In this document: positions 1-64,000 of the stretch, one piece after another | How positions within the stretch are numbered: position 1 is the stretch's first letter | How the letters are laid out: each line of letters opens with the position of its first letter | Source of the DNA: Acetomicrobium sp. S15 = DSM 107314 | Lineage (GTDB): Bacteria > Synergistota > Synergistia > Synergistales > Thermosynergistaceae | Length of the DNA stretch: 64,000 nt | Direction of reading: 5' to 3' | Assembly: GCF_016125955.1 (NCBI RefSeq) | Contig: NZ_JADEVE010000388.1 | Span: 1 to 64,000 of the forward strand | Notes under the pieces: model-generated | Told to the model about the DNA's origin: nothing | What the model saw: only the letters and a program-made list of their open reading frames with translations | Database searches by the model: none | Made by a program: the position numbers and the translations under genes

Positions 1-455
<455 letters not shown>

Positions 456-615
456 GCACCTCAAGCTTCGAGGAAAAGTATTACAATCTCCAGGAGATCC
501 CAGCCGTTGTGGCTGGACTCAAATAAACGGGCCTTTCGGAAAAGCCGGGGCGGTTCAGATCGTTTATAATTTGAATCTAAAGGTAACAATGGTATCGAGG
601 GGTGAAGAAACGGCT

Positions 616-1491
616 ATGTTGAAGAACAATGGTGCAGAAGAAATGGGTGTTTTAGCCAAACTTCCTGCCCTTGCGAAAACCTCACCGACCCAGCAAAAGC
701 GCGTTTGTGATTTCATTTTAAGCAATTTTACTCAGGCGGCTTTTATGACAGTAGCACAAATAGCAGAGGCCTCGAAAGCAAGCCCTGCAACGGTGGTGCG
801 CACAGCGTATCGCTTAGGCTATAAGGGCTTTCGCTCTCTTCAGGAAGATCTAAAGAAGTTAGTTCTCTCTACAACTTCTCCATCTTGGCGACAATTAGAG
901 GAATCATGGACTAGGGATGGAGGCAAAGATGTGTTGTTCGATGTCGTTGCGGAGAATCGCAAGAGCATACAAGAGATCCTAACGCCTCGTTTTCGAGAGA
1001 GTTACGCTAAAGTCATCGCGATTTTAGACGAAGCCAGCAGGATATTCATCGCGGGCTTCAGGACCACAAAGGGAATCTCCCTTTTGTTTTATTCCCTTTT
1101 GCATCAATTCCATTCTTCGGTAACGTTGGTTGGAGCATCGGGTCCAGAGAGCATGTTCGAAGATCTTTTGGACATGCAGTATGGGGACGTCTTGTTTTCG
1201 ATTCTCTTAGGGCCTCGATATGCCACTCACACGGTGGATGCCACCAGGTTTGTCTGGGAAAAGGGGCTCCCCACGATAGTCCTTACTAATCAGTTATCAT
1301 GTCCAGCTGTCTCCTTTGCTACAGAGGTGCTAATAGCGCCGCCCTGCGGCTCTCACTACTCAGTAGCATCAACCATAACTATTTTAGAAGCTATTGTAGT
1401 AGAGCTGGGGCGTAAGGATTACCAGAAAGCGGTGGGAAAACTAAACTATTTAAGAGATTTGCTTGCTAAGTATAAGATTACTACAATATAG
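616..1491 (+). CDS. RpiR-family transcriptional regulator (HTH_6 + SIS)
   Basis: A protein of 291 residues with the RpiR layout. Residues about 10-85 form an N-terminal helix-turn-helix (TVAQIAEASKASPATVVR). Residues about 120-265 form a SIS sugar-isomerase-like ligand domain (IFIAGFRTTKGISLLF). The frame is open further upstream to 373, but that part translates IS3 transposase debris. The ATG at 616 has a GAGGGGTGA ribosome site about ten bases ahead and gives the usual family length. RpiR proteins bind phosphosugars or other small metabolites and control nearby catabolic genes. Its position before the TAXI transporter operon suggests it is the local regulator; the effector cannot be read from sequence. 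Confidence 0.88.
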   Translation: MLKNNGAEEMGVLAKLPALAKTSPTQQKRVCDFILSNFTQAAFMTVAQIAEASKASPATVVRTAYRLGYKGFRSLQEDLKKLVLSTTSPSWRQLEESWTRDGGKDVLFDVVAENRKSIQEILTPRFRESYAKVIAILDEASRIFIAGFRTTKGISLLFYSLLHQFHSSVTLVGASGPESMFEDLLDMQYGDVLFSILLGPRYATHTVDATRFVWEKGLPTIVLTNQLSCPAVSFATEVLIAPPCGSHYSVASTITILEAIVVELGRKDYQKAVGKLNYLRDLLAKYKITTI

Positions 1492-1745
1492 CAACTTTCT
1501 CCGATCCGACTTTGATACTTCATATGTTTTGATCTCTCAGCATATGGTTAGTTTCTAACCCTTTTCCCCATCAAGATTGTGCTCATTCGTTCAGGTCTCA
1601 TAGCGACTAGTAAAAATTTTATCTTTAGAGATGGCGGTCATTCGAAGTAAATGCCAAGTTGGTTATTTTTGATCTCAAGGCTTGACATTTCTGGGCATTT
1701 ATGTAACCTTAGCATATGGGTGAAAATAACTGTTCGCAAATATCG

Positions 1746-1805
1746 TGATAATGATAGGTTATGTTTCACTCTATGTTTTAGAGGTACCAAGTTGTTTCAT
1801 TATCA
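1746..1805 (+). promoter_or_regulatory. Long leader of TAXI operon with a 9-bp inverted repeat (candidate operator)
   Basis: The 336 bases between the RpiR gene and the TAXI gene contain no convincing gene. They hold a TTGACA box at 1682-1687 without a clear partner -10. They also hold a perfect inverted repeat, TGATAATGA (1746-1754) and TCATTATCA (1797-1805), just upstream of the ribosome site. Paired half-sites in this position are a plausible target for the adjacent RpiR regulator, or could fold in the RNA. Function is inferred from position only. Confidence 0.35.
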
Positions 1806-1827
1806 TAACAAACAGGAGGGGTTGAAA

Positions 1828-2784
1828 GTGAGGAGGAGTTTACGAATTGTCGGTGTAATGGCGATTAGTCTTGTTTTCGCGTTTAGCTCATTGACGCAGG
1901 CGGTTGAGCGCCTTTCGTTGGCTACTGGAGGGACAGCTGGCACTTACTACCCTATAGGTGCCGGGATAGCTTCAATCATTTCTAAATACGTGGAGGGGGT
2001 AGAGGTTACGGCGGAGGCCACGGGAGCCTCGGTGGCCAATCTTAGGATGGCCAAAGATAATAAAGTGGAATTGTTGATGGCTGCCTCTAACACTGCTTGG
2101 GGTGCTTTTAGTGGTCATGAGCCTTTTGATAAAGAGCCGGTGAAAAACATACGCGGAATTACAGCTCTTTATCCAGAGGTTTTTCAGTTCGTAGTCCTGA
2201 AGGGCTCAGGGCTTACTAAGATAGGCGAGCTTAAGGGCAAGAAAGTAGTAGTAGGAGCCCCTGGCAGCGGCACGGAGAGAACCGCATCTATGATCCTTGA
2301 GGCTCATGGATTGACTTACAAAGATATCGAGCCGAGGTTCCTGTCGTTTGGAGACGGCATTACTGCCCTTAAAGACAGGTTGGTAGATTGTGCCGTGATC
2401 GGTGCCGGTATTCCCACATCGGCAGTCGTCGATGCCTCTGTGAGTTTGGATATTAATCTTCTTGAAGTTGACAAAGAGCCCATGGAGAAATTTATGGAAA
2501 AAGTCAGCTATTTCCGTCTCTTCACTATACCTGCTGGTACTTACAAAGGTGTAGATAGGGATGTTTTAACGGGCGCAAGTCCTGCTCTCCTTATAGCGAG
2601 GGAAGATTTGGATGAGGAAGTGGTATATAAAATCACAAAAGCCATCTTTGAGCACCTTGAAGACCTCCGAGGCATACACGCACAAGCTGACAACATCTCA
2701 CTCGAGGGAGCCTTACAGGCCATGTCTATCCCTTTGCATCCGGGTGCGGAAAAATACTACAAAGAAGTTGGGTTATTGAAATAA
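1828..2784 (+). CDS. TAXI-family TRAP transporter solute-binding protein
   Basis: A 318-residue periplasmic binding protein. Residues 1-26 are a signal peptide: a basic start, a hydrophobic core (VMAISLVFAFSS), and cleavage probably after TQA. The mature start LSLATGGTAGTYYPIGAG is the hallmark of TAXI (TRAP-associated extracytoplasmic immunogenic) proteins, and GAPGSGTERTA near residue 150 is the second conserved ligand-pocket segment. The GTG at 1828 was chosen because AACAGGAGGGG lies directly upstream and the signal peptide begins there; the open frame extends back to 1651 but has no export signal. It delivers substrate to the fused permease encoded downstream. Characterised TAXI proteins bind glutamate-like carboxylates, but the ligand here is unknown. 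Confidence 0.93.
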   Translation: MRRSLRIVGVMAISLVFAFSSLTQAVERLSLATGGTAGTYYPIGAGIASIISKYVEGVEVTAEATGASVANLRMAKDNKVELLMAASNTAWGAFSGHEPFDKEPVKNIRGITALYPEVFQFVVLKGSGLTKIGELKGKKVVVGAPGSGTERTASMILEAHGLTYKDIEPRFLSFGDGITALKDRLVDCAVIGAGIPTSAVVDASVSLDINLLEVDKEPMEKFMEKVSYFRLFTIPAGTYKGVDRDVLTGASPALLIAREDLDEEVVYKITKAIFEHLEDLRGIHAQADNISLEGALQAMSIPLHPGAEKYYKEVGLLK

Positions 2785-2790
2785 ACATTT

Positions 2791-2828
2791 TTCTTAAAGG
2801 AGGCGCTATAGAGCGCCTCCTTTAAGAA
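2791..2828 (+). terminator. Perfect 17-bp hairpin between binding-protein and membrane genes
   Basis: Arms 2791-2807 and 2812-2828 are perfectly complementary with a four-base ATAG loop. No T-run follows on either strand, so it is better read as an mRNA 3'-end stabiliser or partial attenuator than a full terminator. Such a hairpin would let the binding protein be made in excess over the permease, as is common for transporter operons. The left arm contains an AAGGAGG sequence that would be hidden when folded. Confidence 0.7.
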
Positions 2829-2846
2829 AAGTTGAGGGATTTAAGG

Positions 2847-3365
2847 ATGTATAAATATTTGTTTAGGAGAATTATTTTAGCCATTTTTGTCCTGGTTGGC
2901 CTAGTTGTGTTTCTTTTACCTGTCAGCGTGCTTATAATAAAGGAGTATTCTACAGGCGCGGTACTTTTTAGAGCTTGTGTACCTCACGGGTACTCTTTTG
3001 CTACAAAGATAAGACATTCAGTTCATTTGACGCCAGTATATGAATATTTTCGTGTTGGAGCTCATGGACAACTTATAATTACAGGAACAGCCTTTAAGGA
3101 CTTGGGATGGGGGGTTCCCTCGACATTTCGTCAAAATATAAAGTTTGAAAATGGATTTATGGTCGTAAATAACATAAATAAACCCATAGATTTTATTCCT
3201 TTCAGGGTAAATCTCATTGCTAAACCTCATTTGATTTTAGGTAAATTAAGAGATGTAGATTTGTTGCGATATGTAATTGATGGAGGTCGTATTGATATAT
3301 CGATACAGAGAGTGCCATATATCATTTTGTTAATTAGAGGTGAAATAGATGAATTTAAGATCTGA
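2847..3365 (+). CDS. DUF1850 domain protein, TAXI-TRAP accessory
   Basis: A 172-residue protein with one N-terminal membrane segment (about residues 8-32) followed by a DUF1850-like domain. Recognisable features are RHSVHLTPVYEYFRV and TGTAFKDLGWGVPS, matching the family pattern of an H-S-V motif and a glycine-rich late segment. DUF1850 genes occur almost only next to TAXI-type TRAP permeases, as here; their role is undetermined. The ATG at 2847 follows GAGGG by eight bases; a TTG at 2832 is possible. The 3' end overlaps the permease gene by 17 bases, indicating translational coupling. Confidence 0.75.
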   Translation: MYKYLFRRIILAIFVLVGLVVFLLPVSVLIIKEYSTGAVLFRACVPHGYSFATKIRHSVHLTPVYEYFRVGAHGQLIITGTAFKDLGWGVPSTFRQNIKFENGFMVVNNINKPIDFIPFRVNLIAKPHLILGKLRDVDLLRYVIDGGRIDISIQRVPYIILLIRGEIDEFKI

Positions 3366-5220
3366 TAAAATAGGTATATCTATAGATTACAAAAATAACT
3401 CTATTGAGGATAAAATTGAAAATACTCGAGAGCTTAAAGGGTTTATAGCTAAAATTTTTACTTCTGTTGCAGTTATAATGTCTTTATACCACCTCTATTC
3501 ATCAGGGATAGAAATGTTGCCACAAATACAACACAAGGCTATTCATCTAAGCTTAGCTTTATTCTTAACTTATTTCCTTTATCCAGCTGCAAAAAAACAA
3601 AGAAACAAAGTCACTAAGGTGGATCTTTTATGTGCAGGACTTAGCTTGTTAATAGGTGCTTATATAACTTTCGATTACATAAATATTGTTTATCGCGCGG
3701 GTAGTCCAAACTTTACAGATCTGATCTTGGGCGGCATTATGATTATTCTCGCATTGGAGGCAGCACGAAGGACCATGGGGTGGACGCTGGTGTTGGTGGC
3801 GCTGTTTTTTCTGGGGTATGCCCTCTTCGGTCACTTGATACCGGGTCAGCTGGGGCATAGACAATACTCAGTCTCGCGAGTTATAGAGCATATGTTCTTG
3901 ACCTCAGAAGGTATTTATGGCGTTGCTATTTATGTTACCGCCACATTCGTTTTTATGTTCATGCTTTTAGGAGCCTTTCTTAGTGAGACCGGTGGAGCAC
4001 AGTCGTTCATTGACCTTGCTTTTTCTCTCGCTGGCCGCTATCGAGGAGGACCTGCCAAGGCTGCAGTTGTGGCAAGCGGCTTCATGGGCACTATTTCGGG
4101 GAGTTCTTTTGCTAATGTAGCTGGGACTGGCGTGTTTACGATTCCCCTTATGAAGAGCGTAGGGTATAAGCCGCATTTTGCTGGCGGCGTAGAGGCAGCA
4201 TCTTCATCAGGTGGGCAAATCATGCCGCCTATCATGGGAGCTGCAGCCTTTATTATGGCAGAAATGACAGGGATACCTTACGGACGTTTAATAATATATG
4301 CAACAGTGCCAGCTTTGCTTTATTACATTTCTGTTTTTCTAATGGTGGATTTAGAGGCGGCAAGGCTAGGCCTTAAGGGAATGCCTAAAGAAAATGTCCC
4401 CGATTTTTGGAAAACGCTTAAGAAAGGCGGATTTCTGCTTCTGGCACCTGTAATTATTGTTTATATGCTCATCGTTGGTTATTCGCCTATTAAGGCTTCT
4501 TTTGCTGCAGTGATATTTGTGATTGTAGCCAGTATGTTAAGCAGAGAAACACGTTTAACTCCAGCCAAGTTCATGTTGGCTTTGGAAAAAGGGGCCAGGA
4601 CTTCACTTTCTCTCATCTCTGCGTGTGCTGTAGCTGGGTTAATTGTAGGAACAGTAACCCTTACTGGTCTTGGAACAAAATTTGCCGATCTTGTAGTGAA
4701 TTTGGCGAGTGGTCAGCTTTACCTTGCTCTGTTATTAACTATGATTGCCTCTATCATTATGGGTATGGGCATGCCCACGGCAGCCCTTTATATTATTTTG
4801 GGATCCATGGTAGCGCCAGCCTTAGTTAAATTGGGAGTTCCTGTCATTGCCGCCCACATGTTCATATTTTACTTCGGATGTTATGCTGCGGTTACTCCAC
4901 CTGTGGCTCTTAGCTCCTACTTAGCAGCATCAATCGCAAAGGCTGATCCTGTAAAAACGGCTTTTGCAGGATTAAGATTAGCTTCTGCTGGGCTTATAAT
5001 GCCTTTTATGTTTGTGCTTTCACCTAAATTGCTATTATGGGAAGTTGGATCTGCAATAGAGGCATTTAGCGTTATTTTTACTAGTTTAATAGGGATTTTT
5101 GCCTTTGCTTCAGCCGTGGAAGGTTATTTTATGGGTAAATTAGTGCTTTACAAGCGTACATTTCTATTTGCTGCGTCATTGTTTCTTATATATCCAGGTT
5201 TGTTTACTGATACTGCATGA
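3349..5220 (+). CDS. TAXI-TRAP transporter fused permease (4TM/12TM)
   Basis: A 623-residue polytopic membrane protein that fuses the small DctQ-like and large DctM-like TRAP subunits, the normal form in TAXI systems. The first about 130 residues hold four hydrophobic segments. The large domain carries the conserved SGGQIMPPIMGAAAF and MGMGMPTAA signatures and YAAVTPPVAL near residue 510. It imports the substrate handed over by the TAXI protein using a sodium or proton gradient. Start ATG 3349 lies inside the DUF1850 gene behind GAGGTGA. An 82-base gap separates it from the opine dehydrogenase gene. Confidence 0.93.
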   Translation: MNLRSDKIGISIDYKNNSIEDKIENTRELKGFIAKIFTSVAVIMSLYHLYSSGIEMLPQIQHKAIHLSLALFLTYFLYPAAKKQRNKVTKVDLLCAGLSLLIGAYITFDYINIVYRAGSPNFTDLILGGIMIILALEAARRTMGWTLVLVALFFLGYALFGHLIPGQLGHRQYSVSRVIEHMFLTSEGIYGVAIYVTATFVFMFMLLGAFLSETGGAQSFIDLAFSLAGRYRGGPAKAAVVASGFMGTISGSSFANVAGTGVFTIPLMKSVGYKPHFAGGVEAASSSGGQIMPPIMGAAAFIMAEMTGIPYGRLIIYATVPALLYYISVFLMVDLEAARLGLKGMPKENVPDFWKTLKKGGFLLLAPVIIVYMLIVGYSPIKASFAAVIFVIVASMLSRETRLTPAKFMLALEKGARTSLSLISACAVAGLIVGTVTLTGLGTKFADLVVNLASGQLYLALLLTMIASIIMGMGMPTAALYIILGSMVAPALVKLGVPVIAAHMFIFYFGCYAAVTPPVALSSYLAASIAKADPVKTAFAGLRLASAGLIMPFMFVLSPKLLLWEVGSAIEAFSVIFTSLIGIFAFASAVEGYFMGKLVLYKRTFLFAASLFLIYPGLFTDTA

Positions 5221-5302
5221 ATCATTATAGTGGGTTTGATATTGTTATTACAATATATAGCTTCGCGTAAGGCTAACGCATGAGCAAGGAGGAAGGGTGT
5301 AG

Positions 5303-6400
5303 ATGTCTCTCAAGGTAGCTGTTCTCGGGGCTGGCAACGGAGGATTAGCAATGGGAGCCCATTTGGCCCTAATGGGTTGTAATGTGAAGATTTATGACAA
5401 GTTTCCCGAGGCTGTTAAACCTTTACAGAAAGAAGGTGGAGTGCATCTTAAGAGTGCTTTTGTGAATGGTTTTGGGCCTTTAGAGAGTGCTACTTCTTCT
5501 ATAGAAGAGGCGATTGCTGGTTGTGATTTAATTATGGTAGTAACGCCAGCCTTTGCTCATAGGGAGATTGCCCAATCCTGCGTCCCTCTGTTAAGAGATG
5601 GACAAAAGATAATACTCCATCCTGGCAGAACTGGTGGAGCCATGGAGTTTTATCATATTCTATCAAAAAAAGCCCCTGGCCTCGATGTAATTGTAACTGA
5701 GACTCAAACGCTCGTATACGCTTGCAGACGCACTGGACCATCTGAGGTTACCATATATGGCGTAAAGGAACGAGTACCCTTAGCTGCTATTCCGGCTTTT
5801 AAGACGAAGGAAGTAATTGCTTTACTTAAAGATTTCTACCCTCAGTTTACTGAAGCTCAAAATGTTCTTGAAACTAGCTTACTCAACATGGGAGCGATTT
5901 TTCATCCGACCCCTACGATATTTAACCTTGGGCGCATAGAAGAAGGCCAAGAATTTGAATATTATCATCAAGGCATAACTCCTTTAGTGGGGCGTGTTTT
6001 GGACAAGATAGACCAAGAAAGGGTGGCAATTGCCGAAAGCTTGGGGTTGTCCAACTTAACCGCGCTGGAGTGGCTTCGAAGTGTCTATGGGATTGAGATA
6101 AACAAGGGAGACGATATTTGTAGCGCCATACACAAAACAAAAGTATACGCAGGCATTATGGCACCCAAGGATCCTTATACCCGCTATCTTACCGAGGATG
6201 TCCCTATGAGTCTGGTCCCGCTTTCTGAGTTAGCTAAAATTGCGAACATCAAAACGCCGATAGTTGATTTAATAATTGAAATCGCGTCCACCATACATGA
6301 AAAAGATTACAGAAGCTCGGGGCGGACATTGGGGCGAATGGGCGTACAAGGGCTTTCAAAATATGCTCTTTTAGAATATGTAAATTCTGGAATACGATAG
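5303..6400 (+). CDS. NAD/NADP octopine/nopaline (opine) dehydrogenase family protein
   Basis: A 365-residue dehydrogenase. The N-terminal Rossmann fold starts at once with VAVLGAGNGGLAMGAHLAL (residues 5-23). The C-terminal octopine-dehydrogenase-type domain spans about residues 180-335 and includes MGAIFHPTPTIFN, holding the family histidine-proline pair. Family members reductively join an amino acid to a 2-oxo acid or split such N-carboxyalkyl amino acids. A strong AAGGAGG precedes the ATG. The gene lies between a TAXI transporter and a cyclodeaminase-family gene, so a catabolic role on an imported opine or related compound is plausible but unproven. Some relatives act as ketopantoate-like reductases. 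Confidence 0.85.
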   Translation: MSLKVAVLGAGNGGLAMGAHLALMGCNVKIYDKFPEAVKPLQKEGGVHLKSAFVNGFGPLESATSSIEEAIAGCDLIMVVTPAFAHREIAQSCVPLLRDGQKIILHPGRTGGAMEFYHILSKKAPGLDVIVTETQTLVYACRRTGPSEVTIYGVKERVPLAAIPAFKTKEVIALLKDFYPQFTEAQNVLETSLLNMGAIFHPTPTIFNLGRIEEGQEFEYYHQGITPLVGRVLDKIDQERVAIAESLGLSNLTALEWLRSVYGIEINKGDDICSAIHKTKVYAGIMAPKDPYTRYLTEDVPMSLVPLSELAKIANIKTPIVDLIIEIASTIHEKDYRSSGRTLGRMGVQGLSKYALLEYVNSGIR

Positions 6401-6415
6401 AGAGGTGAGAAGTGT

Positions 6416-7450
6416 ATGAATAAAGTTGAGTTCTTATATCTAAGTCAAAAAGACGTTATTGAGTGTGGGGCTTTAGATATGGGAATGGTCATTAGCGAGT
6501 TGGAGGTAGTCTTTAAATTGCACTATCAAGGAAAGACCATCATGCCTGATAAAATGGTCCTTAGATGGGGAGATATGGACTCTGAAGCCATAAACGGACG
6601 AATCAATGCCATGGCTGGCTATATAAGTGACCCCATTAATGTTGCTGGTATTAAATGGATAGCAAGCAAGCCTCAAAATCCGATGAAATATGGGATGCCT
6701 AGAGCCTCTGCGCTCATCATTTTAAATGACCCAGAGAAAGGGTTTCCCATAGCTGTTATGGATGGCACTGTGATAAGTGCTATGAGGACGGGAGGTGTTA
6801 CTGGAGTAGCAGCTAAGCGGCTTGCCCGAAAAGATTCTCGCGTATTATGTCTTATTGGGGCTGGAACTCAGAACAGAACGCAGCTTATGGCCGTAAAAAC
6901 TGCTTTGCCTTCTATAGATACAGTAAAGGTTTATGATTTAAACTATGATCGCGCCAAGAGGTTTGCTCAAGAGGCATCAGAAAAATTCAATATCGACCTT
7001 TTTGCTGTAACCTCGCCCGAAGAGGCAGTGCGAGATTCGGATGTTATTGTAACCGCTACAACTGCTACATCACCCATTGTAAAACTTGCTTGGGTTAAAG
7101 AAGGGGCTTTCATATCCAACGTCGGTAACTACGAAGTTGAAAGTGAAGTTCTTAAGAAAGCCAGCAAGATAATAGTCGATGACTGGGAAAAGGTTAAACA
7201 TAGAGGCGTGCAGACAAGTGCTATTCTGTTCAAAGAAGGCAAATTGAGCGATGAAGATATATACGCCAATTTAGGGGCAATAGTGGCAGGAAGCGTGGCT
7301 GGGAGAGAAAACCAAGAAGAAATCATATTTTTTAATCCAGTTGGCATGGCCATCGAAGATCTGATAGTAGCCAATAAGATTTACAAGACTGCAAGGATCC
7401 GCAACCTAGGCGTTTCTTTGCTGCTTTGGGAGCAACCGTATTGGGTGTGA
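6416..7450 (+). CDS. Ornithine cyclodeaminase / mu-crystallin family protein
   Basis: A 344-residue protein with the family fold. The substrate-domain arginine-glycine segment MRTGGVTGVAAKRLAR is near residues 122-137. A Rossmann segment LCLIGAGTQNRTQLMA follows at about 143-158, and IIVDDWE near 250. Members use NAD(P) to deaminate, reduce or oxidise amino acids or imines (ornithine cyclodeaminase, alanine dehydrogenase, SbnB, ketimine reductase). The gene follows the opine dehydrogenase by 15 bases behind GAGAGGTGAGAAG, so the two are co-translated. SbnB-type enzymes also act on an N-carboxyalkyl amino acid, which fits the neighbouring opine enzyme. Exact substrate unknown. Confidence 0.85.
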   Translation: MNKVEFLYLSQKDVIECGALDMGMVISELEVVFKLHYQGKTIMPDKMVLRWGDMDSEAINGRINAMAGYISDPINVAGIKWIASKPQNPMKYGMPRASALIILNDPEKGFPIAVMDGTVISAMRTGGVTGVAAKRLARKDSRVLCLIGAGTQNRTQLMAVKTALPSIDTVKVYDLNYDRAKRFAQEASEKFNIDLFAVTSPEEAVRDSDVIVTATTATSPIVKLAWVKEGAFISNVGNYEVESEVLKKASKIIVDDWEKVKHRGVQTSAILFKEGKLSDEDIYANLGAIVAGSVAGRENQEEIIFFNPVGMAIEDLIVANKIYKTARIRNLGVSLLLWEQPYWV

Positions 7451-7591
7451 GTAAAATTACTGCGGAATAAAGCATGAGTTGAACAGGTCATTGCATCCTT
7501 TGCAATCTAGCAGGGTTGTGTTTTTGAGCTACAGCTTCCTTGTTTGTTGTGTCTAGTGCGACTATGTTTAAGGTTAAAAACATAAATTTGG

Positions 7592-7637
7592 AGAAAAAGG
7601 TTCGTGTGCCAGGTGCAATATGCACGAACCTTTTTCT
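7592..7637 (+). terminator. Bidirectional rho-independent terminator
   Basis: Perfect 15-bp stem: arm 7592-7606 pairs with 7623-7637. The arms begin AGAAAAAGG and end CCTTTTTCT, so a T-tract is present on both strands. It ends the TAXI/opine operon and can also stop minus-strand transcripts coming from the chemoreceptor gene. Confidence 0.85.
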
Positions 7638-7733
7638 GTTTGTTCTATACTTGTGGCTTGGTGTCAAACTTGCTGAGTTGCGTAGCAGCGTGGCCAAACT
7701 GAAAAGACAGTATAATGTATAGAAGGGTGAGGG

Positions 7734-8570
7734 CTAAAGCTGCAGGTTGCCCAGGTTCTTTTGGGCTTTCACTATGGCCGATATGGTCTGTGCCATGGAG
7801 TCGAATTTTTTCACCGCATCCCTCATGATCTTCGTGGAATCGCCCATCTCTTCGGAAGCCACTGAAACCCCCTGACTTGCCGACTCCATGATGCCAGTCA
7901 GATTTTCTAAGAATCCTTTGTTCATGTCCAGAAAGCTGAGGAAGGAACCCATAGTGTTACGAAGCACATGAAACATCTCGCCTACGCTTTTTATATTATC
8001 CATGGTGTCCTCGACGGCTTTAGATATCTCTCCAACCCTTTGCGATATGCGCTCCGATGCATTTCGCGATTCCACGGCTAACTTCTGGACCTCCGACGCC
8101 ACTACGGCGAAACCCCTGCCATGTTCTCCGGCTCTTGCAGCTTCGATGGAGGCGTTCAAGGCAAGTAGGTTCGTCTGCTTGGCGATCTTTTGGATCTCCT
8201 TGGAGATTTTTTCTATCTCCAAAAATGAGTTGAGGGTAGAGTAAGTAGAGGCCACGGTGCGATCTACATCTGCGCTCATGTTCTCCAGGTTTGTGCCGGA
8301 GCTTTCGAGCTCTTTGGCAAGGTTCATGTTCAGTTCTTTGATCTGCCCTGCGTTTTTTTGGGCCTCTTGCCTACTTTGGTCAAAGTCTTTCACGATGCGC
8401 TCGAACTCTCCTTTTAGCTCAGCGAAGCGCTGTGATATCTCGGAGAGTTCGCTCTGGACCTCGAGAACACGATGGACGAGTACTTCATCTAACTGTTCCA
8501 TGAAAGAGGTCATGAGCGTGAAACCGAAGTGAGATCTGGAGAGCTTGTGAATAGCTTCTGGATGGCTCAT
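7734..8570 (-). CDS. Soluble methyl-accepting chemotaxis protein (no transmembrane segment)
   Basis: A 278-residue chemoreceptor signalling domain without any membrane segment or periplasmic sensor. It is mostly coiled coil. The hairpin tip contains the near-invariant CheA/CheW contact region [18 protein letters not shown] followed by [11 protein letters not shown] (around residues 145-175). The ATG at 8570 follows AAGGTGAAAG, which lies across the stop of the upstream diiron-protein gene; the frame could be read from 8615, but that part overlaps the neighbour's 3' end. The first about 45 residues have no recognised sensor domain, so it probably receives its signal from the partner protein encoded upstream. 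Confidence 0.9.
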
Positions 8571-8580
8571 CTCTTTCACC

Positions 8581-9378
8581 TTACTTTCTGACGGCCAGGG
8601 TAGCCTTTGTGCCATACCATTCCTCGATTAAGTCGACGCCGCTTTTAAGTTGGCTCAGCCATTGAAAGAACTTTCTCACGTTGTCTTTGCCTTTTATCAC
8701 AGCACCATGCTGCGGGGCGACGGCTTCGACATCCCTGCTCGAAACAATATTGGCCCAAAAGTTGGATGCCTCCTGCGAGGCCATGTAGCGGCGGTGGAAG
8801 CCCTCCATGTAGCGAACGTGTTCGTCGAAGCGCTCCACAACGGGATATCGCTTCCCCGGAGGAAAGATGGCGGCGCCGATGTCGCCGCTGAACAGTATCT
8901 TCGAGACGGGATCGTAAAGCGTGTGCTGACCCGTGGAGTGGAGGAAATGTGCGGGTATGATCTCAAGCCTTTGGCCGTTCTTTAAAGTTATGACACCTCC
9001 CCTGTCTGGGATGGGGGATATGCGGCTTTGATCGAAAATGCCGAAGTGCGGCAGAAAGCGCGTCCAAAGCCCTGATATATGTACAATCGCTCGCTCGGCC
9101 ATAGAAAGCCATAGCGTTATGCCGGAACTCACATCCGGATCCTGATGGGAATAGAAGATATGGGTGATACTGTCGATATTGACCATCTCGGTGACGTTAG
9201 CCAGCACGCGCGGAAACACGTGGGCCCCGCCTGGGTCGAGGAGTACGACCTCGTCGCCGCTTTGAATCAAATACTGGTTCGTTTGGACGACGCCATCTTC
9301 TTCCTGCTCCTCCCACCCTAACAGCATAAAGCGCCTGGATGCGTCCTCGTAAAGCGTCAAACTGCCCGTCTTTGCCAT
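8581..9378 (-). CDS. ODP-type diiron metallo-beta-lactamase-fold protein (oxygen/iron sensor-like)
   Basis: A 265-residue protein consisting only of the metallo-beta-lactamase domain found in flavodiiron proteins, without a flavodoxin domain. Metal-ligand candidates occur in order: SHQDPDV (H, D, D, about residues 80-86), the HFLHS segment (about 146-150), SGDIG (about 165-169) and PQHG (about 220-223). It lacks the hydrolase HxHxDH motif. Related stand-alone proteins (ODP) bind oxygen at a diiron centre, and in Treponema denticola one signals through a soluble chemoreceptor. The chemoreceptor gene starts 10 bases downstream here, which supports that role. A hydrolase or oxygen-reductase function is the alternative. 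Confidence 0.85.
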
Positions 9379-9384
9379 CGCAGA

Positions 9385-10365
9385 TTATCCCCCTTTTAGT
9401 TCCACTCTCTCCTCAAATACGAGCGGCATCTCCGCAAAGTATATTGCTGTCTCCCTGAGCCCTTCGGCGAGCGGTGTGACTTCGCCTAATCCCAACTCTG
9501 CTTTCATGTTTTTTACATCCGCCGCGCTGTATCTGATGTCGCCAGGGCGCGGAGGCTCAAAGACCGGAGTCTGAGTTACGCCTATTATCGAAGAGATGAG
9601 CGCATATAACTCGTTGATGGATACAGCTACGCCAGATGCGACGTTAAAAACCCTTCCTCCGAGCTTGTGCGATCTTTCGGCTGCGGCTATGAAGGCTCGG
9701 GCTACATCCCTCACGAATATGAAGTCGCGCATCTGGCGGCCGTCGCCGTAGATCTTGACTTCCTTGCCCGTAGTTAAGGCCTCAATGAAGCGCGGAATGA
9801 CAGCTGCATATTCTCCATTCGGATTTTGCCTCGGGCCGTAGACGTTAAAGAGCCTCAAGCCTACCGCGCGCACCTTCCAGGCGCGGTGCGCCATGGATGC
9901 GTATATCTCGTCTATGAGTTTCGTTGCCCCATAAGGAGATTGCGGGGCAGGCGGATCGTCTTCTTTAAGGGGCTTTGTGCCACCCTCGCCATAGACGGCA
10001 GACGAGCTGGCATATACTATAGGAAAACCTTTTCTTCTAGCGATGTCGAGGAGCCGAAGCAACGGGGTGACGTTTTGTTCGTGGCACGATAGAGGGTGCT
10101 CCATCGACATGGGGACAGACACCATGGCGGCCAGATGAAAGAGCGCGTCTATGCCCTCTGTTAGCTCTTCGAGGATAGCGCTATCCGTCACGTCTCCCTC
10201 TACGAACGAGAAGCGCCTTCCCTTGAGGTGCGAAACATTATCGCGACACCCCGTAGAGAGATTGTCGAAGCAAGTGACACGCCAACCTCTTTCGACGAGA
10301 GCCTCGCACAAGTGCGACCCTATAAACCCAGCTCCGCCAGTGACCAGAGCGTGAGGCATCGTCAC
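9385..10365 (-). CDS. NAD-dependent sugar-nucleotide epimerase (UDP-glucose 4-epimerase-like)
   Basis: A 326-residue extended short-chain dehydrogenase. It has the NAD motif GGAGFIGSHL at residues 10-19, the serine of SSSAVYG near 122, the catalytic YGATK near 147-151 and the RLFNVYGPRQ segment near 175. This matches UDP-hexose 4-epimerases or related epimerase/dehydratases of surface-polysaccharide synthesis; the exact sugar cannot be told. The GTG at 10365 is preceded by GGAGG at ten bases; an ATG two codons in is possible. It is the first gene of a minus-strand trio with the diiron protein (6-base gap) and chemoreceptor, and is divergent from homoserine dehydrogenase. Confidence 0.85.
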   Translation of the reverse strand: MTMPHALVTGGAGFIGSHLCEALVERGWRVTCFDNLSTGCRDNVSHLKGRRFSFVEGDVTDSAILEELTEGIDALFHLAAMVSVPMSMEHPLSCHEQNVTPLLRLLDIARRKGFPIVYASSSAVYGEGGTKPLKEDDPPAPQSPYGATKLIDEIYASMAHRAWKVRAVGLRLFNVYGPRQNPNGEYAAVIPRFIEALTTGKEVKIYGDGRQMRDFIFVRDVARAFIAAAERSHKLGGRVFNVASGVAVSINELYALISSIIGVTQTPVFEPPRPGDIRYSAADVKNMKAELGLGEVTPLAEGLRETAIYFAEMPLVFEERVELKGG

Positions 10366-10461
10366 AAATCACCCGCCTCCGTGGTATTATACAAAAATAT
10401 AGCGAATAATTGCGCTAAAATTATAACCCACGCAGATGTGCAGTGGCAAGGGGGAGGGGCT

Positions 10462-11502
10462 TTGAGGGTTTTGCTTTTGGGTTTTGGCAATGTTGGCCGA
10501 CAGTTCTGCGAAATGTTATCTGTCAAAGCCAACTTCCTAAAGGCGAATTATGGTTTGGAAGTGTGTGTCGTAGGCGTGGCTACGCGCCACAGGGGCAGCG
10601 TTTGTGCCGCAAACGGCCTTCCCGTCGAGGGACTTTTGAAAACGGAAGAAGAGACAGGGCGCGTGGACGTCTGGGAACAACCGTATAGCGTAGGGCAGAG
10701 CGTGGACGAGCTTTTGGAAAGCTGTGACTACGACGTTTTAGTGGAGTGTACCTCACCGAACATAGAGACCGGCGAACCAGCGGCGGATTATATCCGCAAA
10801 GCCCTAAGGGGTAAACATCACGTAGCAACATCGAACAAAGGCCCCTTGCTCTTTCATTTTCATGAATTGACGGAGATCGCCGCCGTGAATGGCGTGTATT
10901 TCCTTTACGAGGGCACCGTTATGGCCGGCACGCCCCTCTTTTCCTTGGCGAGATGTGGCCTTGCCGGTAGCAGGATACGCCGTTTTGAGGGGATTATAAA
11001 CAGCACGACCAATTACATGCTCACCCTCATCGCCGCCGGATCTTCGTTCGACGAGGCCGTGCGCGATGCCCAAAGGCGTGGCTATGCTGAGGTTGATCCG
11101 ACGCTGGATGTAGATGGATGGGATGCGGCAGCCAAGGTTATCATTGTGGCTCAGGCGATTTTAGGGATGCCAGTTGTCGGTTTTCGCTCCGTCGCAGTAG
11201 AGGGGATACGCGGTATAACGCCGTATATGATGGATGATGCCCGCCGCAGAGGTGTGTGCATAAAGCTCGTCGCGAGGGCTTCGCTCGACGAGGAACCGTC
11301 CATTTCTGTCAAGCCCGAGGCTGTACCCTTTTCTCACCCGCTCGCGAGCGTCGAAGGAATAAACAACGGGGCTCTGCTGCTCTCTGATACAATTGGAGAA
11401 ATTAGCATAATCGGTCCAGGCGCCGGAGCCAGGGAGACGGCGAGCGCCCTCTTGAGGGATTTAATAGCCATAGAGATGGGGGGGAAAGTGCTTGAAAGGT
11501 AG
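10462..11502 (+). CDS. hom: Homoserine dehydrogenase (short form, no ACT domain)
   Basis: A 346-residue NAD(P)-dependent enzyme that reduces aspartate semialdehyde to homoserine, the branch point to methionine and threonine. The N-terminal Rossmann motif is LLGFGNVGRQ at residues 5-14. The TSNKGP segment and DPTLDVDGWDAAAKV (substrate aspartates and catalytic lysine) are in their family positions. There is no C-terminal ACT regulatory domain, so the classic threonine feedback site is missing. The TTG at 10462 follows GGGGAGGGG; the open frame extends upstream into the divergent epimerase gene, which is not credible. It overlaps the next gene by 11 bases. Confidence 0.9.
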   Translation: MRVLLLGFGNVGRQFCEMLSVKANFLKANYGLEVCVVGVATRHRGSVCAANGLPVEGLLKTEEETGRVDVWEQPYSVGQSVDELLESCDYDVLVECTSPNIETGEPAADYIRKALRGKHHVATSNKGPLLFHFHELTEIAAVNGVYFLYEGTVMAGTPLFSLARCGLAGSRIRRFEGIINSTTNYMLTLIAAGSSFDEAVRDAQRRGYAEVDPTLDVDGWDAAAKVIIVAQAILGMPVVGFRSVAVEGIRGITPYMMDDARRRGVCIKLVARASLDEEPSISVKPEAVPFSHPLASVEGINNGALLLSDTIGEISIIGPGAGARETASALLRDLIAIEMGGKVLER

Positions 11503-12043
11503 AGTGGCGATCATTGCCGATACCCATGGTAGCATCACGGCTTGGGAAGGGGCCTGCGCTGTCTGGGGAGCTGTTGATGCTATATTCCATGTGGGGGATG
11601 TGCTCTATCATGGCCCGAGGAATCCCATGCCCGATGGGTACGATCCGAAGGTGTTGGCGGAGGAAATCAATGCTTCCACCACCCCCGTATTCTTGGTTAG
11701 GGGCAATTGTGATGCCCCAATTGACGAAGTGCTGCTAAAATGGCCGGTGAGTGCCCCTCTGCTCGTTTCCTGGTGGAACGGGAGACTTCTGCTCTTCTCT
11801 CACGGCGAGGATCCGGAGGCGTTCAGGGAGAAGGCTATCCTCTGCGGTGCCACAGTGGCCGTATCGGGACACACGCATTTGGCCTCTATTAAGAGAGAGA
11901 GGAACGTCATATTCTTAAACCCGGGTTCTGCGAGCCTTCCCAAAGGAGAGCTTCCTCCGTCGGTGGCTCTCCTGGACGATGAAGGCATAGCTATATTCTC
12001 TCTCAGTGATGGAAGTAGACTATTATATGAGCCTTGGAGGTGA
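11492..12043 (+). CDS. YfcE-type metallophosphoesterase
   Basis: A 183-residue calcineurin-like phosphodiesterase of the YfcE/MJ0936 class. Metal-binding motifs occur in order: DTH (residues 10-12), GDV near 34, GNCD near 72, the histidine of FSHGE near 103 and SGHTH near 127-131. Family members hydrolyse phosphodiesters in vitro; the cellular substrate is usually unknown. The TTG start overlaps the hom stop and is preceded by a G-rich ribosome site. It belongs to the long plus-strand operon. Confidence 0.88.
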   Translation: MKGRVAIIADTHGSITAWEGACAVWGAVDAIFHVGDVLYHGPRNPMPDGYDPKVLAEEINASTTPVFLVRGNCDAPIDEVLLKWPVSAPLLVSWWNGRLLLFSHGEDPEAFREKAILCGATVAVSGHTHLASIKRERNVIFLNPGSASLPKGELPPSVALLDDEGIAIFSLSDGSRLLYEPWR

Positions 12044-12049
12044 AAATCC

Positions 12050-12547
12050 TTGCCAAAGGACGACGAATACGGTCAAGAAATCGTTATATTGGTTTTCGAT
12101 CTGCTCGGCGAACAATACGCGCTGGAAGTCGAAGATGTGCGCGAGATTGTGCGGATTTCCGAGCGGATAACGAGGGTCCCCAATGCGCCTCCTTATGTGC
12201 GAGGCGTGATCAACCTGCGCGGCACCGTGATACCCATCATGGATGTCTCTCTGAAGCTGGGGGGGGAGGCTTTGGAGTTGGGGACGAGGTCGCGGATCGT
12301 CGTGGTTGAGCACAGAGACGTTGCCTTCGGTGTCATCGTAGATGGAGTAAGAGAGGTGAGGGTGATAGAAAAAGGACAAGTAGAGCCGGCCGATTCGGTA
12401 GATTCGAGCATATCAAGGGAATACTTGAAGGGCGTGGCCAAGATCGACGACGGACGGCTGATAGTCCTTTTAGACATCGCCGGCCTCTTCGAAATCGAGT
12501 CCTTCTTGGGAGAGCAGGAGGTAGCGGAAGGGGGGGCATCGCGCTGA
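12050..12547 (+). CDS. cheW: CheW chemotaxis coupling protein
   Basis: A 165-residue CheW-like protein. The beta-barrel starts with VILVFDLLGEQYALEVEDVREIV (about residues 11-33). The conserved APPYVRGVINLRGTVIPIMD follows at about 45-65, the core that binds CheA and receptor tips. It starts with TTG behind GGAGGTG. No CheA or receptor methylation genes are in this operon, but a soluble chemoreceptor is encoded 3.5 kb away on the other strand, and the two could work in one array. Confidence 0.92.
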   Translation: MPKDDEYGQEIVILVFDLLGEQYALEVEDVREIVRISERITRVPNAPPYVRGVINLRGTVIPIMDVSLKLGGEALELGTRSRIVVVEHRDVAFGVIVDGVREVRVIEKGQVEPADSVDSSISREYLKGVAKIDDGRLIVLLDIAGLFEIESFLGEQEVAEGGASR

Positions 12548-12554
12548 GGCTTTT

Positions 12555-13391
12555 ATGATGCGCGTCGATCTTCACCTCCACAGCAATTGCTCTGATGGTA
12601 CCCTCTCTCCGGGGGATCTCGTTCAGCTGGCGAAGGATCGCGGTGTAGTTGTGATAAGTCTCACGGATCACGACACCACTGAAGGGCTCGATGAGTTTAT
12701 GCGAAGCTGCGAACGCGCTTCTGTGCATGGCATAGTAGGCGTAGAGCTGTCCGCCGACGCTCCTTACACAGTTCATATCTTGGGCTATCGTTTCCGCCGC
12801 GATGATGCTTTCTTGGAAAAGTATTTATCATCCCTCCGGGAATACAGAGACAAGCGCAATGCGGCGATCTGCAAGAAGCTCAATCAACTCGGCATAGAGA
12901 TCTCGTTGAAAGAGGTGGAAGCTGAGGCTGGAGGTGAAGTGGTGGCACGACCCCATTTCGCCCGTGTGCTGGTCAGGAAAGGATACGCGCCGGACTTGCA
13001 CAGCGCTTTCAGGCGCTTCTTGGCCAAAGGTGGGCTTGCTTATGTGCCGAGGGTCCGCTTTTCTCCCATCGAGTGCATCGACCTCATTTCGAAGAGCGGG
13101 GGCGTATCCGTGTTGGCTCATCCTGGCGAAATCGATGCCGGAGATGAAGAGTTTTTTCGTATCCTTAGGGAACTTAAGGCCGCTGGGTTATGGGGACTCG
13201 AATGCTACTCGGCTCACCACAAGGGAGAGGATGTGTTCCGCTTTCTGAGGTTGGCAGATGAATTGGGACTGCGTCCCACTGCCGGGAGCGACTTTCACGG
13301 AGAAAACCGCCCAGGCGTCGATATCGGTATTGCGATACCAGATGAAATCATTCCATGGGACGAATTGGGTATAAATTTAAGAAGAATTTAA
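12555..13391 (+). CDS. PHP-domain phosphoesterase (3',5'-nucleoside bisphosphate phosphatase / RNase AM-like)
   Basis: A 278-residue PHP-fold metallo-phosphoesterase. Residues 4-10 hold the DLHLHSN metal motif, followed by SLTDHDTT near 36-43. The third histidine group is LAHPGE near 195, and SDFHG lies near 245. This is the stand-alone YciV/TrpH-like arrangement; characterised members dephosphorylate nucleoside 3',5'-bisphosphates or trim RNA 5' ends. It is seven bases after cheW. Exact substrate is inferred from family. Confidence 0.85.
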
Positions 13392-13409
13392 ATTTTGGGA
13401 GGCAAGGCG

Positions 13410-14438
13410 ATGTATATAGATCTTAGAAGCGATACGGTCACAAAACCCACGCAGAAGATGAGGGAGGCCATGGCAAATGCCGAAGTGGGCGACGATGTAT
13501 ACGGCGAAGATCCGACGGTTCGCGAGCTCGAGGAATATGCCGCCGATCTTACCGGGCATGAGGCGGCCCTCTACGTCACGTCTGGGACTATGGGTAACAT
13601 TGTTTCGCTCTTGACGCATTGCAAGAGAGGAGACGGCGTCATAGTTGGGCGGAGGAGTCATATCTATACCCATGAGGGGGGAGGTATGGCGACCTTGGGA
13701 GGCATCGTTCCACTCGTGGTGGGCGACAACGATGGCATTCCTATGCAGGATGAGATAAAAGCTGCATGCAGGCCGGAGAACGTCCATTTTGCCCCCGCCG
13801 TCCTTTTGTGTCTCGAAAACACGCACAACAACTGCGGTGGCGTCGCGATAAGCGTAGAAAGTTTTGCCAAGTCGGTGAGTGCGGCCAGAGAGAAAGGTTT
13901 AGCTGTGCACCTGGACGGAGCCAGGCTCTTCAACGCTGCCGCCGCTTGGGATGTGGAAATAAAGGCCTATTCTTCCGTCGTGGATTCGGTGCAGCTCTGT
14001 CTCTCAAAGGGGCTCGGCGCGCCGATGGGGTCGCTTATATGCGCCTCGAAGTCGTTTATACATGAGGCGAGAAAGTGGCGGAAGCGAGTGGGAGGAGGTC
14101 TGAGACAAGCCGGAGTGGTGGCGGCCGCCGGCATGATCGCCCTTCAAGAGATGCGCCTGCGCATCGGGGAAGACCACGAGAAGGCCTCACTTTTGGCGAA
14201 AACGCTGGAAGATGGCGGCCTCTACGTTGAACCAGTGAGCAGGAGGACGAATATGGTATTTTTGGGCCTTCCCGAAGACGGCCTATCTGCTGATGAGCTG
14301 TCTTGGCGCTGCAGGGCGAGGGGCGTTCTCTTTAACGCCTCTTCCGAGAAAAGAGCCCGCCTGGTGACCCATTACGATGTCTCCTTTGAAGATGTGGGCA
14401 AAGCGGCCCGTATAATACTTGAGGAGGCTTTTCACTGA
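13410..14438 (+). CDS. Low-specificity L-threonine aldolase
   Basis: A 342-residue fold-type I PLP enzyme that cleaves L-threonine or allo-threonine to glycine and acetaldehyde. N-terminal [19 protein letters not shown] is the family signature. [11 protein letters not shown] near residue 170 binds the cofactor, and [13 protein letters not shown] near 197-210 carries the lysine that forms the Schiff base. Start ATG 13410 follows GGGAGG. The stop overlaps the TldE start by one base (TGATG). It would link the homoserine/threonine branch to glycine. Confidence 0.92.
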
Positions 14439-15811
14439 TGCTGCATGCCTCGCGCCGGGATGTAGAAGCTTTGGTCGCCTGGACCATCGACGAGGCCAAA
14501 AAACGCGGCGCCTTCGGTGCAGACGCGATATACCTCCGCGGTGGGAGCTCGCATTTGGTCATGCGAGACGGCAATATAGAGGATGACGTCACCGGCGGCG
14601 CAAACGCTTTGAGCCTGCGGACGCTCGATTCCGCTGGTCACCAGGGAATAGCATACGGCAATGCCTTCGATCGGGCAGACCTGCTAAGCTTGATAGAATG
14701 GAGCCTATCTAATTGTCGCAATGCCAAGGACGACCCATATGTGGCTCTCTTCTCTGGTGCATCCTGCGGATGCGAATGCGATAACGATGCCCTGCGGTTG
14801 GAAGACCCTGTCATCTTGAGCGGACTCCCTCGTGATCGGCGTTTGCGCATTTGCAGAGAGATGACGGAACTGGCCTCCTCTTCGGATAAGAGGCTCCTTT
14901 CGGTTCGAAGCGCGGCCTGGAGCGACGGATGGGAAGAGGCATTTTACGCCAATAGCGTCGGGGTAGCCGCTTGGCGAAGGGAGACTTTCGCTTCCTGCGG
15001 CGTGGCTGTACTGCTCCAAGAGGGAGACAGCGTGGAGATGGGAGGCTATGACGACGAGAGCCACTTCTTCTCCGCGCTGGATCATGCTTTTGTGGCGGAG
15101 CGCGCTGTTAAAAAAACCGCTTTAGTCTTGGGGGGAAAACCGGTGCCGACCGGGCGCTACACTCTACTTTTGGATCCTGAGGCGACATCGTCGCTGCTCG
15201 CTATAGCGGGGGAGCTCTTTTGCGCCTCTCGGATTCATAAGAACAGGTCCCTTTTGAAGGGAAAGCTTGGCCGACAGATCGCCTCTCCGTGCCTTTCACT
15301 CGTCGATGACGGCAGGTTGCCAGGCGGTATGGGAACAGCTTTCTTCGACGACGAGGGAGTGCCTACGAGGCGCACTTGCCTCATGGAGAGCGGAAAGGTC
15401 AAGGGGTTTCTGTATAATATAAGGCACGCCAACGAAGATGGAGCGACATCCACGGGCAATGCCTCCAGGGGGATGGCTTCGCCCCCCGATGTGGATATTA
15501 CGAACCTCTACCCTATGCCTGGCGAGCGCTCTCAGGCAGAGCTTGCAGGCGAGATTGGGCGCGGGCTGTACGTAACGGAGATGATGGGCTTGCATACCGT
15601 GGATTCGGCGAGCGGCGATTTCTCTTTAGGGGTGAAAGGCGCACTGATAGCGGACGGCGAGATCGCATCCCCTGTCGCGGAGACTACTATAGCGGGGAAC
15701 ATCCTCGAGTTGCTAAAGCATGTCGTCGTTTTGGGAAACGACCTGAAGTTCTTCGGAAGCGTAGGCGGATGCTCTATGGTGGTGGAAGGAATTGCGGTGG
15801 CGGGCAAGTAG
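14438..15811 (+). CDS. pmbA: TldE/PmbA-family metalloprotease subunit
   Basis: A 457-residue protein with the TldD/PmbA fold: an N-terminal modulator domain (LRGGSSHLVMRDGNIEDD) and a C-terminal domain from about residue 225 with GNASRGMASPPDV and GDFSLGVKGALI. It lacks the HExxxH zinc motif, which marks it as the non-catalytic TldE partner. The motif is present in the TldD encoded at 51186. Together the two form a heterodimeric protease that trims unfolded peptides and some ribosomal peptide products. Tightly coupled to the gene before and overlapped by the amidase gene after. Confidence 0.88.
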   Translation: MLHASRRDVEALVAWTIDEAKKRGAFGADAIYLRGGSSHLVMRDGNIEDDVTGGANALSLRTLDSAGHQGIAYGNAFDRADLLSLIEWSLSNCRNAKDDPYVALFSGASCGCECDNDALRLEDPVILSGLPRDRRLRICREMTELASSSDKRLLSVRSAAWSDGWEEAFYANSVGVAAWRRETFASCGVAVLLQEGDSVEMGGYDDESHFFSALDHAFVAERAVKKTALVLGGKPVPTGRYTLLLDPEATSSLLAIAGELFCASRIHKNRSLLKGKLGRQIASPCLSLVDDGRLPGGMGTAFFDDEGVPTRRTCLMESGKVKGFLYNIRHANEDGATSTGNASRGMASPPDVDITNLYPMPGERSQAELAGEIGRGLYVTEMMGLHTVDSASGDFSLGVKGALIADGEIASPVAETTIAGNILELLKHVVVLGNDLKFFGSVGGCSMVVEGIAVAGK

Positions 15812-17339
15812 AATAGCTCTTGTGAGCTTGATATTCTTTGCGACTGCGTTACCTCTCTGGGGAGCTCAGGGCTGGAGGCTCTGGGAGGGAAACCAAATCG
15901 TGGGAGACATAGAGGTGCGGGAGCGCGGGAAGGAGACCCTGGCTCCCGTAGATGTAATGGGTGAGCTTTTGGGGTGTTCTGTGACTTTGGATGAGGATTC
16001 GCTCGTGCTCGAAAGCGGCGGCTCGTGCCTTGAGTTTGTAAAGAACGCCTCGGCGGCCAGACTTAACTCTCAGATCGTGCCTCTCCCCTCCGTAGTGCTC
16101 GTCGAAGAGGGACATTGGTGGGCGGAGGCGAAGTCTGCGGTTAGGGTCTTTTCCCGCTTCCTTGGCCGAGAATACAGATGGGCCGGCGTCGTGGAGATAT
16201 CTTCTGATGGTAAAAGCAAAAGTGCCGTTACACCAGTGCAGGTCCAACCCAAAGAAGGACCTCAAGCGCCGCTGCCCGGCGCTTCTCCGAAATTGACCCT
16301 CTACGGCTTGCGCTGGGGCAAGCCCGGAGAGCAGATAAGGGCCGTAATAGATCTGTCCTCGCCGTTGTGGCCACAGGTGAGGGAATCGGAGGGAAAGATC
16401 GAGCTCGTCTTCGGCGATGCAGACCTGCAAGGGTTCGACAATCCTGACAATCCCTATACCTCCTCGATAAAGGTTTCTTCTGTTAAGTCCGGGAACAGGG
16501 CAGTGCTCTCCTTTCTCTACGAGGATGGGGTTGTCAAACATTTCCCTCTTCTCGACCCGCCGCGATATGTGGTGGATTTTTATTTAAGCGAAGCGGATAA
16601 GGCCAAGCCATTGACGCCTGCTGCACCGAGACCGGTTCAATCTGCGCCCGTTCGGGTTGCCCCGCAAGGCAGGCCTGTCGTGGTGTTGGATGCTGGTCAC
16701 GGAGGCAAGGATCCGGGCGCTACGGCCAACGGCCTCAGGGAGAAGGAGATAAACCTATCCGTAGCGAAGAAGGTCGCCTCCATATTGAAGGACAAGGGAT
16801 TCGAAGTTCGTTTGACGAGGTCCGATGACAGGTACCTTAAGCTGAACGAGCGGACTGAGATGGCCAACAGATACAACGCAAGCGTTTTTGTGAGCCTTCA
16901 TTGCAATGCCCTTCCCGCTGGCAGACAGGCTAAGGGGTTTGAGATTTATTTAATGGCCCTTCCCACCGATAAAGACGCCTTGCAGCTCGCAATATTGGAG
17001 AACCGAGAATTGGAAGACGGGAGCCTATCAGTAGAGGCCGCCGACAAAAAGACGCGGATGCTTCTTCAAATATTGGGCGATATGGAGCAGAATGCGAAGA
17101 TCGTGGAGAGTACGTCTTTTGCGGAAGTATTGCACAGATGCACTTCAAATAAAGGCATATCGGTGCGCAGGGTGGCTCAGGCTCCCTTCTTCGTTTTGAG
17201 GGGCGCGGCCATGCCCGCTGTTCTGCTCGAAATGGGATATATTACCAACTCGAGCGAGGCTAAGTTGTTGTCGAGTCCGTCTTATCAGCAGAAGCTGGCA
17301 AGTGCCATAGCTGATGGTATAGAATCATATCTGCGCTGA
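15792..17339 (+). CDS. Exported N-acetylmuramoyl-L-alanine amidase (AMIN + Amidase_3)
   Basis: A 515-residue cell-wall hydrolase. Residues 1-24 form a signal peptide. About 25-125 resemble a copper-amine-oxidase-like N-terminal module, 170-275 an AMIN localisation domain, and about 296-515 the zinc-dependent Amidase_3 domain. Catalytic features are VLDAGHGG (zinc histidine), the glutamate of REKEINL, SLHCN (zinc histidine) and the late LLEMGYITN glutamate. It cleaves the bond between muramic acid and the stem peptide. It starts with TTG inside the end of the TldE gene. The following gene encodes an envelope GerMN protein. Confidence 0.93.
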   Translation: MRWRASRIALVSLIFFATALPLWGAQGWRLWEGNQIVGDIEVRERGKETLAPVDVMGELLGCSVTLDEDSLVLESGGSCLEFVKNASAARLNSQIVPLPSVVLVEEGHWWAEAKSAVRVFSRFLGREYRWAGVVEISSDGKSKSAVTPVQVQPKEGPQAPLPGASPKLTLYGLRWGKPGEQIRAVIDLSSPLWPQVRESEGKIELVFGDADLQGFDNPDNPYTSSIKVSSVKSGNRAVLSFLYEDGVVKHFPLLDPPRYVVDFYLSEADKAKPLTPAAPRPVQSAPVRVAPQGRPVVVLDAGHGGKDPGATANGLREKEINLSVAKKVASILKDKGFEVRLTRSDDRYLKLNERTEMANRYNASVFVSLHCNALPAGRQAKGFEIYLMALPTDKDALQLAILENRELEDGSLSVEAADKKTRMLLQILGDMEQNAKIVESTSFAEVLHRCTSNKGISVRRVAQAPFFVLRGAAMPAVLLEMGYITNSSEAKLLSSPSYQQKLASAIADGIESYLR

Positions 17340-17364
17340 GCGGTAGACGGAAAGGAAGGTGGAG

Positions 17365-18018
17365 ATGGTAGAAGAGATTGATCGCCCCGATGGAAAAAGT
17401 GAGTTGCCCAGGCGTAGTGCTGCGGCGGCAGAAAGGGAGCGTCCAAAAAAAGCGCCTTGGCCGATGAGGATCGCAGCATGGGCTGCTGTTATTTTGTTGT
17501 GCTTTTCGCTCGGTTATTTCGTTACCGATCTGGCTGTGCGTTTCTTCTTGGGAAGGGCAATTTTTGAGACGCCTCAAGGGGCTCAAACTGACGTTGGCGA
17601 GGGCGATGGATCCTTGGTGCAAGTCGAAGTAGCTTTATACGTGCCTAAAGACGGGGAGCTTGTGGAAAGCAGCTACTCTTTCCTGCCCAGCATAGCAGAA
17701 GAGGATATAGCCAAGACGATAGATCGCTTGTTGACTCTCTTGGCTCAAGAGAAGCTCGTGGGCAGAGAGTCTCGCGTGTTGCACGTTTTCAGGAGAGGCG
17801 AGATGCTTTACCTCGATCTCAACGCGGCGTTTTATGATTCCATCAAAAGCCTACAGGCGGATAGCGCGCTGCTCGTCGTTACGAGCATTGTGCGCACTGT
17901 GGTAGACAACTTCAGACCGCTACAGCAGGTGCGCTTCTTGGTCAACGGGAGGGAGGTTACCGAGCAGTTGCCCGTGGACATGTCTGTGCCATGGCAGCTC
18001 GCATCGCCTGAACGATGA
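17365..18018 (+). CDS. Membrane-anchored GerMN domain protein
   Basis: A 217-residue protein with a charged N-terminus and one membrane segment at about residues 32-58. The extracytoplasmic GerMN domain runs from about 85 to 210 (VALYVPKDGELV, LYLDLNAAFYD, RFLVNGREV). GerMN was named in spore proteins but is also found next to cell-wall amidases in non-spore-formers, as here. Start ATG 17365 was chosen because AAGGAAGG lies about six bases upstream; a GTG two codons earlier sits too close to it. The stop overlaps the rph start (ATGA). Confidence 0.85.
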   Translation: MVEEIDRPDGKSELPRRSAAAAERERPKKAPWPMRIAAWAAVILLCFSLGYFVTDLAVRFFLGRAIFETPQGAQTDVGEGDGSLVQVEVALYVPKDGELVESSYSFLPSIAEEDIAKTIDRLLTLLAQEKLVGRESRVLHVFRRGEMLYLDLNAAFYDSIKSLQADSALLVVTSIVRTVVDNFRPLQQVRFLVNGREVTEQLPVDMSVPWQLASPER

Positions 18019-18791
18019 CATCGAGAGTTGACGGCAGGGCTTTAGACCAACTCAGACCTGTGCGGATTGAGAGGGGTTTCAACCGTTACGCTGAGGGTTC
18101 TGCCCTGGTGTCTTTTGGGGATACGAAGGTCATATGCACTGCGTCGATTGAGGAGAAGACCCCTCAGTTTCTCCGCGGCAGCGGCAAAGGATGGGTAACC
18201 GCGGAATATGCGATGTTGCCGCGCGCTACGGCTTCGCGCACTCCCCGAGACGTGATAAAAGGGCAGGTAACCGGGCGTAGCCAGGAGATCCAAAGGCTCA
18301 TCGGGCGCAGCTTGCGGGCTGCGGTGGTTTTGCCCAAGTTGGGCGAGCGCACCATATGGATAGATTGCGATGTGATTCAAGCAGATGGAGGAACGCGAAC
18401 GGCCGCCATAACCGGAGGGTTTGTGGCCCTCGTGGATGCCTTGCGCTGGCTTTGGCACGAAGGGAAGCTCATGTGCATACCCGTTGCTCACTTCGTCGCA
18501 GCAGTCAGCAGCGGTGTAGTAGATGGAAGATTGATGCTCGACCTCTGCTTCGAGGAAGATAGCAAAGCATCCGTCGATTTCAACGTCGTCATGAATGAGG
18601 TGCTTCAGTTCATTGAGATGCAGGGAACGGCAGAGGAGGGCGCCTTTGCGAGCGATGATTTGTATTCCATGCTGGATTTGGCTCGGCGCGGAATAGAGGA
18701 ATTGATAAAAATTCAAGAAAAGTCGCTTCAGCTCTCGTCGGAGGAGTGGAAAGCCGTTGAAATTGCAGGTAGTCTTCGCCAGCAGCAATGA
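18015..18791 (+). CDS. rph: Ribonuclease PH
   Basis: A 258-residue phosphorolytic 3'-5' exoribonuclease that trims tRNA 3' ends. Family segments are the N-terminal DQLRPVRIERGF, SFGDTKVICTASIEE, GWVTAEYAMLPRAT, GRSQEIQRLIGRSLRA and DCDVIQADGGTRTAAITG. Length is normal, with a short C-terminal extension that overlaps the rdgB start by 35 bases. RNase PH and RdgB genes are neighbours in many bacteria. Confidence 0.96.
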   Translation: MTSRVDGRALDQLRPVRIERGFNRYAEGSALVSFGDTKVICTASIEEKTPQFLRGSGKGWVTAEYAMLPRATASRTPRDVIKGQVTGRSQEIQRLIGRSLRAAVVLPKLGERTIWIDCDVIQADGGTRTAAITGGFVALVDALRWLWHEGKLMCIPVAHFVAAVSSGVVDGRLMLDLCFEEDSKASVDFNVVMNEVLQFIEMQGTAEEGAFASDDLYSMLDLARRGIEELIKIQEKSLQLSSEEWKAVEIAGSLRQQQ

Positions 18792-19347
18792 GCATAAATA
18801 CGAAGAGATGAAAAGGTTGTTTGAATGGACGAACATCGAGCTGCTCTTCGGGTTGGAGGTCCTTCCGAAGGGTCTTGATGTCGAGGAGAGCGGGAAGAGT
18901 TACGCCGAAAACGCCTTGATTAAGGCGAGGGCCTGGAGCGAAGGCACAGGCATGCCTGCCATGTCCGATGACAGTGGGTTAGAGGTTGAAGCGCTCGACT
19001 GGAGGCCTGGCATCTTCTCTTCGAGGGTGGCCGAAAATGACGAAAGCCGCATTCGTCGACTGCTTGATGAGCTGGGTCGCAGGGAGAACAGAAGGGCCCG
19101 CTTTGTGGCAGCCCTGAGCTTGGTTTTGCCCCAAAGAGCTCAGGTGTGGATAACAGAAGGTTTTTGTTGGGGTAAAATAGCCTTCGAACTTTCCGGCAGT
19201 TTTGGTTTCGGCTATGACCCGGTCTTTGTGCCTATAGGCTACGAGGCGAGCTTTGCTGAGCTCGGTCCAAAGGCGAAGAGCCTCATCTCTCACAGGGCTG
19301 TGGCGGCCCGTGCTCTTTCTCAATTGCTTTCATCAGGCGGATTTTAG
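18757..19347 (+). CDS. rdgB: XTP/dITP diphosphatase (non-canonical purine NTPase)
   Basis: A 196-residue Ham1/RdgB enzyme that hydrolyses dITP, ITP and XTP to keep deaminated purines out of nucleic acid. Signatures are FASSNEHKYEEMKRL at residues 7-21, ESGKSYAENALIKA, MSDDSGLEVEAL and SGSFGFGYDPVFVP, ending with SHRAVAARAL. It starts with TTG behind GGAGGAG inside rph, so the two are translationally coupled. Confidence 0.95.
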   Translation: MKLQVVFASSNEHKYEEMKRLFEWTNIELLFGLEVLPKGLDVEESGKSYAENALIKARAWSEGTGMPAMSDDSGLEVEALDWRPGIFSSRVAENDESRIRRLLDELGRRENRRARFVAALSLVLPQRAQVWITEGFCWGKIAFELSGSFGFGYDPVFVPIGYEASFAELGPKAKSLISHRAVAARALSQLLSSGGF

Positions 19348-19391
19348 TTTGTTTTATCCGATAAAGGCATTATCGAAGGGAGGTTTTAACG

Positions 19392-19625
19392 ATGAGGATT
19401 TTTCTTATGGTCATTCATGTGATATCCTGTACTGTTTTAATTGCTGTTATATTATTACAGCATAGAAAAGCAGGGGGATTTTCGGGCATCTTCGGCGGCG
19501 GCACCCAGGCTGATATGTCAGGGGGACAATGGCAGAGGTTATCGATGCTGAGCAAGGCGACCGTCATCTTGACGGGCGTGTTCATGGCGACATCTCTCTT
19601 GTTAGTGATCGTCGGATCCAGGTGA
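19392..19625 (+). CDS. secG: Preprotein translocase subunit SecG
   Basis: A 77-residue SecG with two membrane segments (about residues 2-20 and 55-73) flanking the conserved cytoplasmic loop LLQHRKAGGFSGIFGGG. It assists the SecYE channel. The ATG follows GGGAGG at 19380-19385 by six bases. It sits six bases ahead of the nicotinate phosphoribosyltransferase gene. Confidence 0.93.
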   Translation: MRIFLMVIHVISCTVLIAVILLQHRKAGGFSGIFGGGTQADMSGGQWQRLSMLSKATVILTGVFMATSLLLVIVGSR

Positions 19626-19630
19626 GGCCC

Positions 19631-20671
19631 ATGGTCAAAAGGCTTGAAATACTGGAGGAAGTGCACGCCTTGCAAGTTTCTCCCGAGCGCCCCTTTGCGA
19701 GCGCCACTCATGAGGAGATCATGGCAGGCCACACGACCGATGTCTATTTTGTAAAGACGATCGATATATTGCGAGCCTGCGGCAAGCTCGAGGTGCCAGT
19801 GGTGGCGGAGATTTTCCCTCGGTACGACGGCATATTCGCAGGGCTCGACGAGGCACTAAACCTGTTAAAGGGGTCGAAAGTGGAAGTCTATGCCTTGCCT
19901 GAAGGGACGCCTTTCAAAGCGAAGGATGTGGTTTTTCGCATCCATGGGCCTTACAACGCCTTCGGCATATATGAAACGGCCATTTTGGGTATATTGGCCA
20001 GCTCGAGCAGCTGGGCAACAGCTGCTCGAGAGTGTGTAGAGGCAGCCGACGGCAGACCGGTCCTCTGTTTTGGTGCGCGGCATGTCCATCCAGCCGTGGC
20101 ACCTGTAATGGAACGCGTCGCAGTGGCCATAGGCGGGTGTTCGTCCGCCAGCTGTATACTTGGAGCCAAACTGGCGGGGATAGAACCGCAAGGCACTATT
20201 CCTCATGCTGCTATTTTGATAGTGGGCGATACCGTCGAGCTGGCCCTCTTGTACGACAAATGCATCCCTGAAGAAGAAGCGCGCACCATATTGGTGGACA
20301 CGTTTAAAGACGAAGCTGAAGAGTCACTTCGGGTTGCAAGGGCCTTGGGCGGCAAACTTGCCGGCGTAAGGCTCGATACGCCTGGGGAACGGGGAGGTGT
20401 AACACCGGAACTGGTGCGCGAAGTGCGATGGCGGCTCGACAAAGCTGGCTTTATCGATGTCAAGATTGTAGTCTCGGGTGGGCTTTCTCCCAATCGCATC
20501 AGAGAGCTGGCCCAGGCTGGAGCCGACTTCTTTGGGGTCGGAAGCTATATAGCCCATGCCAAGGCGATCGACATGACGATGGATATAAAGATGGTCGATG
20601 GAATGCCGAGAGCTAAAAGAGGGCGACTTCCCGGCATCGTCGAAAATCCGCTTTTGCACCGTGTTCTCTGA
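19631..20671 (+). CDS. pncB: Nicotinate phosphoribosyltransferase
   Basis: A 346-residue enzyme that joins nicotinate to phosphoribosyl pyrophosphate for NAD salvage. Recognisable segments are HTTDVYFVKT, FRIHGPYNAFGIYETAILG, GARHVHPAVAP, PQGTIPHAAI with the family histidine, VRLDTPGERGG and IVVSGGLSPNRIREL. This is the short archaeal/Thermoplasma-type NAPRT rather than the longer PncB of enterics. Start ATG 19631 is six bases after secG; the upstream open frame overlaps secG and is not used. It ends the long operon. Confidence 0.9.
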   Translation: MVKRLEILEEVHALQVSPERPFASATHEEIMAGHTTDVYFVKTIDILRACGKLEVPVVAEIFPRYDGIFAGLDEALNLLKGSKVEVYALPEGTPFKAKDVVFRIHGPYNAFGIYETAILGILASSSSWATAARECVEAADGRPVLCFGARHVHPAVAPVMERVAVAIGGCSSASCILGAKLAGIEPQGTIPHAAILIVGDTVELALLYDKCIPEEEARTILVDTFKDEAEESLRVARALGGKLAGVRLDTPGERGGVTPELVREVRWRLDKAGFIDVKIVVSGGLSPNRIRELAQAGADFFGVGSYIAHAKAIDMTMDIKMVDGMPRAKRGRLPGIVENPLLHRVL

Positions 20672-20708
20672 TCTCAGGCGCCGTGCTGGTACAACCTTTA
20701 ATGTGGAG

Positions 20709-20737
20709 TTGACAGAACGGGGCGCCCTTTATAGAAT
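20709..20737 (+). promoter_or_regulatory. Sigma-70-type promoter for rplM-rpsI
   Basis: TTGACA at 20709-20714 and TAGAAT at 20732-20737 are separated by 17 bases and lie about 50 bases ahead of the rplM start, in the gap after pncB. Confidence 0.75.
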
Positions 20738-20788
20738 AGTCAAGCCTCGCTTTGTGCGAGTTTTTGCTTTTGATAGGAGTGAAGAATC

Positions 20789-21226
20789 GTGATAGGCAGC
20801 CGTACTTACGTAGCCAAAAGGGAAAACGTGGAGCGCAAGTGGTATGTGGTGGATGCTAAGGATGTCCCCCTGGGCCGCTTAGCCGTGTTTGTGGCTCATA
20901 TACTTGCCGGGAAGCACAAACCGACTTATACTCCCCATGTGGATTGTGGCGATTTCGTGATCGTTGTCAATGCCGACAAAGTCAAGTTGACCGGCAAAAA
21001 GGCAGAGAGGTCCGTCATCTACAGCCACAGCGGTTATAAGGGCAGTCTAAAAGCCACATCTTTGGGGACGATGCTCTCAAAGCGGCCGGAACGCTTGGTG
21101 GAGCGCGCCGTCAGAGGAATGCTCCCGCGCAATCGTCTTAGGTACGATCGGAAGTTAAAAGTCTACCGTGGGCCAGAGCATCCTCATGCCGCTCAAAAGC
21201 CCGAGCAGCTTCGGCTCGAAGCTTAG
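20789..21226 (+). CDS. rplM: 50S ribosomal protein L13
   Basis: A 145-residue L13. It has [16 protein letters not shown] at residues 17-32, [26 protein letters not shown] and [21 protein letters not shown], all conserved. It starts with GTG behind AGGAGTG. It is followed after 18 bases by rpsI, the universal bacterial arrangement. Confidence 0.97.
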
Positions 21227-21244
21227 AGAAAGGAGGTAGAGTGC

Positions 21245-21643
21245 GTGCCGCTATCTACGCCCTATTATTGGGGTACTGGCAGGAGAAAGACTGCCATAGC
21301 TCGTGTGCGATTGCGTCCTGGAGAGGGGCAGGTTCTGATAAATGGTAGGCCTGTGAAGGAGTATTTTCCCCGTGTCGCTTGGCAGCTTCAAGTATTAGCC
21401 CCTTTGAAGACGGCCGGAGTTGAGAACAGGGTGGATGTCTTGGCGCAGGCCAAAGGCGGAGGCCTTACCGGTCAAGCCGGGGCAGTACGTTTAGGAATAG
21501 CCAGAGCCCTCATCAAGCTCAACCCAGATTTGCGCCCGGCGCTCAAGAAATCTGGCATGCTCACGCGCGACCCGCGCATGGTTGAGCGCAAAAAATTCGG
21601 CCTTCGCAAGGCTCGTGCAATGTACCAGTACTCGAAGCGTTAA
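21245..21643 (+). CDS. rpsI: 30S ribosomal protein S9
   Basis: A 132-residue S9. It has YWGTGRRKTAIARVRL near the start, GGGLTGQAGAVRLGIARAL in the middle, and the conserved basic tail ending in YSKR, whose last arginine reaches the P-site tRNA. The GTG follows AAAGGAGG. The operon closes with a hairpin terminator. Confidence 0.97.
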   Translation: MPLSTPYYWGTGRRKTAIARVRLRPGEGQVLINGRPVKEYFPRVAWQLQVLAPLKTAGVENRVDVLAQAKGGGLTGQAGAVRLGIARALIKLNPDLRPALKKSGMLTRDPRMVERKKFGLRKARAMYQYSKR

Positions 21644-21655
21644 TGAAGAGCGTTT

Positions 21656-21692
21656 AAAAAGAGGCGGGGGTGGTTGTATCCCGCCTCTTTTT
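21656..21692 (+). terminator. Rho-independent terminator of rplM-rpsI
   Basis: Arms AAAAAGAGGCGGG (21656-21668) and CCCGCCTCTTTTT (21680-21692) pair perfectly, ending in a T-run. Confidence 0.92.
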
Positions 21693-21706
21693 CCTTGGCT
21701 TTGTGT

Positions 21707-21890
21707 GAATCTGCACCAGATTCCAACCTGCATTTGCGAGGAGATGGAAATGGTAAGCAGCGATGGTCCGAGTAGTTTAAGCGTGCTTTCTAACAGCGTA
21801 AGAAAAAGCTCGGACACCGGAACGGCCTAATCCCCCTTCCTCTATTGCCCGCCTCCGGTGTCACGCCTTGGGGTGCGGGCCCATTTTTTT
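21707..21890 (+). promoter_or_regulatory. Structured mgtE leader with terminator/antiterminator alternatives (candidate riboswitch)
   Basis: The leader between the rpsI terminator and mgtE contains several stems. GAATCTG/CAGATTC forms a tight hairpin at 21707-21723. GTCCGAG (21766-21772) pairs with CTCGGAC (21809-21815). GACACCGGA (21813-21821) pairs with TCCGGTGTC (21854-21862). GCCCGC (21847-21852) pairs with GCGGGC (21875-21880), followed by seven Ts at 21884-21890, a terminator. The second and third stems share bases 21813-21815, and the third covers the terminator's 5' arm, so they exclude one another. This is the logic of a metabolite- or ion-sensing attenuator. A magnesium sensor is expected before mgtE, but I do not recognise the M-box consensus, so the class is open. 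Confidence 0.6.
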
Positions 21891-21960
21891 AATCAACTGT
21901 AGGCCCACCCTTATGTCGATTTTGCTTAGATCAATCTTGTACTCCAAGTGGGGTGATGTT

Positions 21961-23319
21961 ATGGAGGAGCGCTGGCAGGAACTTGTGCCTAAACTTCAAG
22001 AGCTCTTGGCCAGAGGGGATTATATGGCCATCAAGCGCCTGTTGTCGAGCATGGAACCTCCAGACCTCGCCGAAATGTTAGATACGACTCCCCCGAGGAC
22101 GCGTGTCCTCCTCTTCAGGTTGCTGCCTAAGGATTTGGCTATAGAGGTATTCGAGCACTTAGAGGGTTCGGTTCGCGAGGAGCTCTTAGATCATTTTACT
22201 GACAACGAAATCGCAGAGATCATCGAGGAAATGTCCGATGACGATCGTACTGCGCTCTTTGACGAACTGCCGGCTAAGACGGTGAAGAAACTCCTCCTCA
22301 AGCTGTCACCTGCAGAAAGGGACATTGCCAACGAGCTCTTAAATTACCCCGAGAGCTCCGCAGGGCGGATAATGACACCCGAATTTGTGGACCTTAAGGA
22401 ATATATGACGGCTGAGGAAGCTGTAAGGCGCATACGCCAGCAGGCGCGAAAGAAGGAGACAATATACACGTGCTTTGTGATAGATAGAGAGAGGCGGCTT
22501 TTAGGGGTCGTGAACTTGGAAGATCTCATCATGGCCGAGCCCCAAACTCCAGTGCGCGCCATAATGAATCCCGATCCAGTTTGTGTTCGCACCGATACGG
22601 ACCAGGAGGAAGTAGCTCGAATCATGGCCAAATATGACCTTCATACTATACCGGTTGTGGACAAAGAAAACAGACTGGTCGGCATCATCACGTTTGATGA
22701 TATAATGGACGTCCTTGAGGAGGAGACCACTGAAGATTTTGAGAGGATGGCCGGCATCCAGCCTATAGAAGAGGGATACTTGGATACGGGTATTTTTACG
22801 CTGACTCGTAAACGCCTCCCGTGGCTTGTGATATGTGCGTTAATGGAGACTGTAAACTCCTTCGTTTTGCAGAGGTATTCTATTGAGATCCAAAGTGTTG
22901 TAGCTTTGGCTTATTTTATACCATTGCTTATAGATACAGGCGGCAACGTCGGAGCTCAATCGGCTACGCTTATGATAAGAGGTATGGCGGTAGGCGAGAT
23001 CGATTTGCGCGACCTCTGGAGAGTGTTTGTCCGTGAGGTGTTTATCGCTTTGCTCTTGGGCGGCGTTTTAGTTGTGTTAGTCATTGCCAGAGCTTTTATG
23101 CTCAGTACAGGTCCAGATATAGCCCTGGTTGTGGCTTTAGCGTTAGTCTTTGTGGTGTTGTTGGGTAATTTGGCCGGGATAGTGTTACCCATAATCGCCA
23201 AGTTTTTTCGAGTCGATCCGGCCGTTATGTCAGGCCCATTTATAACTACCATCGTAGATGTGTGTGGGCTTATCATATACTTTAGGATCGCAAGATTTGT
23301 GTTGGGTCCATCTTTATAA
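21961..23319 (+). CDS. mgtE: MgtE magnesium transporter
   Basis: A 452-residue MgtE channel. Residues about 1-130 form the helical N domain (LVPKLQELLARGDY, LEGSVREELLDHFTDNEIAEIIEEMSDDD). About 135-255 are a pair of CBS domains (VRAIMNPDPVCVRTD). About 285-450 are five membrane helices with the pore segment DTGGNVGAQSA. The cytoplasmic part closes the channel when magnesium is plentiful. ATG 21961 follows GGGGTGAT and gives the usual family start; a longer frame to 21868 runs into the leader terminator. Expression is probably set by the structured leader. Confidence 0.95.
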   Translation: MEERWQELVPKLQELLARGDYMAIKRLLSSMEPPDLAEMLDTTPPRTRVLLFRLLPKDLAIEVFEHLEGSVREELLDHFTDNEIAEIIEEMSDDDRTALFDELPAKTVKKLLLKLSPAERDIANELLNYPESSAGRIMTPEFVDLKEYMTAEEAVRRIRQQARKKETIYTCFVIDRERRLLGVVNLEDLIMAEPQTPVRAIMNPDPVCVRTDTDQEEVARIMAKYDLHTIPVVDKENRLVGIITFDDIMDVLEEETTEDFERMAGIQPIEEGYLDTGIFTLTRKRLPWLVICALMETVNSFVLQRYSIEIQSVVALAYFIPLLIDTGGNVGAQSATLMIRGMAVGEIDLRDLWRVFVREVFIALLLGGVLVVLVIARAFMLSTGPDIALVVALALVFVVLLGNLAGIVLPIIAKFFRVDPAVMSGPFITTIVDVCGLIIYFRIARFVLGPSL

Positions 23320-23389
23320 GGTCTAAAAGAGTTGCCAATTGTTTCCACCTATGATAATCTTTTGCTGTCCCACAAGGGAGGCTAACGGG

Positions 23390-23578
23390 GTGAAGAAGTT
23401 GATGGCCTTTATTCGTGAGGCTAGAGCCGAACTTAAAAAAGTCACATGGCCGAGCAGGCAACAGGTGTGGTATTCTACGCTCATAGTGATAGGCGTTACC
23501 CTCCTGGTGGCCGCTTATTTGGGCGTAATAGATGTTGTCTTGACCGCCTTCTTCTCAAAAGTTATGAAATTGGGATGA
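23390..23578 (+). CDS. secE: Preprotein translocase subunit SecE
   Basis: A 62-residue SecE of the short single-span type. It has the conserved amphipathic stretch REARAELKKVTWPSRQQV followed by one membrane helix (about residues 30-55). GTG 23390 lies nine bases behind GGGAGG; earlier in-frame starts have no ribosome site. The stop overlaps nusG (ATGATG). The usual rpmG and tRNA-Trp upstream neighbours are absent, with mgtE there instead. Confidence 0.94.
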   Translation: MKKLMAFIREARAELKKVTWPSRQQVWYSTLIVIGVTLLVAAYLGVIDVVLTAFFSKVMKLG

Positions 23579-24198
23579 TGACTGATAAAATGAGGCGCAA
23601 TATGGAACTCGCCGAACAGGAGGTGAGGGAGTCAGAAGAGGCTCCCTTGTCGGCGATGAAAGAGAAGCCCGAGCGTCGATGGTATATAGTGCAAACCTAC
23701 TCAGGTTATGAAAATAGGGTTAAGGCCAACCTCGAGCAGCGCATAGCTTCTATGGGAATGGGAGATAAAATTTTCAACGTCCTTGTGCCCGTAGAAGAGC
23801 GCATATATGTTAAAGGCGGCAAGGCAAAGCATCAGAGGAGAAAGGTCTTCCCAGGCTATGTTTTGGTCGAGATGATCCTCGATGATCAGTCGTGGTATGT
23901 CGTGAGACATACGCCCGGCGTTATGGGTTTTGTGGGCACGGGAACCAATGCCGTGCCGCTTTCTGAGAGGGAAGTCAAGGATATCTTGGGGAGATTAGAC
24001 AAAGAGCAGATCAAACCGAGAGTTGAGATAGATCTGAAGCCGGGCGATGTCGTCCGAGTCAAGAGCGGTCCTTTTGAGGGTCAAGCGGGGCCTGTCGTGG
24101 AAGTTCTTCACGATAAAGGGAAGGTTAAATTTTCCGTATCGGTCTTCGGAAGGGAGACAGCGGTAGAGGCGGATTACAGCGAACTCGAGAAGGTATAG
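23578..24198 (+). CDS. nusG: Transcription termination/antitermination protein NusG
   Basis: A 206-residue NusG. A charged extension of about 28 residues precedes the NGN domain (RRWYIVQTYSGYENRVKANL, then FPGYVLVEM and GVMGFVGT). A C-terminal KOW domain follows (LKPGDVVRVKSGPFEGQAGPVVEV). It binds RNA polymerase and links it to Rho or the ribosome. The ATG at 23578 overlaps the secE stop; ATGs at 23590 or 23602 are possible because no strong ribosome site marks the first one. Confidence 0.95.
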   Translation: MTDKMRRNMELAEQEVRESEEAPLSAMKEKPERRWYIVQTYSGYENRVKANLEQRIASMGMGDKIFNVLVPVEERIYVKGGKAKHQRRKVFPGYVLVEMILDDQSWYVVRHTPGVMGFVGTGTNAVPLSEREVKDILGRLDKEQIKPRVEIDLKPGDVVRVKSGPFEGQAGPVVEVLHDKGKVKFSVSVFGRETAVEADYSELEKV

Positions 24199-24244
24199 CT
24201 GAAGGACGATCTTTGGTTTAAGCGGTTATGGAGGGAAGTAAAAG

Positions 24245-24670
24245 ATGGCTAAAAAAGTGGTAGCGCAAATTAAGCTCCAGTTGCCTGCTGGCAAGGCTAC
24301 TCCGGCTCCTCCGGTTGGGCCGGCCCTCGGGCAGCACGGCCTCAACATCATGGAGTTCTGTAAGCAGTTCAACGCTAAGACGGCTGATCAGCCGGGCATG
24401 ATTATACCTGTAGTGATCACCGTGTACGGCGACCGAACTTTCACGTTTGAGCTCAAAACCCCCCCGGCCAGCGTGCTCTTGAAGAAAGCATTGGGCATAG
24501 AAAAGGGATCGAGCGAGCCCAATAGGGTCAAGGTGGGCAAGGTGACGAGGGAGCAGATCAAGGAAATAGCCCAGACCAAAAAGGGAGATCTTAACGCGAC
24601 CGACATTGAAGCCGCTATGAGGATGATCGAAGGGACAGCGCGCTCGATGGGAATTGAGATATCAGAGTAA
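24245..24670 (+). CDS. rplK: 50S ribosomal protein L11
   Basis: A 141-residue L11. It has [21 protein letters not shown] near the start, the [10 protein letters not shown] loop, and the C-terminal RNA-binding domain with [22 protein letters not shown]. It forms the GTPase-associated stalk base. It starts with ATG behind GGAGG and is followed by rplA. Confidence 0.97.
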
Positions 24671-24721
24671 GCAATTGTGGCAGGGTAAAAAACCCGTTAC
24701 GACCACTGGGAGGTTGAAAAT

Positions 24722-25432
24722 ATGGCAAGGGTGAGTAAGCGTTATGCTTCTCTCTTGGAGAAGGTGGACAGAAACAAGTATTATAGCCTCAAGGAGGCTG
24801 CGCATCTCGTCAAAGAAACCGCTACGGCCAAGTTCGACGAGAGCGTGGAGATGCACATCCGTTTGGGCGTGGACCCTCGCCACGCCGAACAGCAAGTGCG
24901 AGGGAGCATAATTCTCCCCCACGGCACGGGCGCTACCAAGCGAGTTCTCGTCATAGCTTCTGGAGAAAAGATGAAGGAAGCTCAAGAGGCTGGAGCCGAC
25001 TATGTGGGTGGCGAAGATGTGGTGCAGAAGATCGAAGGAGGATGGTTAGACTTCGATGCTGTCATCGCAACGCCCGACATGATGCGCGTCATGGGAAGGG
25101 TCGGACGCATCTTGGGCCCCAGAGGCCTCATGCCCAGCAGCAAGGCTGGCACTGTAACGCTCGACGTCGCCGATGCTGTGAGGGAGATTAAGGCTGGGAG
25201 AGTCGAGTTCAGAGTGGATAAATTTGGGATAATTCATAATGCCATCGGGAAAGCGAGCTTTTCCGAGGAGGCGCTCTTCGACAACGCAAAGGCATTGCTG
25301 CGGGCCGTTTTGAGAGCGCGCCCGTCGGCTGTAAAGGGACAATATGTGCGAAGCATTGCCTTGAGCACGACCATGGGTATTGGCATTCGCGTCGATCCTT
25401 TCACCGCTCAAAAGGAGTTAACAGAACAGTAA
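24722..25432 (+). CDS. rplA: 50S ribosomal protein L1
   Basis: A 236-residue L1. It has [62 protein letters not shown] and the late [20 protein letters not shown]. It builds the movable L1 stalk and in many bacteria represses its own rplK-rplA mRNA. It follows rplK with a ribosome site GGGAGG. Confidence 0.97.
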
Positions 25433-25444
25433 ATTAAATATAGT

Positions 25445-25535
25445 TTTGGACTACAGACAGTGGGTGCCCGAAACGGGGCTTAAATATTTGCCCACCGAGG
25501 TCCGCAAGCTCTAACGGCACACCAATGTTTTTGGG
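25445..25535 (+). ncRNA. Ribosomal protein L10 leader RNA
   Basis: The gap before rplJ starts with ACAGACAGTGGGTGCCCGAAA and contains TTGCCCACCGAGGTCC. These match the known L10 leader in which the GGGTG/CCCACC pairing and the CGAGGT element form the L10(L12)4 binding site. Recognition is by pattern and position, not by a covariance search. It would allow L10-L12 complexes to repress rplJ-rplL. Confidence 0.7.
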
Positions 25536-25551
25536 ATTTTGGTGTCTTTGG

Positions 25552-25586
25552 GCTCTTGGGCCTCATACAGGTTCAGGAGCTTTTTT
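25552..25586 (+). terminator. Attenuator hairpin upstream of rplJ
   Basis: GCTCTTG (25552-25558) pairs with CAGGAGC (25574-25580) through one T-G wobble, with an inner CCT/AGG pair, followed directly by six Ts (25581-25586). It sits between the L10 leader and rplJ, so it can stop transcription depending on the leader fold. Confidence 0.7.
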
Positions 25587-25665
25587 AATTTTGCCGCCTT
25601 TGTACAATGGGGCTTTTGGTCTTTTGTGCGGCTTGGGACGCAATCTATGAGTAGGAGGTGAAAAC

Positions 25666-26202
25666 ATGCCATCGCAAACTAACGTGGAGCAGGTAGCGCG
25701 CCTGAAAGAGTTGCTCTCGGACGTCTCGGCGGTCTTTGTGAGCGAATATAGGAGTTTAACGGTCTCACAGATGACAGAAGTTCGTGCCAAGCTCCGTGAG
25801 GCTGGGGGTGAGATGAAGGTGGCCAAGAACACCCTCATGCGCATCGCCATGAAAGAAGCGGGTCTCCCCGTCGTCGAAGATATGACCGCAGGTCCTAACG
25901 TTTATACTGTGGCCCATGGAGATCCCGTAACGGTTGCAAAAGCTCTCCTGGAGTTTTCTAAACAAAAGGGGAATGAGGCCCTTTCTATCAAAGGAGGAGT
26001 CTTGGGGAAGAAAGTCTTGAGCGCAGCGGAGGTGGAAGCTCTCAGCGCTCTTCCGCCGCGAGAGGTGCTTTTGGGGCAACTCCTCGGAGCCATCGGCTCT
26101 CCGCTTTACGGGCTAGTCAACGTGCTTTCTGGCTCAGCGAGAATGTTGGTAACGTGTTTGAACCAAATTAAGGTGCAAAAAGAAAAGGCTGCTACGGCCT
26201 AA
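25666..26202 (+). CDS. rplJ: 50S ribosomal protein L10
   Basis: A 178-residue L10. Its conserved N-terminal rRNA-binding domain contains VFVSEYRSLTVSQMTEVRAKLREAGG split over residues 25-50, then VAKNTLMRIA. The C-terminal helix near 150-175 binds L7/L12 dimers. The ATG follows TAGGAGGTG. Expression is expected to be controlled by the upstream leader and attenuator. Confidence 0.96.
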   Translation: MPSQTNVEQVARLKELLSDVSAVFVSEYRSLTVSQMTEVRAKLREAGGEMKVAKNTLMRIAMKEAGLPVVEDMTAGPNVYTVAHGDPVTVAKALLEFSKQKGNEALSIKGGVLGKKVLSAAEVEALSALPPREVLLGQLLGAIGSPLYGLVNVLSGSARMLVTCLNQIKVQKEKAATA

Positions 26203-26230
26203 AAATTTCCAGTCAGGAGGGTAATTTGCG

Positions 26231-26620
26231 ATGAACAAAGAAGAGATCATTAAGGCTATCGAAGAAATGACGGTTTTGGAGCTTTCGGAGCTCGTAAAGG
26301 AGCTTGAGGAGCGCTTTGGCGTGTCTGCTGCTGCTCCGGTAGCCGCCATGCCAATGGTCGGCACCCCGGGTGTGGCTGCTGGCACGGGAGCGCCAGCTGA
26401 GGAAGAAAAAACCGAGTTTGACGTGATCCTCAAAGCGGCAGGCTCTAACAAGATAGCGACCATAAAGGTCGTAAGGGAACTCACAAGCCTTGGGTTGAAA
26501 GAGGCCAAAGAGTTGGTAGACAACGCGCCCAAGCCTGTCAAAGAAGGCGTCTCGAAGGAAGAGGCCGAAGAGGCCAAGAAGAAGCTCGAAGAGGCTGGTG
26601 CTGAAGTAGAGATTAAGTAG
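26231..26620 (+). CDS. rplL: 50S ribosomal protein L7/L12
   Basis: A 129-residue stalk protein. It has an N-terminal dimerisation helix ([19 protein letters not shown]), an alanine/glycine-rich hinge near residues 35-55, and the C-terminal factor-binding domain ([31 protein letters not shown]). It is followed by a hairpin and then by endonuclease V rather than by rpoB. Confidence 0.97.
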
Positions 26621-26628
26621 GCTGATTT

Positions 26629-26662
26629 ATCAGATCGCCCAAGGTTTGTTGGGCGATCTGAT
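26629..26662 (+). terminator. Hairpin terminator after rplL
   Basis: A perfect 14-bp stem, ATCAGATCGCCCAA (26629-26642) with TTGGGCGATCTGAT (26649-26662), and a six-base loop. The downstream T content is low (ATTTAG), so termination may be partial. The following 166 bases up to the endonuclease V gene hold nothing I recognise. Confidence 0.7.
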
Positions 26663-26828
26663 ATTTAGACTTATGCGCGATATGAGACGTAAGAAGCGCA
26701 AAACAGTTCACTCTTACGTGTTTGTACTTATGTCTCGCGGTACTTCTCGGCACTCGCGTACCAGGGCAGGCGCGCAGTTTCGGAATCTTACCTGGAAGCC
26801 TCTGGCTTCATTCAGGGGGGTTCACGAG

Positions 26829-27485
26829 ATGGTTTCTTACGAAGAAGCCGTTACATTGCAAAAAGAGCTGGCCAAAAAGATCCGCGTAGCGCAAAATCCA
26901 ACTATAGGCTACGCAAGTCTGTTCGGCGGAGCGGACGTGGCCTATGTCCCCAGAAAAGGGAAGGCTGTAGCCGCCGTTGTAGTGTGGGACCTAAAGGAGC
27001 GCCAAATTGTAACTGCAGCTTCGGCCGTTTTGGATATTTCCTTCCCCTATATACCAGGCCTGCTCTCTTTTCGCGAGCTTCCGGTCCTGCTTGAAGCGTG
27101 GGGGAAGCTAAAAGATAGACCCGAGGTGTGGTTGGTAGACGGAGCGGGAATAGCTCACCCTCGGCGACTTGGCCTTGCCTCTCACTTTGCCCTTGCTACA
27201 AAAGAGAAGTGCGTCGTGGGCGTTGCCAAAAGTCGCCTCGTGGGTGCCCATCTTCCAGTGCCGCACACCAAGGGTTCCTGGGTGCCGTTAGTCTTCGAAG
27301 GCGAGGTGGTAGGAACGGTGCTCAGGACTTCAAATGGCGTCCGCCCGCTATATGTGAGCCCCGGCAACGAGCTTTCCATAATCCAGGCGGCTTCGGTCGT
27401 CCTCCGTGCCTGTACTCGCTACCGCTTGCCCGAACCGACGCGCCTGGCCCATGCGCTCGTCACGAAGTTGAGAGGAAACCTCTGA
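26829..27485 (+). CDS. nfi: Endonuclease V (deoxyinosine 3' endonuclease)
   Basis: A 218-residue enzyme that nicks DNA one base 3' of deoxyinosine to start alternative excision repair. The catalytic aspartate lies in GGADVAYV near residue 37. Other family blocks are PYIPGLLSFRELP, WLVDGAGIAHPRRLGLASH with the second acidic residue, and GVAKSRLVG. ATG 26829 follows a run of six Gs by nine bases; the longer upstream frame overlaps the terminator region. It converges on the dCTP deaminase gene with a 19-base gap. Both act on deaminated or deaminating nucleotides. Confidence 0.93.
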   Translation: MVSYEEAVTLQKELAKKIRVAQNPTIGYASLFGGADVAYVPRKGKAVAAVVVWDLKERQIVTAASAVLDISFPYIPGLLSFRELPVLLEAWGKLKDRPEVWLVDGAGIAHPRRLGLASHFALATKEKCVVGVAKSRLVGAHLPVPHTKGSWVPLVFEGEVVGTVLRTSNGVRPLYVSPGNELSIIQAASVVLRACTRYRLPEPTRLAHALVTKLRGNL

Positions 27486-27504
27486 CATACCTCATCAATA
27501 TCCC

Positions 27505-28098
27505 TCAATATTCATCTTTATCGGAAAGCCATGAAAGCTCCTCGTCGCGATGGGCCTTGCTGGCCGTGGCGCGCGTGTCGAGGGCGTATTTCCCTTCGTA
27601 GGGAGGGGCAGGTTCGTTCAGGCGGTGAAATACCAGTTGAGCTACGCGCGTTCCGGGATAGAGTACGAGTGGGACTTCTCCCTCGTTTACGAGCTCCAGA
27701 GTGATGGAGCCTCGGAAGTTAGGGTCGACAAACGTGGCTGTCGCTATGACGAGACCAAGCCTTCCCCATGAAGAACGCCCTATGACGTAAGCCATCACGT
27801 CGGAGGGGAGCTTAAAGAATTCCAGCGTCGAACTCAAGGCGAACTGGCCGGGATGGAGTACGAATACGTCACCGTATTCGAGCCGCGCGCGATCGTAGTA
27901 ATCGGCTATGGGGTGGCGCGATCTTCCGGCGTCGAGCGAAGGGACGTATCCGCGTCGAAACAGGACGAACTCGAGCCCCAATCTCACGTCGAGCGAAGCC
28001 CTCCCTAACTGTCTTTTGATATCCAAAAGCGGCGTAACTACGAGGTCGCCGCTCTCGAGCATTTCGACGATTTCTCTGGCACTACAAACGCCTTTCAT
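27505..28098 (-). CDS. dcd: dCTP deaminase
   Basis: A 197-residue trimeric dUTPase-fold enzyme. It has SLDVRLG near residue 35, GRSSWGRLGL near 108-117, and NFRGSITLELVNEG near 127-140, whose glutamate is the catalytic base. The late segment YPGTRVAQLVFH is also conserved. It converts dCTP to dUTP, or to dUMP in bifunctional forms; the sequence alone does not separate these. The start overlaps the preceding minus-strand gene by 17 bases. Confidence 0.93.
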   Translation of the reverse strand: MKGVCSAREIVEMLESGDLVVTPLLDIKRQLGRASLDVRLGLEFVLFRRGYVPSLDAGRSRHPIADYYDRARLEYGDVFVLHPGQFALSSTLEFFKLPSDVMAYVIGRSSWGRLGLVIATATFVDPNFRGSITLELVNEGEVPLVLYPGTRVAQLVFHRLNEPAPPYEGKYALDTRATASKAHRDEELSWLSDKDEY

Positions 28099-28984
28099 GT
28101 TCGCTTTTCCTCCTGTTATATGTGGCTACGAATATGCTGGCATCGCAAGCGAAGGCTACGAGTTTTTCAATCTCTTCAAATCCTCCGGCGTGACCGCTGC
28201 TTGAAAGGTATGCGCAGACCATAAGCCCAGCAGCCAAGACGGAGGCTATTTCTACGGGACCTTCCCCTCTTTGGCATGGAGGGAGGCCCGATAAGAGCTG
28301 TGATGAGGCCCAGCAAATTTGCTCCCACGGCCATAGAGCGATGTCTTCATCTTCGAGCCAGACAGTAGTGGATGGCTTTACGAGATTCGACTCGATCCAG
28401 TTTTTAATCCCTTCATTCCACGGGAGCGCCGAAGACGAAGCCCAAGAGTAACTGATCCTCGGCCAATTCCCCTCTTCTATAGCCAAGGCTGGAGCGAGGA
28501 GAAGGCTCCCCCTCCTTGCTCGGTCTTCACCTTCGAGAGACCAGGCGATATCCAAGAGACGGGCCAGTGACGTGACGTCGAGCGGCGAATCGTGCACCGT
28601 AGGTTCTATCGGGATGAGTAGATGTTTGCTTCCCTTCGGCCACCACGGCCAAATGGAGGTCATGTGCTCGTGAAAGGAAAACGGTGCGTCTATGTACGGC
28701 AGAGCCAGACAGTTAGCTGACGGACCGTATAAGCGAAGGAGCCGTGATGGCCAATACATAATGGGCTCCTCAAGGGCTTTAAGTACCCGATCCAAGATGG
28801 TCAGGCTATCTGAGGTTGGAGGAAAGCTCTCTAAGCACCCCTCCGTCACCTCAATTCCTTCCTCTATCTCTTGAAGAAACCCCCTATAGCTTTTGGGAAT
28901 GTTCCTTTCTTCTAAGAGATTTTTGAGCCTCGCCTTAACGTGAAACCATAGGAGATCTTTTTGGAATTTCTGTTCTCTTTTCAA
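28082..28984 (-). CDS. Hypothetical protein of 300 residues, not recognised
   Basis: No family was recognised. The protein is soluble-looking, tryptophan- and proline-rich in the middle (SIWPWWPKGSKHLLIP, LWPWEQICWASSQLL), and mixed-charge at the N-terminus, where residues about 1-30 may form a helix. A hydrophobic stretch near residues 245-265 (VEIASVLAAGLMVCAYL) is followed by a glycine/serine turn. No signal peptide or metal motif is evident. It is real by context: it starts 75 bases from the divergent metH and overlaps dcd by 17 bases, so the two are co-translated. Nucleotide metabolism is possible only by association. Confidence 0.75.
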   Translation of the reverse strand: MKREQKFQKDLLWFHVKARLKNLLEERNIPKSYRGFLQEIEEGIEVTEGCLESFPPTSDSLTILDRVLKALEEPIMYWPSRLLRLYGPSANCLALPYIDAPFSFHEHMTSIWPWWPKGSKHLLIPIEPTVHDSPLDVTSLARLLDIAWSLEGEDRARRGSLLLAPALAIEEGNWPRISYSWASSSALPWNEGIKNWIESNLVKPSTTVWLEDEDIALWPWEQICWASSQLLSGLPPCQRGEGPVEIASVLAAGLMVCAYLSSSGHAGGFEEIEKLVAFACDASIFVATYNRRKSEHERRL

Positions 28985-29059
28985 CAGCGCACCCCCTTTT
29001 AGGACATTTTATGCTATTGTATTTTTTCATGGAACACGAATACGGAGGTGAACCACCAA

Positions 29060-31480
29060 TTGTCGCATCTGAATTTGCGAACCTGGATCGCCGAGCACGG
29101 GTGCCCTGTCGTATTGGATGGAGCTATGGGCACGCTCCTTCAAGAGCGGGGGTGGAACCCGCCGGCCCTGCCCGAGGAGATGAATTTGACTTCTCCAAAA
29201 ATCGTAAGGGACATACACGCAAGTTACGCCGTGGCTGGAGCGAATATCGTAGAGACGAACAGTTTTGGGGCAAATCCGATAAAACTTGCCTCTCGAAACT
29301 TAGACGGAAAGGCGAGAGAGATAAACGCCATCGCAGCGTCGCTTGCCAAAGAGGCCGCAGGTGATCGTCTTTTGGTGGCCGGCTCTGTCGGGCCGTTGGG
29401 GTCGCTGGTCGAACCCTTGGGGGAACTTTCTTTTGAGGACGCCGTGTCTGCCTTTAAAGAACAGATCGCCGGGCTTGCCGAGGGTGGTGCGGACTTCATC
29501 CTTATAGAGACGATGATCGATTTGCGCGAGGCCAAGGCGGCGGTGCTTGCGGCTAAAGAAGTTGCTCCTTGCCTCCCTTTCGTCGTGAGTTTCACTTTCG
29601 AAAATAACGGGCGCACGCTCACCGGCACGCCTCCTGAAGTAGCGGCTCACTGGGCGAGGGCCATCGGTGCTTCGGCGGTCGGCGTAAATTGCGGGAGTGG
29701 TCCGGAGGAGTACATAGCCGTTGTAGATTGCTTGGCCCATCACGCGGGCATTCCGATATTCGTCTATCCGAACGCCGGGCTTCCTGGATCGCAGGAGTAT
29801 TGGGATCCGGAGAGATTTTCGCGTGCCGGCAGACATCTAGTCGAAGCCGGGGCTTCCGTTGTCGGTGGGTGTTGCGGCACCACGCCCCAGCACATAGAAA
29901 GCCTTGCCAGGGCCATTCGCACCCTTTCTCTGCCCCATATAAAAGAGATTCAGGGCTCGCCGCTTTGCAGCATCTCCCGGCTGGGCCTGGCAGGTGCGGA
30001 GTACCCCTTGCTTGTGATAGGCGAGAGGATAAACGTCTCCAGGCCTTCTGCTTTGAGAGAAGAGGTTTCGCGATACGAGTGGAACGTTTTGAAGAAGGAG
30101 GCGCGCGAACAGGAGGAAGCCGGGGCCCACGCGATAGACATTAACGTAAGCCTTCCGCAGATCGACGGCTCTCGTGCCATGAGAGAGGCAGTGTTGGCCG
30201 CCGAAAGCGCAACTATGCTGCCGCTATCGCTCGATAGCGATAATATGGACGCGATCGAGGCGGGGCTTCGCATCGCTTCTGGCATACCGCTGATCAATTC
30301 CGTCACCGCCAAAGGAGAAAGCCTTGAGCGGGGCATAGCCTTGGCGGCAAAATACGGAGCCTGCCTTGTGGTTCTCCTTCTGGATGAACGGGGTATCTTA
30401 GAAGATGCGGATAAAAGGATCTCTGTGGCCAGAAGGGTGTGCGAATGCGCCGACGCCCTCGGCTTTCCCAGGAAGCGACTCTTCCTTGACGCCTTGACCC
30501 TCTCTGTCGGTTCTGATGACAATGCTGCGCGAGTTACGCTCGAGACCGTAAGGCGCATCAGGTCTTTGGGGGCTTGCTCTATTTTAGGGATAAGCAACGT
30601 CTCTTACGGCTTGCCGCAAAGACCCTTAATCAACAGGACGTTTTTGGCTATGGCGATGGCTGCTGGGCTGGATGCCGTGATAGCCGACCCTTTGGATTCG
30701 AACCTGATGGAGACGATCGCTGCGGGAAATTTGTTGGTCAAGCGAGACAGAGGTGCATCGGCGTTCATCGCCTTCGCCTCGCGCGGGAAAGGCAAAAAGG
30801 AAGAGGATACGACAGGAAAAGAAGCGATCCCGCAGGATCAGATGCTCCGCGCGGCGATCATACGAGGTGAAGAGGATATGGCTTCCTCCCTTGCGTCCGC
30901 ACTCATAGGATCGGGCATGCCTTCGATGAAGTTGATCGACGAGGTGCTCGTACCGGCGTTGAACGTAGTGGGAGAACTGTACGAGTGCGGTGATTACTTC
31001 TTGCCCCAGCTCATGAGTTCGGCCAAAGCGGCTCAAGCCGCCTTAGCTGCGCTCGAAGAGGGTTTTTCTGCTGGCGAGAAATCCTTGCAAAAGGGGACGA
31101 TCGTAATGGCTACCGTAGAGGGAGATCTGCACGACATAGGTAAGAACCTCGTCGCTCTGGTCTTGAGGAGTCACGGCTATAACGTGATCGACCTGGGCAA
31201 AGATGTGCCTCTGGACGCGATTTTAAAATGTGCTACGGATGAGAGAGCCGATGTAATCGGCTTATCTTCGTTGATGACCACCACGACCAAGGAGATGGCG
31301 CGGGCCGTCTCTGCCGTGAGGGAGAAGAAACTTCCTTTTCGCGTCATAGTAGGAGGTGCCGCCGTGACAGAGGAGTTTGCCAAGCATATCGGGGCGGATG
31401 GTTATGCGCCCGATGCCGTCGGGGCTGTTAAACTTGTGGAGGCCCTCTTGAGCAATGTCGGAAGGGGGGAAGGAAAGTGA
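29060..31480 (+). CDS. metH: Cobalamin-dependent methionine synthase, short form without activation domain
   Basis: An 806-residue modular enzyme. Residues about 1-290 form the homocysteine methyltransferase barrel, with zinc cysteines in GVNCGSG and GGCCGTT. About 310-570 form the methyltetrahydrofolate (pterin) barrel with IGERINVSRPSALR. About 590-680 are the cobalamin cap, and about 680-806 the B12-binding Rossmann domain with DLHDIGKN (the axial histidine). The about 330-residue reactivation domain of E. coli MetH is absent, so another protein must reduce cob(II)alamin. TTG 29060 was preferred because GGAGGTG lies nine bases upstream; a GTG at 29048 overlaps that site. The stop overlaps metF (GTGA). 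Confidence 0.93.
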   Translation: MSHLNLRTWIAEHGCPVVLDGAMGTLLQERGWNPPALPEEMNLTSPKIVRDIHASYAVAGANIVETNSFGANPIKLASRNLDGKAREINAIAASLAKEAAGDRLLVAGSVGPLGSLVEPLGELSFEDAVSAFKEQIAGLAEGGADFILIETMIDLREAKAAVLAAKEVAPCLPFVVSFTFENNGRTLTGTPPEVAAHWARAIGASAVGVNCGSGPEEYIAVVDCLAHHAGIPIFVYPNAGLPGSQEYWDPERFSRAGRHLVEAGASVVGGCCGTTPQHIESLARAIRTLSLPHIKEIQGSPLCSISRLGLAGAEYPLLVIGERINVSRPSALREEVSRYEWNVLKKEAREQEEAGAHAIDINVSLPQIDGSRAMREAVLAAESATMLPLSLDSDNMDAIEAGLRIASGIPLINSVTAKGESLERGIALAAKYGACLVVLLLDERGILEDADKRISVARRVCECADALGFPRKRLFLDALTLSVGSDDNAARVTLETVRRIRSLGACSILGISNVSYGLPQRPLINRTFLAMAMAAGLDAVIADPLDSNLMETIAAGNLLVKRDRGASAFIAFASRGKGKKEEDTTGKEAIPQDQMLRAAIIRGEEDMASSLASALIGSGMPSMKLIDEVLVPALNVVGELYECGDYFLPQLMSSAKAAQAALAALEEGFSAGEKSLQKGTIVMATVEGDLHDIGKNLVALVLRSHGYNVIDLGKDVPLDAILKCATDERADVIGLSSLMTTTTKEMARAVSAVREKKLPFRVIVGGAAVTEEFAKHIGADGYAPDAVGAVKLVEALLSNVGRGEGK

Positions 31481-32388
31481 AAATAAAAGACCTTTTTTCC
31501 GAGAGAAGGCCTGTCATTTCCTTTGAGATATTTCCACCGAAGCGAGATCTTCCCATAGATGGCATATATGCCACCATAGAAGAGCTGAAGTCGCTGCAGC
31601 CTGACTTCATAAGTGTTACCTATGGGGCCGGAGGTTCGACGAAAGAGAGGACTGTCGAAATCGCGTCATCCATCCGAAACGTCTATGGCATAAGGGCGCT
31701 GGCCCATCTTACCTGTGTGGGTACGTCGAAGGAGGAGGCCGATTTGATCTTAAAAGAGCTCCTTTCGTGCGGCGTAACCGATGTCTTGGCGCTCAGGGGC
31801 GATCCGCCGGCCGGCATGGATATAAATTCCGTTCCGAGGCATTTCCGATATGCTGCTGATCTCGTGGCGCACATAAGACACGTCTACGGCGATGCCTTTT
31901 CGATAGGGGGGGCAGCCTATCCGGAAGGGCATGTCGAGTGCGATGATATAGAAATAGGTCTCCTTCATTTGAAAGCCAAGGTAGAGATGGGCGTCGATTT
32001 CCTGATCACACAACTGTTCTTTGAAAATGAGGACTTTTACAGGTTCTTGGAGAAGGCGAAGAGCATCGGGATAAAGGTTCCCATATCGGCCGGCATTATG
32101 CCGGTGGTCAACAAGAAACAGATAGAACGCATTGTAACGTTGTGCGGCGCCTCTATACCGCCCAAGCTGGCGCGCATCCTTTCCAGATATGCCGATGCTC
32201 CTGAAGCCTTGGAGGACGCGGGTGTGGCCTATGCTGTAGACCAGATAGTGGATCTGCTTTCGAGCGGTGCGGATGGAGTTCACATATACACGATGAACCG
32301 CCCGTGGGTGGCGCGCAGGATAATGGAAAATATAGCCAGACTCTTGAGAGAGTTGAGAAAACCGAAGGAGAGGGTCAAAGTGTCGTGA
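31477..32388 (+). CDS. metF: 5,10-methylenetetrahydrofolate reductase
   Basis: A 303-residue FAD-dependent reductase that makes 5-methyltetrahydrofolate for MetH. Family segments are ISFEIFPPK at residues 14-22, FISVTYGAGGSTKERT, LAHLTCVG, DVLALRGDPPAG, KVEMGVDFLITQLFFE and the late HIYTMNR. It starts with GTG overlapping the metH stop and ends in a GTGA overlap with the amidohydrolase gene. Confidence 0.95.
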   Translation: MKIKDLFSERRPVISFEIFPPKRDLPIDGIYATIEELKSLQPDFISVTYGAGGSTKERTVEIASSIRNVYGIRALAHLTCVGTSKEEADLILKELLSCGVTDVLALRGDPPAGMDINSVPRHFRYAADLVAHIRHVYGDAFSIGGAAYPEGHVECDDIEIGLLHLKAKVEMGVDFLITQLFFENEDFYRFLEKAKSIGIKVPISAGIMPVVNKKQIERIVTLCGASIPPKLARILSRYADAPEALEDAGVAYAVDQIVDLLSSGADGVHIYTMNRPWVARRIMENIARLLRELRKPKERVKVS

Positions 32389-33251
32389 GGGGTGCGATAG
32401 ATTGTCACGTTCACGTTTATCCGCCTGAGGTCATAAGGGATTGGGAGCGTATAGCTCAGAGGGAACCCTACTTTAAAACGCTTGCCTCTGGAAAAATTCA
32501 CCGCTGGGCGACGGCGGAAGATGTACTGCTTCAGATGGAAGCAGACGGCATAAGCGAGAGCTGGATCTTCGGCTTCGCCTTTTCGGACCTGGGGCTGTGC
32601 AAACTTTGTAACGATTACGTCATCGAATCGATAAGGACCTCTTCAGGTAAATTGAGGGGGCTTGCCGTGGTGCCTCCCTTGGCCCCGGGGAGCGCGCGAG
32701 AGATCGAGCGATGTCGCGAAGAGGGACTTGTGGGCGTCGGCGAGCTGTTTCCCTTGGGTCAGGGCTTTGACATTTCAGACAAACGCCAGACATGGCGCTT
32801 GGCCGGGATGTGTCACGAAATGGGACTCTTTCTCCTTGTCCATGTGGCTGAGCCCGTGGGCCACGATTATCCGGGCAAGGGAAACGTGGGGCCTAAGGAG
32901 TCCTTTGGCTTTTGCTTCAACCATCCCGAGACAACAGTCCTCTTTGCCCACTGGGGTGGAGGGCTTTGGCTTTATGAGCTGATGCCGGAGGTAAAGTTGG
33001 CCTTGAGCAATGCCTATTACGATACCGCGGCGACGCCCTTTTTATACGGGGCCAAAGCCTTTGACGCTGCAGCGGGCGCAGGCGTCCTCGATAAAATCCT
33101 TTACGGCAGCGATTATCCCATTCTGAGCACTGAACGCTACATAAGGTTGCTTGAGGGAAGTTCTCTTACCGAGAAAAACAAAGAGGCCGTTCTCAAGCGC
33201 AATGCCGAGAGGTTGCTCCAAGGCATTAGAGCAAGCGATAGACGGAAATAA
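32385..33251 (+). CDS. Amidohydrolase-2 family protein (ACMSD-like)
   Basis: A 288-residue TIM-barrel metal-dependent hydrolase or decarboxylase. DCHVHVYPP at residues 6-14 gives the HxH metal motif. Further ligand candidates are the histidine of LLVHVAEP near 148, FAHWGGG near 188 and YGSDYP near 244-249. The group includes ACMSD, 4-oxalomesaconate hydratase and uncharacterised hydrolases. The GTG start overlaps metF, and metX follows 29 bases later, so it is inside a methionine operon where no known step needs it. Substrate unknown. Confidence 0.8.
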   Translation: MRGAIDCHVHVYPPEVIRDWERIAQREPYFKTLASGKIHRWATAEDVLLQMEADGISESWIFGFAFSDLGLCKLCNDYVIESIRTSSGKLRGLAVVPPLAPGSAREIERCREEGLVGVGELFPLGQGFDISDKRQTWRLAGMCHEMGLFLLVHVAEPVGHDYPGKGNVGPKESFGFCFNHPETTVLFAHWGGGLWLYELMPEVKLALSNAYYDTAATPFLYGAKAFDAAAGAGVLDKILYGSDYPILSTERYIRLLEGSSLTEKNKEAVLKRNAERLLQGIRASDRRK

Positions 33252-33280
33252 ATAGCGATAGCGGGAGGAAACGAAAGCGG

Positions 33281-34393
33281 TTGGATCATACGGGAGGCGT
33301 TTTGGAAAAATTGGGCGCCGTTGAAATTCCGGAACTCGTCCTCGAATCCGGAAAGAAGCTGGTCGGTGTCAGACAAATCTACGCGCAGTACGGCGAACCA
33401 TCCCCAGCGTGCGACAACGTGGTATTGGTTTGCCATGCCCTCACAGGCAGCCACCATGTAGCCGGGAACGATGTCGAAGGGCTTCCGCCTGCGTGGTGGC
33501 CAAATCTCGTAGGACCTGGCAAAGCCATAGATACGTCTTCTCTTTGCGTCGTCTGCTTCAACTTCTTAGGGAGTCCATACGGCAGCACGTCGCCCGCGAG
33601 CATAAATCCCTCCACCAGGCGCCCCTATGGCATGAGCTTCCCGGTGTTTTCGGTGCGCGATATGGTGCGCGCTCAAGCTGCTGCTCTTCGCGAGCTCGGC
33701 GTCAGGCGCCTCGCTGCCGTCGTCGGTGGATCTCTTGGCGGCATGCAGGCGCTCGAGTGGGCCGTGATGTATCCGGAGATCGCAGAACGTGCCGTTGTCA
33801 TAGCAGCCCCTCTTTGTCTTTATCCCCAGGCGATAGCCTTCAACGAGGTTCAAAGGCAGGCCATAATGGCCGATCCGGAGTGGAAGGGCGGAGATTATTA
33901 CCCTGGGCCCGGTCCGGAGAGGGGTTTGGCCGTGGCAAGGATGCTCGCCATGATCACGTATCGCAGCGAAGCCGTCTTCGTGAGGCGCTGGATGCGCCAG
34001 CTCGCTTCGGGCCAGCCGTGGGAGTGGAACGGTCGCTTTAAGGTCGAAAATTACCTTCATTACCATGGTGAGGAATTGGTCCGCCGATTCGATGCCAACT
34101 GCTACATCTACCTCACGCGAGCCATGGATCTCCACGATGTGGGCGAAGGGCGCGGAGGAGCGGAGTCTGCTCTGTCCAACTTCTCTGGCAAGCATCTTTT
34201 GGCTATAGGCATCACCAGCGATTGCCTTTTCCCAACGTGGCAAGTTGAGGAAATTTCGACAATTGGCAAGAGCGCCGGTGTAAAGACATCATACGATGAG
34301 ATCGAGAGCGAGAACGGCCACGACGCCTTTCTCATAGATGTCGATCAATTGGACGACATACTGCGCGAATTCTGGGAAAGGACCGACCTATAG
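33281..34393 (+). CDS. metX: Homoserine O-acetyltransferase (MetX)
   Basis: A 370-residue alpha/beta-hydrolase enzyme. VCHALTGSHH is near residue 50 and CFNFLGSPYGSTSPAS near 91-106. The nucleophile elbow VGGSLGGMQALEW lies near 148-160, whose serine carries the acyl group. The catalytic aspartate and histidine lie in the last quarter (NGHDAFL). It activates homoserine for sulfhydrylation to homocysteine, upstream of metH. The acyl donor (acetyl or succinyl) cannot be fixed from sequence alone. The TTG start is 13 bases behind GGGAGG, so a start a few codons later is possible. Confidence 0.92.
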   Translation: MDHTGGVLEKLGAVEIPELVLESGKKLVGVRQIYAQYGEPSPACDNVVLVCHALTGSHHVAGNDVEGLPPAWWPNLVGPGKAIDTSSLCVVCFNFLGSPYGSTSPASINPSTRRPYGMSFPVFSVRDMVRAQAAALRELGVRRLAAVVGGSLGGMQALEWAVMYPEIAERAVVIAAPLCLYPQAIAFNEVQRQAIMADPEWKGGDYYPGPGPERGLAVARMLAMITYRSEAVFVRRWMRQLASGQPWEWNGRFKVENYLHYHGEELVRRFDANCYIYLTRAMDLHDVGEGRGGAESALSNFSGKHLLAIGITSDCLFPTWQVEEISTIGKSAGVKTSYDEIESENGHDAFLIDVDQLDDILREFWERTDL

Positions 34394-34459
34394 ACGAAAG
34401 CATGCGTTATTATATTTTTAAACTGCTGAGAGATTGAAATCCACTTAGGAGGTACGGCG

Positions 34460-35680
34460 ATGTCCTTTGAAAAGAGACTTTCTTCCGCGTTGGACGAAGG
34501 CGAGATCGTTGGCCTCGTGAGCGATCTTGTCAGGATTCCCAGCCACAAAGCTTGTAAAGATAGAGAACGGAAGGTGGCGGAATTCATTTTCCGGTTTTTT
34601 GGGGAGAACGGCATCGACGCTGAGTTAATTCCCATCATCGATGAACGGCCAAATGTAATCGCTCGTATTCGAGGTACAGGTGGAGGTCTAACGCTTATGC
34701 TGAACGGTCATACCGACACAGTGCCACCTTATGGCATGGATGATCCTTACAGCGGTGCTGTCAGAGAGGGCCGAGTTTATGGCCGCGGCAGTTGCGACAT
34801 GAAAGCTGGTCTTGCTGCTATGATGTGTGCCTTGGTGGCGCTCAAGCGCGCAGACATCTCCCTCTCTGGTGACGTGGTTTTTACGGGTGTCATCGACGAG
34901 GAATTTAAAAGCGAAGGAACAGAAGCAGTCATTCAAAGTAACTTATCGGCCGACTATGCCATAGTCGGCGAGCCTACGGAACTGTCGGTGGCGCTGGGTC
35001 ACCGTGGGCTGGAATGGATCGACATAGTCTTCGAAGGCCGGGCTGCCCATAGCGGAAATCCAGAAAAAGGCATTAACGCCATATCTAAGGCTGCAGCCTT
35101 TATTCGGGCGGTGGAAGAGCAACTCCTGCCGCGCTTGGAGAACCGGACTCATCCTGTGGTTGGCAAATCAACCCTGAACTTTGGTACCATTCACGGCGGA
35201 GATCAACCGAGTAGCGTGGCTGGCCACTGTGTTTTGCAGCTCGACCGACGGTATACGCCGAACGAAAGCCTGGCACAAGTGTTTAAAGACTTTGAGGACA
35301 TCATCCAAGATTGCCATGCCTTAGATCCATCCTTCAAAGCCTCCGTGGTTCGGAATATGGATAACATGGCGACGATGGACCACCTTCCGGTTTTTCTCGA
35401 GGAAGACCATCCCCTCGTAGCGGCATTAGTCGAGGCTCATGAACGCGTCCATGGAAAACCGGCGGCACTTTCGATCAAGTCAGGATGGACAGATGCTTCT
35501 CTTCTTCAAAATTATGGAAGAATTCCAACCCTCAACTATGGCCCAGGATCACTGGCACGAGCCCACACGGAGTTGGAGTATGTCGAGATCGATCACCTAA
35601 AGCCCGCTGCTCTGGTCTACGCCCTTACGGCGGTTAAACTTTGTGGGCCTGCCGCAGAACGTGATAAAAAGGGGAGGTGA
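34460..35680 (+). CDS. M20-family deacylase/peptidase (ArgE/DapE-like)
   Basis: A 406-residue zinc hydrolase. Metal and catalytic motifs are in order: LNGHTDTVPP near 78, GRGSCDMKAG near 110-119, DEEFKSEG near 148, and GEPTELSVALGHRG near 172-185. A dimerisation domain with AHSGNPEKG follows, then the late ARAHTELE histidine. It removes an acyl or peptide group from an amino-acid derivative. ATG 34460 follows GGAGGTACGGCG. It leads a cluster with a carboxylate-type carrier and two more amidohydrolases, suggesting use of imported N-acyl amino acids or small peptides. Confidence 0.88.
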   Translation: MSFEKRLSSALDEGEIVGLVSDLVRIPSHKACKDRERKVAEFIFRFFGENGIDAELIPIIDERPNVIARIRGTGGGLTLMLNGHTDTVPPYGMDDPYSGAVREGRVYGRGSCDMKAGLAAMMCALVALKRADISLSGDVVFTGVIDEEFKSEGTEAVIQSNLSADYAIVGEPTELSVALGHRGLEWIDIVFEGRAAHSGNPEKGINAISKAAAFIRAVEEQLLPRLENRTHPVVGKSTLNFGTIHGGDQPSSVAGHCVLQLDRRYTPNESLAQVFKDFEDIIQDCHALDPSFKASVVRNMDNMATMDHLPVFLEEDHPLVAALVEAHERVHGKPAALSIKSGWTDASLLQNYGRIPTLNYGPGSLARAHTELEYVEIDHLKPAALVYALTAVKLCGPAAERDKKGR

Positions 35681-35766
35681 TTTCCACGGGTGTGACCTTT
35701 TGACGCAGAAAAGGCAATTCGAAATTTGATCGTTTTTGAGGAAATTTGAGGAAAGGAGAGAGATTA

Positions 35767-37158
35767 ATGACAGCGGAACATAAGTCGAAGGTACCGCATA
35801 CATTTGTTTTGCTTTTTGCCTTGATCGTCCTTGCTGCAATTGGCACCCATGTCCTTCCTGCCGGTCAGTTTGATCGTGTGAAAGATCCGAACACGGGGCG
35901 GACTGTGGTCGTTGCAGGTACGTACAAACATGTCGATCAATCTCCTGTGGGTTTTTTCGACACCTTCGTCGCAGTACAGGAGGGAATGGTCGATGCTGCA
36001 GAAGTGGTCTTCTTCATTTTTCTGGTGTATGCATCGTTCTATGTCGTCCTTCAGACGGGAGCATTGCATTCGCTCATCGGTTTTCTCTTACGGGTGCTCA
36101 AAGGCAAAGAGGCGATTATGATCCCGATTTTCATGTACCTCTTTGCCTTGGGCGGCTCTGTCTTTGGAATGTTTGAAGAGACCTTTGGGTTCATTCCGCT
36201 CTTCGTCGGTCTTGCCATAGCGATGGGATATGATGCGATTGTTGGCATGAGCATGGTCTCCCTCGGAGTGGCCATGGGTTTTGCGGCAGCTTTTATGAAC
36301 CCCTTCACGGTTGGTTTGGCTCAGAAGTTCGCTGAGTTGCCGCTCTTTTCTGGAATGGGCTTTCGGATAGCCAGTTGGTTTGTGTTTGTTACCATGGCTG
36401 TGCTCTGGACAATGCGATATGCTGCAAAGATCAAAAGAGATCCCACAAAAAGTGTGATGTATGGCCTTGATGTTGGAGTTCTGGCTCTCGACCGCAGCGA
36501 GCTCATCGTCAGACGTTTTCAAAAGCGGGATGTAGCGATCCTAAGCCTCGTGTTGGCTTTGATCGTGCTCCTGATTTGGGGTGTTATCGTTAAAGGCTGG
36601 TATTTTAATGAACTGGTAGGGTTGTTTATCATTATGGGTGTCTCGGCTGGCGCTATTGCCGGTTGGGGGCCCAGTAAGATTGCCGTGACATTTCTGGAAG
36701 GTGCCAGAGACATCACTTTTGGAGCCCTCGTAGCCGGCCTTGCAAGGGGAATTCTTGTAGTTATGCAGCATGGAAACATCATCGACACAGTTATTTACGG
36801 GATGGCTCAACCACTGTCGGCCTTCCCAAATTGGGTGGCGGCTGAGGGGATGCTTATCGTGCAGACATTGATAAACTTTTTCATACCCTCCGGTTCTGGC
36901 CAAGCTGCGGCGACGATGCCAATCATGGCGCCCCTCTCGGATCTTTTGGGTATAAAGCGCCAGGTGGCTGTACTTGCTTACCAATATGGAGACGGTTTTT
37001 CAAATATTCTCTGGCCGACAACGCTTTTGCCGGTTATCTGTAGCATTGCTAAGGTCCCCATCGAGCGATGGTGGCGGTACTTTGTGCCCTTTTTCTTAAT
37101 TCTGATTCCAGTGCAGATGATTTTCATTGCCATAGCTCTGGCGATCGGCTATCAGTAG
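35767..37158 (+). CDS. YfcC/ArcD-type basic amino-acid or C4-dicarboxylate carrier
   Basis: A 463-residue membrane protein with about 12 hydrophobic segments of the YfcC (DcuC/ArcD-like) family. Features are HTFVLLFALIVLAAIGTHVLPAGQF at the N-terminus, the conserved SVFGMFEETFGFIP and MGFAAAFMNPFTVG segments in the middle, and NFFIPSGSGQAAATMP in the second half. Family members exchange dicarboxylates, ornithine/arginine or peptides. ATG 35767 follows AAAGGAGAG; an ATG seven codons earlier lacks a ribosome site. A hairpin terminator follows, splitting the cluster in two. Confidence 0.88.
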   Translation: MTAEHKSKVPHTFVLLFALIVLAAIGTHVLPAGQFDRVKDPNTGRTVVVAGTYKHVDQSPVGFFDTFVAVQEGMVDAAEVVFFIFLVYASFYVVLQTGALHSLIGFLLRVLKGKEAIMIPIFMYLFALGGSVFGMFEETFGFIPLFVGLAIAMGYDAIVGMSMVSLGVAMGFAAAFMNPFTVGLAQKFAELPLFSGMGFRIASWFVFVTMAVLWTMRYAAKIKRDPTKSVMYGLDVGVLALDRSELIVRRFQKRDVAILSLVLALIVLLIWGVIVKGWYFNELVGLFIIMGVSAGAIAGWGPSKIAVTFLEGARDITFGALVAGLARGILVVMQHGNIIDTVIYGMAQPLSAFPNWVAAEGMLIVQTLINFFIPSGSGQAAATMPIMAPLSDLLGIKRQVAVLAYQYGDGFSNILWPTTLLPVICSIAKVPIERWWRYFVPFFLILIPVQMIFIAIALAIGYQ

Positions 37159-37175
37159 AGCAGAAATTATTGCTC

Positions 37176-37206
37176 AAAGAGAAGGGTCTAAGACCCTTCT
37201 CTTTTT
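37176..37206 (+). terminator. Rho-independent terminator after the carrier gene
   Basis: Arms AAAGAGAAGGGTC (37176-37188) and GACCCTTCTCTTT (37192-37204) pair perfectly around a TAA loop and run into further Ts. Confidence 0.88.
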
Positions 37207-37269
37207 CTGTCGAGAACGTAGGCGAATCGCCTTGCCATGATGAGCAAAACAAGAAAGGAGCATATAACA

Positions 37270-38640
37270 GTGAGAGAAGCGCAATGGGATATCCTGATAC
37301 AAGATGGTCTGGTCGTGTTTCCAGACGAAAAGGCGATGCGAAACTGTTCGGTCGGCATCTCGAGAGGTAAAATCATTTCAGTGGGCGACCTCAAACGGTC
37401 GGCACAACGAGTGATCGATGCCACAGGATGCATCGTTTCGCCAGGATTTATCGACATTCACATGCACAACGAAGAGCGGGAAGATCCCTTTACTGTACAA
37501 CAATCTCTCCTTCTGCAAGGCGTGACGACTGCCCTTGCCGGCAACTGCGGCAGCGGCCTTTTTATTGACGAATATATGGCCATGATAGATGTGCCGTACA
37601 TGAATCTGGCACTTTTGACCGGACACAACCGCCTTCGAGAAGCCGTGGGTATCACCGATGTTTACAAGGAAGCCGATAGACGAGAAATAGCCGGTATGTG
37701 TCGGCTTCTCGATGGAGAACTCCGGAAGGGCTCCTTTGGGCTCTCCTTTGGGCTCGAATATGCTCCCAATACGTCGAAGCGGGAAATTCGGCAGCTGGCG
37801 GAGGTCCTCACCGACTTCGATCGCAGGCTCATTTCGGTCCATATCCGCTGCGACGGCTCAGCGTGCGTCGGCGCTGTGCAAGAGATGATCGATCTGGCGA
37901 AGGAAACGGGTCTTCGAGTCCAATTATCGCATCTTGGGAGCATGACCGCTTTTGGCGCCTCGCAAAAGGTTCTCGATATGATTGATCGGGCTCGTCTGGA
38001 TGGCGTCGATATTCGCTTTGATACCTATCCATATGCTGCATTTTGCACCTTCATCGGATCCCCCGTCTTCGATCCAGGGTTTGAGAAGCGCTGGAATAAG
38101 GGGCTGGAAGCCCTTGAAGTTGCTTCTGGTCTATACAAGGGGCGACGCCTTGACGAACAGCTTTATGCACGACTCAGAATAGAGGAGCCAAGGACACTTA
38201 TCGTTGCCCATGTGATGGATGAGGATGAGATGCGTATCTGTTTGCGACATCCGCTGGCAGCTCTCGCTTCCGATGCTGTCTTACACGAAAAGAGTGGACA
38301 TCCTCGTGTGGCGGGAGCCTTTCCGAGAGGGATTCGTTGGCTAAAAGACGATGGTCTGTCTTGGCCTGAAACGCTTGCGCACGCAACGACCATTCCTGCC
38401 GAGGACATGTGGATAGAGTCTGGGCGTATTGCTGAAGGGGCGCCAGCGGATTTTGTTATTTTTGACCCAAGTCGCTTAGTTGATCGAGCGACCTTTGAAG
38501 ATCCTCTTCTTCCTCCTGATGGAATTGAATACGTCATTGTGGGTGGTCAGGTTGTCGTAGAAAGAGGAATTATCAAGGAACCCAGGCGTGGGGCGTTCCT
38601 TTTGCGACCCATGTCTCTGTCATCTATAGAAGAGGTGTGA
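37270..38640 (+). CDS. N-acyl-D-amino-acid deacylase / D-aminoacylase family amidohydrolase
   Basis: A 456-residue amidohydrolase-3 enzyme. VSPGFIDIHMHNE near residues 66-78 gives the HxH zinc motif. TTALAGNCGSG holds the family cysteine near 102-104. GLSFGLEYAPN near 168-178 and the late ASDAVLHEKSGHPR and GAFPR match D-aminoacylases. Such enzymes release D-amino acids from N-acyl-D-amino acids. GTG 37270 was chosen because AAAGGAG lies nine bases ahead; an ATG at 37237 is the alternative. The stop overlaps the next M20 gene. Confidence 0.87.
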   Translation: MREAQWDILIQDGLVVFPDEKAMRNCSVGISRGKIISVGDLKRSAQRVIDATGCIVSPGFIDIHMHNEEREDPFTVQQSLLLQGVTTALAGNCGSGLFIDEYMAMIDVPYMNLALLTGHNRLREAVGITDVYKEADRREIAGMCRLLDGELRKGSFGLSFGLEYAPNTSKREIRQLAEVLTDFDRRLISVHIRCDGSACVGAVQEMIDLAKETGLRVQLSHLGSMTAFGASQKVLDMIDRARLDGVDIRFDTYPYAAFCTFIGSPVFDPGFEKRWNKGLEALEVASGLYKGRRLDEQLYARLRIEEPRTLIVAHVMDEDEMRICLRHPLAALASDAVLHEKSGHPRVAGAFPRGIRWLKDDGLSWPETLAHATTIPAEDMWIESGRIAEGAPADFVIFDPSRLVDRATFEDPLLPPDGIEYVIVGGQVVVERGIIKEPRRGAFLLRPMSLSSIEEV

Positions 38641-39839
38641 ACGAGATAATGCAAGATTGCGAATACGAGAAAAGTCTCTTTAGGGCGATAGAGATCCTGT
38701 CGCCTAAGGCGATAACCCTTAGTGATGACCTTGCCGCGAATCCAGAGCTTGGAAACAGGGAGTTTAAATCGAGCAAGAGACACGTGGAGCTCCTCCAGGA
38801 GGCTGGCTTTGAGATCGAATATCCCTTTGACGGTATCGAGACGGCCTTCAGGGCGCGCAAGGGCAAAGGCAACACAAAAGTGGCCCTCTTGGTTGAGTAC
38901 GATGCCCTTCCAGATATTGGTCATGCCTGCGGTCACAACGTTTCCGGTGCCATGTCTACGCTTGCAGGGTTGTCTTTGGCGACGGTTATCGACGAATTCA
39001 ATGGGGAAATTCAAGTGATCGGCACTCCGGCGGAGGAGACTGCTGGAGCTAAGGTTGCGATGTCGAAGGACGGTATTTTCGATGACCTCGACTTGGCGCT
39101 CATGGTTCATTCCAATGGTGGTGCCTCCTTTGTCTGTTATGAAAGCCTTGCTATGGATGCCTTGGAGTTTAACTTCACAGGGAAGGCCTCTCATGCTGCT
39201 TCTTCACCTTGGGCTGGGAGAAATGCCTTGAACGGCGTGCAGCTTCTCTTTCACGCTATTGACATGCTCAGGCAGCATGTATTACCCGAAGTTAGAATGC
39301 ATGGCGTCATTTCCGGTGGAGGTGAGGTGCCGAATATCGTACCCGAACGGGCCGTGGCGAGGTTTTATTTTAGGGCAACGAAGCGATCCATCCTCAATGA
39401 AGTTGTTAGGAAAGCTCAAAACTGCGCCAGAGGCGCAGCCCTTGCTACGGAAACAGAAGTCCGATGGGAAAATTTTGAGCCCAGTTTCGATGAGATGATC
39501 CCTAACAGCCCCGCTGAAGAAGCAATGGAGGAAATTATGCGTAAATTGGGGGTGGAACTGTCGATAAGCTCAGGCCCACGAGGCTCTTCGGACATCGGCA
39601 ATGTCAGTCATCGTTGTCCGGCCCTTCAGCCCATGCTCGCCATCACATCGGAACCGCTCGCGCTTCACACCAGAGAATTTGCAAAGGCGACGACGAGCGA
39701 GGAGGCTCACAAAGCCATCGTTACTGGTGCTAAAGCCCTTGCTGTTGTAGCTCTCAGGATGTTTATTGACGAGGATCTACGGAAGGCGGTACGGAAAGCC
39801 TTTGAGACAACAAAATCGGAAGCAACTGAACGAGCGTGA
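38637..39839 (+). CDS. M20-family amidohydrolase (AbgB-like)
   Basis: A 400-residue zinc hydrolase. It has VEYDALPDIGHACGHNVSG near residues 86-104, GTPAEETAGAK near 128-138, MVHSNGG near 157, and SHAASSPWAGRNALN near 182-196. This pattern matches the AbgB/HipO group that cleaves aminoacyl amides such as aminobenzoyl-glutamate or N-acyl amino acids. GTG 38637 overlaps the previous stop; ATG 38649, ten bases behind AGGTG, is an equally good start. It ends the catabolic cluster; about 110 bases without features follow. Confidence 0.86.
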   Translation: MNEIMQDCEYEKSLFRAIEILSPKAITLSDDLAANPELGNREFKSSKRHVELLQEAGFEIEYPFDGIETAFRARKGKGNTKVALLVEYDALPDIGHACGHNVSGAMSTLAGLSLATVIDEFNGEIQVIGTPAEETAGAKVAMSKDGIFDDLDLALMVHSNGGASFVCYESLAMDALEFNFTGKASHAASSPWAGRNALNGVQLLFHAIDMLRQHVLPEVRMHGVISGGGEVPNIVPERAVARFYFRATKRSILNEVVRKAQNCARGAALATETEVRWENFEPSFDEMIPNSPAEEAMEEIMRKLGVELSISSGPRGSSDIGNVSHRCPALQPMLAITSEPLALHTREFAKATTSEEAHKAIVTGAKALAVVALRMFIDEDLRKAVRKAFETTKSEATERA

Positions 39840-39949
39840 AGGGATCGATCCGCTTTGGCTCTTTTGCCTGTTTTGATGTATTGCATGATGCGATTTCACT
39901 AATGACGGTTACCCCCTCTTTTGATTTTTAGGTTAGGAAAACCGTGTGC

Positions 39950-39978
39950 TTGACGGTGTGTTGTGGGCACTTTATAAT
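39950..39978 (+). promoter_or_regulatory. Promoter of tRNA-Leu
   Basis: TTGACG (39950-39955), 17 bases, then a perfect TATAAT (39973-39978), with the tRNA beginning 13 bases later. Confidence 0.88.
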
Positions 39979-39990
39979 AATTTTTGCTAT

Positions 39991-40077
39991 GCCGGGCTGG
40001 CGGAAGTGGCAGACGCACGGGACTTAAAATCCTGTGGACTTAGGTCCGTGCGGGTTCGATTCCCGCGCCCGGCACCA
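39991..40077 (+). tRNA. tRNA-Leu (anticodon UAA)
   Basis: The acceptor arms GCCGGGC and GCCCGGC pair over seven bases, followed by A and an encoded CCA. The anticodon loop CTTAAAA carries TAA. The long variable arm (GTGGACTTAGGTCC region) and the GGTTCGATTCC T-arm are typical for a class II leucine tRNA. Confidence 0.97.
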
Positions 40078-40272
40078 ATGCAGACTCTGCCTGTATTTGT
40101 CGTTCAGGCTTGCTAAAATATAAGACCTTGCGACCATAAACAGAAAACAGATGTCCTTTCGTCGCCGGCAAAAGTGGTTAAGAGAGAAGATGACGTAGTT
40201 TTTGTTCCATTCTGTGAGATGGCCCCTGAAAAATACTACAAAAATTAGCGCAGTCTCAGGAAAATTTGCGTG

Positions 40273-40302
40273 TTGACTATACCCTTGTGGCCGTGCTAAT
40301 AT
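40273..40302 (+). promoter_or_regulatory. Promoter of the two methionine tRNAs
   Basis: TTGACT (40273-40278) and TAATAT (40297-40302) with an 18-base spacer, 36 bases ahead of the initiator tRNA. The rest of the 260-base gap after tRNA-Leu (40078-40338) shows nothing I recognise. Confidence 0.65.
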
Positions 40303-40338
40303 ATACGCGCCATGTAGTGCCGACGCAGTTGTGGAAAT

Positions 40339-40417
<79 letters not shown>

Positions 40418-40494
40418 GGCGGTGTAGCTCAGGTGGCTAGAGCATGCGGTTCATACCCGCAGTGTCAGTGGTTCAAGTCCACTCACCGCCACCA
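40418..40494 (+). tRNA. Elongator tRNA-Met (CAU)
   Basis: The acceptor GGCGGTG pairs with CACCGCC, the anticodon loop TTCATAC carries CAT, and CCA is encoded. The sequence closely follows the elongator methionine tRNA of Bacillus rather than the lysidine-modified isoleucine tRNA, which has a different acceptor. It lies two bases after the initiator, in one transcript. Confidence 0.92.
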
Positions 40495-40519
40495 TCTTTG
40501 TTGCAACTTATATTTTGGA

Positions 40520-40552
40520 TTGGGCGGGAGTTACGGTTCCTGCCCATTTGTT
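40520..40552 (+). terminator. Probable terminator of the tRNA-Met unit
   Basis: TGGGCGGGAG (from 40521) pairs with TTCCTGCCCA (to 40546) including two G-T wobbles, followed by a T-rich TTTGTTGT. Confidence 0.6.
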
Positions 40553-40608
40553 GTATTAAGATGGCCCATTCTATAACTCCCTTGCGAAAAGTAGGTTAAA
40601 ATTAGGAT

Positions 40609-42012
40609 GTGAAGGAGAGAAATATAGGCAATAAATTGCTATATCGTTGCCGCCAGCGGCTCATGGAAAGCGGCGAGCGTCAGGAGTGGTGGAAAGACGA
40701 AGGCCCGATGCTTGTGGCTGTGTCGGGAGGGGGTGACTCTGTTGCGCTCCTCTGGTTGCTCAAAGAATTTTGGGGTGGGCAGATCGCGGCAGCGCACTTA
40801 GAACATGGCATCCGCGGCGACGATTCCAAAGACGATGCAAGGTTCGTTGCCGAGCTTTGTTCTCAATGGGGTGTGCCGCTTATTATGGAGTCTGTCTCCG
40901 TGCCTGAGCTGCAGCGTCCTGGCGAGGGACTCGAAGCGGCGGCCAGAAGGATCCGCTACAGTTTCTTGAGAAGAGCGATTAAAGAGACGGGCGCTAGATG
41001 GATAGCTCTGGGGCATACCAAAGATGATGTGGTGGAGACCGTTTTGTTTAACCTCTTTAGAGGCAGCGGCATTTACGGATTGGCTGGCATTCCCGAGAGG
41101 AGGGGTGAGTTGGTGAGGCCCCTCATAGAGATGCGGAGGGGTGAATTGCGAGAGCTTCTCAAGGAGCACTCCATTCCATGGCGCGAAGACTCCACGAATC
41201 TCGACGTTCGTTACTCGCGAAACCTCATCCGCAACGAACTCGTCCCGTGGCTCGAAGAAAGGCTTAATCCCAACGCCTGTGAACACGTAGCTGCCCTCGC
41301 TGCAGAAGCCTTCGCCTGGCGTAAGGTGCACGATGGCCGTTGTGACGCAATTCTTGAGACGGTTCGAGCGGAGCTTCCTTTGTCGTTCGTAGCCTGGAGG
41401 AGGGCTGCCGCCTTGGCTTTGGTGAATGAAGACGTTACGCTGTCTTCTCTTGTGCGACGCGAGGGAATGTGCTTAGGTCTTAAAGCACTGAGCCGCGGCA
41501 GGACAGTGGAGCTGGCCTCGCTCATCGAAAAGGGAGGGATATGGCGATTCCAATGGGAAAAAGACATAGAGGTGTGCGGTTCTTCATCGCACATCGCTTG
41601 GGTTCGGCGGGATGTGTTAAAAGGCGGCCCTGCGCCTCTTTATGTGTCTATCGGCGAGGCTCTGTCGATGAGGATGCTCCAGTGGGGGCCGTGGCGGTTC
41701 ATTTTTGAGGAAGCGCCACTGGAGGCCGCACCGCACGTTGGAACCCATCAAGCTAGGATCTGCTGTAGATCAAAAGATGAAACCGTGATGGTGGCGCCCG
41801 TGCGTCGTTTCTGCGATATAAAACATCTCAACACCTTCGTCCCATGGTGGCTGGAGGCATGGTGGCCAATCTTATCTATAAGTAGTACAATAACTTATTG
41901 GATGCCGCTTTATGGCGGTTGCCATGAACCTCAAAATGCATCAGGGCCGAGAATGAGCATTTGTGTGGCTTGCACTGTCGAAGAGGAAAGGCAATCCGTC
42001 AGGGGGGAATGA
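40609..42012 (+). CDS. tilS: tRNA(Ile)-lysidine synthase TilS
   Basis: A 467-residue enzyme that converts the anticodon C of tRNA-Ile(CAU) to lysidine so that it reads AUA. The N-type ATP pyrophosphatase motif is VAVSGGGDSVALLW near residues 36-49. HLEHGIRGDDSKDDARFV follows, then EAAARRIRYSFLRR and GHTKDDVVETVLFNLFRGSG, typical of TilS. The C-terminal part is diverged. The GTG start has only a weak AGG upstream, so the N-terminus may begin a few codons later. The stop overlaps hpt (ATGA); tilS-hpt-ftsH is a widely conserved order. Confidence 0.93.
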   Translation: MKERNIGNKLLYRCRQRLMESGERQEWWKDEGPMLVAVSGGGDSVALLWLLKEFWGGQIAAAHLEHGIRGDDSKDDARFVAELCSQWGVPLIMESVSVPELQRPGEGLEAAARRIRYSFLRRAIKETGARWIALGHTKDDVVETVLFNLFRGSGIYGLAGIPERRGELVRPLIEMRRGELRELLKEHSIPWREDSTNLDVRYSRNLIRNELVPWLEERLNPNACEHVAALAAEAFAWRKVHDGRCDAILETVRAELPLSFVAWRRAAALALVNEDVTLSSLVRREGMCLGLKALSRGRTVELASLIEKGGIWRFQWEKDIEVCGSSSHIAWVRRDVLKGGPAPLYVSIGEALSMRMLQWGPWRFIFEEAPLEAAPHVGTHQARICCRSKDETVMVAPVRRFCDIKHLNTFVPWWLEAWWPILSISSTITYWMPLYGGCHEPQNASGPRMSICVACTVEEERQSVRGE

Positions 42013-42563
42013 TCAGGTTGTCCTTTGAGCTGGACAGGATGTTAATCTCAGAAGAGGCGCTTCAGTCTCGCGTGAAGGAATTGGCTTCTCAAATATCAGC
42101 CGATTTCACTAACAAAAAGCTCGTGGCAGTGGCTATACTTAAAGGTGCAGTAGTCTTTTTGGTTGACCTGATGCGATGCCTTGATCCTTCTGTAGAACTT
42201 CACATTGACTTCATGGCCGTTTCGTCGTATGGGGCTTCGACTCAGTCAAGTGGGATTCTCAAGATTACGAAGGATTTGGACGTTGACGTCAAAGGTGAAA
42301 ACGTCCTCTTGGTCGAGGATATAGTGGATACAGGGTTAACCCTGTCTTACCTTGTGAGGCTGTTGCAGGAAAGAGAACCGTCGAGTCTTAAGGTGTGTGT
42401 ACTCTTGGATAAGCCTGATCGCAGGGAAGCAGAGGTGCAGGTGGATTATTGCGGGTTTTCTATACCGAATGAGTTTGTTGTGGGATATGGGTTGGATTGC
42501 GCCGGAATGTGGCGCAACCTCTCTTCTATATATGTAGTGAAGGAGAGAGGCGAGCTTGCATGA
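42009..42563 (+). CDS. hpt: Hypoxanthine phosphoribosyltransferase
   Basis: A 184-residue purine-salvage enzyme. VAILKGAVVFLVDL near residue 40 holds the cis-peptide loop, DFMAVSSYG is the flexible-loop region, and LLVEDIVDTGLTLSYL near 100 is the PRPP-binding motif. The late FVVGYGLD is also conserved. ATG 42009 follows GGGGGG and overlaps the tilS stop; the frame extends upstream within tilS but is not needed. Confidence 0.95.
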   Translation: MIRLSFELDRMLISEEALQSRVKELASQISADFTNKKLVAVAILKGAVVFLVDLMRCLDPSVELHIDFMAVSSYGASTQSSGILKITKDLDVDVKGENVLLVEDIVDTGLTLSYLVRLLQEREPSSLKVCVLLDKPDRREAEVQVDYCGFSIPNEFVVGYGLDCAGMWRNLSSIYVVKERGELA

Positions 42564-42591
42564 AATGGTCACCTATGTGAGGTGTTGAAAA

Positions 42592-44499
42592 TTGAGACGA
42601 ATGGCTAAGAATTTGGGACTTTACCTCGTGTTGATCGTGCTGGTCGTCAGCCTGGTCAACATGTTTATTGCCCCAGTCCAGGGGCCAGAGCAAGTGCGCA
42701 CGATCAGTTACAGTGAGTTCCTGTCCGCCGTAGATGCGGGGAAAGTGCGCTCTGTTCAAATTCAAGGCGACGTTGTTCACGGTCGCTACAGCGATGGCAC
42801 CGAATTCAAGAGTTATACCATAGGAGTTGGGGATATCGCCAAGGATATAGCTGCTAAGGGCGTAAATGTGGAAGTGATGCCCCCAGAGCGCTCACCGTGG
42901 TGGGCTGCGATGATGTCCTCGCTCTTCCCGACGCTTTTGCTCATAGGCGCCTGGATATTCATCCTCTATCACATGCAAGGTGGGGGCAGCAAGGTGATGA
43001 GCTTTGCCAAAAGCAAGGCAAAGCTTTTCATCGACAATCGTCCTAAGGTCACCTTTGCGGATGTCGCTGGTTGTGATGAGGCGAAAGAGGAACTCGAGGA
43101 GGTCGTCGAATTCCTTAAGAATCCCAAAAAGTTTACAACCCTAGGAGCTCGCATCCCGAAGGGCATTCTGCTGCTCGGAGCGCCGGGAGTCGGCAAGACC
43201 CTCCTGGCGAGGGCTGTGGCCGGAGAGGCGGATGTGCCATTCTTGAGCGTGAGTGGCTCCGACTTCGTAGAGATGTTCGTAGGTGTGGGTGCTGCTAGGG
43301 TGCGCGATCTCTTCGAGCAAGCAAGAAAGTACCAACCTTGCATAGTGTTCGTCGATGAGATAGATGCCGTAGGGCGCCACAGAGGGGCAGGCCTCGGAGG
43401 AGGCCATGACGAGAGAGAGCAGACCTTGAATCAGCTGCTCGTGGAAATGGATGGCTTTGACGCATCGACGGGGATTATAGTGATGGCTGCCACGAACAGG
43501 CCTGACATCCTCGATCCGGCGCTGCTTCGTCCTGGGCGCTTCGATCGTCACGTTATCGTGGATAAACCAGACTTCAAAGGGAGGCTTGCGATACTTCAGG
43601 TCCATATGAGGGGTAAAGTTCTCGATAAAGACGTCGACCTGGAGGTCATAGCGAAGCGTACTCCCGGTTTTGTGGGAGCTGACCTCGAGAACCTGGTCAA
43701 CGAGGCTGCTCTCCTTGCGGCTCGGCGGGGCAAGAAGGCGATCTCTATGGCTGAATTGGAAGAGGCCATAGACCGTGTAATAGCTGGTCCGGAGCGAAAA
43801 AGCCGCATAATCAGTCCGAGGGAGAAAGAGATAATAGCTTTCCATGAAGCGGGTCATGCGATGGTGGCTAAGATGCTCCCCGGGTGCGATCCTGTGCACA
43901 AAATTTCTATAATACCTCGTGGTCATAATGCGCTGGGCTATACCCTGCAGTTGCCCGAAGAAGACCGTTTTCTCATCTCCAAAGGAGAACTCAAAAACCG
44001 GATATGCGTCCTTCTCGGAGGCAGGGTGGCTGAGGAGCTGTATTGTGACGACATAACGACCGGGGCTCAGAACGACCTTGAGAGAGCCACTCAAATAGCC
44101 AGAGAGATGGTGACGGAGTTCGGCATGAGCGATCGCCTCGGCCCGGTTCGTCTCGGCCGCAAGCAGCACGAGGTCTTCCTTGGGCGCGACATCATGGAAG
44201 ATCGCAATTACAGCGAGGAAATAGCCTATGCCATCGATCAGGAACTGCGGAGCATCATTGACGATTGCTACAAGATCGTGCGCACCATCTTGACTGAGCA
44301 GGGCGAAGCGCTCAAAGAGGTGACCAAAGAGCTCTTGGCCCGTGAAGTTCTGGAAGGTGAGGAATTGGATAAGCTATTGGAAGGCATCGAAACCAAAAAG
44401 GGCGAAGGGATGGTCGCCTCTGAGGGCAAGATGAGATCCAACCTGAAAACCGATACCCCTAAGCGGGATGGATGGAGACCATCTGTTGAGCCGGCTTGA
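42592..44499 (+). CDS. ftsH: ATP-dependent zinc metalloprotease FtsH
   Basis: A 635-residue membrane protease. Two membrane segments lie near residues 5-25 and 103-125 around a small periplasmic domain. The AAA domain follows, with [14 protein letters not shown], Walker A GAPGVGKT near 196-203, Walker [11 protein letters not shown], and the arginine-finger region [17 protein letters not shown]. The protease domain carries FHEAGHA near 417-423 as the zinc site. It degrades membrane and short-lived cytosolic proteins. The TTG start is nine bases behind GAGGTG. Confidence 0.97.
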
Positions 44500-44553
44500 G
44501 CCTTCGAGGTTTTTGCGTTTCTTTAGTGTTTAGTTAAAGAGGATCGTTTGTTT

Positions 44554-46599
44554 ATGGATGAGGATCGTTTTGTAATACAAGCCCCATGGCCTCCTGCAGG
44601 CGATCAGCCGAAAGCGATTGAGGCCTTGATCGAGGGACTCGACAGGGAAGAGCGATTTCAGACTTTAATGGGGGTAACTGGAAGCGGCAAAACTTTCACA
44701 ATAGCAAATGTCATAGCTGCCATTCAGCGTCCCACCTTAGTAATAGCTCATAATAAGACGCTGGCTGCGCAGCTATACAGCGAATTCAGGGAATTTTTCC
44801 CCCATAACGCTGTCCATTATTTTGTCAGCTACTACGACTATTATCAACCTGAGGCATATGTCCCAGAGCATGACCTTTATATAGAAAAAGATGCCTCCAT
44901 AAATGAGCGCATAGAGAAATTGCGCCTTGCCACGACGAAGTCCTTGCTGGAACGGCGAGATGTCATTGTCGTGGCAAGTGTGTCGTGTATATATGGGTTG
45001 GGCAAGCGCAAGGCTTACGAGGAAGTTGTGATGCGCTTTTCCGCCGGAGAGCGGTGGGGGCGCAGGCGTTTCATGGAAAAACTTTTGGAGAACTACTATG
45101 TGAGAAATGACCTCGTCCTCGAACCCGGAAATTTCAGGGTGCGAGGGGACGTGGTAGAGGTTTATCCGGCTTATAGCGACAGCGCGCTCAGGATAGCCTT
45201 CTTCGACGACGAGATAGAGACGATAGAGGAGTTCGATCCTTTGACCGGAAAGAGGGTCGAAAAGAAGGAAAGGGCGGCCGTATATCCAGCTCAGCACTAC
45301 GTAACCTCGAGCGCTGCCATAGCCGATGCTTTGCTTTTGATAGAAGAAGAACTGAAGCTTCGTGTTGCGCAATTGCAGTCCGAAGGCAAGCTCGTCGAGG
45401 CCCAACGTTTGGAGGCGCGTACCCGATATGACATGGAGATGATGGCCGAGGTTGGCTATTGCTCCGGAATAGAGAACTACTCGCGCTATCTCGACGGAAG
45501 AGCTCCGGGCGAACCGCCTGGGACGCTGCTCGATTTCTTCCCTCACGACTTTCTCATGGTGATAGACGAGTCTCACATCACGGTGCCGCAGATCCAGGGC
45601 ATGTACAACGGCGACAGAGCTCGAAAAGAGACGTTAGTCGCCCACGGATTTCGCCTCCCCTCCTGTCTCGATAACCGGCCCTTGCGATGGGAGGAGTTTA
45701 TGCAGTATATGAGGCAGGTTATCTTCGTCTCCGCCACCCCGGGGGATTGGGAGTTGGAAGTTTCATCGCAAGTGGTTGAACAGATAGTGCGCCCAACAGG
45801 CGTCCTCGACCCCGTTGTGGAGGTCGTGCCGGCCAAGAACCAGGTTGACGACCTCATCGACAGGCTGCGTTCTGTGACCGAAAAGGGAGAGAGAGCGCTG
45901 GTTACGACGCTCACGAAGCGCTCGGCCGAAGATATGGCCGAGTATCTGGCGGACCTCGGCTTCAAAGTGCGATATATCCATTCGGAGCTCGATACGTTTG
46001 AAAGGGCTGAAGCCATAAGAGACCTGCGCATGGGCGAGATAAGCGTATTAGTCGGCGTCAACCTGCTGAGAGAGGGCTTGGACCTGCCTGAGGTAACCTT
46101 AGTGGCCATACTCGATGCCGACAGGGAAGGCTTCTTGCGCTCGGGCCGCTCTCTCATCCAAATGATAGGTCGAGCGGCGCGGAATACGGCGAGCACCGTT
46201 GTCCTCTACGCCGATGAGGAAACGGGTGGTATCCGTCGTGCCGTGGAGGAGACCAGGCGCAGGAGAAAGATCCAAGAGCGATATAACGAAGAACACGGCA
46301 TAGTGCCGGAGACGATAAAAAAGGCGGTAGTATCGTTTCTTCCTGCCGAACTGAACCCTTCAAGCTTTATCGGTAAAAAAGCACCCCCGAGAGAAAGTTT
46401 GGAAGAGATGTCTGTAGCCGAATTGGAGCGCATTATGTGGGAAGCCGTGGAACGGCTCAATTTCGAGGAAGCGGCCAAAGTGCGCGATCTTATAGCTCAA
46501 AAGAGGGGAGGTGACTGGCGGCGTGTCGCAGTGGATCGAAGTGATAGGCGCAAGGCAACACAACCTAAAAGACATCGACGTGCGCATTCCTCGAGATAG
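44554..46599 (+). CDS. uvrB: Excinuclease ABC subunit B
   Basis: A 681-residue nucleotide-excision-repair helicase-like protein. Walker A GVTGSGKT is near residue 40. The beta-hairpin region YYDYYQPEAYVP lies near 92-103, followed by DESHITVPQ, the helicase motif VGVNLLREGLD and QMIGRAAR. A C-terminal UVR motif ends near residue 650 (NFEEAAKVRDLIA). The last about 30 residues are an arginine-rich tail encoded in the part that overlaps uvrA by 77 bases. ATG 44554 follows AGAGGATCG. Confidence 0.96.
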   Translation: MDEDRFVIQAPWPPAGDQPKAIEALIEGLDREERFQTLMGVTGSGKTFTIANVIAAIQRPTLVIAHNKTLAAQLYSEFREFFPHNAVHYFVSYYDYYQPEAYVPEHDLYIEKDASINERIEKLRLATTKSLLERRDVIVVASVSCIYGLGKRKAYEEVVMRFSAGERWGRRRFMEKLLENYYVRNDLVLEPGNFRVRGDVVEVYPAYSDSALRIAFFDDEIETIEEFDPLTGKRVEKKERAAVYPAQHYVTSSAAIADALLLIEEELKLRVAQLQSEGKLVEAQRLEARTRYDMEMMAEVGYCSGIENYSRYLDGRAPGEPPGTLLDFFPHDFLMVIDESHITVPQIQGMYNGDRARKETLVAHGFRLPSCLDNRPLRWEEFMQYMRQVIFVSATPGDWELEVSSQVVEQIVRPTGVLDPVVEVVPAKNQVDDLIDRLRSVTEKGERALVTTLTKRSAEDMAEYLADLGFKVRYIHSELDTFERAEAIRDLRMGEISVLVGVNLLREGLDLPEVTLVAILDADREGFLRSGRSLIQMIGRAARNTASTVVLYADEETGGIRRAVEETRRRRKIQERYNEEHGIVPETIKKAVVSFLPAELNPSSFIGKKAPPRESLEEMSVAELERIMWEAVERLNFEEAAKVRDLIAQKRGGDWRRVAVDRSDRRKATQPKRHRRAHSSR

Positions 46600-49351
46600 G
46601 CTTGTGGTAATAACCGGTCCTTCCGGGTCGGGCAAATCGTCCCTCGCTTTCGACACCATCTATGCCGAAGGACAACGCCGCTATGTAGAGTCCCTTTCTG
46701 CCTACGCTCGCCAATTTCTGGGCGTACAGGATAAACCTGATGTGGACGATATTTCCGGCCTCTCGCCCGCGATATCGATAGAACAGAAGGGCGTCTCTCA
46801 CAATCCTCGTTCCACCGTAGGGACTGTGACCGAGATATACGACTATCTGCGCCTTCTCTTCGGACGGGCAGGTGTGCCGTATTGTCCGAAATGTGGCAGA
46901 CCGGTACGCCGTCACACTCTGGACCAAATAGTGGACCTCATTCTGGATCAATACGAGGGGCATCGCCTTGAGATACTATCTCCCTTGGTCCGCGGGAAAA
47001 AGGGAGAATTTAAAAATCTATTCTTGCAGCTTCGCCAAAAGGGGTTCCTTCGAATTCGCGTCGATGGGGTCGTCTACTGGCTTGAAGATGAAATTCCCTT
47101 GGATAAAAACCAGAGGCATTCTATCGAGGTGGTAATTGACAGGCTGCAGGTGCAGAAGGAGAAGAGAGATCGGTTAAGCGAAGGCGTGGAATCCGCCTTG
47201 AGAGAGAGTGAAGGTTTTATCCTTTTATTGATAGATGGTGAAAGAGAGGAACTTCTGACGGAGAATTACGTCTGCCCGAGCTGTTCCATATCGCTGCCGG
47301 AGGTGGAGCCTCGCCTGTTTTCCTTCAATAGTCCCTATGGAGCTTGTCCGTCTTGCTCCGGTCTCGGCAGTTATCAGTACTTTTCAGCCGACTTAGCTGT
47401 CGATCCCGAGCGTTCGGTCCTCGAAGGGGCACTCCTTCCGTGGAAGACGAGCCACTATATGCTGCGCAGGTTGGAAGCGCTCGCAAGATATAAGGGCTGG
47501 AATTTGAACCCTCCTTTTCGCGAACTTCCCAAAGAAGTGCAGGACGCGATCCTGAACGGCACCCCGGACCGCTTGCCGATGACGTACAGGGAAAGAGGAG
47601 AGGAGTATTCGTATATAGGGCGGTACGAAGGGTTACTGCCATGGCTTGAGCGCCGCTTTAACGAGACGGAATCGGACGCGATACGCGACGAACTGGCCAC
47701 CTATCGTGCCGAAGACGTGTGCGAGACATGCAAGGGATTGCGCCTGCGCCAAGAGGCGCTCTCTGTGCGGATAGGCGATTACACCATCGGAGATTGGGTC
47801 TCTATGCCGGTTCAGGCGCTCTTGGGCCATCTTGAGAGGGTGAAATTTCCCTCGTCGGATTGGTTGATCGCGGAGCAAGTGGTAAAAGAGGTCAAAAAGC
47901 GCCTTTCCTTTATGGTCGATGTGGGAGTAGGCTACCTCACTCTTTCGCGAAGGGCCGATACGCTTAGCGGCGGCGAAAGTCAGCGCATCAGATTGGCTAC
48001 GCAAATAGGCTCTAAGCTCTCTGGTGTGTTGTATGTGCTCGATGAGCCGACCATAGGCCTCCACCCTCGAGATACGGGCCGGCTCCTCAATACGCTGCGT
48101 TCCATCCGCGACCTGGGCAATACTGTCATCGTCGTCGAGCACGACAGAGACGTCATGACGGCTGCCGACTTCCTCGTGGAGATGGGCCCTGGAGCTGGCG
48201 AAATGGGGGGCAGGATCACGGCAGTCGGCACGCCTGAGGAGGTAATGGAAAGTGTCCGTTCTTTGAGCGGGCCATACCTGACGGGCGAGAGCTCCGGAGT
48301 GGTGAAACCCCCTCATGGTGTACGAAAGCCTTCGGGATGGCTAAAGGTTTTAGACGCATCGGAGCACAACCTAAAGCATGTAGATCTGTCTATACCATTA
48401 GGCGTCTTTGCCTGCATAAGCGGCGTTTCTGGATCGGGAAAGAGCACGCTCATGTACGATGTGCTTTACAGGGGGCTCAGACGTAAGCTCGACAGGAACT
48501 TCAGAGAAAGGGCGGGGGCGCATCGCGATATCGTGGGTTTCGAAGGCATCAAGAAGGTAGTCCTCGTCGATCAAAGTCCCATCGGCAGAACTCCTCGGTC
48601 CAATCCGGCCACCTACACCGGAGTCTTTACCCCCATAAGGGAGTTTTTTGCCCAGCTCCCCGAAGCCAAGCTTCGGGGGTACGGTCCGGGGCGCTTCAGC
48701 TTCAACGTCAAAGGAGGGCGATGCGAGGCCTGTCGCGGAGAGGGGAAGATGCGCGTTTCCATGCTCTTCATGCCCGACGTGTATGTGACCTGCGAGGTCT
48801 GCGGCGGCAAGCGCTATAACAAAGAGACGCTCGAGGTGCGTTATAAGGGTTTGAGCATTGCGGATGTGCTTGAGCTCACAGTAGATGAGGCCCTTGAGTT
48901 ATTCAAAGACATACCGAGCATCGCATCCAAGATGAAAGTGATTCAAGAAGCCGGTTTAGGATATATTCGCCTCGGTCAGCCAGCTACTACGTTGAGCGGC
49001 GGCGAGGCACAGAGGGTAAAGCTTTCATACGAACTCAGCAAGCGCTTCACCGGTTCAATTTTATATCTTTTGGATGAACCGACGACGGGACTGCATTACC
49101 TGGATGTCAAAAAACTCCTCATCCTTCTCCATAAGCTCGTAGATCAGGGCAACTCGCTGCTCGTCATAGAACACAATTTGGATGTCCTGGCCTCGTCGGA
49201 TTACGTCATAGACCTGGGACCAGAAGGTGGAGACGAAGGAGGATATGTAGTTGCAGAGGGAACCCCAGAGGAAGTCGCTTCCGGCGGAGTGGGGTATACG
49301 GCAGAGCACCTGGCGCGCTTCTTTGGACAGTTGAAGGTGGCTGTCTCTTGA
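46523..49351 (+). CDS. uvrA: Excinuclease ABC subunit A
   Basis: A 942-residue tandem ABC ATPase that finds DNA damage. The first Walker A GPSGSGKSS is near residue 31. The first zinc module has CPSC pairs around residue 250-280, and the signature is LSGGESQRIRLA. The second half has Walker A GVSGSGKST, the second zinc finger with GGRCEACRGEG and CEVCGG, and LSGGEAQRVKL. GTG 46523 is eleven bases behind GGAGG; a GTG at 46511 overlaps that site. It begins inside uvrB. Confidence 0.97.
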   Translation: MSQWIEVIGARQHNLKDIDVRIPRDRLVVITGPSGSGKSSLAFDTIYAEGQRRYVESLSAYARQFLGVQDKPDVDDISGLSPAISIEQKGVSHNPRSTVGTVTEIYDYLRLLFGRAGVPYCPKCGRPVRRHTLDQIVDLILDQYEGHRLEILSPLVRGKKGEFKNLFLQLRQKGFLRIRVDGVVYWLEDEIPLDKNQRHSIEVVIDRLQVQKEKRDRLSEGVESALRESEGFILLLIDGEREELLTENYVCPSCSISLPEVEPRLFSFNSPYGACPSCSGLGSYQYFSADLAVDPERSVLEGALLPWKTSHYMLRRLEALARYKGWNLNPPFRELPKEVQDAILNGTPDRLPMTYRERGEEYSYIGRYEGLLPWLERRFNETESDAIRDELATYRAEDVCETCKGLRLRQEALSVRIGDYTIGDWVSMPVQALLGHLERVKFPSSDWLIAEQVVKEVKKRLSFMVDVGVGYLTLSRRADTLSGGESQRIRLATQIGSKLSGVLYVLDEPTIGLHPRDTGRLLNTLRSIRDLGNTVIVVEHDRDVMTAADFLVEMGPGAGEMGGRITAVGTPEEVMESVRSLSGPYLTGESSGVVKPPHGVRKPSGWLKVLDASEHNLKHVDLSIPLGVFACISGVSGSGKSTLMYDVLYRGLRRKLDRNFRERAGAHRDIVGFEGIKKVVLVDQSPIGRTPRSNPATYTGVFTPIREFFAQLPEAKLRGYGPGRFSFNVKGGRCEACRGEGKMRVSMLFMPDVYVTCEVCGGKRYNKETLEVRYKGLSIADVLELTVDEALELFKDIPSIASKMKVIQEAGLGYIRLGQPATTLSGGEAQRVKLSYELSKRFTGSILYLLDEPTTGLHYLDVKKLLILLHKLVDQGNSLLVIEHNLDVLASSDYVIDLGPEGGDEGGYVVAEGTPEEVASGGVGYTAEHLARFFGQLKVAVS

Positions 49352-50106
49352 GAAAACCCTTCGAAGTCGGAGATCTCTGTTTCGGTCGTCATCCCGTTTT
49401 GGATCTATTGAGGGCCGACCCCAAGCGTTGCCTTAAGTTATATCTGTCTCGCTCGGCAGAGGAGCCCTTCCGCCGGCGCGTCATCGCTATGGCCAAAGGC
49501 GGGGGAATACCCGTGCAGTATGTAGAGATGTCCTTTCTTGACCGCTTAGCGCCCCTGTCAGTCCATCAAGGCGTGGTCGCACGGGTGGCGCCGGTCACAC
49601 TTCTTGACTTCTGGGAATTCGTGGAGGACATTCCGCCTTCGCCCGAACCATTGCTCGTCGTCTTGTTGGATCACGTGAAAGACCCACAAAATTTGGGGGC
49701 CATCGTAAGGACGGCGGAAGCTTGTGGCGCTGCCGGCCTCCTGCTTCCTAAGCGCAGGGCCGCTCTTCCCACGGGGAGTGTAGTCAAGGCGAGCGCGGGT
49801 GCCGTCTTTCGCGTGCCTATCGTGTCCATTGTTAACGTCGCCAGAGCGATAGGCGATTTGCAGGAGCTTGGGTTCTTTAGCGTCGGGCTCGACGCTGCGG
49901 GGGAAAGATCTCTCTTTGCCGGGTCTCTGCCCGAGAGGTTGCTTTTGGTTATCGGGGAAGAATCGGGCCTTAGTAGGCTTGCGAAAGAGCACTGTGATGA
50001 AATTAGGAAGATTCCTATGCGCGGGAAGGGCGAATCTCTCAATGTCTCCGTCGCGGCTTCCATAGGTATGTATGAATGGTTTCGAGCCAGAGAAAGCACC
50101 TCCTGA
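49348..50106 (+). CDS. rlmB: 23S rRNA 2'-O-methyltransferase, SpoU/TrmH family (RlmB-like)
   Basis: A 252-residue SPOUT methyltransferase. The N-terminal substrate-binding domain begins FGRHPVLDLLRADP. The knot domain holds LLDHVKDPQNLGAIVRTAEACGA (motif 1, near 105-128), VIGEESGLSR (motif 2) and IPMRGKGESLNVSVAASIGMYE (motif 3). This matches RlmB (2'-O-methyl-G2251) or close relatives. The TTG start overlaps the uvrA stop (TTGA). Confidence 0.9.
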   Translation: MRKPFEVGDLCFGRHPVLDLLRADPKRCLKLYLSRSAEEPFRRRVIAMAKGGGIPVQYVEMSFLDRLAPLSVHQGVVARVAPVTLLDFWEFVEDIPPSPEPLLVVLLDHVKDPQNLGAIVRTAEACGAAGLLLPKRRAALPTGSVVKASAGAVFRVPIVSIVNVARAIGDLQELGFFSVGLDAAGERSLFAGSLPERLLLVIGEESGLSRLAKEHCDEIRKIPMRGKGESLNVSVAASIGMYEWFRARESTS

Positions 50107-50151
50107 TTATATCATGATATAATATTAACATCTAAGACAAGAGGAGGGACG

Positions 50152-51189
50152 GTGCACTCCTTGAAGAGATGGATCGTCGCGTTGATATGGCTATCTTGCC
50201 TGGCATATTTTGCAGATATGGCATTTTTCTTCCCGCATCGATGGCAGGAAAGTCTTGTCTACGGCAGCGGGCCTGAGATAGACGTGTTCTTGAGGCCTCA
50301 AATGACGGCGGCGGACTTCGCAAGAGAGGCCAAGAGATGTGGAATAGTAGACGACGCCGGCTCTCTTGCCCGTTGGCTCGCGCGCCTCGATGTAGACAGA
50401 CGCCTGACGCCGGGGCTTTATCGTTTGCGGCGCGGTACTCCTTGGGAAGTAGCTCACGAGATAGCCGAAGCTGAGCCTGAACTTTTAAATATAGTCATAG
50501 TGCCGGGAGAAGACCCCGAGAGGTTTTTGCAGAGATTAAAAAAGATCTGCCCTTTTTCAGATCCAGAAGGGAAAATGCGAGAGGCGTTGCTTCGGAATGA
50601 AAACTTCCCGCCTCCTCTTCAGCCGTTTCTGCGTCAAGATTGGCGTAACAGGATGGCCTTTCTTGCCCCGGAGACGTACAAAGTGACCCCGTCACCTGAG
50701 GGTCTCGAAGAGTTGGTAAAAGAGGCATCTTCTGCCTGGTGGGAGAGCGTATCTGAGCGCGTTCGTGATAAACTGGATCAGCTTTCTGACATTGCCGTAT
50801 TGGCCTCCATCGTAGAGAGGGAAAGCGCTCGCTCCGAAGAGAGAAGGAGAATAGCGGGAGTTTTTATGAATCGCCTCAAAGCCGGCATGCCGCTGCAATC
50901 GTGCGCTACAGTGATATTTGCGTGGCGTCTCAATGGCGAGTCGAAGACTACGCTCACCCATGACGACCTGCGGTTCAGCTCTCCCTATAACACATACCTT
51001 CATCAAGGTCTTCCTCCCGGCATCATCGCCGTTCCCTCGATAGATTCGTGGAGCGCGGCGTTGGAGCCGGAGGAGCATTCGTATTATTATTTTGTGCTAA
51101 AAAGCGATGGGGGACACCATTTCTCTCGGACTTATCAGGAACATTTGAAGGCTCAAAAAGAGGAAAGAAGAACTCAATCTAATAAATGA
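50152..51189 (+). CDS. mltG: Endolytic transglycosylase MltG (YceG)
   Basis: A 345-residue membrane-anchored enzyme. One N-terminal membrane segment (about residues 7-27) is followed by a LysM-like region and then the YceG domain. It has VIVPGEDPERFLQRL, LAPETYKV, LASIVERESARSEERRRIAGVFMNRL with the catalytic glutamate near 221, and SPYNTYLHQGLPPGIIAVPS. It cuts new glycan strands to set their length. A TATAAT at 50118-50123 lies in the short gap after rlmB. The stop overlaps tldD. Confidence 0.94.
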   Translation: MHSLKRWIVALIWLSCLAYFADMAFFFPHRWQESLVYGSGPEIDVFLRPQMTAADFAREAKRCGIVDDAGSLARWLARLDVDRRLTPGLYRLRRGTPWEVAHEIAEAEPELLNIVIVPGEDPERFLQRLKKICPFSDPEGKMREALLRNENFPPPLQPFLRQDWRNRMAFLAPETYKVTPSPEGLEELVKEASSAWWESVSERVRDKLDQLSDIAVLASIVERESARSEERRRIAGVFMNRLKAGMPLQSCATVIFAWRLNGESKTTLTHDDLRFSSPYNTYLHQGLPPGIIAVPSIDSWSAALEPEEHSYYYFVLKSDGGHHFSRTYQEHLKAQKEERRTQSNK

Positions 51190-52598
51190 GTGGCATTATT
51201 GATGGGGTGGTCGATTTGAACCGAGAAGAAAAGATAATATCGTCACTGGTTGATCTGTGCGGAAGGGAAGAAGTCAATTATTCCGATATATTCCTTCAAG
51301 CCTCTTGCGGTCACTCGGCCAGCTTTGAAAACGGCTCGTTGGAAGAGCTCAGCTCGGGCATAACATGGGGATGCGGAGCGAGATGCGTTTCTGGCGATCA
51401 CGTTATCCTGTCGCATTATCCTTCAGTGGCGGGCAATGATGTCCATAGGTGCCTTGCAGACGCGGCGTCGAGATGGCATCTCTCTCTACCTCAGCTCGAT
51501 TTGGGCGACGCTCCGCTCTTGGAGCTATCAGATACAGAAAGAGGCCTTTCCTTGGGCAGTCTTGACTTCCTTTACGACGTAGATCGCCGCGTGCGGGGGG
51601 CTAGCGCACTCATAAGACAGGTCACCTTGAGATATCGTGCTTCTTTTGCGAGGGTTGCCATCTTTAGAGGTGACGGAATTATGAGGCTTGACAAGCGTTG
51701 GCGCACCCTTTTTGCTGCAGATGTGGTGACAGAGAAGGAAGGCATTCTTCAGAGAGGATATGAGGTGAAAGCTTCGAGTGAGCCGATTGACCAGTTTTGG
51801 TCACATTTGGACCCCCTTGCTGTAGCGATGACGGCGGCGCAGCGGGCTCTGCTCATGTTAGAGGCCTCCCCTTGCCCTGCAGGTCGCATGCCAGTGATTT
51901 TGGCCGGAGAAGCCGGCGGGACCATGGTGCATGAGGCATGCGGTCACGGATTGGAGGCCGATTCTGTGCAGAAAGATTATTCGATTTATCGCGATCGTCT
52001 CGGCGCGGCGGTAGCCAGTCCGCTCGTGACGCTGGTCGATGACGCCACTTTGAAGGGGGCCTTCGGCTCCTACGGAGTGGACGACGAAGGCACGCCGGCC
52101 GAAAGGAGCGTCCTTGTGGAGAACGGCGTGCTTAAGTGTTATCTTACGGATATCTTATCAGCCAAGAAAGGCGATTTACCTTTGACGGGAAACGGCCGCA
52201 GGGAGTCTTACAGCCATGTGCCTATTCCGAGGATGAGCAACACCTTTATTCTTCCGGGCAAATGTAGTTTTAGCGAAATCGTCGATCAGGTGAGGCATGG
52301 CCTTCTCGTTAAGAGGATGGGGGGAGGAGAGGTCAATCCTACGTCTGGAGACTTCGTCTTCCACGTAGCCGAGGGCTACCTGATCGAAGATGGCTCGCTC
52401 TCTCCGGTTCGCGGCGCCATTTTGGCAGGCAATGGGCCACAAGCCTTGAAAGACGTCTTGGCCGTCGGAGATGATCTTCATTTCGAGCCGGGCATCTGTG
52501 GCAAGTTGGGCCAGGGCGTGCCGGTGACGGACGGTCAACCTACTTTATTGATAAAAGAGCTTACGGTGGGAGGAAGCGATACGGATTATGGCTTCTAA
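51186..52598 (+). CDS. tldD: TldD metalloprotease catalytic subunit
   Basis: A 470-residue TldD-family protein. HEACGHGLEAD near residue 255 gives the HExxxH zinc motif. GSYGVDDEGTPAERSVLVENGVLKCYLTD and the late MGGGEVNPTSGDFVF match the family. It is expected to pair with the TldE/PmbA subunit encoded at 14438, which lacks the zinc motif. The heterodimer digests small peptides inside a chamber. ATG 51186 overlaps the mltG stop, and its own stop overlaps ftsK by 11 bases. Confidence 0.92.
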   Translation: MSGIIDGVVDLNREEKIISSLVDLCGREEVNYSDIFLQASCGHSASFENGSLEELSSGITWGCGARCVSGDHVILSHYPSVAGNDVHRCLADAASRWHLSLPQLDLGDAPLLELSDTERGLSLGSLDFLYDVDRRVRGASALIRQVTLRYRASFARVAIFRGDGIMRLDKRWRTLFAADVVTEKEGILQRGYEVKASSEPIDQFWSHLDPLAVAMTAAQRALLMLEASPCPAGRMPVILAGEAGGTMVHEACGHGLEADSVQKDYSIYRDRLGAAVASPLVTLVDDATLKGAFGSYGVDDEGTPAERSVLVENGVLKCYLTDILSAKKGDLPLTGNGRRESYSHVPIPRMSNTFILPGKCSFSEIVDQVRHGLLVKRMGGGEVNPTSGDFVFHVAEGYLIEDGSLSPVRGAILAGNGPQALKDVLAVGDDLHFEPGICGKLGQGVPVTDGQPTLLIKELTVGGSDTDYGF

Positions 52599-54813
52599 GA
52601 GGAGGAGCCGCTCTGCCGCTCCTGAAGCAGCTAAAGATAGCTCTTCTAAGGAGAGGAAACTCTTTCGCTTGATAGATTGTGCGTTTTTTTTCGTCTTGCT
52701 CGTTGACGTCTACGCGCTGGCTTCGATCTTCACCGGTTGGACCGGCGCATGGGGGCGGTATGTTTCAAACTGGCTGTTGAGCAGCTTCGGGGGAGCCTCG
52801 CTGCTGCTTTTGCTATATGTGGCATATCTTTCAACTGCTTACCTGTTAGATAGGCGCGTGCGCAACCTTCGACGGCAAACGTTAGGAACGCTGGTATTCT
52901 ACCTGACGGCATCTTTGATGTTGGGAATGTTAGAGGCAAATTCTTTTAGCGTTTCGCGATTGCTGAGCCCAGGCGAGGTAGGCCTGTCCTTAACCTCATT
53001 CCTTTACAAAAACATAGGGCCTTTGGGATTGACTCTGACAGGCTTGTGCGGAGCCACGTTTGCCCTCGTTTTGTATGGCCGCGCCTCTATTGGGTCATAT
53101 TTTGAGCGGGTCGTGGGCGCAGTTCGTAACCTAATGCCGAAGAGGAAAAGAGAGGAGAAAAAAGAGGACCTGACCATTGAAAAAAGAGAGAGGGAGGTAA
53201 GCCTCGCAGAAGAGCCGCAGCTATCTCGTGTGAGTTCTAAAGAGAGCAAGGTCACGTCATCATACGTTGCGGCAATGGTGGAAGAAGAGCCCTTCGAGGA
53301 AGAAGAGCCCTTCGAGGAAGAAGACGGCTTTGTGCTCCCTCCAGAAGTGGAGCCTGGGCGTTTCCCTCCTCCTGTGGATATCTTGGGGGTGGCTCCCGAG
53401 TACGATAGCAGCGGCGATGAGGAGATAGTTGCGAAGCAGGGGGAACGCATAGTCGAGACGTTGAAGGAATTTGACATCGATGCTGAGCTTGCCGAAACCG
53501 TCTTCGGCCCTACCGTAGTGCAGTTCAGGCTTCAACTTGCGCCGGGGATAAAAGTGAGCAGGGTGGCAGCCTTGAGCAATGATTTGGCCGTGGCGCTCGC
53601 CGTTCCCAGCCTGCGCGTAGAGGCGCCTATCCCCGGCAAACCCTATATAGGCGTGGAGGTTCCGAACCCGCACCGTCGCTATGTCCACCTGAGCCAGGTT
53701 ATAGGGAGCGAATCCTTTCAGGGAACACCCGTCGAATTGCCTCTTCCCATGGGGGTGAGCGTCGAAGGGTTGCCCCTTGTGATAGGGCTGGAAGGGTTGC
53801 CCCACCTGTTGGTGGCGGGCACGACCGGGTCGGGTAAAAGCGTTTTCATATCATCGTGTATAATCGGATTGTGCTTCAAGTGTAGGCCCGATGAACTTAA
53901 GCTGCTCTTGGTGGATCCCAAGAGGGTCGAGATGAATTTATACGAACGCCTACCGCATACACTCACGCCCCCCATATGCGATGTGAAGACGGCGGTGCAT
54001 GCGCTGGCTTGGGCCATCAGAGAGATGGAGCGACGCTATGAGTTATTTGCACGGGCGAGGGTCAGAAATGTGATAGGCTATAACGAACACGTCCTGCCCA
54101 AAGACCGCTTGCCTTACATTGTGATAATCATAGACGAGCTGGCCGATCTCATGATGACGTCACCCAAGGAAGTGGAGGATTATATCTGTAGGCTTGCTCA
54201 AATGGCCAGAGCAACCGGTATCCATCTCATCCTCGCAACGCAAAGGCCATCGGTGAACGTGATAACTGGCTTGATCAAGGCCAACATCCCTGCTCGAGCG
54301 GCCTTTACGCTCCCTTCGCAGGTCGATTCGAGGACTATTATAGATGTGGCTGGTGCCGAAAAACTCCTCGGCAAAGGAGACATGCTCTTCGTTACGACTC
54401 GGTTTCCCAAGCCGGTGCGCGTTCAGGCTCCGTGGATCGACGAGGATGCGATAGGTCGATTCATTCAATATATGGTGAGCATCTTTGGCGAACCGGAGCA
54501 CATAGATCTCGAAGAGCAAGGTGCAAGCAGGGAGGTCAGATCTTCATGTCTTGACGATCCGCTCCTCGAGAAGGCTGTGCGAATAACCTTGGAGACCGGC
54601 ATAGCTTCGGCTAGCAGGCTTCAACGTCAACTCAGGGTAGGCTTTACGAGGGCGGCCAGGTTGGTAGACGCGATGGAAGAGCTCGGCATAGTGGGGGCAC
54701 AAGATGGATCCAAACCGAGGGAAATCCTCGTAGACGAGGAGAGAGCTGCGGCTATCCTGGAAGATGCTTTGAGGGGAGATAAGGGTGAAGAGGTTTTCTA
54801 TTCCCGGGATTGA
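52588..54813 (+). CDS. ftsK: DNA translocase FtsK/SpoIIIE
   Basis: A 741-residue translocase. Four membrane segments lie in the first about 170 residues. An acidic linker follows with a duplicated EEEPFE stretch near 233-245. The alpha/beta motor has HLLVAGTTGSGKSVF near 407-421 (Walker A) and IVIIIDELADLMM near 511-523 (Walker B), then QMARATGIHLILATQRP. A C-terminal winged-helix gamma domain at about 665-730 reads polarity sequences on DNA. It moves chromosome ends at division. Shorter than E. coli FtsK because the linker is short. Confidence 0.96.
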   Translation: MASKRRSRSAAPEAAKDSSSKERKLFRLIDCAFFFVLLVDVYALASIFTGWTGAWGRYVSNWLLSSFGGASLLLLLYVAYLSTAYLLDRRVRNLRRQTLGTLVFYLTASLMLGMLEANSFSVSRLLSPGEVGLSLTSFLYKNIGPLGLTLTGLCGATFALVLYGRASIGSYFERVVGAVRNLMPKRKREEKKEDLTIEKREREVSLAEEPQLSRVSSKESKVTSSYVAAMVEEEPFEEEEPFEEEDGFVLPPEVEPGRFPPPVDILGVAPEYDSSGDEEIVAKQGERIVETLKEFDIDAELAETVFGPTVVQFRLQLAPGIKVSRVAALSNDLAVALAVPSLRVEAPIPGKPYIGVEVPNPHRRYVHLSQVIGSESFQGTPVELPLPMGVSVEGLPLVIGLEGLPHLLVAGTTGSGKSVFISSCIIGLCFKCRPDELKLLLVDPKRVEMNLYERLPHTLTPPICDVKTAVHALAWAIREMERRYELFARARVRNVIGYNEHVLPKDRLPYIVIIIDELADLMMTSPKEVEDYICRLAQMARATGIHLILATQRPSVNVITGLIKANIPARAAFTLPSQVDSRTIIDVAGAEKLLGKGDMLFVTTRFPKPVRVQAPWIDEDAIGRFIQYMVSIFGEPEHIDLEEQGASREVRSSCLDDPLLEKAVRITLETGIASASRLQRQLRVGFTRAARLVDAMEELGIVGAQDGSKPREILVDEERAAAILEDALRGDKGEEVFYSRD
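53284..53319 (+). repeat. Perfect 18-bp tandem duplication in the ftsK linker
   Basis: The unit GAAGAGCCCTTCGAGGAA occurs twice back to back (53284-53301 and 53302-53319). It keeps the frame and lengthens the acidic linker by six residues. Confidence 0.95.
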
Positions 54814-55492
54814 TGCGCATTATAAAGACGAATTGCCCGAGATATGCGTGCTTTTGGTCGCGGGCGGACGCAAGCCGCACAAATCTTGGTTGCAAGAGGC
54901 AGCGAAGGGGCGCCGCGTTTGGGCTGTGGACAGGGGAGTGGAATCGTGCATGCGAGCTGAGGTTTTGCCCGAACTGGTGATAGGCGACAGCGATAGCGGG
55001 AGTCCACAGGCGTGGGAGTGGGCTCGCTCTGTGGGAGCCGAAGTTCATAAATTCCCACGGGATAAAGACTTTACAGATTTACAGTTAGCCCTTCGTCAGC
55101 TTGTCTCTTTGGGCCTTCCGGTGACGGCATTGCTGTGCGGCGGTTGGGGCATGCGCTTCGATCATGCCTGGGGAAACCTCTTTTCCCTCATTTGGGCGAG
55201 CAAACACGGCATCGAGCCCGGTTGTATCTGTGACGAGAAAGAAGTCCTGTTTTTTTTGCGGGATGGGGACCATGCGGAGTTGGAATTCGATGTCTTACCT
55301 AAAGCGATCTCGCTCCTTTCCTTGTCCACTGTGGCAGAAGGTGTTACTGCCGATGGTGTAAAATGGCCTCTAAAGGACAAAACGCTATTTTTGGATGAGC
55401 CTTATGCCGTTAGCAATGTCCCTCTGGGCAAAAAAGTTGCCTTTGGCGTGAAATCCGGTTGGCTCGGGGTATATTGCACCTGGGAAATATAA
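54785..55492 (+). CDS. Thiamine pyrophosphokinase
   Basis: A 235-residue enzyme that transfers pyrophosphate from ATP to thiamine. VLLVAGG near residue 22 and VWAVDRGVESCMRAEVLPELVIGDSDSG near 45-72 match the family, followed by KFPRDKDFTDLQLAL near 90-104 and GGWGMRFDHAWGN near 119-131. The C-terminal TPK_B1 domain carries the late GVKSG segment. The GTG start follows GAGGGGAGATAAGG and overlaps the ftsK 3' end by 29 bases. It converges on rpmB. Confidence 0.92.
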   Translation: MKRFSIPGIDAHYKDELPEICVLLVAGGRKPHKSWLQEAAKGRRVWAVDRGVESCMRAEVLPELVIGDSDSGSPQAWEWARSVGAEVHKFPRDKDFTDLQLALRQLVSLGLPVTALLCGGWGMRFDHAWGNLFSLIWASKHGIEPGCICDEKEVLFFLRDGDHAELEFDVLPKAISLLSLSTVAEGVTADGVKWPLKDKTLFLDEPYAVSNVPLGKKVAFGVKSGWLGVYCTWEI

Positions 55493-55499
55493 ACACAAA

Positions 55500-55531
55500 A
55501 AGGCGGGCCCCTCTAAGGGGTAACCCGCCTT
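55500..55531 (-). terminator. Terminator shared by rpmB and the thiamine pyrophosphokinase gene
   Basis: AAGGCGGG (55500-55507) pairs with CCCGCCTT (55524-55531), with an inner CCCCT/AGGGG stem. On the minus strand the stem is followed by TTTTGTGTTTA, a good T-tract. On the plus strand the T content is low. The rpmB stop codon (55513-55515) lies in the hairpin loop. Confidence 0.85.
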
Positions 55532-55710
55532 ACGAGGCCAGAGCGCAAACAGCGCGTGCAGACCCGCTTTGTTACTACGCTACCGTCACCTGCGATCGTT
55601 TTGACATTCTGTAAGTTCACCTGCCAGCGGCGGCGGGTGCGTTTGTTAGAGTGACTCACATTGTTGCCAGTGACTGGACCACGACCACATACCTCACAGC
55701 GGCGCGACAT
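55513..55710 (-). CDS. rpmB: 50S ribosomal protein L28
   Basis: A 65-residue L28 beginning [25 protein letters not shown], with conserved RRRWQVNLQ. CxxC pairs at the start and near residue 52 (CTRC) suggest the zinc-binding form. ATG 55710 is nine bases behind GGGAGG; the frame extends further upstream but without a ribosome site. Transcribed from its own promoter, divergent from xseB. Confidence 0.95.
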
Positions 55711-55748
55711 ACTTCCATACCTCCCTATCTTATAGAACGAGCGGATGT

Positions 55749-55777
55749 ATTGTATCATGTGTCTGTGCCCATGGCAA
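55749..55777 (-). promoter_or_regulatory. Sigma-70-type promoter for rpmB
   Basis: On the minus strand TTGCCA (55777-55772) and TACAAT (55754-55749) are separated by 17 bases, 39 bases ahead of the rpmB start. Confidence 0.7.
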
Positions 55778-55800
55778 ACAGATATGGAAGGAGTTTTCAT

Positions 55801-56022
55801 ATGTCGTTTACTCAAGATATGGAAGAGTTACAGAAAATCGTTCGTCGTCTGGAGAGCGAAGCGATGCCGCTGGAAGATGCCTTGAGTCTTTTCGAAGAGG
55901 GCATAGCCCGCCTGCGAGCTTGTCAAGCCTTCCTAAAGGATGCTCGCCAACGGGTAACGCGACTGAGCAGCGAGACCCTTCAGGAAGAGGAGTGGAATCC
56001 GATAAGAGATGAGCAGAGATAG
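55801..56022 (+). CDS. xseB: Exodeoxyribonuclease VII small subunit
   Basis: A 73-residue helical protein with [36 protein letters not shown], the standard XseB pattern. It joins XseA to form the single-strand-specific nuclease. XseA is not encoded in this window. ATG 55801 follows GGAAGGAG by seven bases; the longer frame covers the rpmB promoter. It overlaps the next gene by 14 bases. Confidence 0.93.
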
Positions 56023-56935
56023 TAAAAATATAGCTGAAATTGTCATATATATTGAAGACCAGATGGCTCGGCATAAGGCGCTCTTCGATAGACACTTAGA
56101 AGCGGTCTTGACCGAAGAAGATCTTACGCCTCACCGCCTGAGAGAGGCCATGAGCTATTCTCTGATGGCGGGTGGGAAGCGATTGCGGCCTGCATTGTGT
56201 ATGGCGGCGGCTGAGATCTTTGGCGCGAGCGCCGAGATGGTTTTGCCGATGGCCGTCTCCTTCGAAATGGTCCACACTGCCTCTCTGATCCACGACGACC
56301 TTCCTTGTATGGATAACGACGCAATGCGGCGGGGTCAGCCGACGAACCATGTGGTTTTCGGAGAGGCTATGGCCCTGCTCGCCGGAGATGCGTTGCTCGC
56401 CTGGGCATTCTCTCACTCCTTGAAAAAGCTCCCTGCTCTCGGCCATACCGCAGATGTCATATTGAAGGCCTTGAAGGAGTTCGCTGAGGCCGTGGGGCCG
56501 AGCGGCATATGCGGGGGACAAGTCTTGGACATGGGCATGGAAGAATATACGAAGAAAGAAGAGCTTGTGTGGAAGACAGCCCTCATGAAGACGGCTACCT
56601 TGATCCGCGCTTCGCTGACCACCGGCAGTATATTGGGCGGAGCCTCACCGGAGGCAGTGCAATGTTTATACAATTATGGGACACATCTTGGAATGGCCTT
56701 TCAAATCACAGACGATATATTGGATGTAACCGGAGACCTTAGGGAGCTCGGCAAGACTCCTGGCAAGGATGCAGAGCAGGGCAAGGCAACTTTTGTTTCT
56801 ACATACGGTGTGGATGGTGCCGTGAGGCTGGCATCGGAGGAGTCGCAAAAAGCGAAGGAGGCAATACTGTCCTTGGGCGAACGCGCCCGGTTCCTCAAAG
56901 ACCTACCCGATTATATTGTTAGGAGGACGCGATGA
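56009..56935 (+). CDS. ispA: Polyprenyl (farnesyl) diphosphate synthase
   Basis: A 308-residue trans-prenyltransferase. GGKRLRPALC lies near residues 52-61. The first aspartate-rich motif is LIHDDLPCMDND near 91-102, and the second is FQITDDILDVTGD near 232-244. The insertion pattern of the first motif fits bacterial farnesyl/geranylgeranyl synthases. It makes C15-C20 precursors for quinone, cell-wall carrier and tRNA modification. It sits in the classic xseB-ispA-tlyA-nadK-recN order, but without dxs. Confidence 0.93.
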   Translation: MSRDSKNIAEIVIYIEDQMARHKALFDRHLEAVLTEEDLTPHRLREAMSYSLMAGGKRLRPALCMAAAEIFGASAEMVLPMAVSFEMVHTASLIHDDLPCMDNDAMRRGQPTNHVVFGEAMALLAGDALLAWAFSHSLKKLPALGHTADVILKALKEFAEAVGPSGICGGQVLDMGMEEYTKKEELVWKTALMKTATLIRASLTTGSILGGASPEAVQCLYNYGTHLGMAFQITDDILDVTGDLRELGKTPGKDAEQGKATFVSTYGVDGAVRLASEESQKAKEAILSLGERARFLKDLPDYIVRRTR

Positions 56936-57750
56936 CCTCGGCGATGGCCCTTAAGGAGCGCGCCGACAAGCTTATGGTTGATAAGGGATTAGCAGAGACC
57001 CGTAGCAAGGCCCAAGCCTTGATAATGGAAGGCCATGTCTTCGTCGATGGGAAGCCTATAGATAAGGCCGGGATGCTTATTCCGGTTACGGCTGCCGTCG
57101 AGGTCGTGAAGAGAGAACCATGGGTGAGCAGGGGGGCACACAAGCTGCTCCATGCCCTGAAGGTCTTTTCGGCATCGCCTCGAGGGAAGGTATGCGCCGA
57201 TATAGGTGCCTCTACCGGCGGTTTTACACAGGTGCTCTTAGCTATGGGAGCGCAAAGGGTTTACGCTGTAGACGTCGGGTACGGACAATTGGCTTGGTCT
57301 TTGAGGAAAGATCCTCGCGTGATCGCTATGGAACGGACGAACGCTCGATATCTCAAGAGGGATGACTTCGCCGAGGCTGTCACGTTTATTACCGTTGACG
57401 CTTCGTTCATATCTCTTCGCCTGCTCATCTCGCCTTTGGCAGATATTTTGCCCGATGACGGCGAGATGGTCGCCCTGGTCAAGCCGCAGTTTGAGGCGGG
57501 GCGCGAGAGGGTGGGCAAGGGTGGCGTCGTGAGGGATGCCGAGACGCACGCCCAAGTGCTTCGCGAGCTCGGCGATTTTATCAACACGAAGACGCAACTC
57601 GCCTTGATCGATGCGACCTTCTCCCCCATCAAGGGGCCTAAAGGGAATGTCGAATTCTTTTTCTTCCTAAAAAAAGGAGGCAGACCAGCACCTTTAGACT
57701 TAGATGCTGTAGTTGTAAAAGCTGTAGAGGCTTTATCTTCAACGAGGTGA
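56932..57750 (+). CDS. tlyA: TlyA-family rRNA 2'-O-methyltransferase
   Basis: A 272-residue protein. Residues about 8-70 form an S4 RNA-binding domain (RADKLMVDKGLAETRSKAQALI). About 80-260 form an FtsJ-like methyltransferase domain with VSRGAHKLLHAL, ADIGASTGGFTQVLL (AdoMet motif), VKPQFEAGRE and KGPKGNVEFF. TlyA methylates 16S/23S rRNA and was once named hemolysin. The start overlaps the ispA stop (ATGA). Confidence 0.94.
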   Translation: MTSAMALKERADKLMVDKGLAETRSKAQALIMEGHVFVDGKPIDKAGMLIPVTAAVEVVKREPWVSRGAHKLLHALKVFSASPRGKVCADIGASTGGFTQVLLAMGAQRVYAVDVGYGQLAWSLRKDPRVIAMERTNARYLKRDDFAEAVTFITVDASFISLRLLISPLADILPDDGEMVALVKPQFEAGRERVGKGGVVRDAETHAQVLRELGDFINTKTQLALIDATFSPIKGPKGNVEFFFFLKKGGRPAPLDLDAVVVKAVEALSSTR

Positions 57751-57754
57751 AAAG

Positions 57755-58630
57755 ATGCATTACATCGGGTTGGTCTTGAACACACAAAAACCTATGGCCC
57801 TCGAAGTTGCGCGCAGGTTACTGTCGTGGGCGCCCAAAGCCGATGTCGCTTTCCTTGCGCCATCTCATGAGTCGAGCGTCCTCGGCATTTCCGAGGTCTC
57901 TGAGGATGAATGGAGAAATCTCGTGAAGTTCGCTGTTGTAATAGGAGGAGATGGCACGTTCCTTCGCGCCGCGCGTTACGTCTTGGAATGGGGTATCCCG
58001 CTATACGGCATAAATGCGGGAAGGCTGGGATTTTTGGCCTCTGGAGATCCCGATGAGGCCGAAAGGGACATCGTCAGTATTTTGCAGGAGAAAGCAAGCG
58101 TAGAGGAACGACATACAGTCAGGGGCACGATTATCCGCGGCGACCGCGTGGTCCACGAACTTTACGCGTTGAACGACCTCGTGGTGACAAAAGGGGCCTT
58201 CGCGAGGCTCATCTTTTTGGAGATTGAAGTCAACGGCCATTTATTGAGCTTCATGCCGGCTGATGGCCTCATACTCTCCTCTCCGACAGGCTCTACGGCT
58301 TACGCCTTGTCGGCCGGCGGTCCGATTGTGCCGCCTCATCTGTCGACGATGGTCTTAGCCCCAATCTGTGCTCATACGCTTTATGCTCGCCCCGTCGTGG
58401 TGGGGGAGCACGATGTTGTGACTATAACACCCAAGGGCGACCATAGGGAGATATTCCTCACCCAGGATGGCCAACTTGGCTACGAACTGTTGCCCGGCGA
58501 CAGGGTGGAGGTGTCTATATCGCCCGATAAATATGTCAGAATTTTGACATTGCCTGAGAGGGATTATTATTACCTGCTTCGCCATAAATTTCAATGGGGG
58601 CAGAGCTATTCCGAAGGCTCTGAAGAGTGA
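57755..58630 (+). CDS. nadK: NAD kinase
   Basis: A 291-residue kinase that makes NADP. VVIGGDGTFLRAAR near residues 62-75 is the catalytic GGDGT motif. It is followed by YGINAGRLGFLASG near 89-102, LNDLVVTKG, the late SPTGSTAYALSAGGPIV and a diverged C-terminus. It lies four bases after tlyA and three before recN. Confidence 0.95.
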   Translation: MHYIGLVLNTQKPMALEVARRLLSWAPKADVAFLAPSHESSVLGISEVSEDEWRNLVKFAVVIGGDGTFLRAARYVLEWGIPLYGINAGRLGFLASGDPDEAERDIVSILQEKASVEERHTVRGTIIRGDRVVHELYALNDLVVTKGAFARLIFLEIEVNGHLLSFMPADGLILSSPTGSTAYALSAGGPIVPPHLSTMVLAPICAHTLYARPVVVGEHDVVTITPKGDHREIFLTQDGQLGYELLPGDRVEVSISPDKYVRILTLPERDYYYLLRHKFQWGQSYSEGSEE

Positions 58631-58633
58631 GAC

Positions 58634-60343
58634 ATGACACTCGAGGAGTTATATGTAAAAGACATCGGCGGCATAAGGAGCGCGGCAATAGGGATAAGTG
58701 GGCGCTTCACGGTCATCACCGGAGAGAGCGGCTCCGGCAAGAGTAGTCTCATAAGAGCCCTTGAGCTCATCGCTGGAAGGCGGGCCCAAAGCTCGGCAGT
58801 GAGGGGCGGGGAAGAGGCAGGCGAAGCGCTTGCCCTTTTTACTGCCAGCAGGATGCCTGCTCTTCCTGAGGAGCTTCAACCTCAGGATAACAGCTGGACG
58901 GTCCGTAGAACTGTATCCAGGAGTGGAGGAAGTAAATCGTATATACAGGAAAAACCCGTCCCCTTAAGCCTTCTCGCTGCAGCTATGGCGCCGTGCATGG
59001 CCATTCAGAGCCAATTCGCGCAACTTGAGCTACTCTCTGCCGATAAACAGATGGATATAGTCGATGGGTGCGGAGGTCAGGAATTGTTGGAGTTACGCGA
59101 TTCCCTGAGGCGTGCTTTCGAGAGGGCGATAGAGATCGAAAGGGAGCTGGTAGTCTTAAGGCGCTGGAGGAAGGAAGCGGAGGAGAGACTCCAGGGGATG
59201 GCTCCCGTTATCGATATGGCCATGCCGCTCGGGCTTTATCCTTCTTGCGAGGAGGAGTGGGAGAGAGAGCTCACCTCTCTCGAGGAACGCATCGGGCGCT
59301 GCGAGCGATTGGAGCGCATTTTGAATCGTTTTTGCGGCGGCAAAGGAGGAGGCGGCTTAGTGGAAGAAGTAGAAAGCGCATGCCTCGAGCTCTGCTCTCT
59401 CATAGATCCGTCGAAGGACGGAGAACCCTCACGCCTTGCAGATTCTGCCGTCGATTGTCTGCAAAGGTTGTCGCGGTTGGGGCGAGAAGCGGCGTCGAAG
59501 GAAAGCCTTTCAGAGCTCGAAGAGGAACGCGAAAGGCTTGAAGCCAAGCTCGGCCGCCTTAAGAAATGCATGCGTATGGCCAAGGCAGAAAGTGCTGATG
59601 AGCTTATAGAACGCTGTGCTGAGGCCGAGCGGGAAATGAAAATGCTGGTCGAGACCAGGGGAAAATCGTCAGAGATGCAGGGACTCTTGACGGGGGAAAA
59701 AAAGAGGGTCAAAGAGCTAGCCATGAGCTTGAGATCGATGCGCATCTCATCGGCTAAACGCCTCGAGGAGAGGGTCAACGCGGTGCTCGCCGAGCTCGGC
59801 ATGGAAGGGTTCAGGATTATAGTGCAGATAAACGAACGGGATAAGGTTCGCTCCACCGGAGCCGAAGATGTCAATTTCCTGCTTGCCGTAAACGGTGAGA
59901 CGACAGGGCCGGTCAGCAAGTGCGCCTCCGGTGGCGAACTGAGTCGCCTGCTTTTGGCCTTAGAGATTGCGCTTCCCGATGATCAGCTTCCCTCGATCCT
60001 CGTTTTCGACGAGGTCGAAGCCGGGCTGGGAGGCAGAGCTGCCTTGCTCGCCGGCTACAAGCTCAAAGAGCTCTCGAGGCGATGTCAGGTGATCCTCGTC
60101 ACTCACGAAGCCACTATTGCCTCTATGGCGGATCAGCACATAGTTGTGCAAAAAGACCGCGATGAATCTGTCATAAAAGAGGTACACGGCGATCAGAGGA
60201 TCAGAGAGATAGCGCGTATGCTATCTGGCGACTACGAATCCGAAGAAGCCTTGGCACATGCTGAACAGTTGCTTCGGATGGCCTATCCCGCTGGGACCGG
60301 CGCCGTCTTTTGGCTTGGGGAAAACTATATATCGGAGACTTGA
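58634..60343 (+). CDS. recN: DNA repair protein RecN
   Basis: A 569-residue SMC-like protein. Walker A GESGSGKSSLIRALELIAG is near residues 29-47. A coiled coil runs from about 165 to 390. The ABC signature CASGGELSRLLLALE is near 430-444, and Walker B ILVFDEVEAGLGG near 456-468, then a late VTHEATIASMAD. It acts in double-strand-break repair. It follows nadK; the argR gene often found between them is absent. Confidence 0.94.
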   Translation: MTLEELYVKDIGGIRSAAIGISGRFTVITGESGSGKSSLIRALELIAGRRAQSSAVRGGEEAGEALALFTASRMPALPEELQPQDNSWTVRRTVSRSGGSKSYIQEKPVPLSLLAAAMAPCMAIQSQFAQLELLSADKQMDIVDGCGGQELLELRDSLRRAFERAIEIERELVVLRRWRKEAEERLQGMAPVIDMAMPLGLYPSCEEEWERELTSLEERIGRCERLERILNRFCGGKGGGGLVEEVESACLELCSLIDPSKDGEPSRLADSAVDCLQRLSRLGREAASKESLSELEEERERLEAKLGRLKKCMRMAKAESADELIERCAEAEREMKMLVETRGKSSEMQGLLTGEKKRVKELAMSLRSMRISSAKRLEERVNAVLAELGMEGFRIIVQINERDKVRSTGAEDVNFLLAVNGETTGPVSKCASGGELSRLLLALEIALPDDQLPSILVFDEVEAGLGGRAALLAGYKLKELSRRCQVILVTHEATIASMADQHIVVQKDRDESVIKEVHGDQRIREIARMLSGDYESEEALAHAEQLLRMAYPAGTGAVFWLGENYISET

Positions 60344-60351
60344 ATGTCAGG

Positions 60352-60906
60352 ATGAAGGAAAAATATTGGCATATGGGAGAAAGGATTCGCAAAGAGCGGC
60401 TCAAGTACGGTTTGAGCTTGAGCGATATGGCGTCCAAAATCGGCGTCTCTCCTTCGTTCTTGAGTCTTTTGGAAAACGGCAAAGCTGTACCCTCTCTTAA
60501 GGTCTTGGACAAGATATCCTCTTTTTTTTCTATGCCTTTGGCGGAGCTTTTGGCAGAGGAAGAAGAGCAGGAAGTCTTTTACTTTCCCAAGGGGCGGCAG
60601 ATAGAAGCCCCTTGCGATTTTGGCATCACATCTCGTTTTCTATTGCCCAAGGATCGCGTCTTTTTCATCGAGCCGTGCCTCTTAAACCTCGCCCCGGGCT
60701 CAAGAGATAGGGAGTTTCGCGAACGCAACGGCTTGGAGTTTGCCCATGTCCTCAAAGGGAAAGTGGAGTTTCAGTTTGTGGGGCAGAAGCCTGTCGTGTG
60801 TGGCGAAGGTGATTCTATATTGTATAGAGCTAACCTTTTGCATAGGCTTGCCAACCCCTCCGATCTTTCCGCTTTGGTGTTATTGGTGAACGTACCGTCG
60901 GCTTGA
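60352..60906 (+). CDS. XRE-family regulator with C-terminal cupin domain
   Basis: A 184-residue regulator. The helix-turn-helix spans residues about 8-62 (RIRKERLKYGLSLSDMASKIGVSPSFLSLLENG). A cupin fold spans about 105-182, with FAHVLKGKVEFQF and a late HRLAN. This class senses small ligands and often controls amino-acid, polyamine or redox genes. The ATG at 60352 lacks a clear ribosome site; ATG 60373 would still keep the full HTH. It begins just after recN and probably depends on its transcript. Target unknown. Confidence 0.87.
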   Translation: MKEKYWHMGERIRKERLKYGLSLSDMASKIGVSPSFLSLLENGKAVPSLKVLDKISSFFSMPLAELLAEEEEQEVFYFPKGRQIEAPCDFGITSRFLLPKDRVFFIEPCLLNLAPGSRDREFRERNGLEFAHVLKGKVEFQFVGQKPVVCGEGDSILYRANLLHRLANPSDLSALVLLVNVPSA

Positions 60907-61078
60907 TCGTCGAGCGGTGTGTGCTCTCGACGCTGTTAACATCAAACTGCGATCGTGATATGATTTCCCTTCGGGTTTGTCGGATGTGTCGAGGCCTATG
61001 TTTTTGCACGATGTCGAATTAGCTTAGATGAAGAGATGTGCATATGAGCGAAAACGAAGACGGGGAGGCGGTGAGATT

Positions 61079-61642
61079 ATGTTGTCTGTCGAGGAAGCGA
61101 TCGAACTGTGGAAGTTCTGCGTCCCGGCTCTGTCGATCATTACAGGGAAGGCGGAAGACCCTTATTTCAAAAAGGCCGTGCTCCCTTCTGTGGGCGAGGT
61201 GCACCATTGGTCGCTCTTCTATTCCGTCGCCAAGCCGGTCGATGTCGCCGCTTCAGTCTTCAGACTTGGAGACGGGTTGCGCGTTCAATTAACATTCTCG
61301 GCGAAGGTCGCCGTTCCGTGCAGCAGATGTTTGGAAGAAACTTCCCTTGCAATTCAGGCCCAATTCAGCTATCTTTATCTTCTTCGAAGCGAGAAGATCT
61401 CGAACGAGGAAGACTTTCAGGTTCTGTTGGATTCGGATTGGTGGCCTGAGTCGCTTGACCTAGCCCCACAGGTATGGGAGTCTTTTATCCTCTCTCTGCC
61501 TCCGAAGGTTTTATGTTCGCCCGACTGCAAGGGGTTGTGCCCTAACTGCGGACAGAACCTCAACGTCGGGACATGTTCCTGTAAAGAGGAAGAGGGGGAT
61601 CCGAGGCTTGCTGCGCTCAAGCTTTACAAGGAGATGTTTTAA
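61079..61642 (+). CDS. YceD/DUF177 family protein
   Basis: A 187-residue protein of the YceD group that precedes rpmF in most bacteria. It has VPCSRCLEETSLAIQAQF near residues 78-95, and a late DCKGLCPNCGQNLNVGTCSC with four or more cysteines that could bind zinc. The family has been linked to 23S rRNA levels. ATG 61079 follows GGGAGGCGG; a longer frame upstream is unsupported. The 172 bases before it contain no recognised feature. Confidence 0.88.
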   Translation: MLSVEEAIELWKFCVPALSIITGKAEDPYFKKAVLPSVGEVHHWSLFYSVAKPVDVAASVFRLGDGLRVQLTFSAKVAVPCSRCLEETSLAIQAQFSYLYLLRSEKISNEEDFQVLLDSDWWPESLDLAPQVWESFILSLPPKVLCSPDCKGLCPNCGQNLNVGTCSCKEEEGDPRLAALKLYKEMF

Positions 61643-61669
61643 TCTTAAAAGGAATAGGAGGAATGGAAA

Positions 61670-61867
61670 GTGGCTCTCCCCAAGAGACATGTCTCTCACT
61701 CAAAGACGCACAGCCGTAAGGCTCAATGGCTTAGGGCTGTGAAGGCTCCGGCCGTTACGACTTGCACGCATTGCGGAGAGGTGATCCAATCGTATCAGGC
61801 TTGTCCTTCCTGCGGATACTATCGCGGCAGGAAAGTCCTCCCGAAGGCGGAAGAAGGAGAAGAATAG
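61670..61867 (+). CDS. rpmF: 50S ribosomal protein L32
   Basis: A 65-residue L32 with ALPKRHVSHSKTHSRKAQW at the start and two CxxC pairs (CTHC and CPSC) for zinc. It starts with GTG behind AGGAGG. It is followed by a terminator, after which the lipid genes begin. Confidence 0.96.
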   Translation: MALPKRHVSHSKTHSRKAQWLRAVKAPAVTTCTHCGEVIQSYQACPSCGYYRGRKVLPKAEEGEE

Positions 61868-61878
61868 GTATGGATCTG

Positions 61879-61907
61879 GGGGCAGGGGTTTTCCCGTGCC
61901 CCTTTTT
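61879..61907 (+). terminator. Rho-independent terminator after rpmF
   Basis: GGGGCA (61879-61884) pairs with TGCCCC (61897-61902), with an inner GGG/CCC, followed by five Ts at 61903-61907. Confidence 0.85.
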
Positions 61908-61964
61908 CTTCGGTGGGTTGACCTAAGTCCCTCTTTGGCATATACTCTCAATCATAGTTGCTGA

Positions 61965-61981
61965 TATGACCAGGTTATAAT
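61965..61981 (+). promoter_or_regulatory. Candidate FapR operator overlapping a TATAAT box
   Basis: TATGACCAGGTTATA (61965-61979) is a near-palindrome with one mismatch. It resembles known FapR boxes with their central ACCNNGT core. TATAAT lies at 61976-61981, so a bound repressor would cover the -10. The -35 is not clear. Autoregulation of the fapR-plsX-fabH unit is inferred. Confidence 0.45.
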
Positions 61982-62047
61982 AACTGGAGATGACGGAGGT
62001 GTCTAAAGGCGCGAAGAGAGACGCGGGAAACCAGACATAACGAGCTT

Positions 62048-62578
62048 TTGCGCCTCTTGGAGGAAAATCCGCTATTGAGGGACGAAGACCTGGCCCAAAG
62101 GTTGAGCGTCAGCGTCAGCACCATACGTTTGGACAGGGCGCTCCTTGGGGTGCCTGAGTTGCGCGAGCGTATGCGGAAAGCAATAGAACAAGCGAGGAGC
62201 AGGTTGCGCTCGTTGAAACATGAAGAAGTGATGGGAGAACTATTGGCGCTCGAACCCAACGCATGGGCCATTTCGGTTATGGTCCCTACAAAAGAAATGG
62301 CCTTTCGACATACAGATATGGTAGCCGACCATCACATTTACTCTCAGGCCAGTTCACTTGCTGTCGCCGTTGTAGAGGCAGATCTTGTTGTGACTGGCGC
62401 AGCGCGCGTCCGTTTTAGGGCTCCTGTGCGAATAGGCGAAAAACTCGTAGCCAGGGCTAAGGTCGGCACTCACAAGAGGAACAGCTATATTGTAAGCGTG
62501 AGGAGCAAGGTTGACGAGCGCGAAGTTTTTGTGGGCAAGTTCATCGTGGTAGTGCTGGACGGAGAGAAAAGCGCCTAA
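62048..62578 (+). CDS. fapR: FapR-like fatty-acid/phospholipid synthesis regulator, start region frame-disrupted
   Basis: The 176-residue frame has a FapR-type helix-turn-helix (LLRDEDLAQRLSVSVSTIRLDR) and a hotdog ligand domain (DMVADHHIYSQASSLAVAVVEAD) that binds malonyl-CoA in Bacillus. The position before plsX and fabH supports the call. The only in-frame start is a TTG at 62048 without a ribosome site. A well-placed GTG at 61999 (GGAG nine bases ahead) opens a frame that, if one base at about 62004-62007 is skipped, continues as SKARRETRETRHNELLRLLEENP, a normal FapR N-terminus. Either a sequencing or assembly indel, a mutation, or recoding is possible. Confidence 0.82.
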   Translation: MRLLEENPLLRDEDLAQRLSVSVSTIRLDRALLGVPELRERMRKAIEQARSRLRSLKHEEVMGELLALEPNAWAISVMVPTKEMAFRHTDMVADHHIYSQASSLAVAVVEADLVVTGAARVRFRAPVRIGEKLVARAKVGTHKRNSYIVSVRSKVDEREVFVGKFIVVVLDGEKSA

Positions 62579-62603
62579 AAAGCGCAGAGTGGGGAGGATA
62601 GTT

Positions 62604-63605
62604 TTGTTGCTTGCACTCGATGCCATGGGGGGCGATCATGCTCCCTCTGAAATATGCCGCGGTGCCATCTTGGCGTGCAAAGAACATAGCGATTTGGAAG
62701 TAGCCCTTGTGGGCCGAGCTCCGTTGATAGAACAGGAAATCGGGGGCGCCGAGCCTCAGGTGCTTCGAAGGATTCATATAGTCCATACCGATGAATATAT
62801 CACTATGGACGAATTGCCGGCCGCCGCCATGAGGAAGAAAAAGAAGGCGAGCCTTCGCCTTGCGATGGAGATGGTCAGAAGCGGAGAGGCGGACGGATGT
62901 ATCTCTGCAGGCAACACTGGAGCCATAGTGGCCGGGGGAATACTGGTCATAGGGCGCATCGCCGGCATAGATCGGCCAGGACTGGGTGTTCCCATACCTG
63001 CTTTAAAGCGCCTGACGCTGCTCATAGATGTGGGTGCCACTGTTCGATGTAAACCCTTGAATCTTTATCAGTTTGCCCAGATGGGCAGCTTGTATATGCG
63101 CCATGTGATGAACGTCCCAAAGCCAACGGTGGCTCTCTTGTCCAACGGCGAGGAGGAGATTAAAGGCGACGAAGTCATCTTCGAGGCGCGAGAGATGCTA
63201 AGCAGAAGCTCCCTCAATTTCATCGGTTATGTGGAAGGCAAGGATATTCCCTTCGGCACAGCAGATGTGATAGTGTGTGACGGATTTACCGGCAACGCCA
63301 TGTTGAAATTCATAGAGGGTACAGGTGAAGCGTTGTACACATTGTTCAAAGACGAGATGGGACAGCGACTCCTGCCCAAAGTGGGCATCTTTTTCTTCTT
63401 GCCCATGTTGAAGGAATTGTGGACGCGCTTTGATTACGAACAATATGGAGGCACGCCCCTTTTGGGCGTCAAAGGGGCCGTGATCAAGGCGCATGGTCGT
63501 TCCAAAGCGCCGGCCATCGCGAGCGCGTTGAGGGTAGCGAGGAACTTTATAAAGCAGAATTGTCTTAAAAGCATCGAAGAGGAGTTGGCTCAAGGAGGGG
63601 TATGA
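62604..63605 (+). CDS. plsX: Phosphate acyltransferase PlsX
   Basis: A 333-residue enzyme that makes acyl-phosphate from acyl-ACP for phospholipid synthesis. LALDAMGGDHAP is at the start, SAGNTGAIVAGG near 108-119, DVGATVRCKPLNLYQFAQMG near 145-164, LLSNGEEEIKG, and DGFTGNAMLKFIEGTGE near 224-240. TTG 62604 is six bases behind GGGGAGG and gives the usual N-terminus; a GTG at 62589 overlaps that site. fabH follows directly. Confidence 0.95.
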   Translation: MLLALDAMGGDHAPSEICRGAILACKEHSDLEVALVGRAPLIEQEIGGAEPQVLRRIHIVHTDEYITMDELPAAAMRKKKKASLRLAMEMVRSGEADGCISAGNTGAIVAGGILVIGRIAGIDRPGLGVPIPALKRLTLLIDVGATVRCKPLNLYQFAQMGSLYMRHVMNVPKPTVALLSNGEEEIKGDEVIFEAREMLSRSSLNFIGYVEGKDIPFGTADVIVCDGFTGNAMLKFIEGTGEALYTLFKDEMGQRLLPKVGIFFFLPMLKELWTRFDYEQYGGTPLLGVKGAVIKAHGRSKAPAIASALRVARNFIKQNCLKSIEEELAQGGV

Positions 63606-64000
63606 ATGCCGCTTTATCAGGGTAGGCCCGTTTCGCTGTTTGGCACCGGTATATACATGCCAGAGCACGTGCTCACAAACCATGACCTGGAAAAGATGGT
63701 GGATACGAGCGATGCCTGGATAAAAGAAAGGACCGGGATAAGCGAGCGCCGCATTGCTGCTCGAGACGAGCTGACGAGTGACTTGGCCTTGAAAGCTTCG
63801 ATAGAGGCGCTGAGGGATGCTTCTATTCCCCCCGAGGCAATCGATATGGTCTTAGTAGCTACAAATACGCCGGATAGCATCTTCCCAGGCGTTGCTCCGA
63901 AGGTTCAAGGAATGCTCGATGCCTCTCGGGCCGGGGCTTGCGATATTCAGTCCGGTTGCACGAGCAGTGTATATGCCTTAGCTATGGCCGCGTCTGGCAT
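63606..64000 (+). CDS. fabH: 3-oxoacyl-ACP synthase III (FabH), truncated by window end
   Basis: The first 131 residues of FabH are visible. They show FGTGIYMPEHVLTNHDLEKMVDTSDAWIKERTGISERR, the conserved N-terminal pattern, and SGCTSSVYALAMA with the active-site cysteine at residue 118. The ATG at 63606 begins right after the plsX stop. It condenses acetyl-CoA with malonyl-ACP to start fatty-acid synthesis. The frame is open to the last base, so the gene continues outside the window. Confidence 0.95.
   Translation, partial: MPLYQGRPVSLFGTGIYMPEHVLTNHDLEKMVDTSDAWIKERTGISERRIAARDELTSDLALKASIEALRDASIPPEAIDMVLVATNTPDSIFPGVAPKVQGMLDASRAGACDIQSGCTSSVYALAMAASG

Follow-up and report, generated by a model that had tools for sequence, protein, structure and literature searches.

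Two neighbouring minus-strand genes in the window (the whole stretch of 64,000 nucleotides that was analysed) raise the question of how a chemoreceptor with neither a membrane segment nor a sensor domain could receive a signal, and whether the metallo-beta-lactamase (MBL)-fold protein encoded beside it is its sensor. We read the two genes as a split cytoplasmic chemoreceptor, in which the first protein, an oxygen-binding diiron protein (ODP), would sense and the soluble receptor would signal to CheA; we give this reading a probability of about 0.86. The features on which the analysis draws are the following:

7594..7634, no strand assigned: palindromic hairpin AAAAAGGTTCGTG...CACGAACCTTTTT with a T-run, between the receptor gene and the convergent gene (read from the sequence)
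7734..8570, minus strand: soluble chemoreceptor, 278 aa (293 aa from the ATG at 8615; MCPsignal, TM14 3g67, AlphaFold)
8079..8186, minus strand: kinase-control tip of the receptor hairpin, residues 129-164 (most conserved block, canonical MCP tip sequence)
8436..8570, minus strand: N-terminal distal element of the receptor, residues 1-45, proposed ODP docking site (conservation, profile search)
8581..9378, minus strand: ODP, stand-alone oxygen-binding diiron protein, 265 aa (Pfam PF19583, PDB matches, ligand columns)
9385..10365, minus strand: NAD-dependent epimerase gene, 6 nt upstream of the ODP gene (Pfam Epimerase, 4e-66)
10420..10449, minus strand: promoter-like site TTGCCA-18-TATAAT upstream of the epimerase-ODP-receptor run (11/12 consensus, consensus match only)
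12050..12547, plus strand: CheW coupling protein, the only stand-alone CheW gene of the genome (Pfam CheW, 1e-37)

The diiron protein and its soluble receptor

By its sequence the product of the first gene is a member of the ODP family. Characteristic of the family are two irons and the binding of O2 as a stable peroxo adduct, properties that are predicted for the window protein too. The protein matches the Pfam family PF19583 over the entire profile (1-194 of 194) with 255 bits (E = 6e-76) against a cut-off of 27.2; it should be noted that this cut-off is also passed weakly by flavodiiron-like proteins (64-68 bits), so that the level of the score matters. Lactamase_B, with 64 bits, was the only other domain found, and the Pfam search of the 265 aa detected no flavodoxin domain, which bears out the first-pass annotation in its description of an MBL fold standing alone. 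The top PDB matches were 6qrq (E = 4e-103, 61% identity, Thermotoga lineage) and 6qnm (E = 1e-78, 51% identity, Treponema lineage); among the ODPs gathered, those nearest to these two structures came from Pseudothermotoga (73%) and Treponema putidum (96%), respectively.

The ligand residues H78, D80, D82, H147, D166, Q223 and H224, with the motifs HQDPDV and PQHG, form the ODP ligand set HxDxDV...H...D...QH. In the deduplicated alignment H78, D80, V83, H147, D166, Q223 and H224 were present in 93/93 ODPs and D82 in 92/93, and the same Gln replacement has been described as a ligand in the T. maritima ODP (PMC7785958). All nine other MBL-fold proteins of the window's genome have HxHxDH, and its two flavodiiron-like proteins both have HxExDH. 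In the tree the ODPs formed one clade (support 98/98) apart from the hydrolases of the genome and from the two flavodiiron-like proteins; the long hydrolase branches are unreliably placed, and the identity of the protein is argued from the ODP clade and the ligand columns. The phylogeny, proposed earlier as a check on a hydrolase affiliation, separated the ODPs from the hydrolases; on this and on the ligand set, in which HxHxDH is not present, a hydrolase identity was rejected. Flavodiiron proteins (A-type NO/O2 reductases) share the MBL fold and acidic diiron-type ligands with the window ODP, which differs from them in its lack of a flavodoxin domain and in having HxDxDV plus Gln where they have HxExDH; on these differences and the tree position a flavodiiron identity was rejected. 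The ligands had been called flavodiiron-like, and of this claim the acidic, diiron-type character stands while a strictly flavodiiron set does not, the ligands being of the ODP type.

The longest open reading frame of the receptor gene (8615-7734, 293 aa) would overlap the ODP gene by 35 nt. The start is most likely the ATG at 8570 (278 aa, leaving a gap of 10 nt), because an AAGGTGA Shine-Dalgarno-like sequence overlaps the ODP stop and the starts of relatives, with a median gap of 14 nt, agree. Both genes are real, their family matches lying well beyond chance, and with this start the spacing of 10 bases reported at first pass holds. The receptor matches MCPsignal (E = 2e-31), and its best PDB match is 3g67, the T. 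maritima soluble receptor TM14. The AlphaFold model (pLDDT 86) consists of two long helices, residues 4-146 and 148-275, which are joined by a turn at the canonical tip. Segment prediction, the Pfam search and the predicted structure all agree with the earlier picture of a hairpin, none of them revealing a transmembrane segment or a sensor domain. The tip residues are intact and have the highest conservation of the receptor (3.8-4.1 bits), and the tip is expected to make the contact with CheA and CheW. Identity was 30-49% between the window receptor and ODP-adjacent Thermotogota receptors, and 34-38% between TM14 itself and receptors of the Synergistota/Thermotogota group.

Judged from these similarities, the pair is of the ODP-receptor type already characterised in Treponema and Thermotoga, and is closest to the Thermotoga version. 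The first description of such a couple is reportedly that of Muok et al. in 2019, whose title presents ODP as an Fe[II] and oxygen sensor; such pairs reportedly occur in eight phyla. In T. denticola the receptor TDE2496, which modulates CheA and has neither transmembrane nor sensing modules, is genetically coupled to the ODP TDE2498, and CheA ordering is altered when the ODP is lost (PMC7666581); this is the similar ODP/MCP pair to which the first-pass annotation had rightly pointed. ODPs have been recruited to bacterial and archaeal signalling and share operons with receptor genes, for which two orders of the genes are described (PMC7319448), and ODP contacts its receptors directly (PMC6978683). 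The T. maritima ODP (PDB 6qrq/6qwo) has the same ligands as the window ODP at the 61% identity given above, TM14 (PDB 3g67/3g6b) is the best structural match of the receptor, and the order of the two genes in Thermotogota loci is that of the window; the window differs in belonging to another phylum and in the epimerase gene that precedes the pair, and the crystallised stretch of TM14 does not include the conserved N-terminal element. The T. denticola ODP (PDB 6qnm/6r9n), 51% identical, also has the same ligands, and in the examined loci of Treponema the ODP gene is immediately followed by one for a receptor that matches the window receptor in length and build. However, the partner receptors of the Treponema type share no more than 17-20% identity with the window receptor, and their N-terminal element differs in type (GYNK...), matching the profile only weakly. 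At this level of receptor identity the transfer of mechanism from Treponema is therefore loose, and that from Thermotoga is closer.

Co-inheritance and genomic setting of the pair

An ODP was found in 40 of 188 Synergistota genomes and the receptor in the same 40 (E < 1e-45). By their coordinates the two genes are adjacent and on the same strand in 39 of these; in the fortieth (G038) the two matches lie on different contigs of a fragmented assembly and the ODP is only partly recovered. A scan with one genome per species returned 80 loci, which by title came from Synergistota, Thermotogota, Aquificota, Nitrospirota, Thermodesulfobacterium, Spirochaetota and Calescibacterium, and a short receptor directly follows the ODP in 78 of them. 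The adjacency is kept in at least five phyla, and the conservation in related genomes that had been suggested as a check is thus present at both scales. Because co-inheritance is one-to-one across the phylum, a functional pairing of ODP and receptor appears close to certain. Across phyla the ODP changes slowly (about 50-60% identity) and the receptor fast (about 17-40%).

Some loci of the scan warrant separate mention. L103 stops at a contig edge. A clear exception to the pairing is a Nitrospirae ODP (L072:3902-5632) with a CheR-like gene downstream, two large receptor genes upstream and no short receptor downstream. An Aquificaceae MAG (L077, genome G200) has three ODP genes against one in nearly all others, possibly through diversification of the sensor or a mixed bin.

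CheA was detected in 38/40 ODP-bearing and 92/148 ODP-free Synergistota genomes (Fisher p ~3e-5) and FliG in 38/40 and 91/148, respectively (p ~1e-5), both tests ignoring phylogeny. Given this enrichment, the pair would be an accessory of chemotactic cells and not a general part. Neither CheA nor FliG was found in the ODP-bearing genomes G013 and G039, both of which are less than 90% complete. The latter, a Fretibacterium fastidiosum-like single contig (L055, 89% complete), carries ODP and receptor; it may either be missing sequence, or its pair may be orphaned and serve a different output. Motile Synergistota have the pair only patchily; the genus g17 (about 40 Synergistota genomes) has CheA and FliG with no ODP or ODP-type receptor listed.

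The window's genome is 99.9% complete and encodes five receptors over the Pfam cut-off, of which the other four are predicted membrane receptors, with two or more candidate hydrophobic segments each. CheW domains occur genome-wide in one CheA-sized protein, one CheV-sized protein and one stand-alone CheW; there is one CheA dimerisation domain, and FliG is present. Since there is a single CheA in the genome, the signal of the pair most likely goes to the ordinary flagellar array.

Within the locus the epimerase, ODP and receptor genes probably form one transcript, since the run is flanked by the promoter-like site (10449-10420) and by the palindrome with its T-run. The palindrome, which overlaps a terminator-like site listed at 7613-7625, is a probable bidirectional terminator. 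The pair had been described as linked to an epimerase gene: the adjacency is correct, yet the epimerase adjoins the ODP only in the window's genus (L016, L045), and in Acetomicrobium a homoserine dehydrogenase gene lies directly beside the ODP. A functional link to the epimerase was therefore rejected as a matter of genus-level neighbourhood. Divergent upstream of the ODP operon (10228-12547) are genes for a homoserine dehydrogenase, a metallophosphoesterase and the only stand-alone CheW; the homoserine dehydrogenase and CheW genes have the same linkage to the ODP locus in Acetomicrobium (L046, L047). Elsewhere in the window (5303-7450) a gene of the octopine dehydrogenase family is directly followed by one of the ornithine cyclodeaminase/mu-crystallin family, which may indicate opine-type metabolism.

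A candidate docking element at the distal end of the receptor

Synergistota/Thermotogota receptors show two conservation peaks, one at the tip and the other at the opposite end. In this group the mean conservation is 2.20 bits in the mid-arm, compared with 3.19 bits over residues 11-36 (p = 2.5e-6) and 2.80 bits over the last 22 residues at the C-terminus (p = 0.001). The core of the N-terminal element (residues 15-35) reads FxxxLMxSFMxQLDEVLVxRV, with S22, F23, D28, R34 and V35 invariant in 37/37 receptor sequences. A profile of the 45 residues gave strong matches (E < 1e-16) in exactly the 40 ODP-bearing of the 188 Synergistota genomes, with one copy per genome; outside these 40 it gave two marginal matches, one in an open frame of 39 codons (E = 0.007) and one in a frame of 28 codons (E = 0.008). 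Each of the nine Thermotogota genomes that were reached through the loci had one match below 1e-3, in the ODP-adjoining receptor gene, two of these matches being weak. The profile was built from ODP-partner receptors, whose recovery is partly by construction; it is informative because no other receptor in the searched genomes carries the element. The solved stretch of TM14 aligns to receptor residues 42-251 (57-266 from the upstream ATG), and the crystallised construct therefore covers neither end of the receptor. We found no earlier description of the 45-residue element.

Since the element occupies the place of the sensor in an ordinary receptor, we predict that the ODP docks there. A wider proposal, which we hold only tentatively and at somewhat less than even odds, is that the partner receptors of Synergistota and Thermotogota carry an ODP-docking module. 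This module would consist of the N-terminal 45 residues together with the conserved C-terminus and lie where the four-helix bundle is farthest from CheA, and the ODP bound to it would stand in for a sensor domain attached covalently; for the slowly changing ODP, different versions of the module would be used in other phyla (GYNK... in Spirochaetota, another in Aquificota). Conservation at the distal end was not significant in Spirochaetota receptors by the same test (p = 0.3). In T. denticola cryo-electron tomography there was no obvious ODP position in the array (PMC7666581), and stable docking may therefore not occur. Two further lines were discarded. An N-terminal motif common to the Synergistota/Thermotogota and Spirochaetota receptors had a probability of 83% in profile comparison with the bridging loci L057 and L058 and of 35% when these were removed, and other coiled-coil segments scored as high. 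The correlation between ODP and receptor distances (r = 0.84) was dropped as evidence of contact, as shared ancestry alone predicts a correlation.

Proposed sensing mechanism and alternative readings

For iron and O2 binding, for contact between ODP and receptor and for control of CheA we extrapolate from characterised relatives. The diiron site of the ODP would bind O2 in a manner dependent on Fe, and the ODP would signal by binding its partner receptor, which has no sensor of its own. The hairpin tip of the receptor would contact the only CheA of the cell and its CheW; the receptor probably shares an array with the four membrane receptors, in which it would change CheA activity and through it flagellar behaviour. 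Movement away from oxygen, as first suggested, is plausible for an anaerobe; the direction of taxis is not readable from sequence.

Which cue matters most is the point at which another reading has some weight. A pair that chiefly senses iron, or the Fe state of the cell, and takes oxygen as a secondary cue is unlikely but deserves attention, as the title of the founding paper names both Fe[II] and oxygen and the sequence does not separate the two. Follow-up work, however, names ODP the oxygen sensor (PMC7666581). The same work, in which related ODPs are described as oxygen sensors, speaks against an O2- or NO-scavenging flavodiiron-like enzyme whose turnover, rather than ligand binding, is reported by the receptor; a remote likeness to the flavodiiron MBL domain (PDB 6h0d, 4dik) and a host that is an anaerobe by lineage would fit such an enzyme, but there is no FMN (flavodoxin) domain to supply electrons and the genome has two separate HxExDH flavodiiron-like proteins, and we consider it improbable.

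A shade less probable again is that in the window's organism the pair is a remnant or serves an output other than motility, as the two ODP-bearing genomes in which CheA and FliG were not found (G013, G039) might suggest; the window's genome has CheA, CheW and FliG, and the ligands and the receptor tip are intact. The Lactamase_B score of 64 bits is what would favour an ordinary zinc hydrolase (e.g., glyoxalase II-like or an RNase relative) that neighbours the receptor gene by chance. This we regard as very improbable: Asp stands in place of the second His of HxHxDH and Val in place of the last, Gln is among the ligands, the score is four times higher for the ODP profile than for Lactamase_B, the ODPs form a clade of their own, and the adjacency to the receptor is kept across phyla.

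The split cytoplasmic chemoreceptor proposed here adds a well-supported Synergistota case to the ODP-receptor oxygen/iron sensors. For the open question of where a diffusible sensor makes contact with a chemoreceptor, it also narrows the search to an element of 45 residues outside the solved structure. Motile relatives, such as Acetomicrobium hydrogeniformans, which is motile and has polar flagella (PMC6025917), would be the place to test this candidate docking element.
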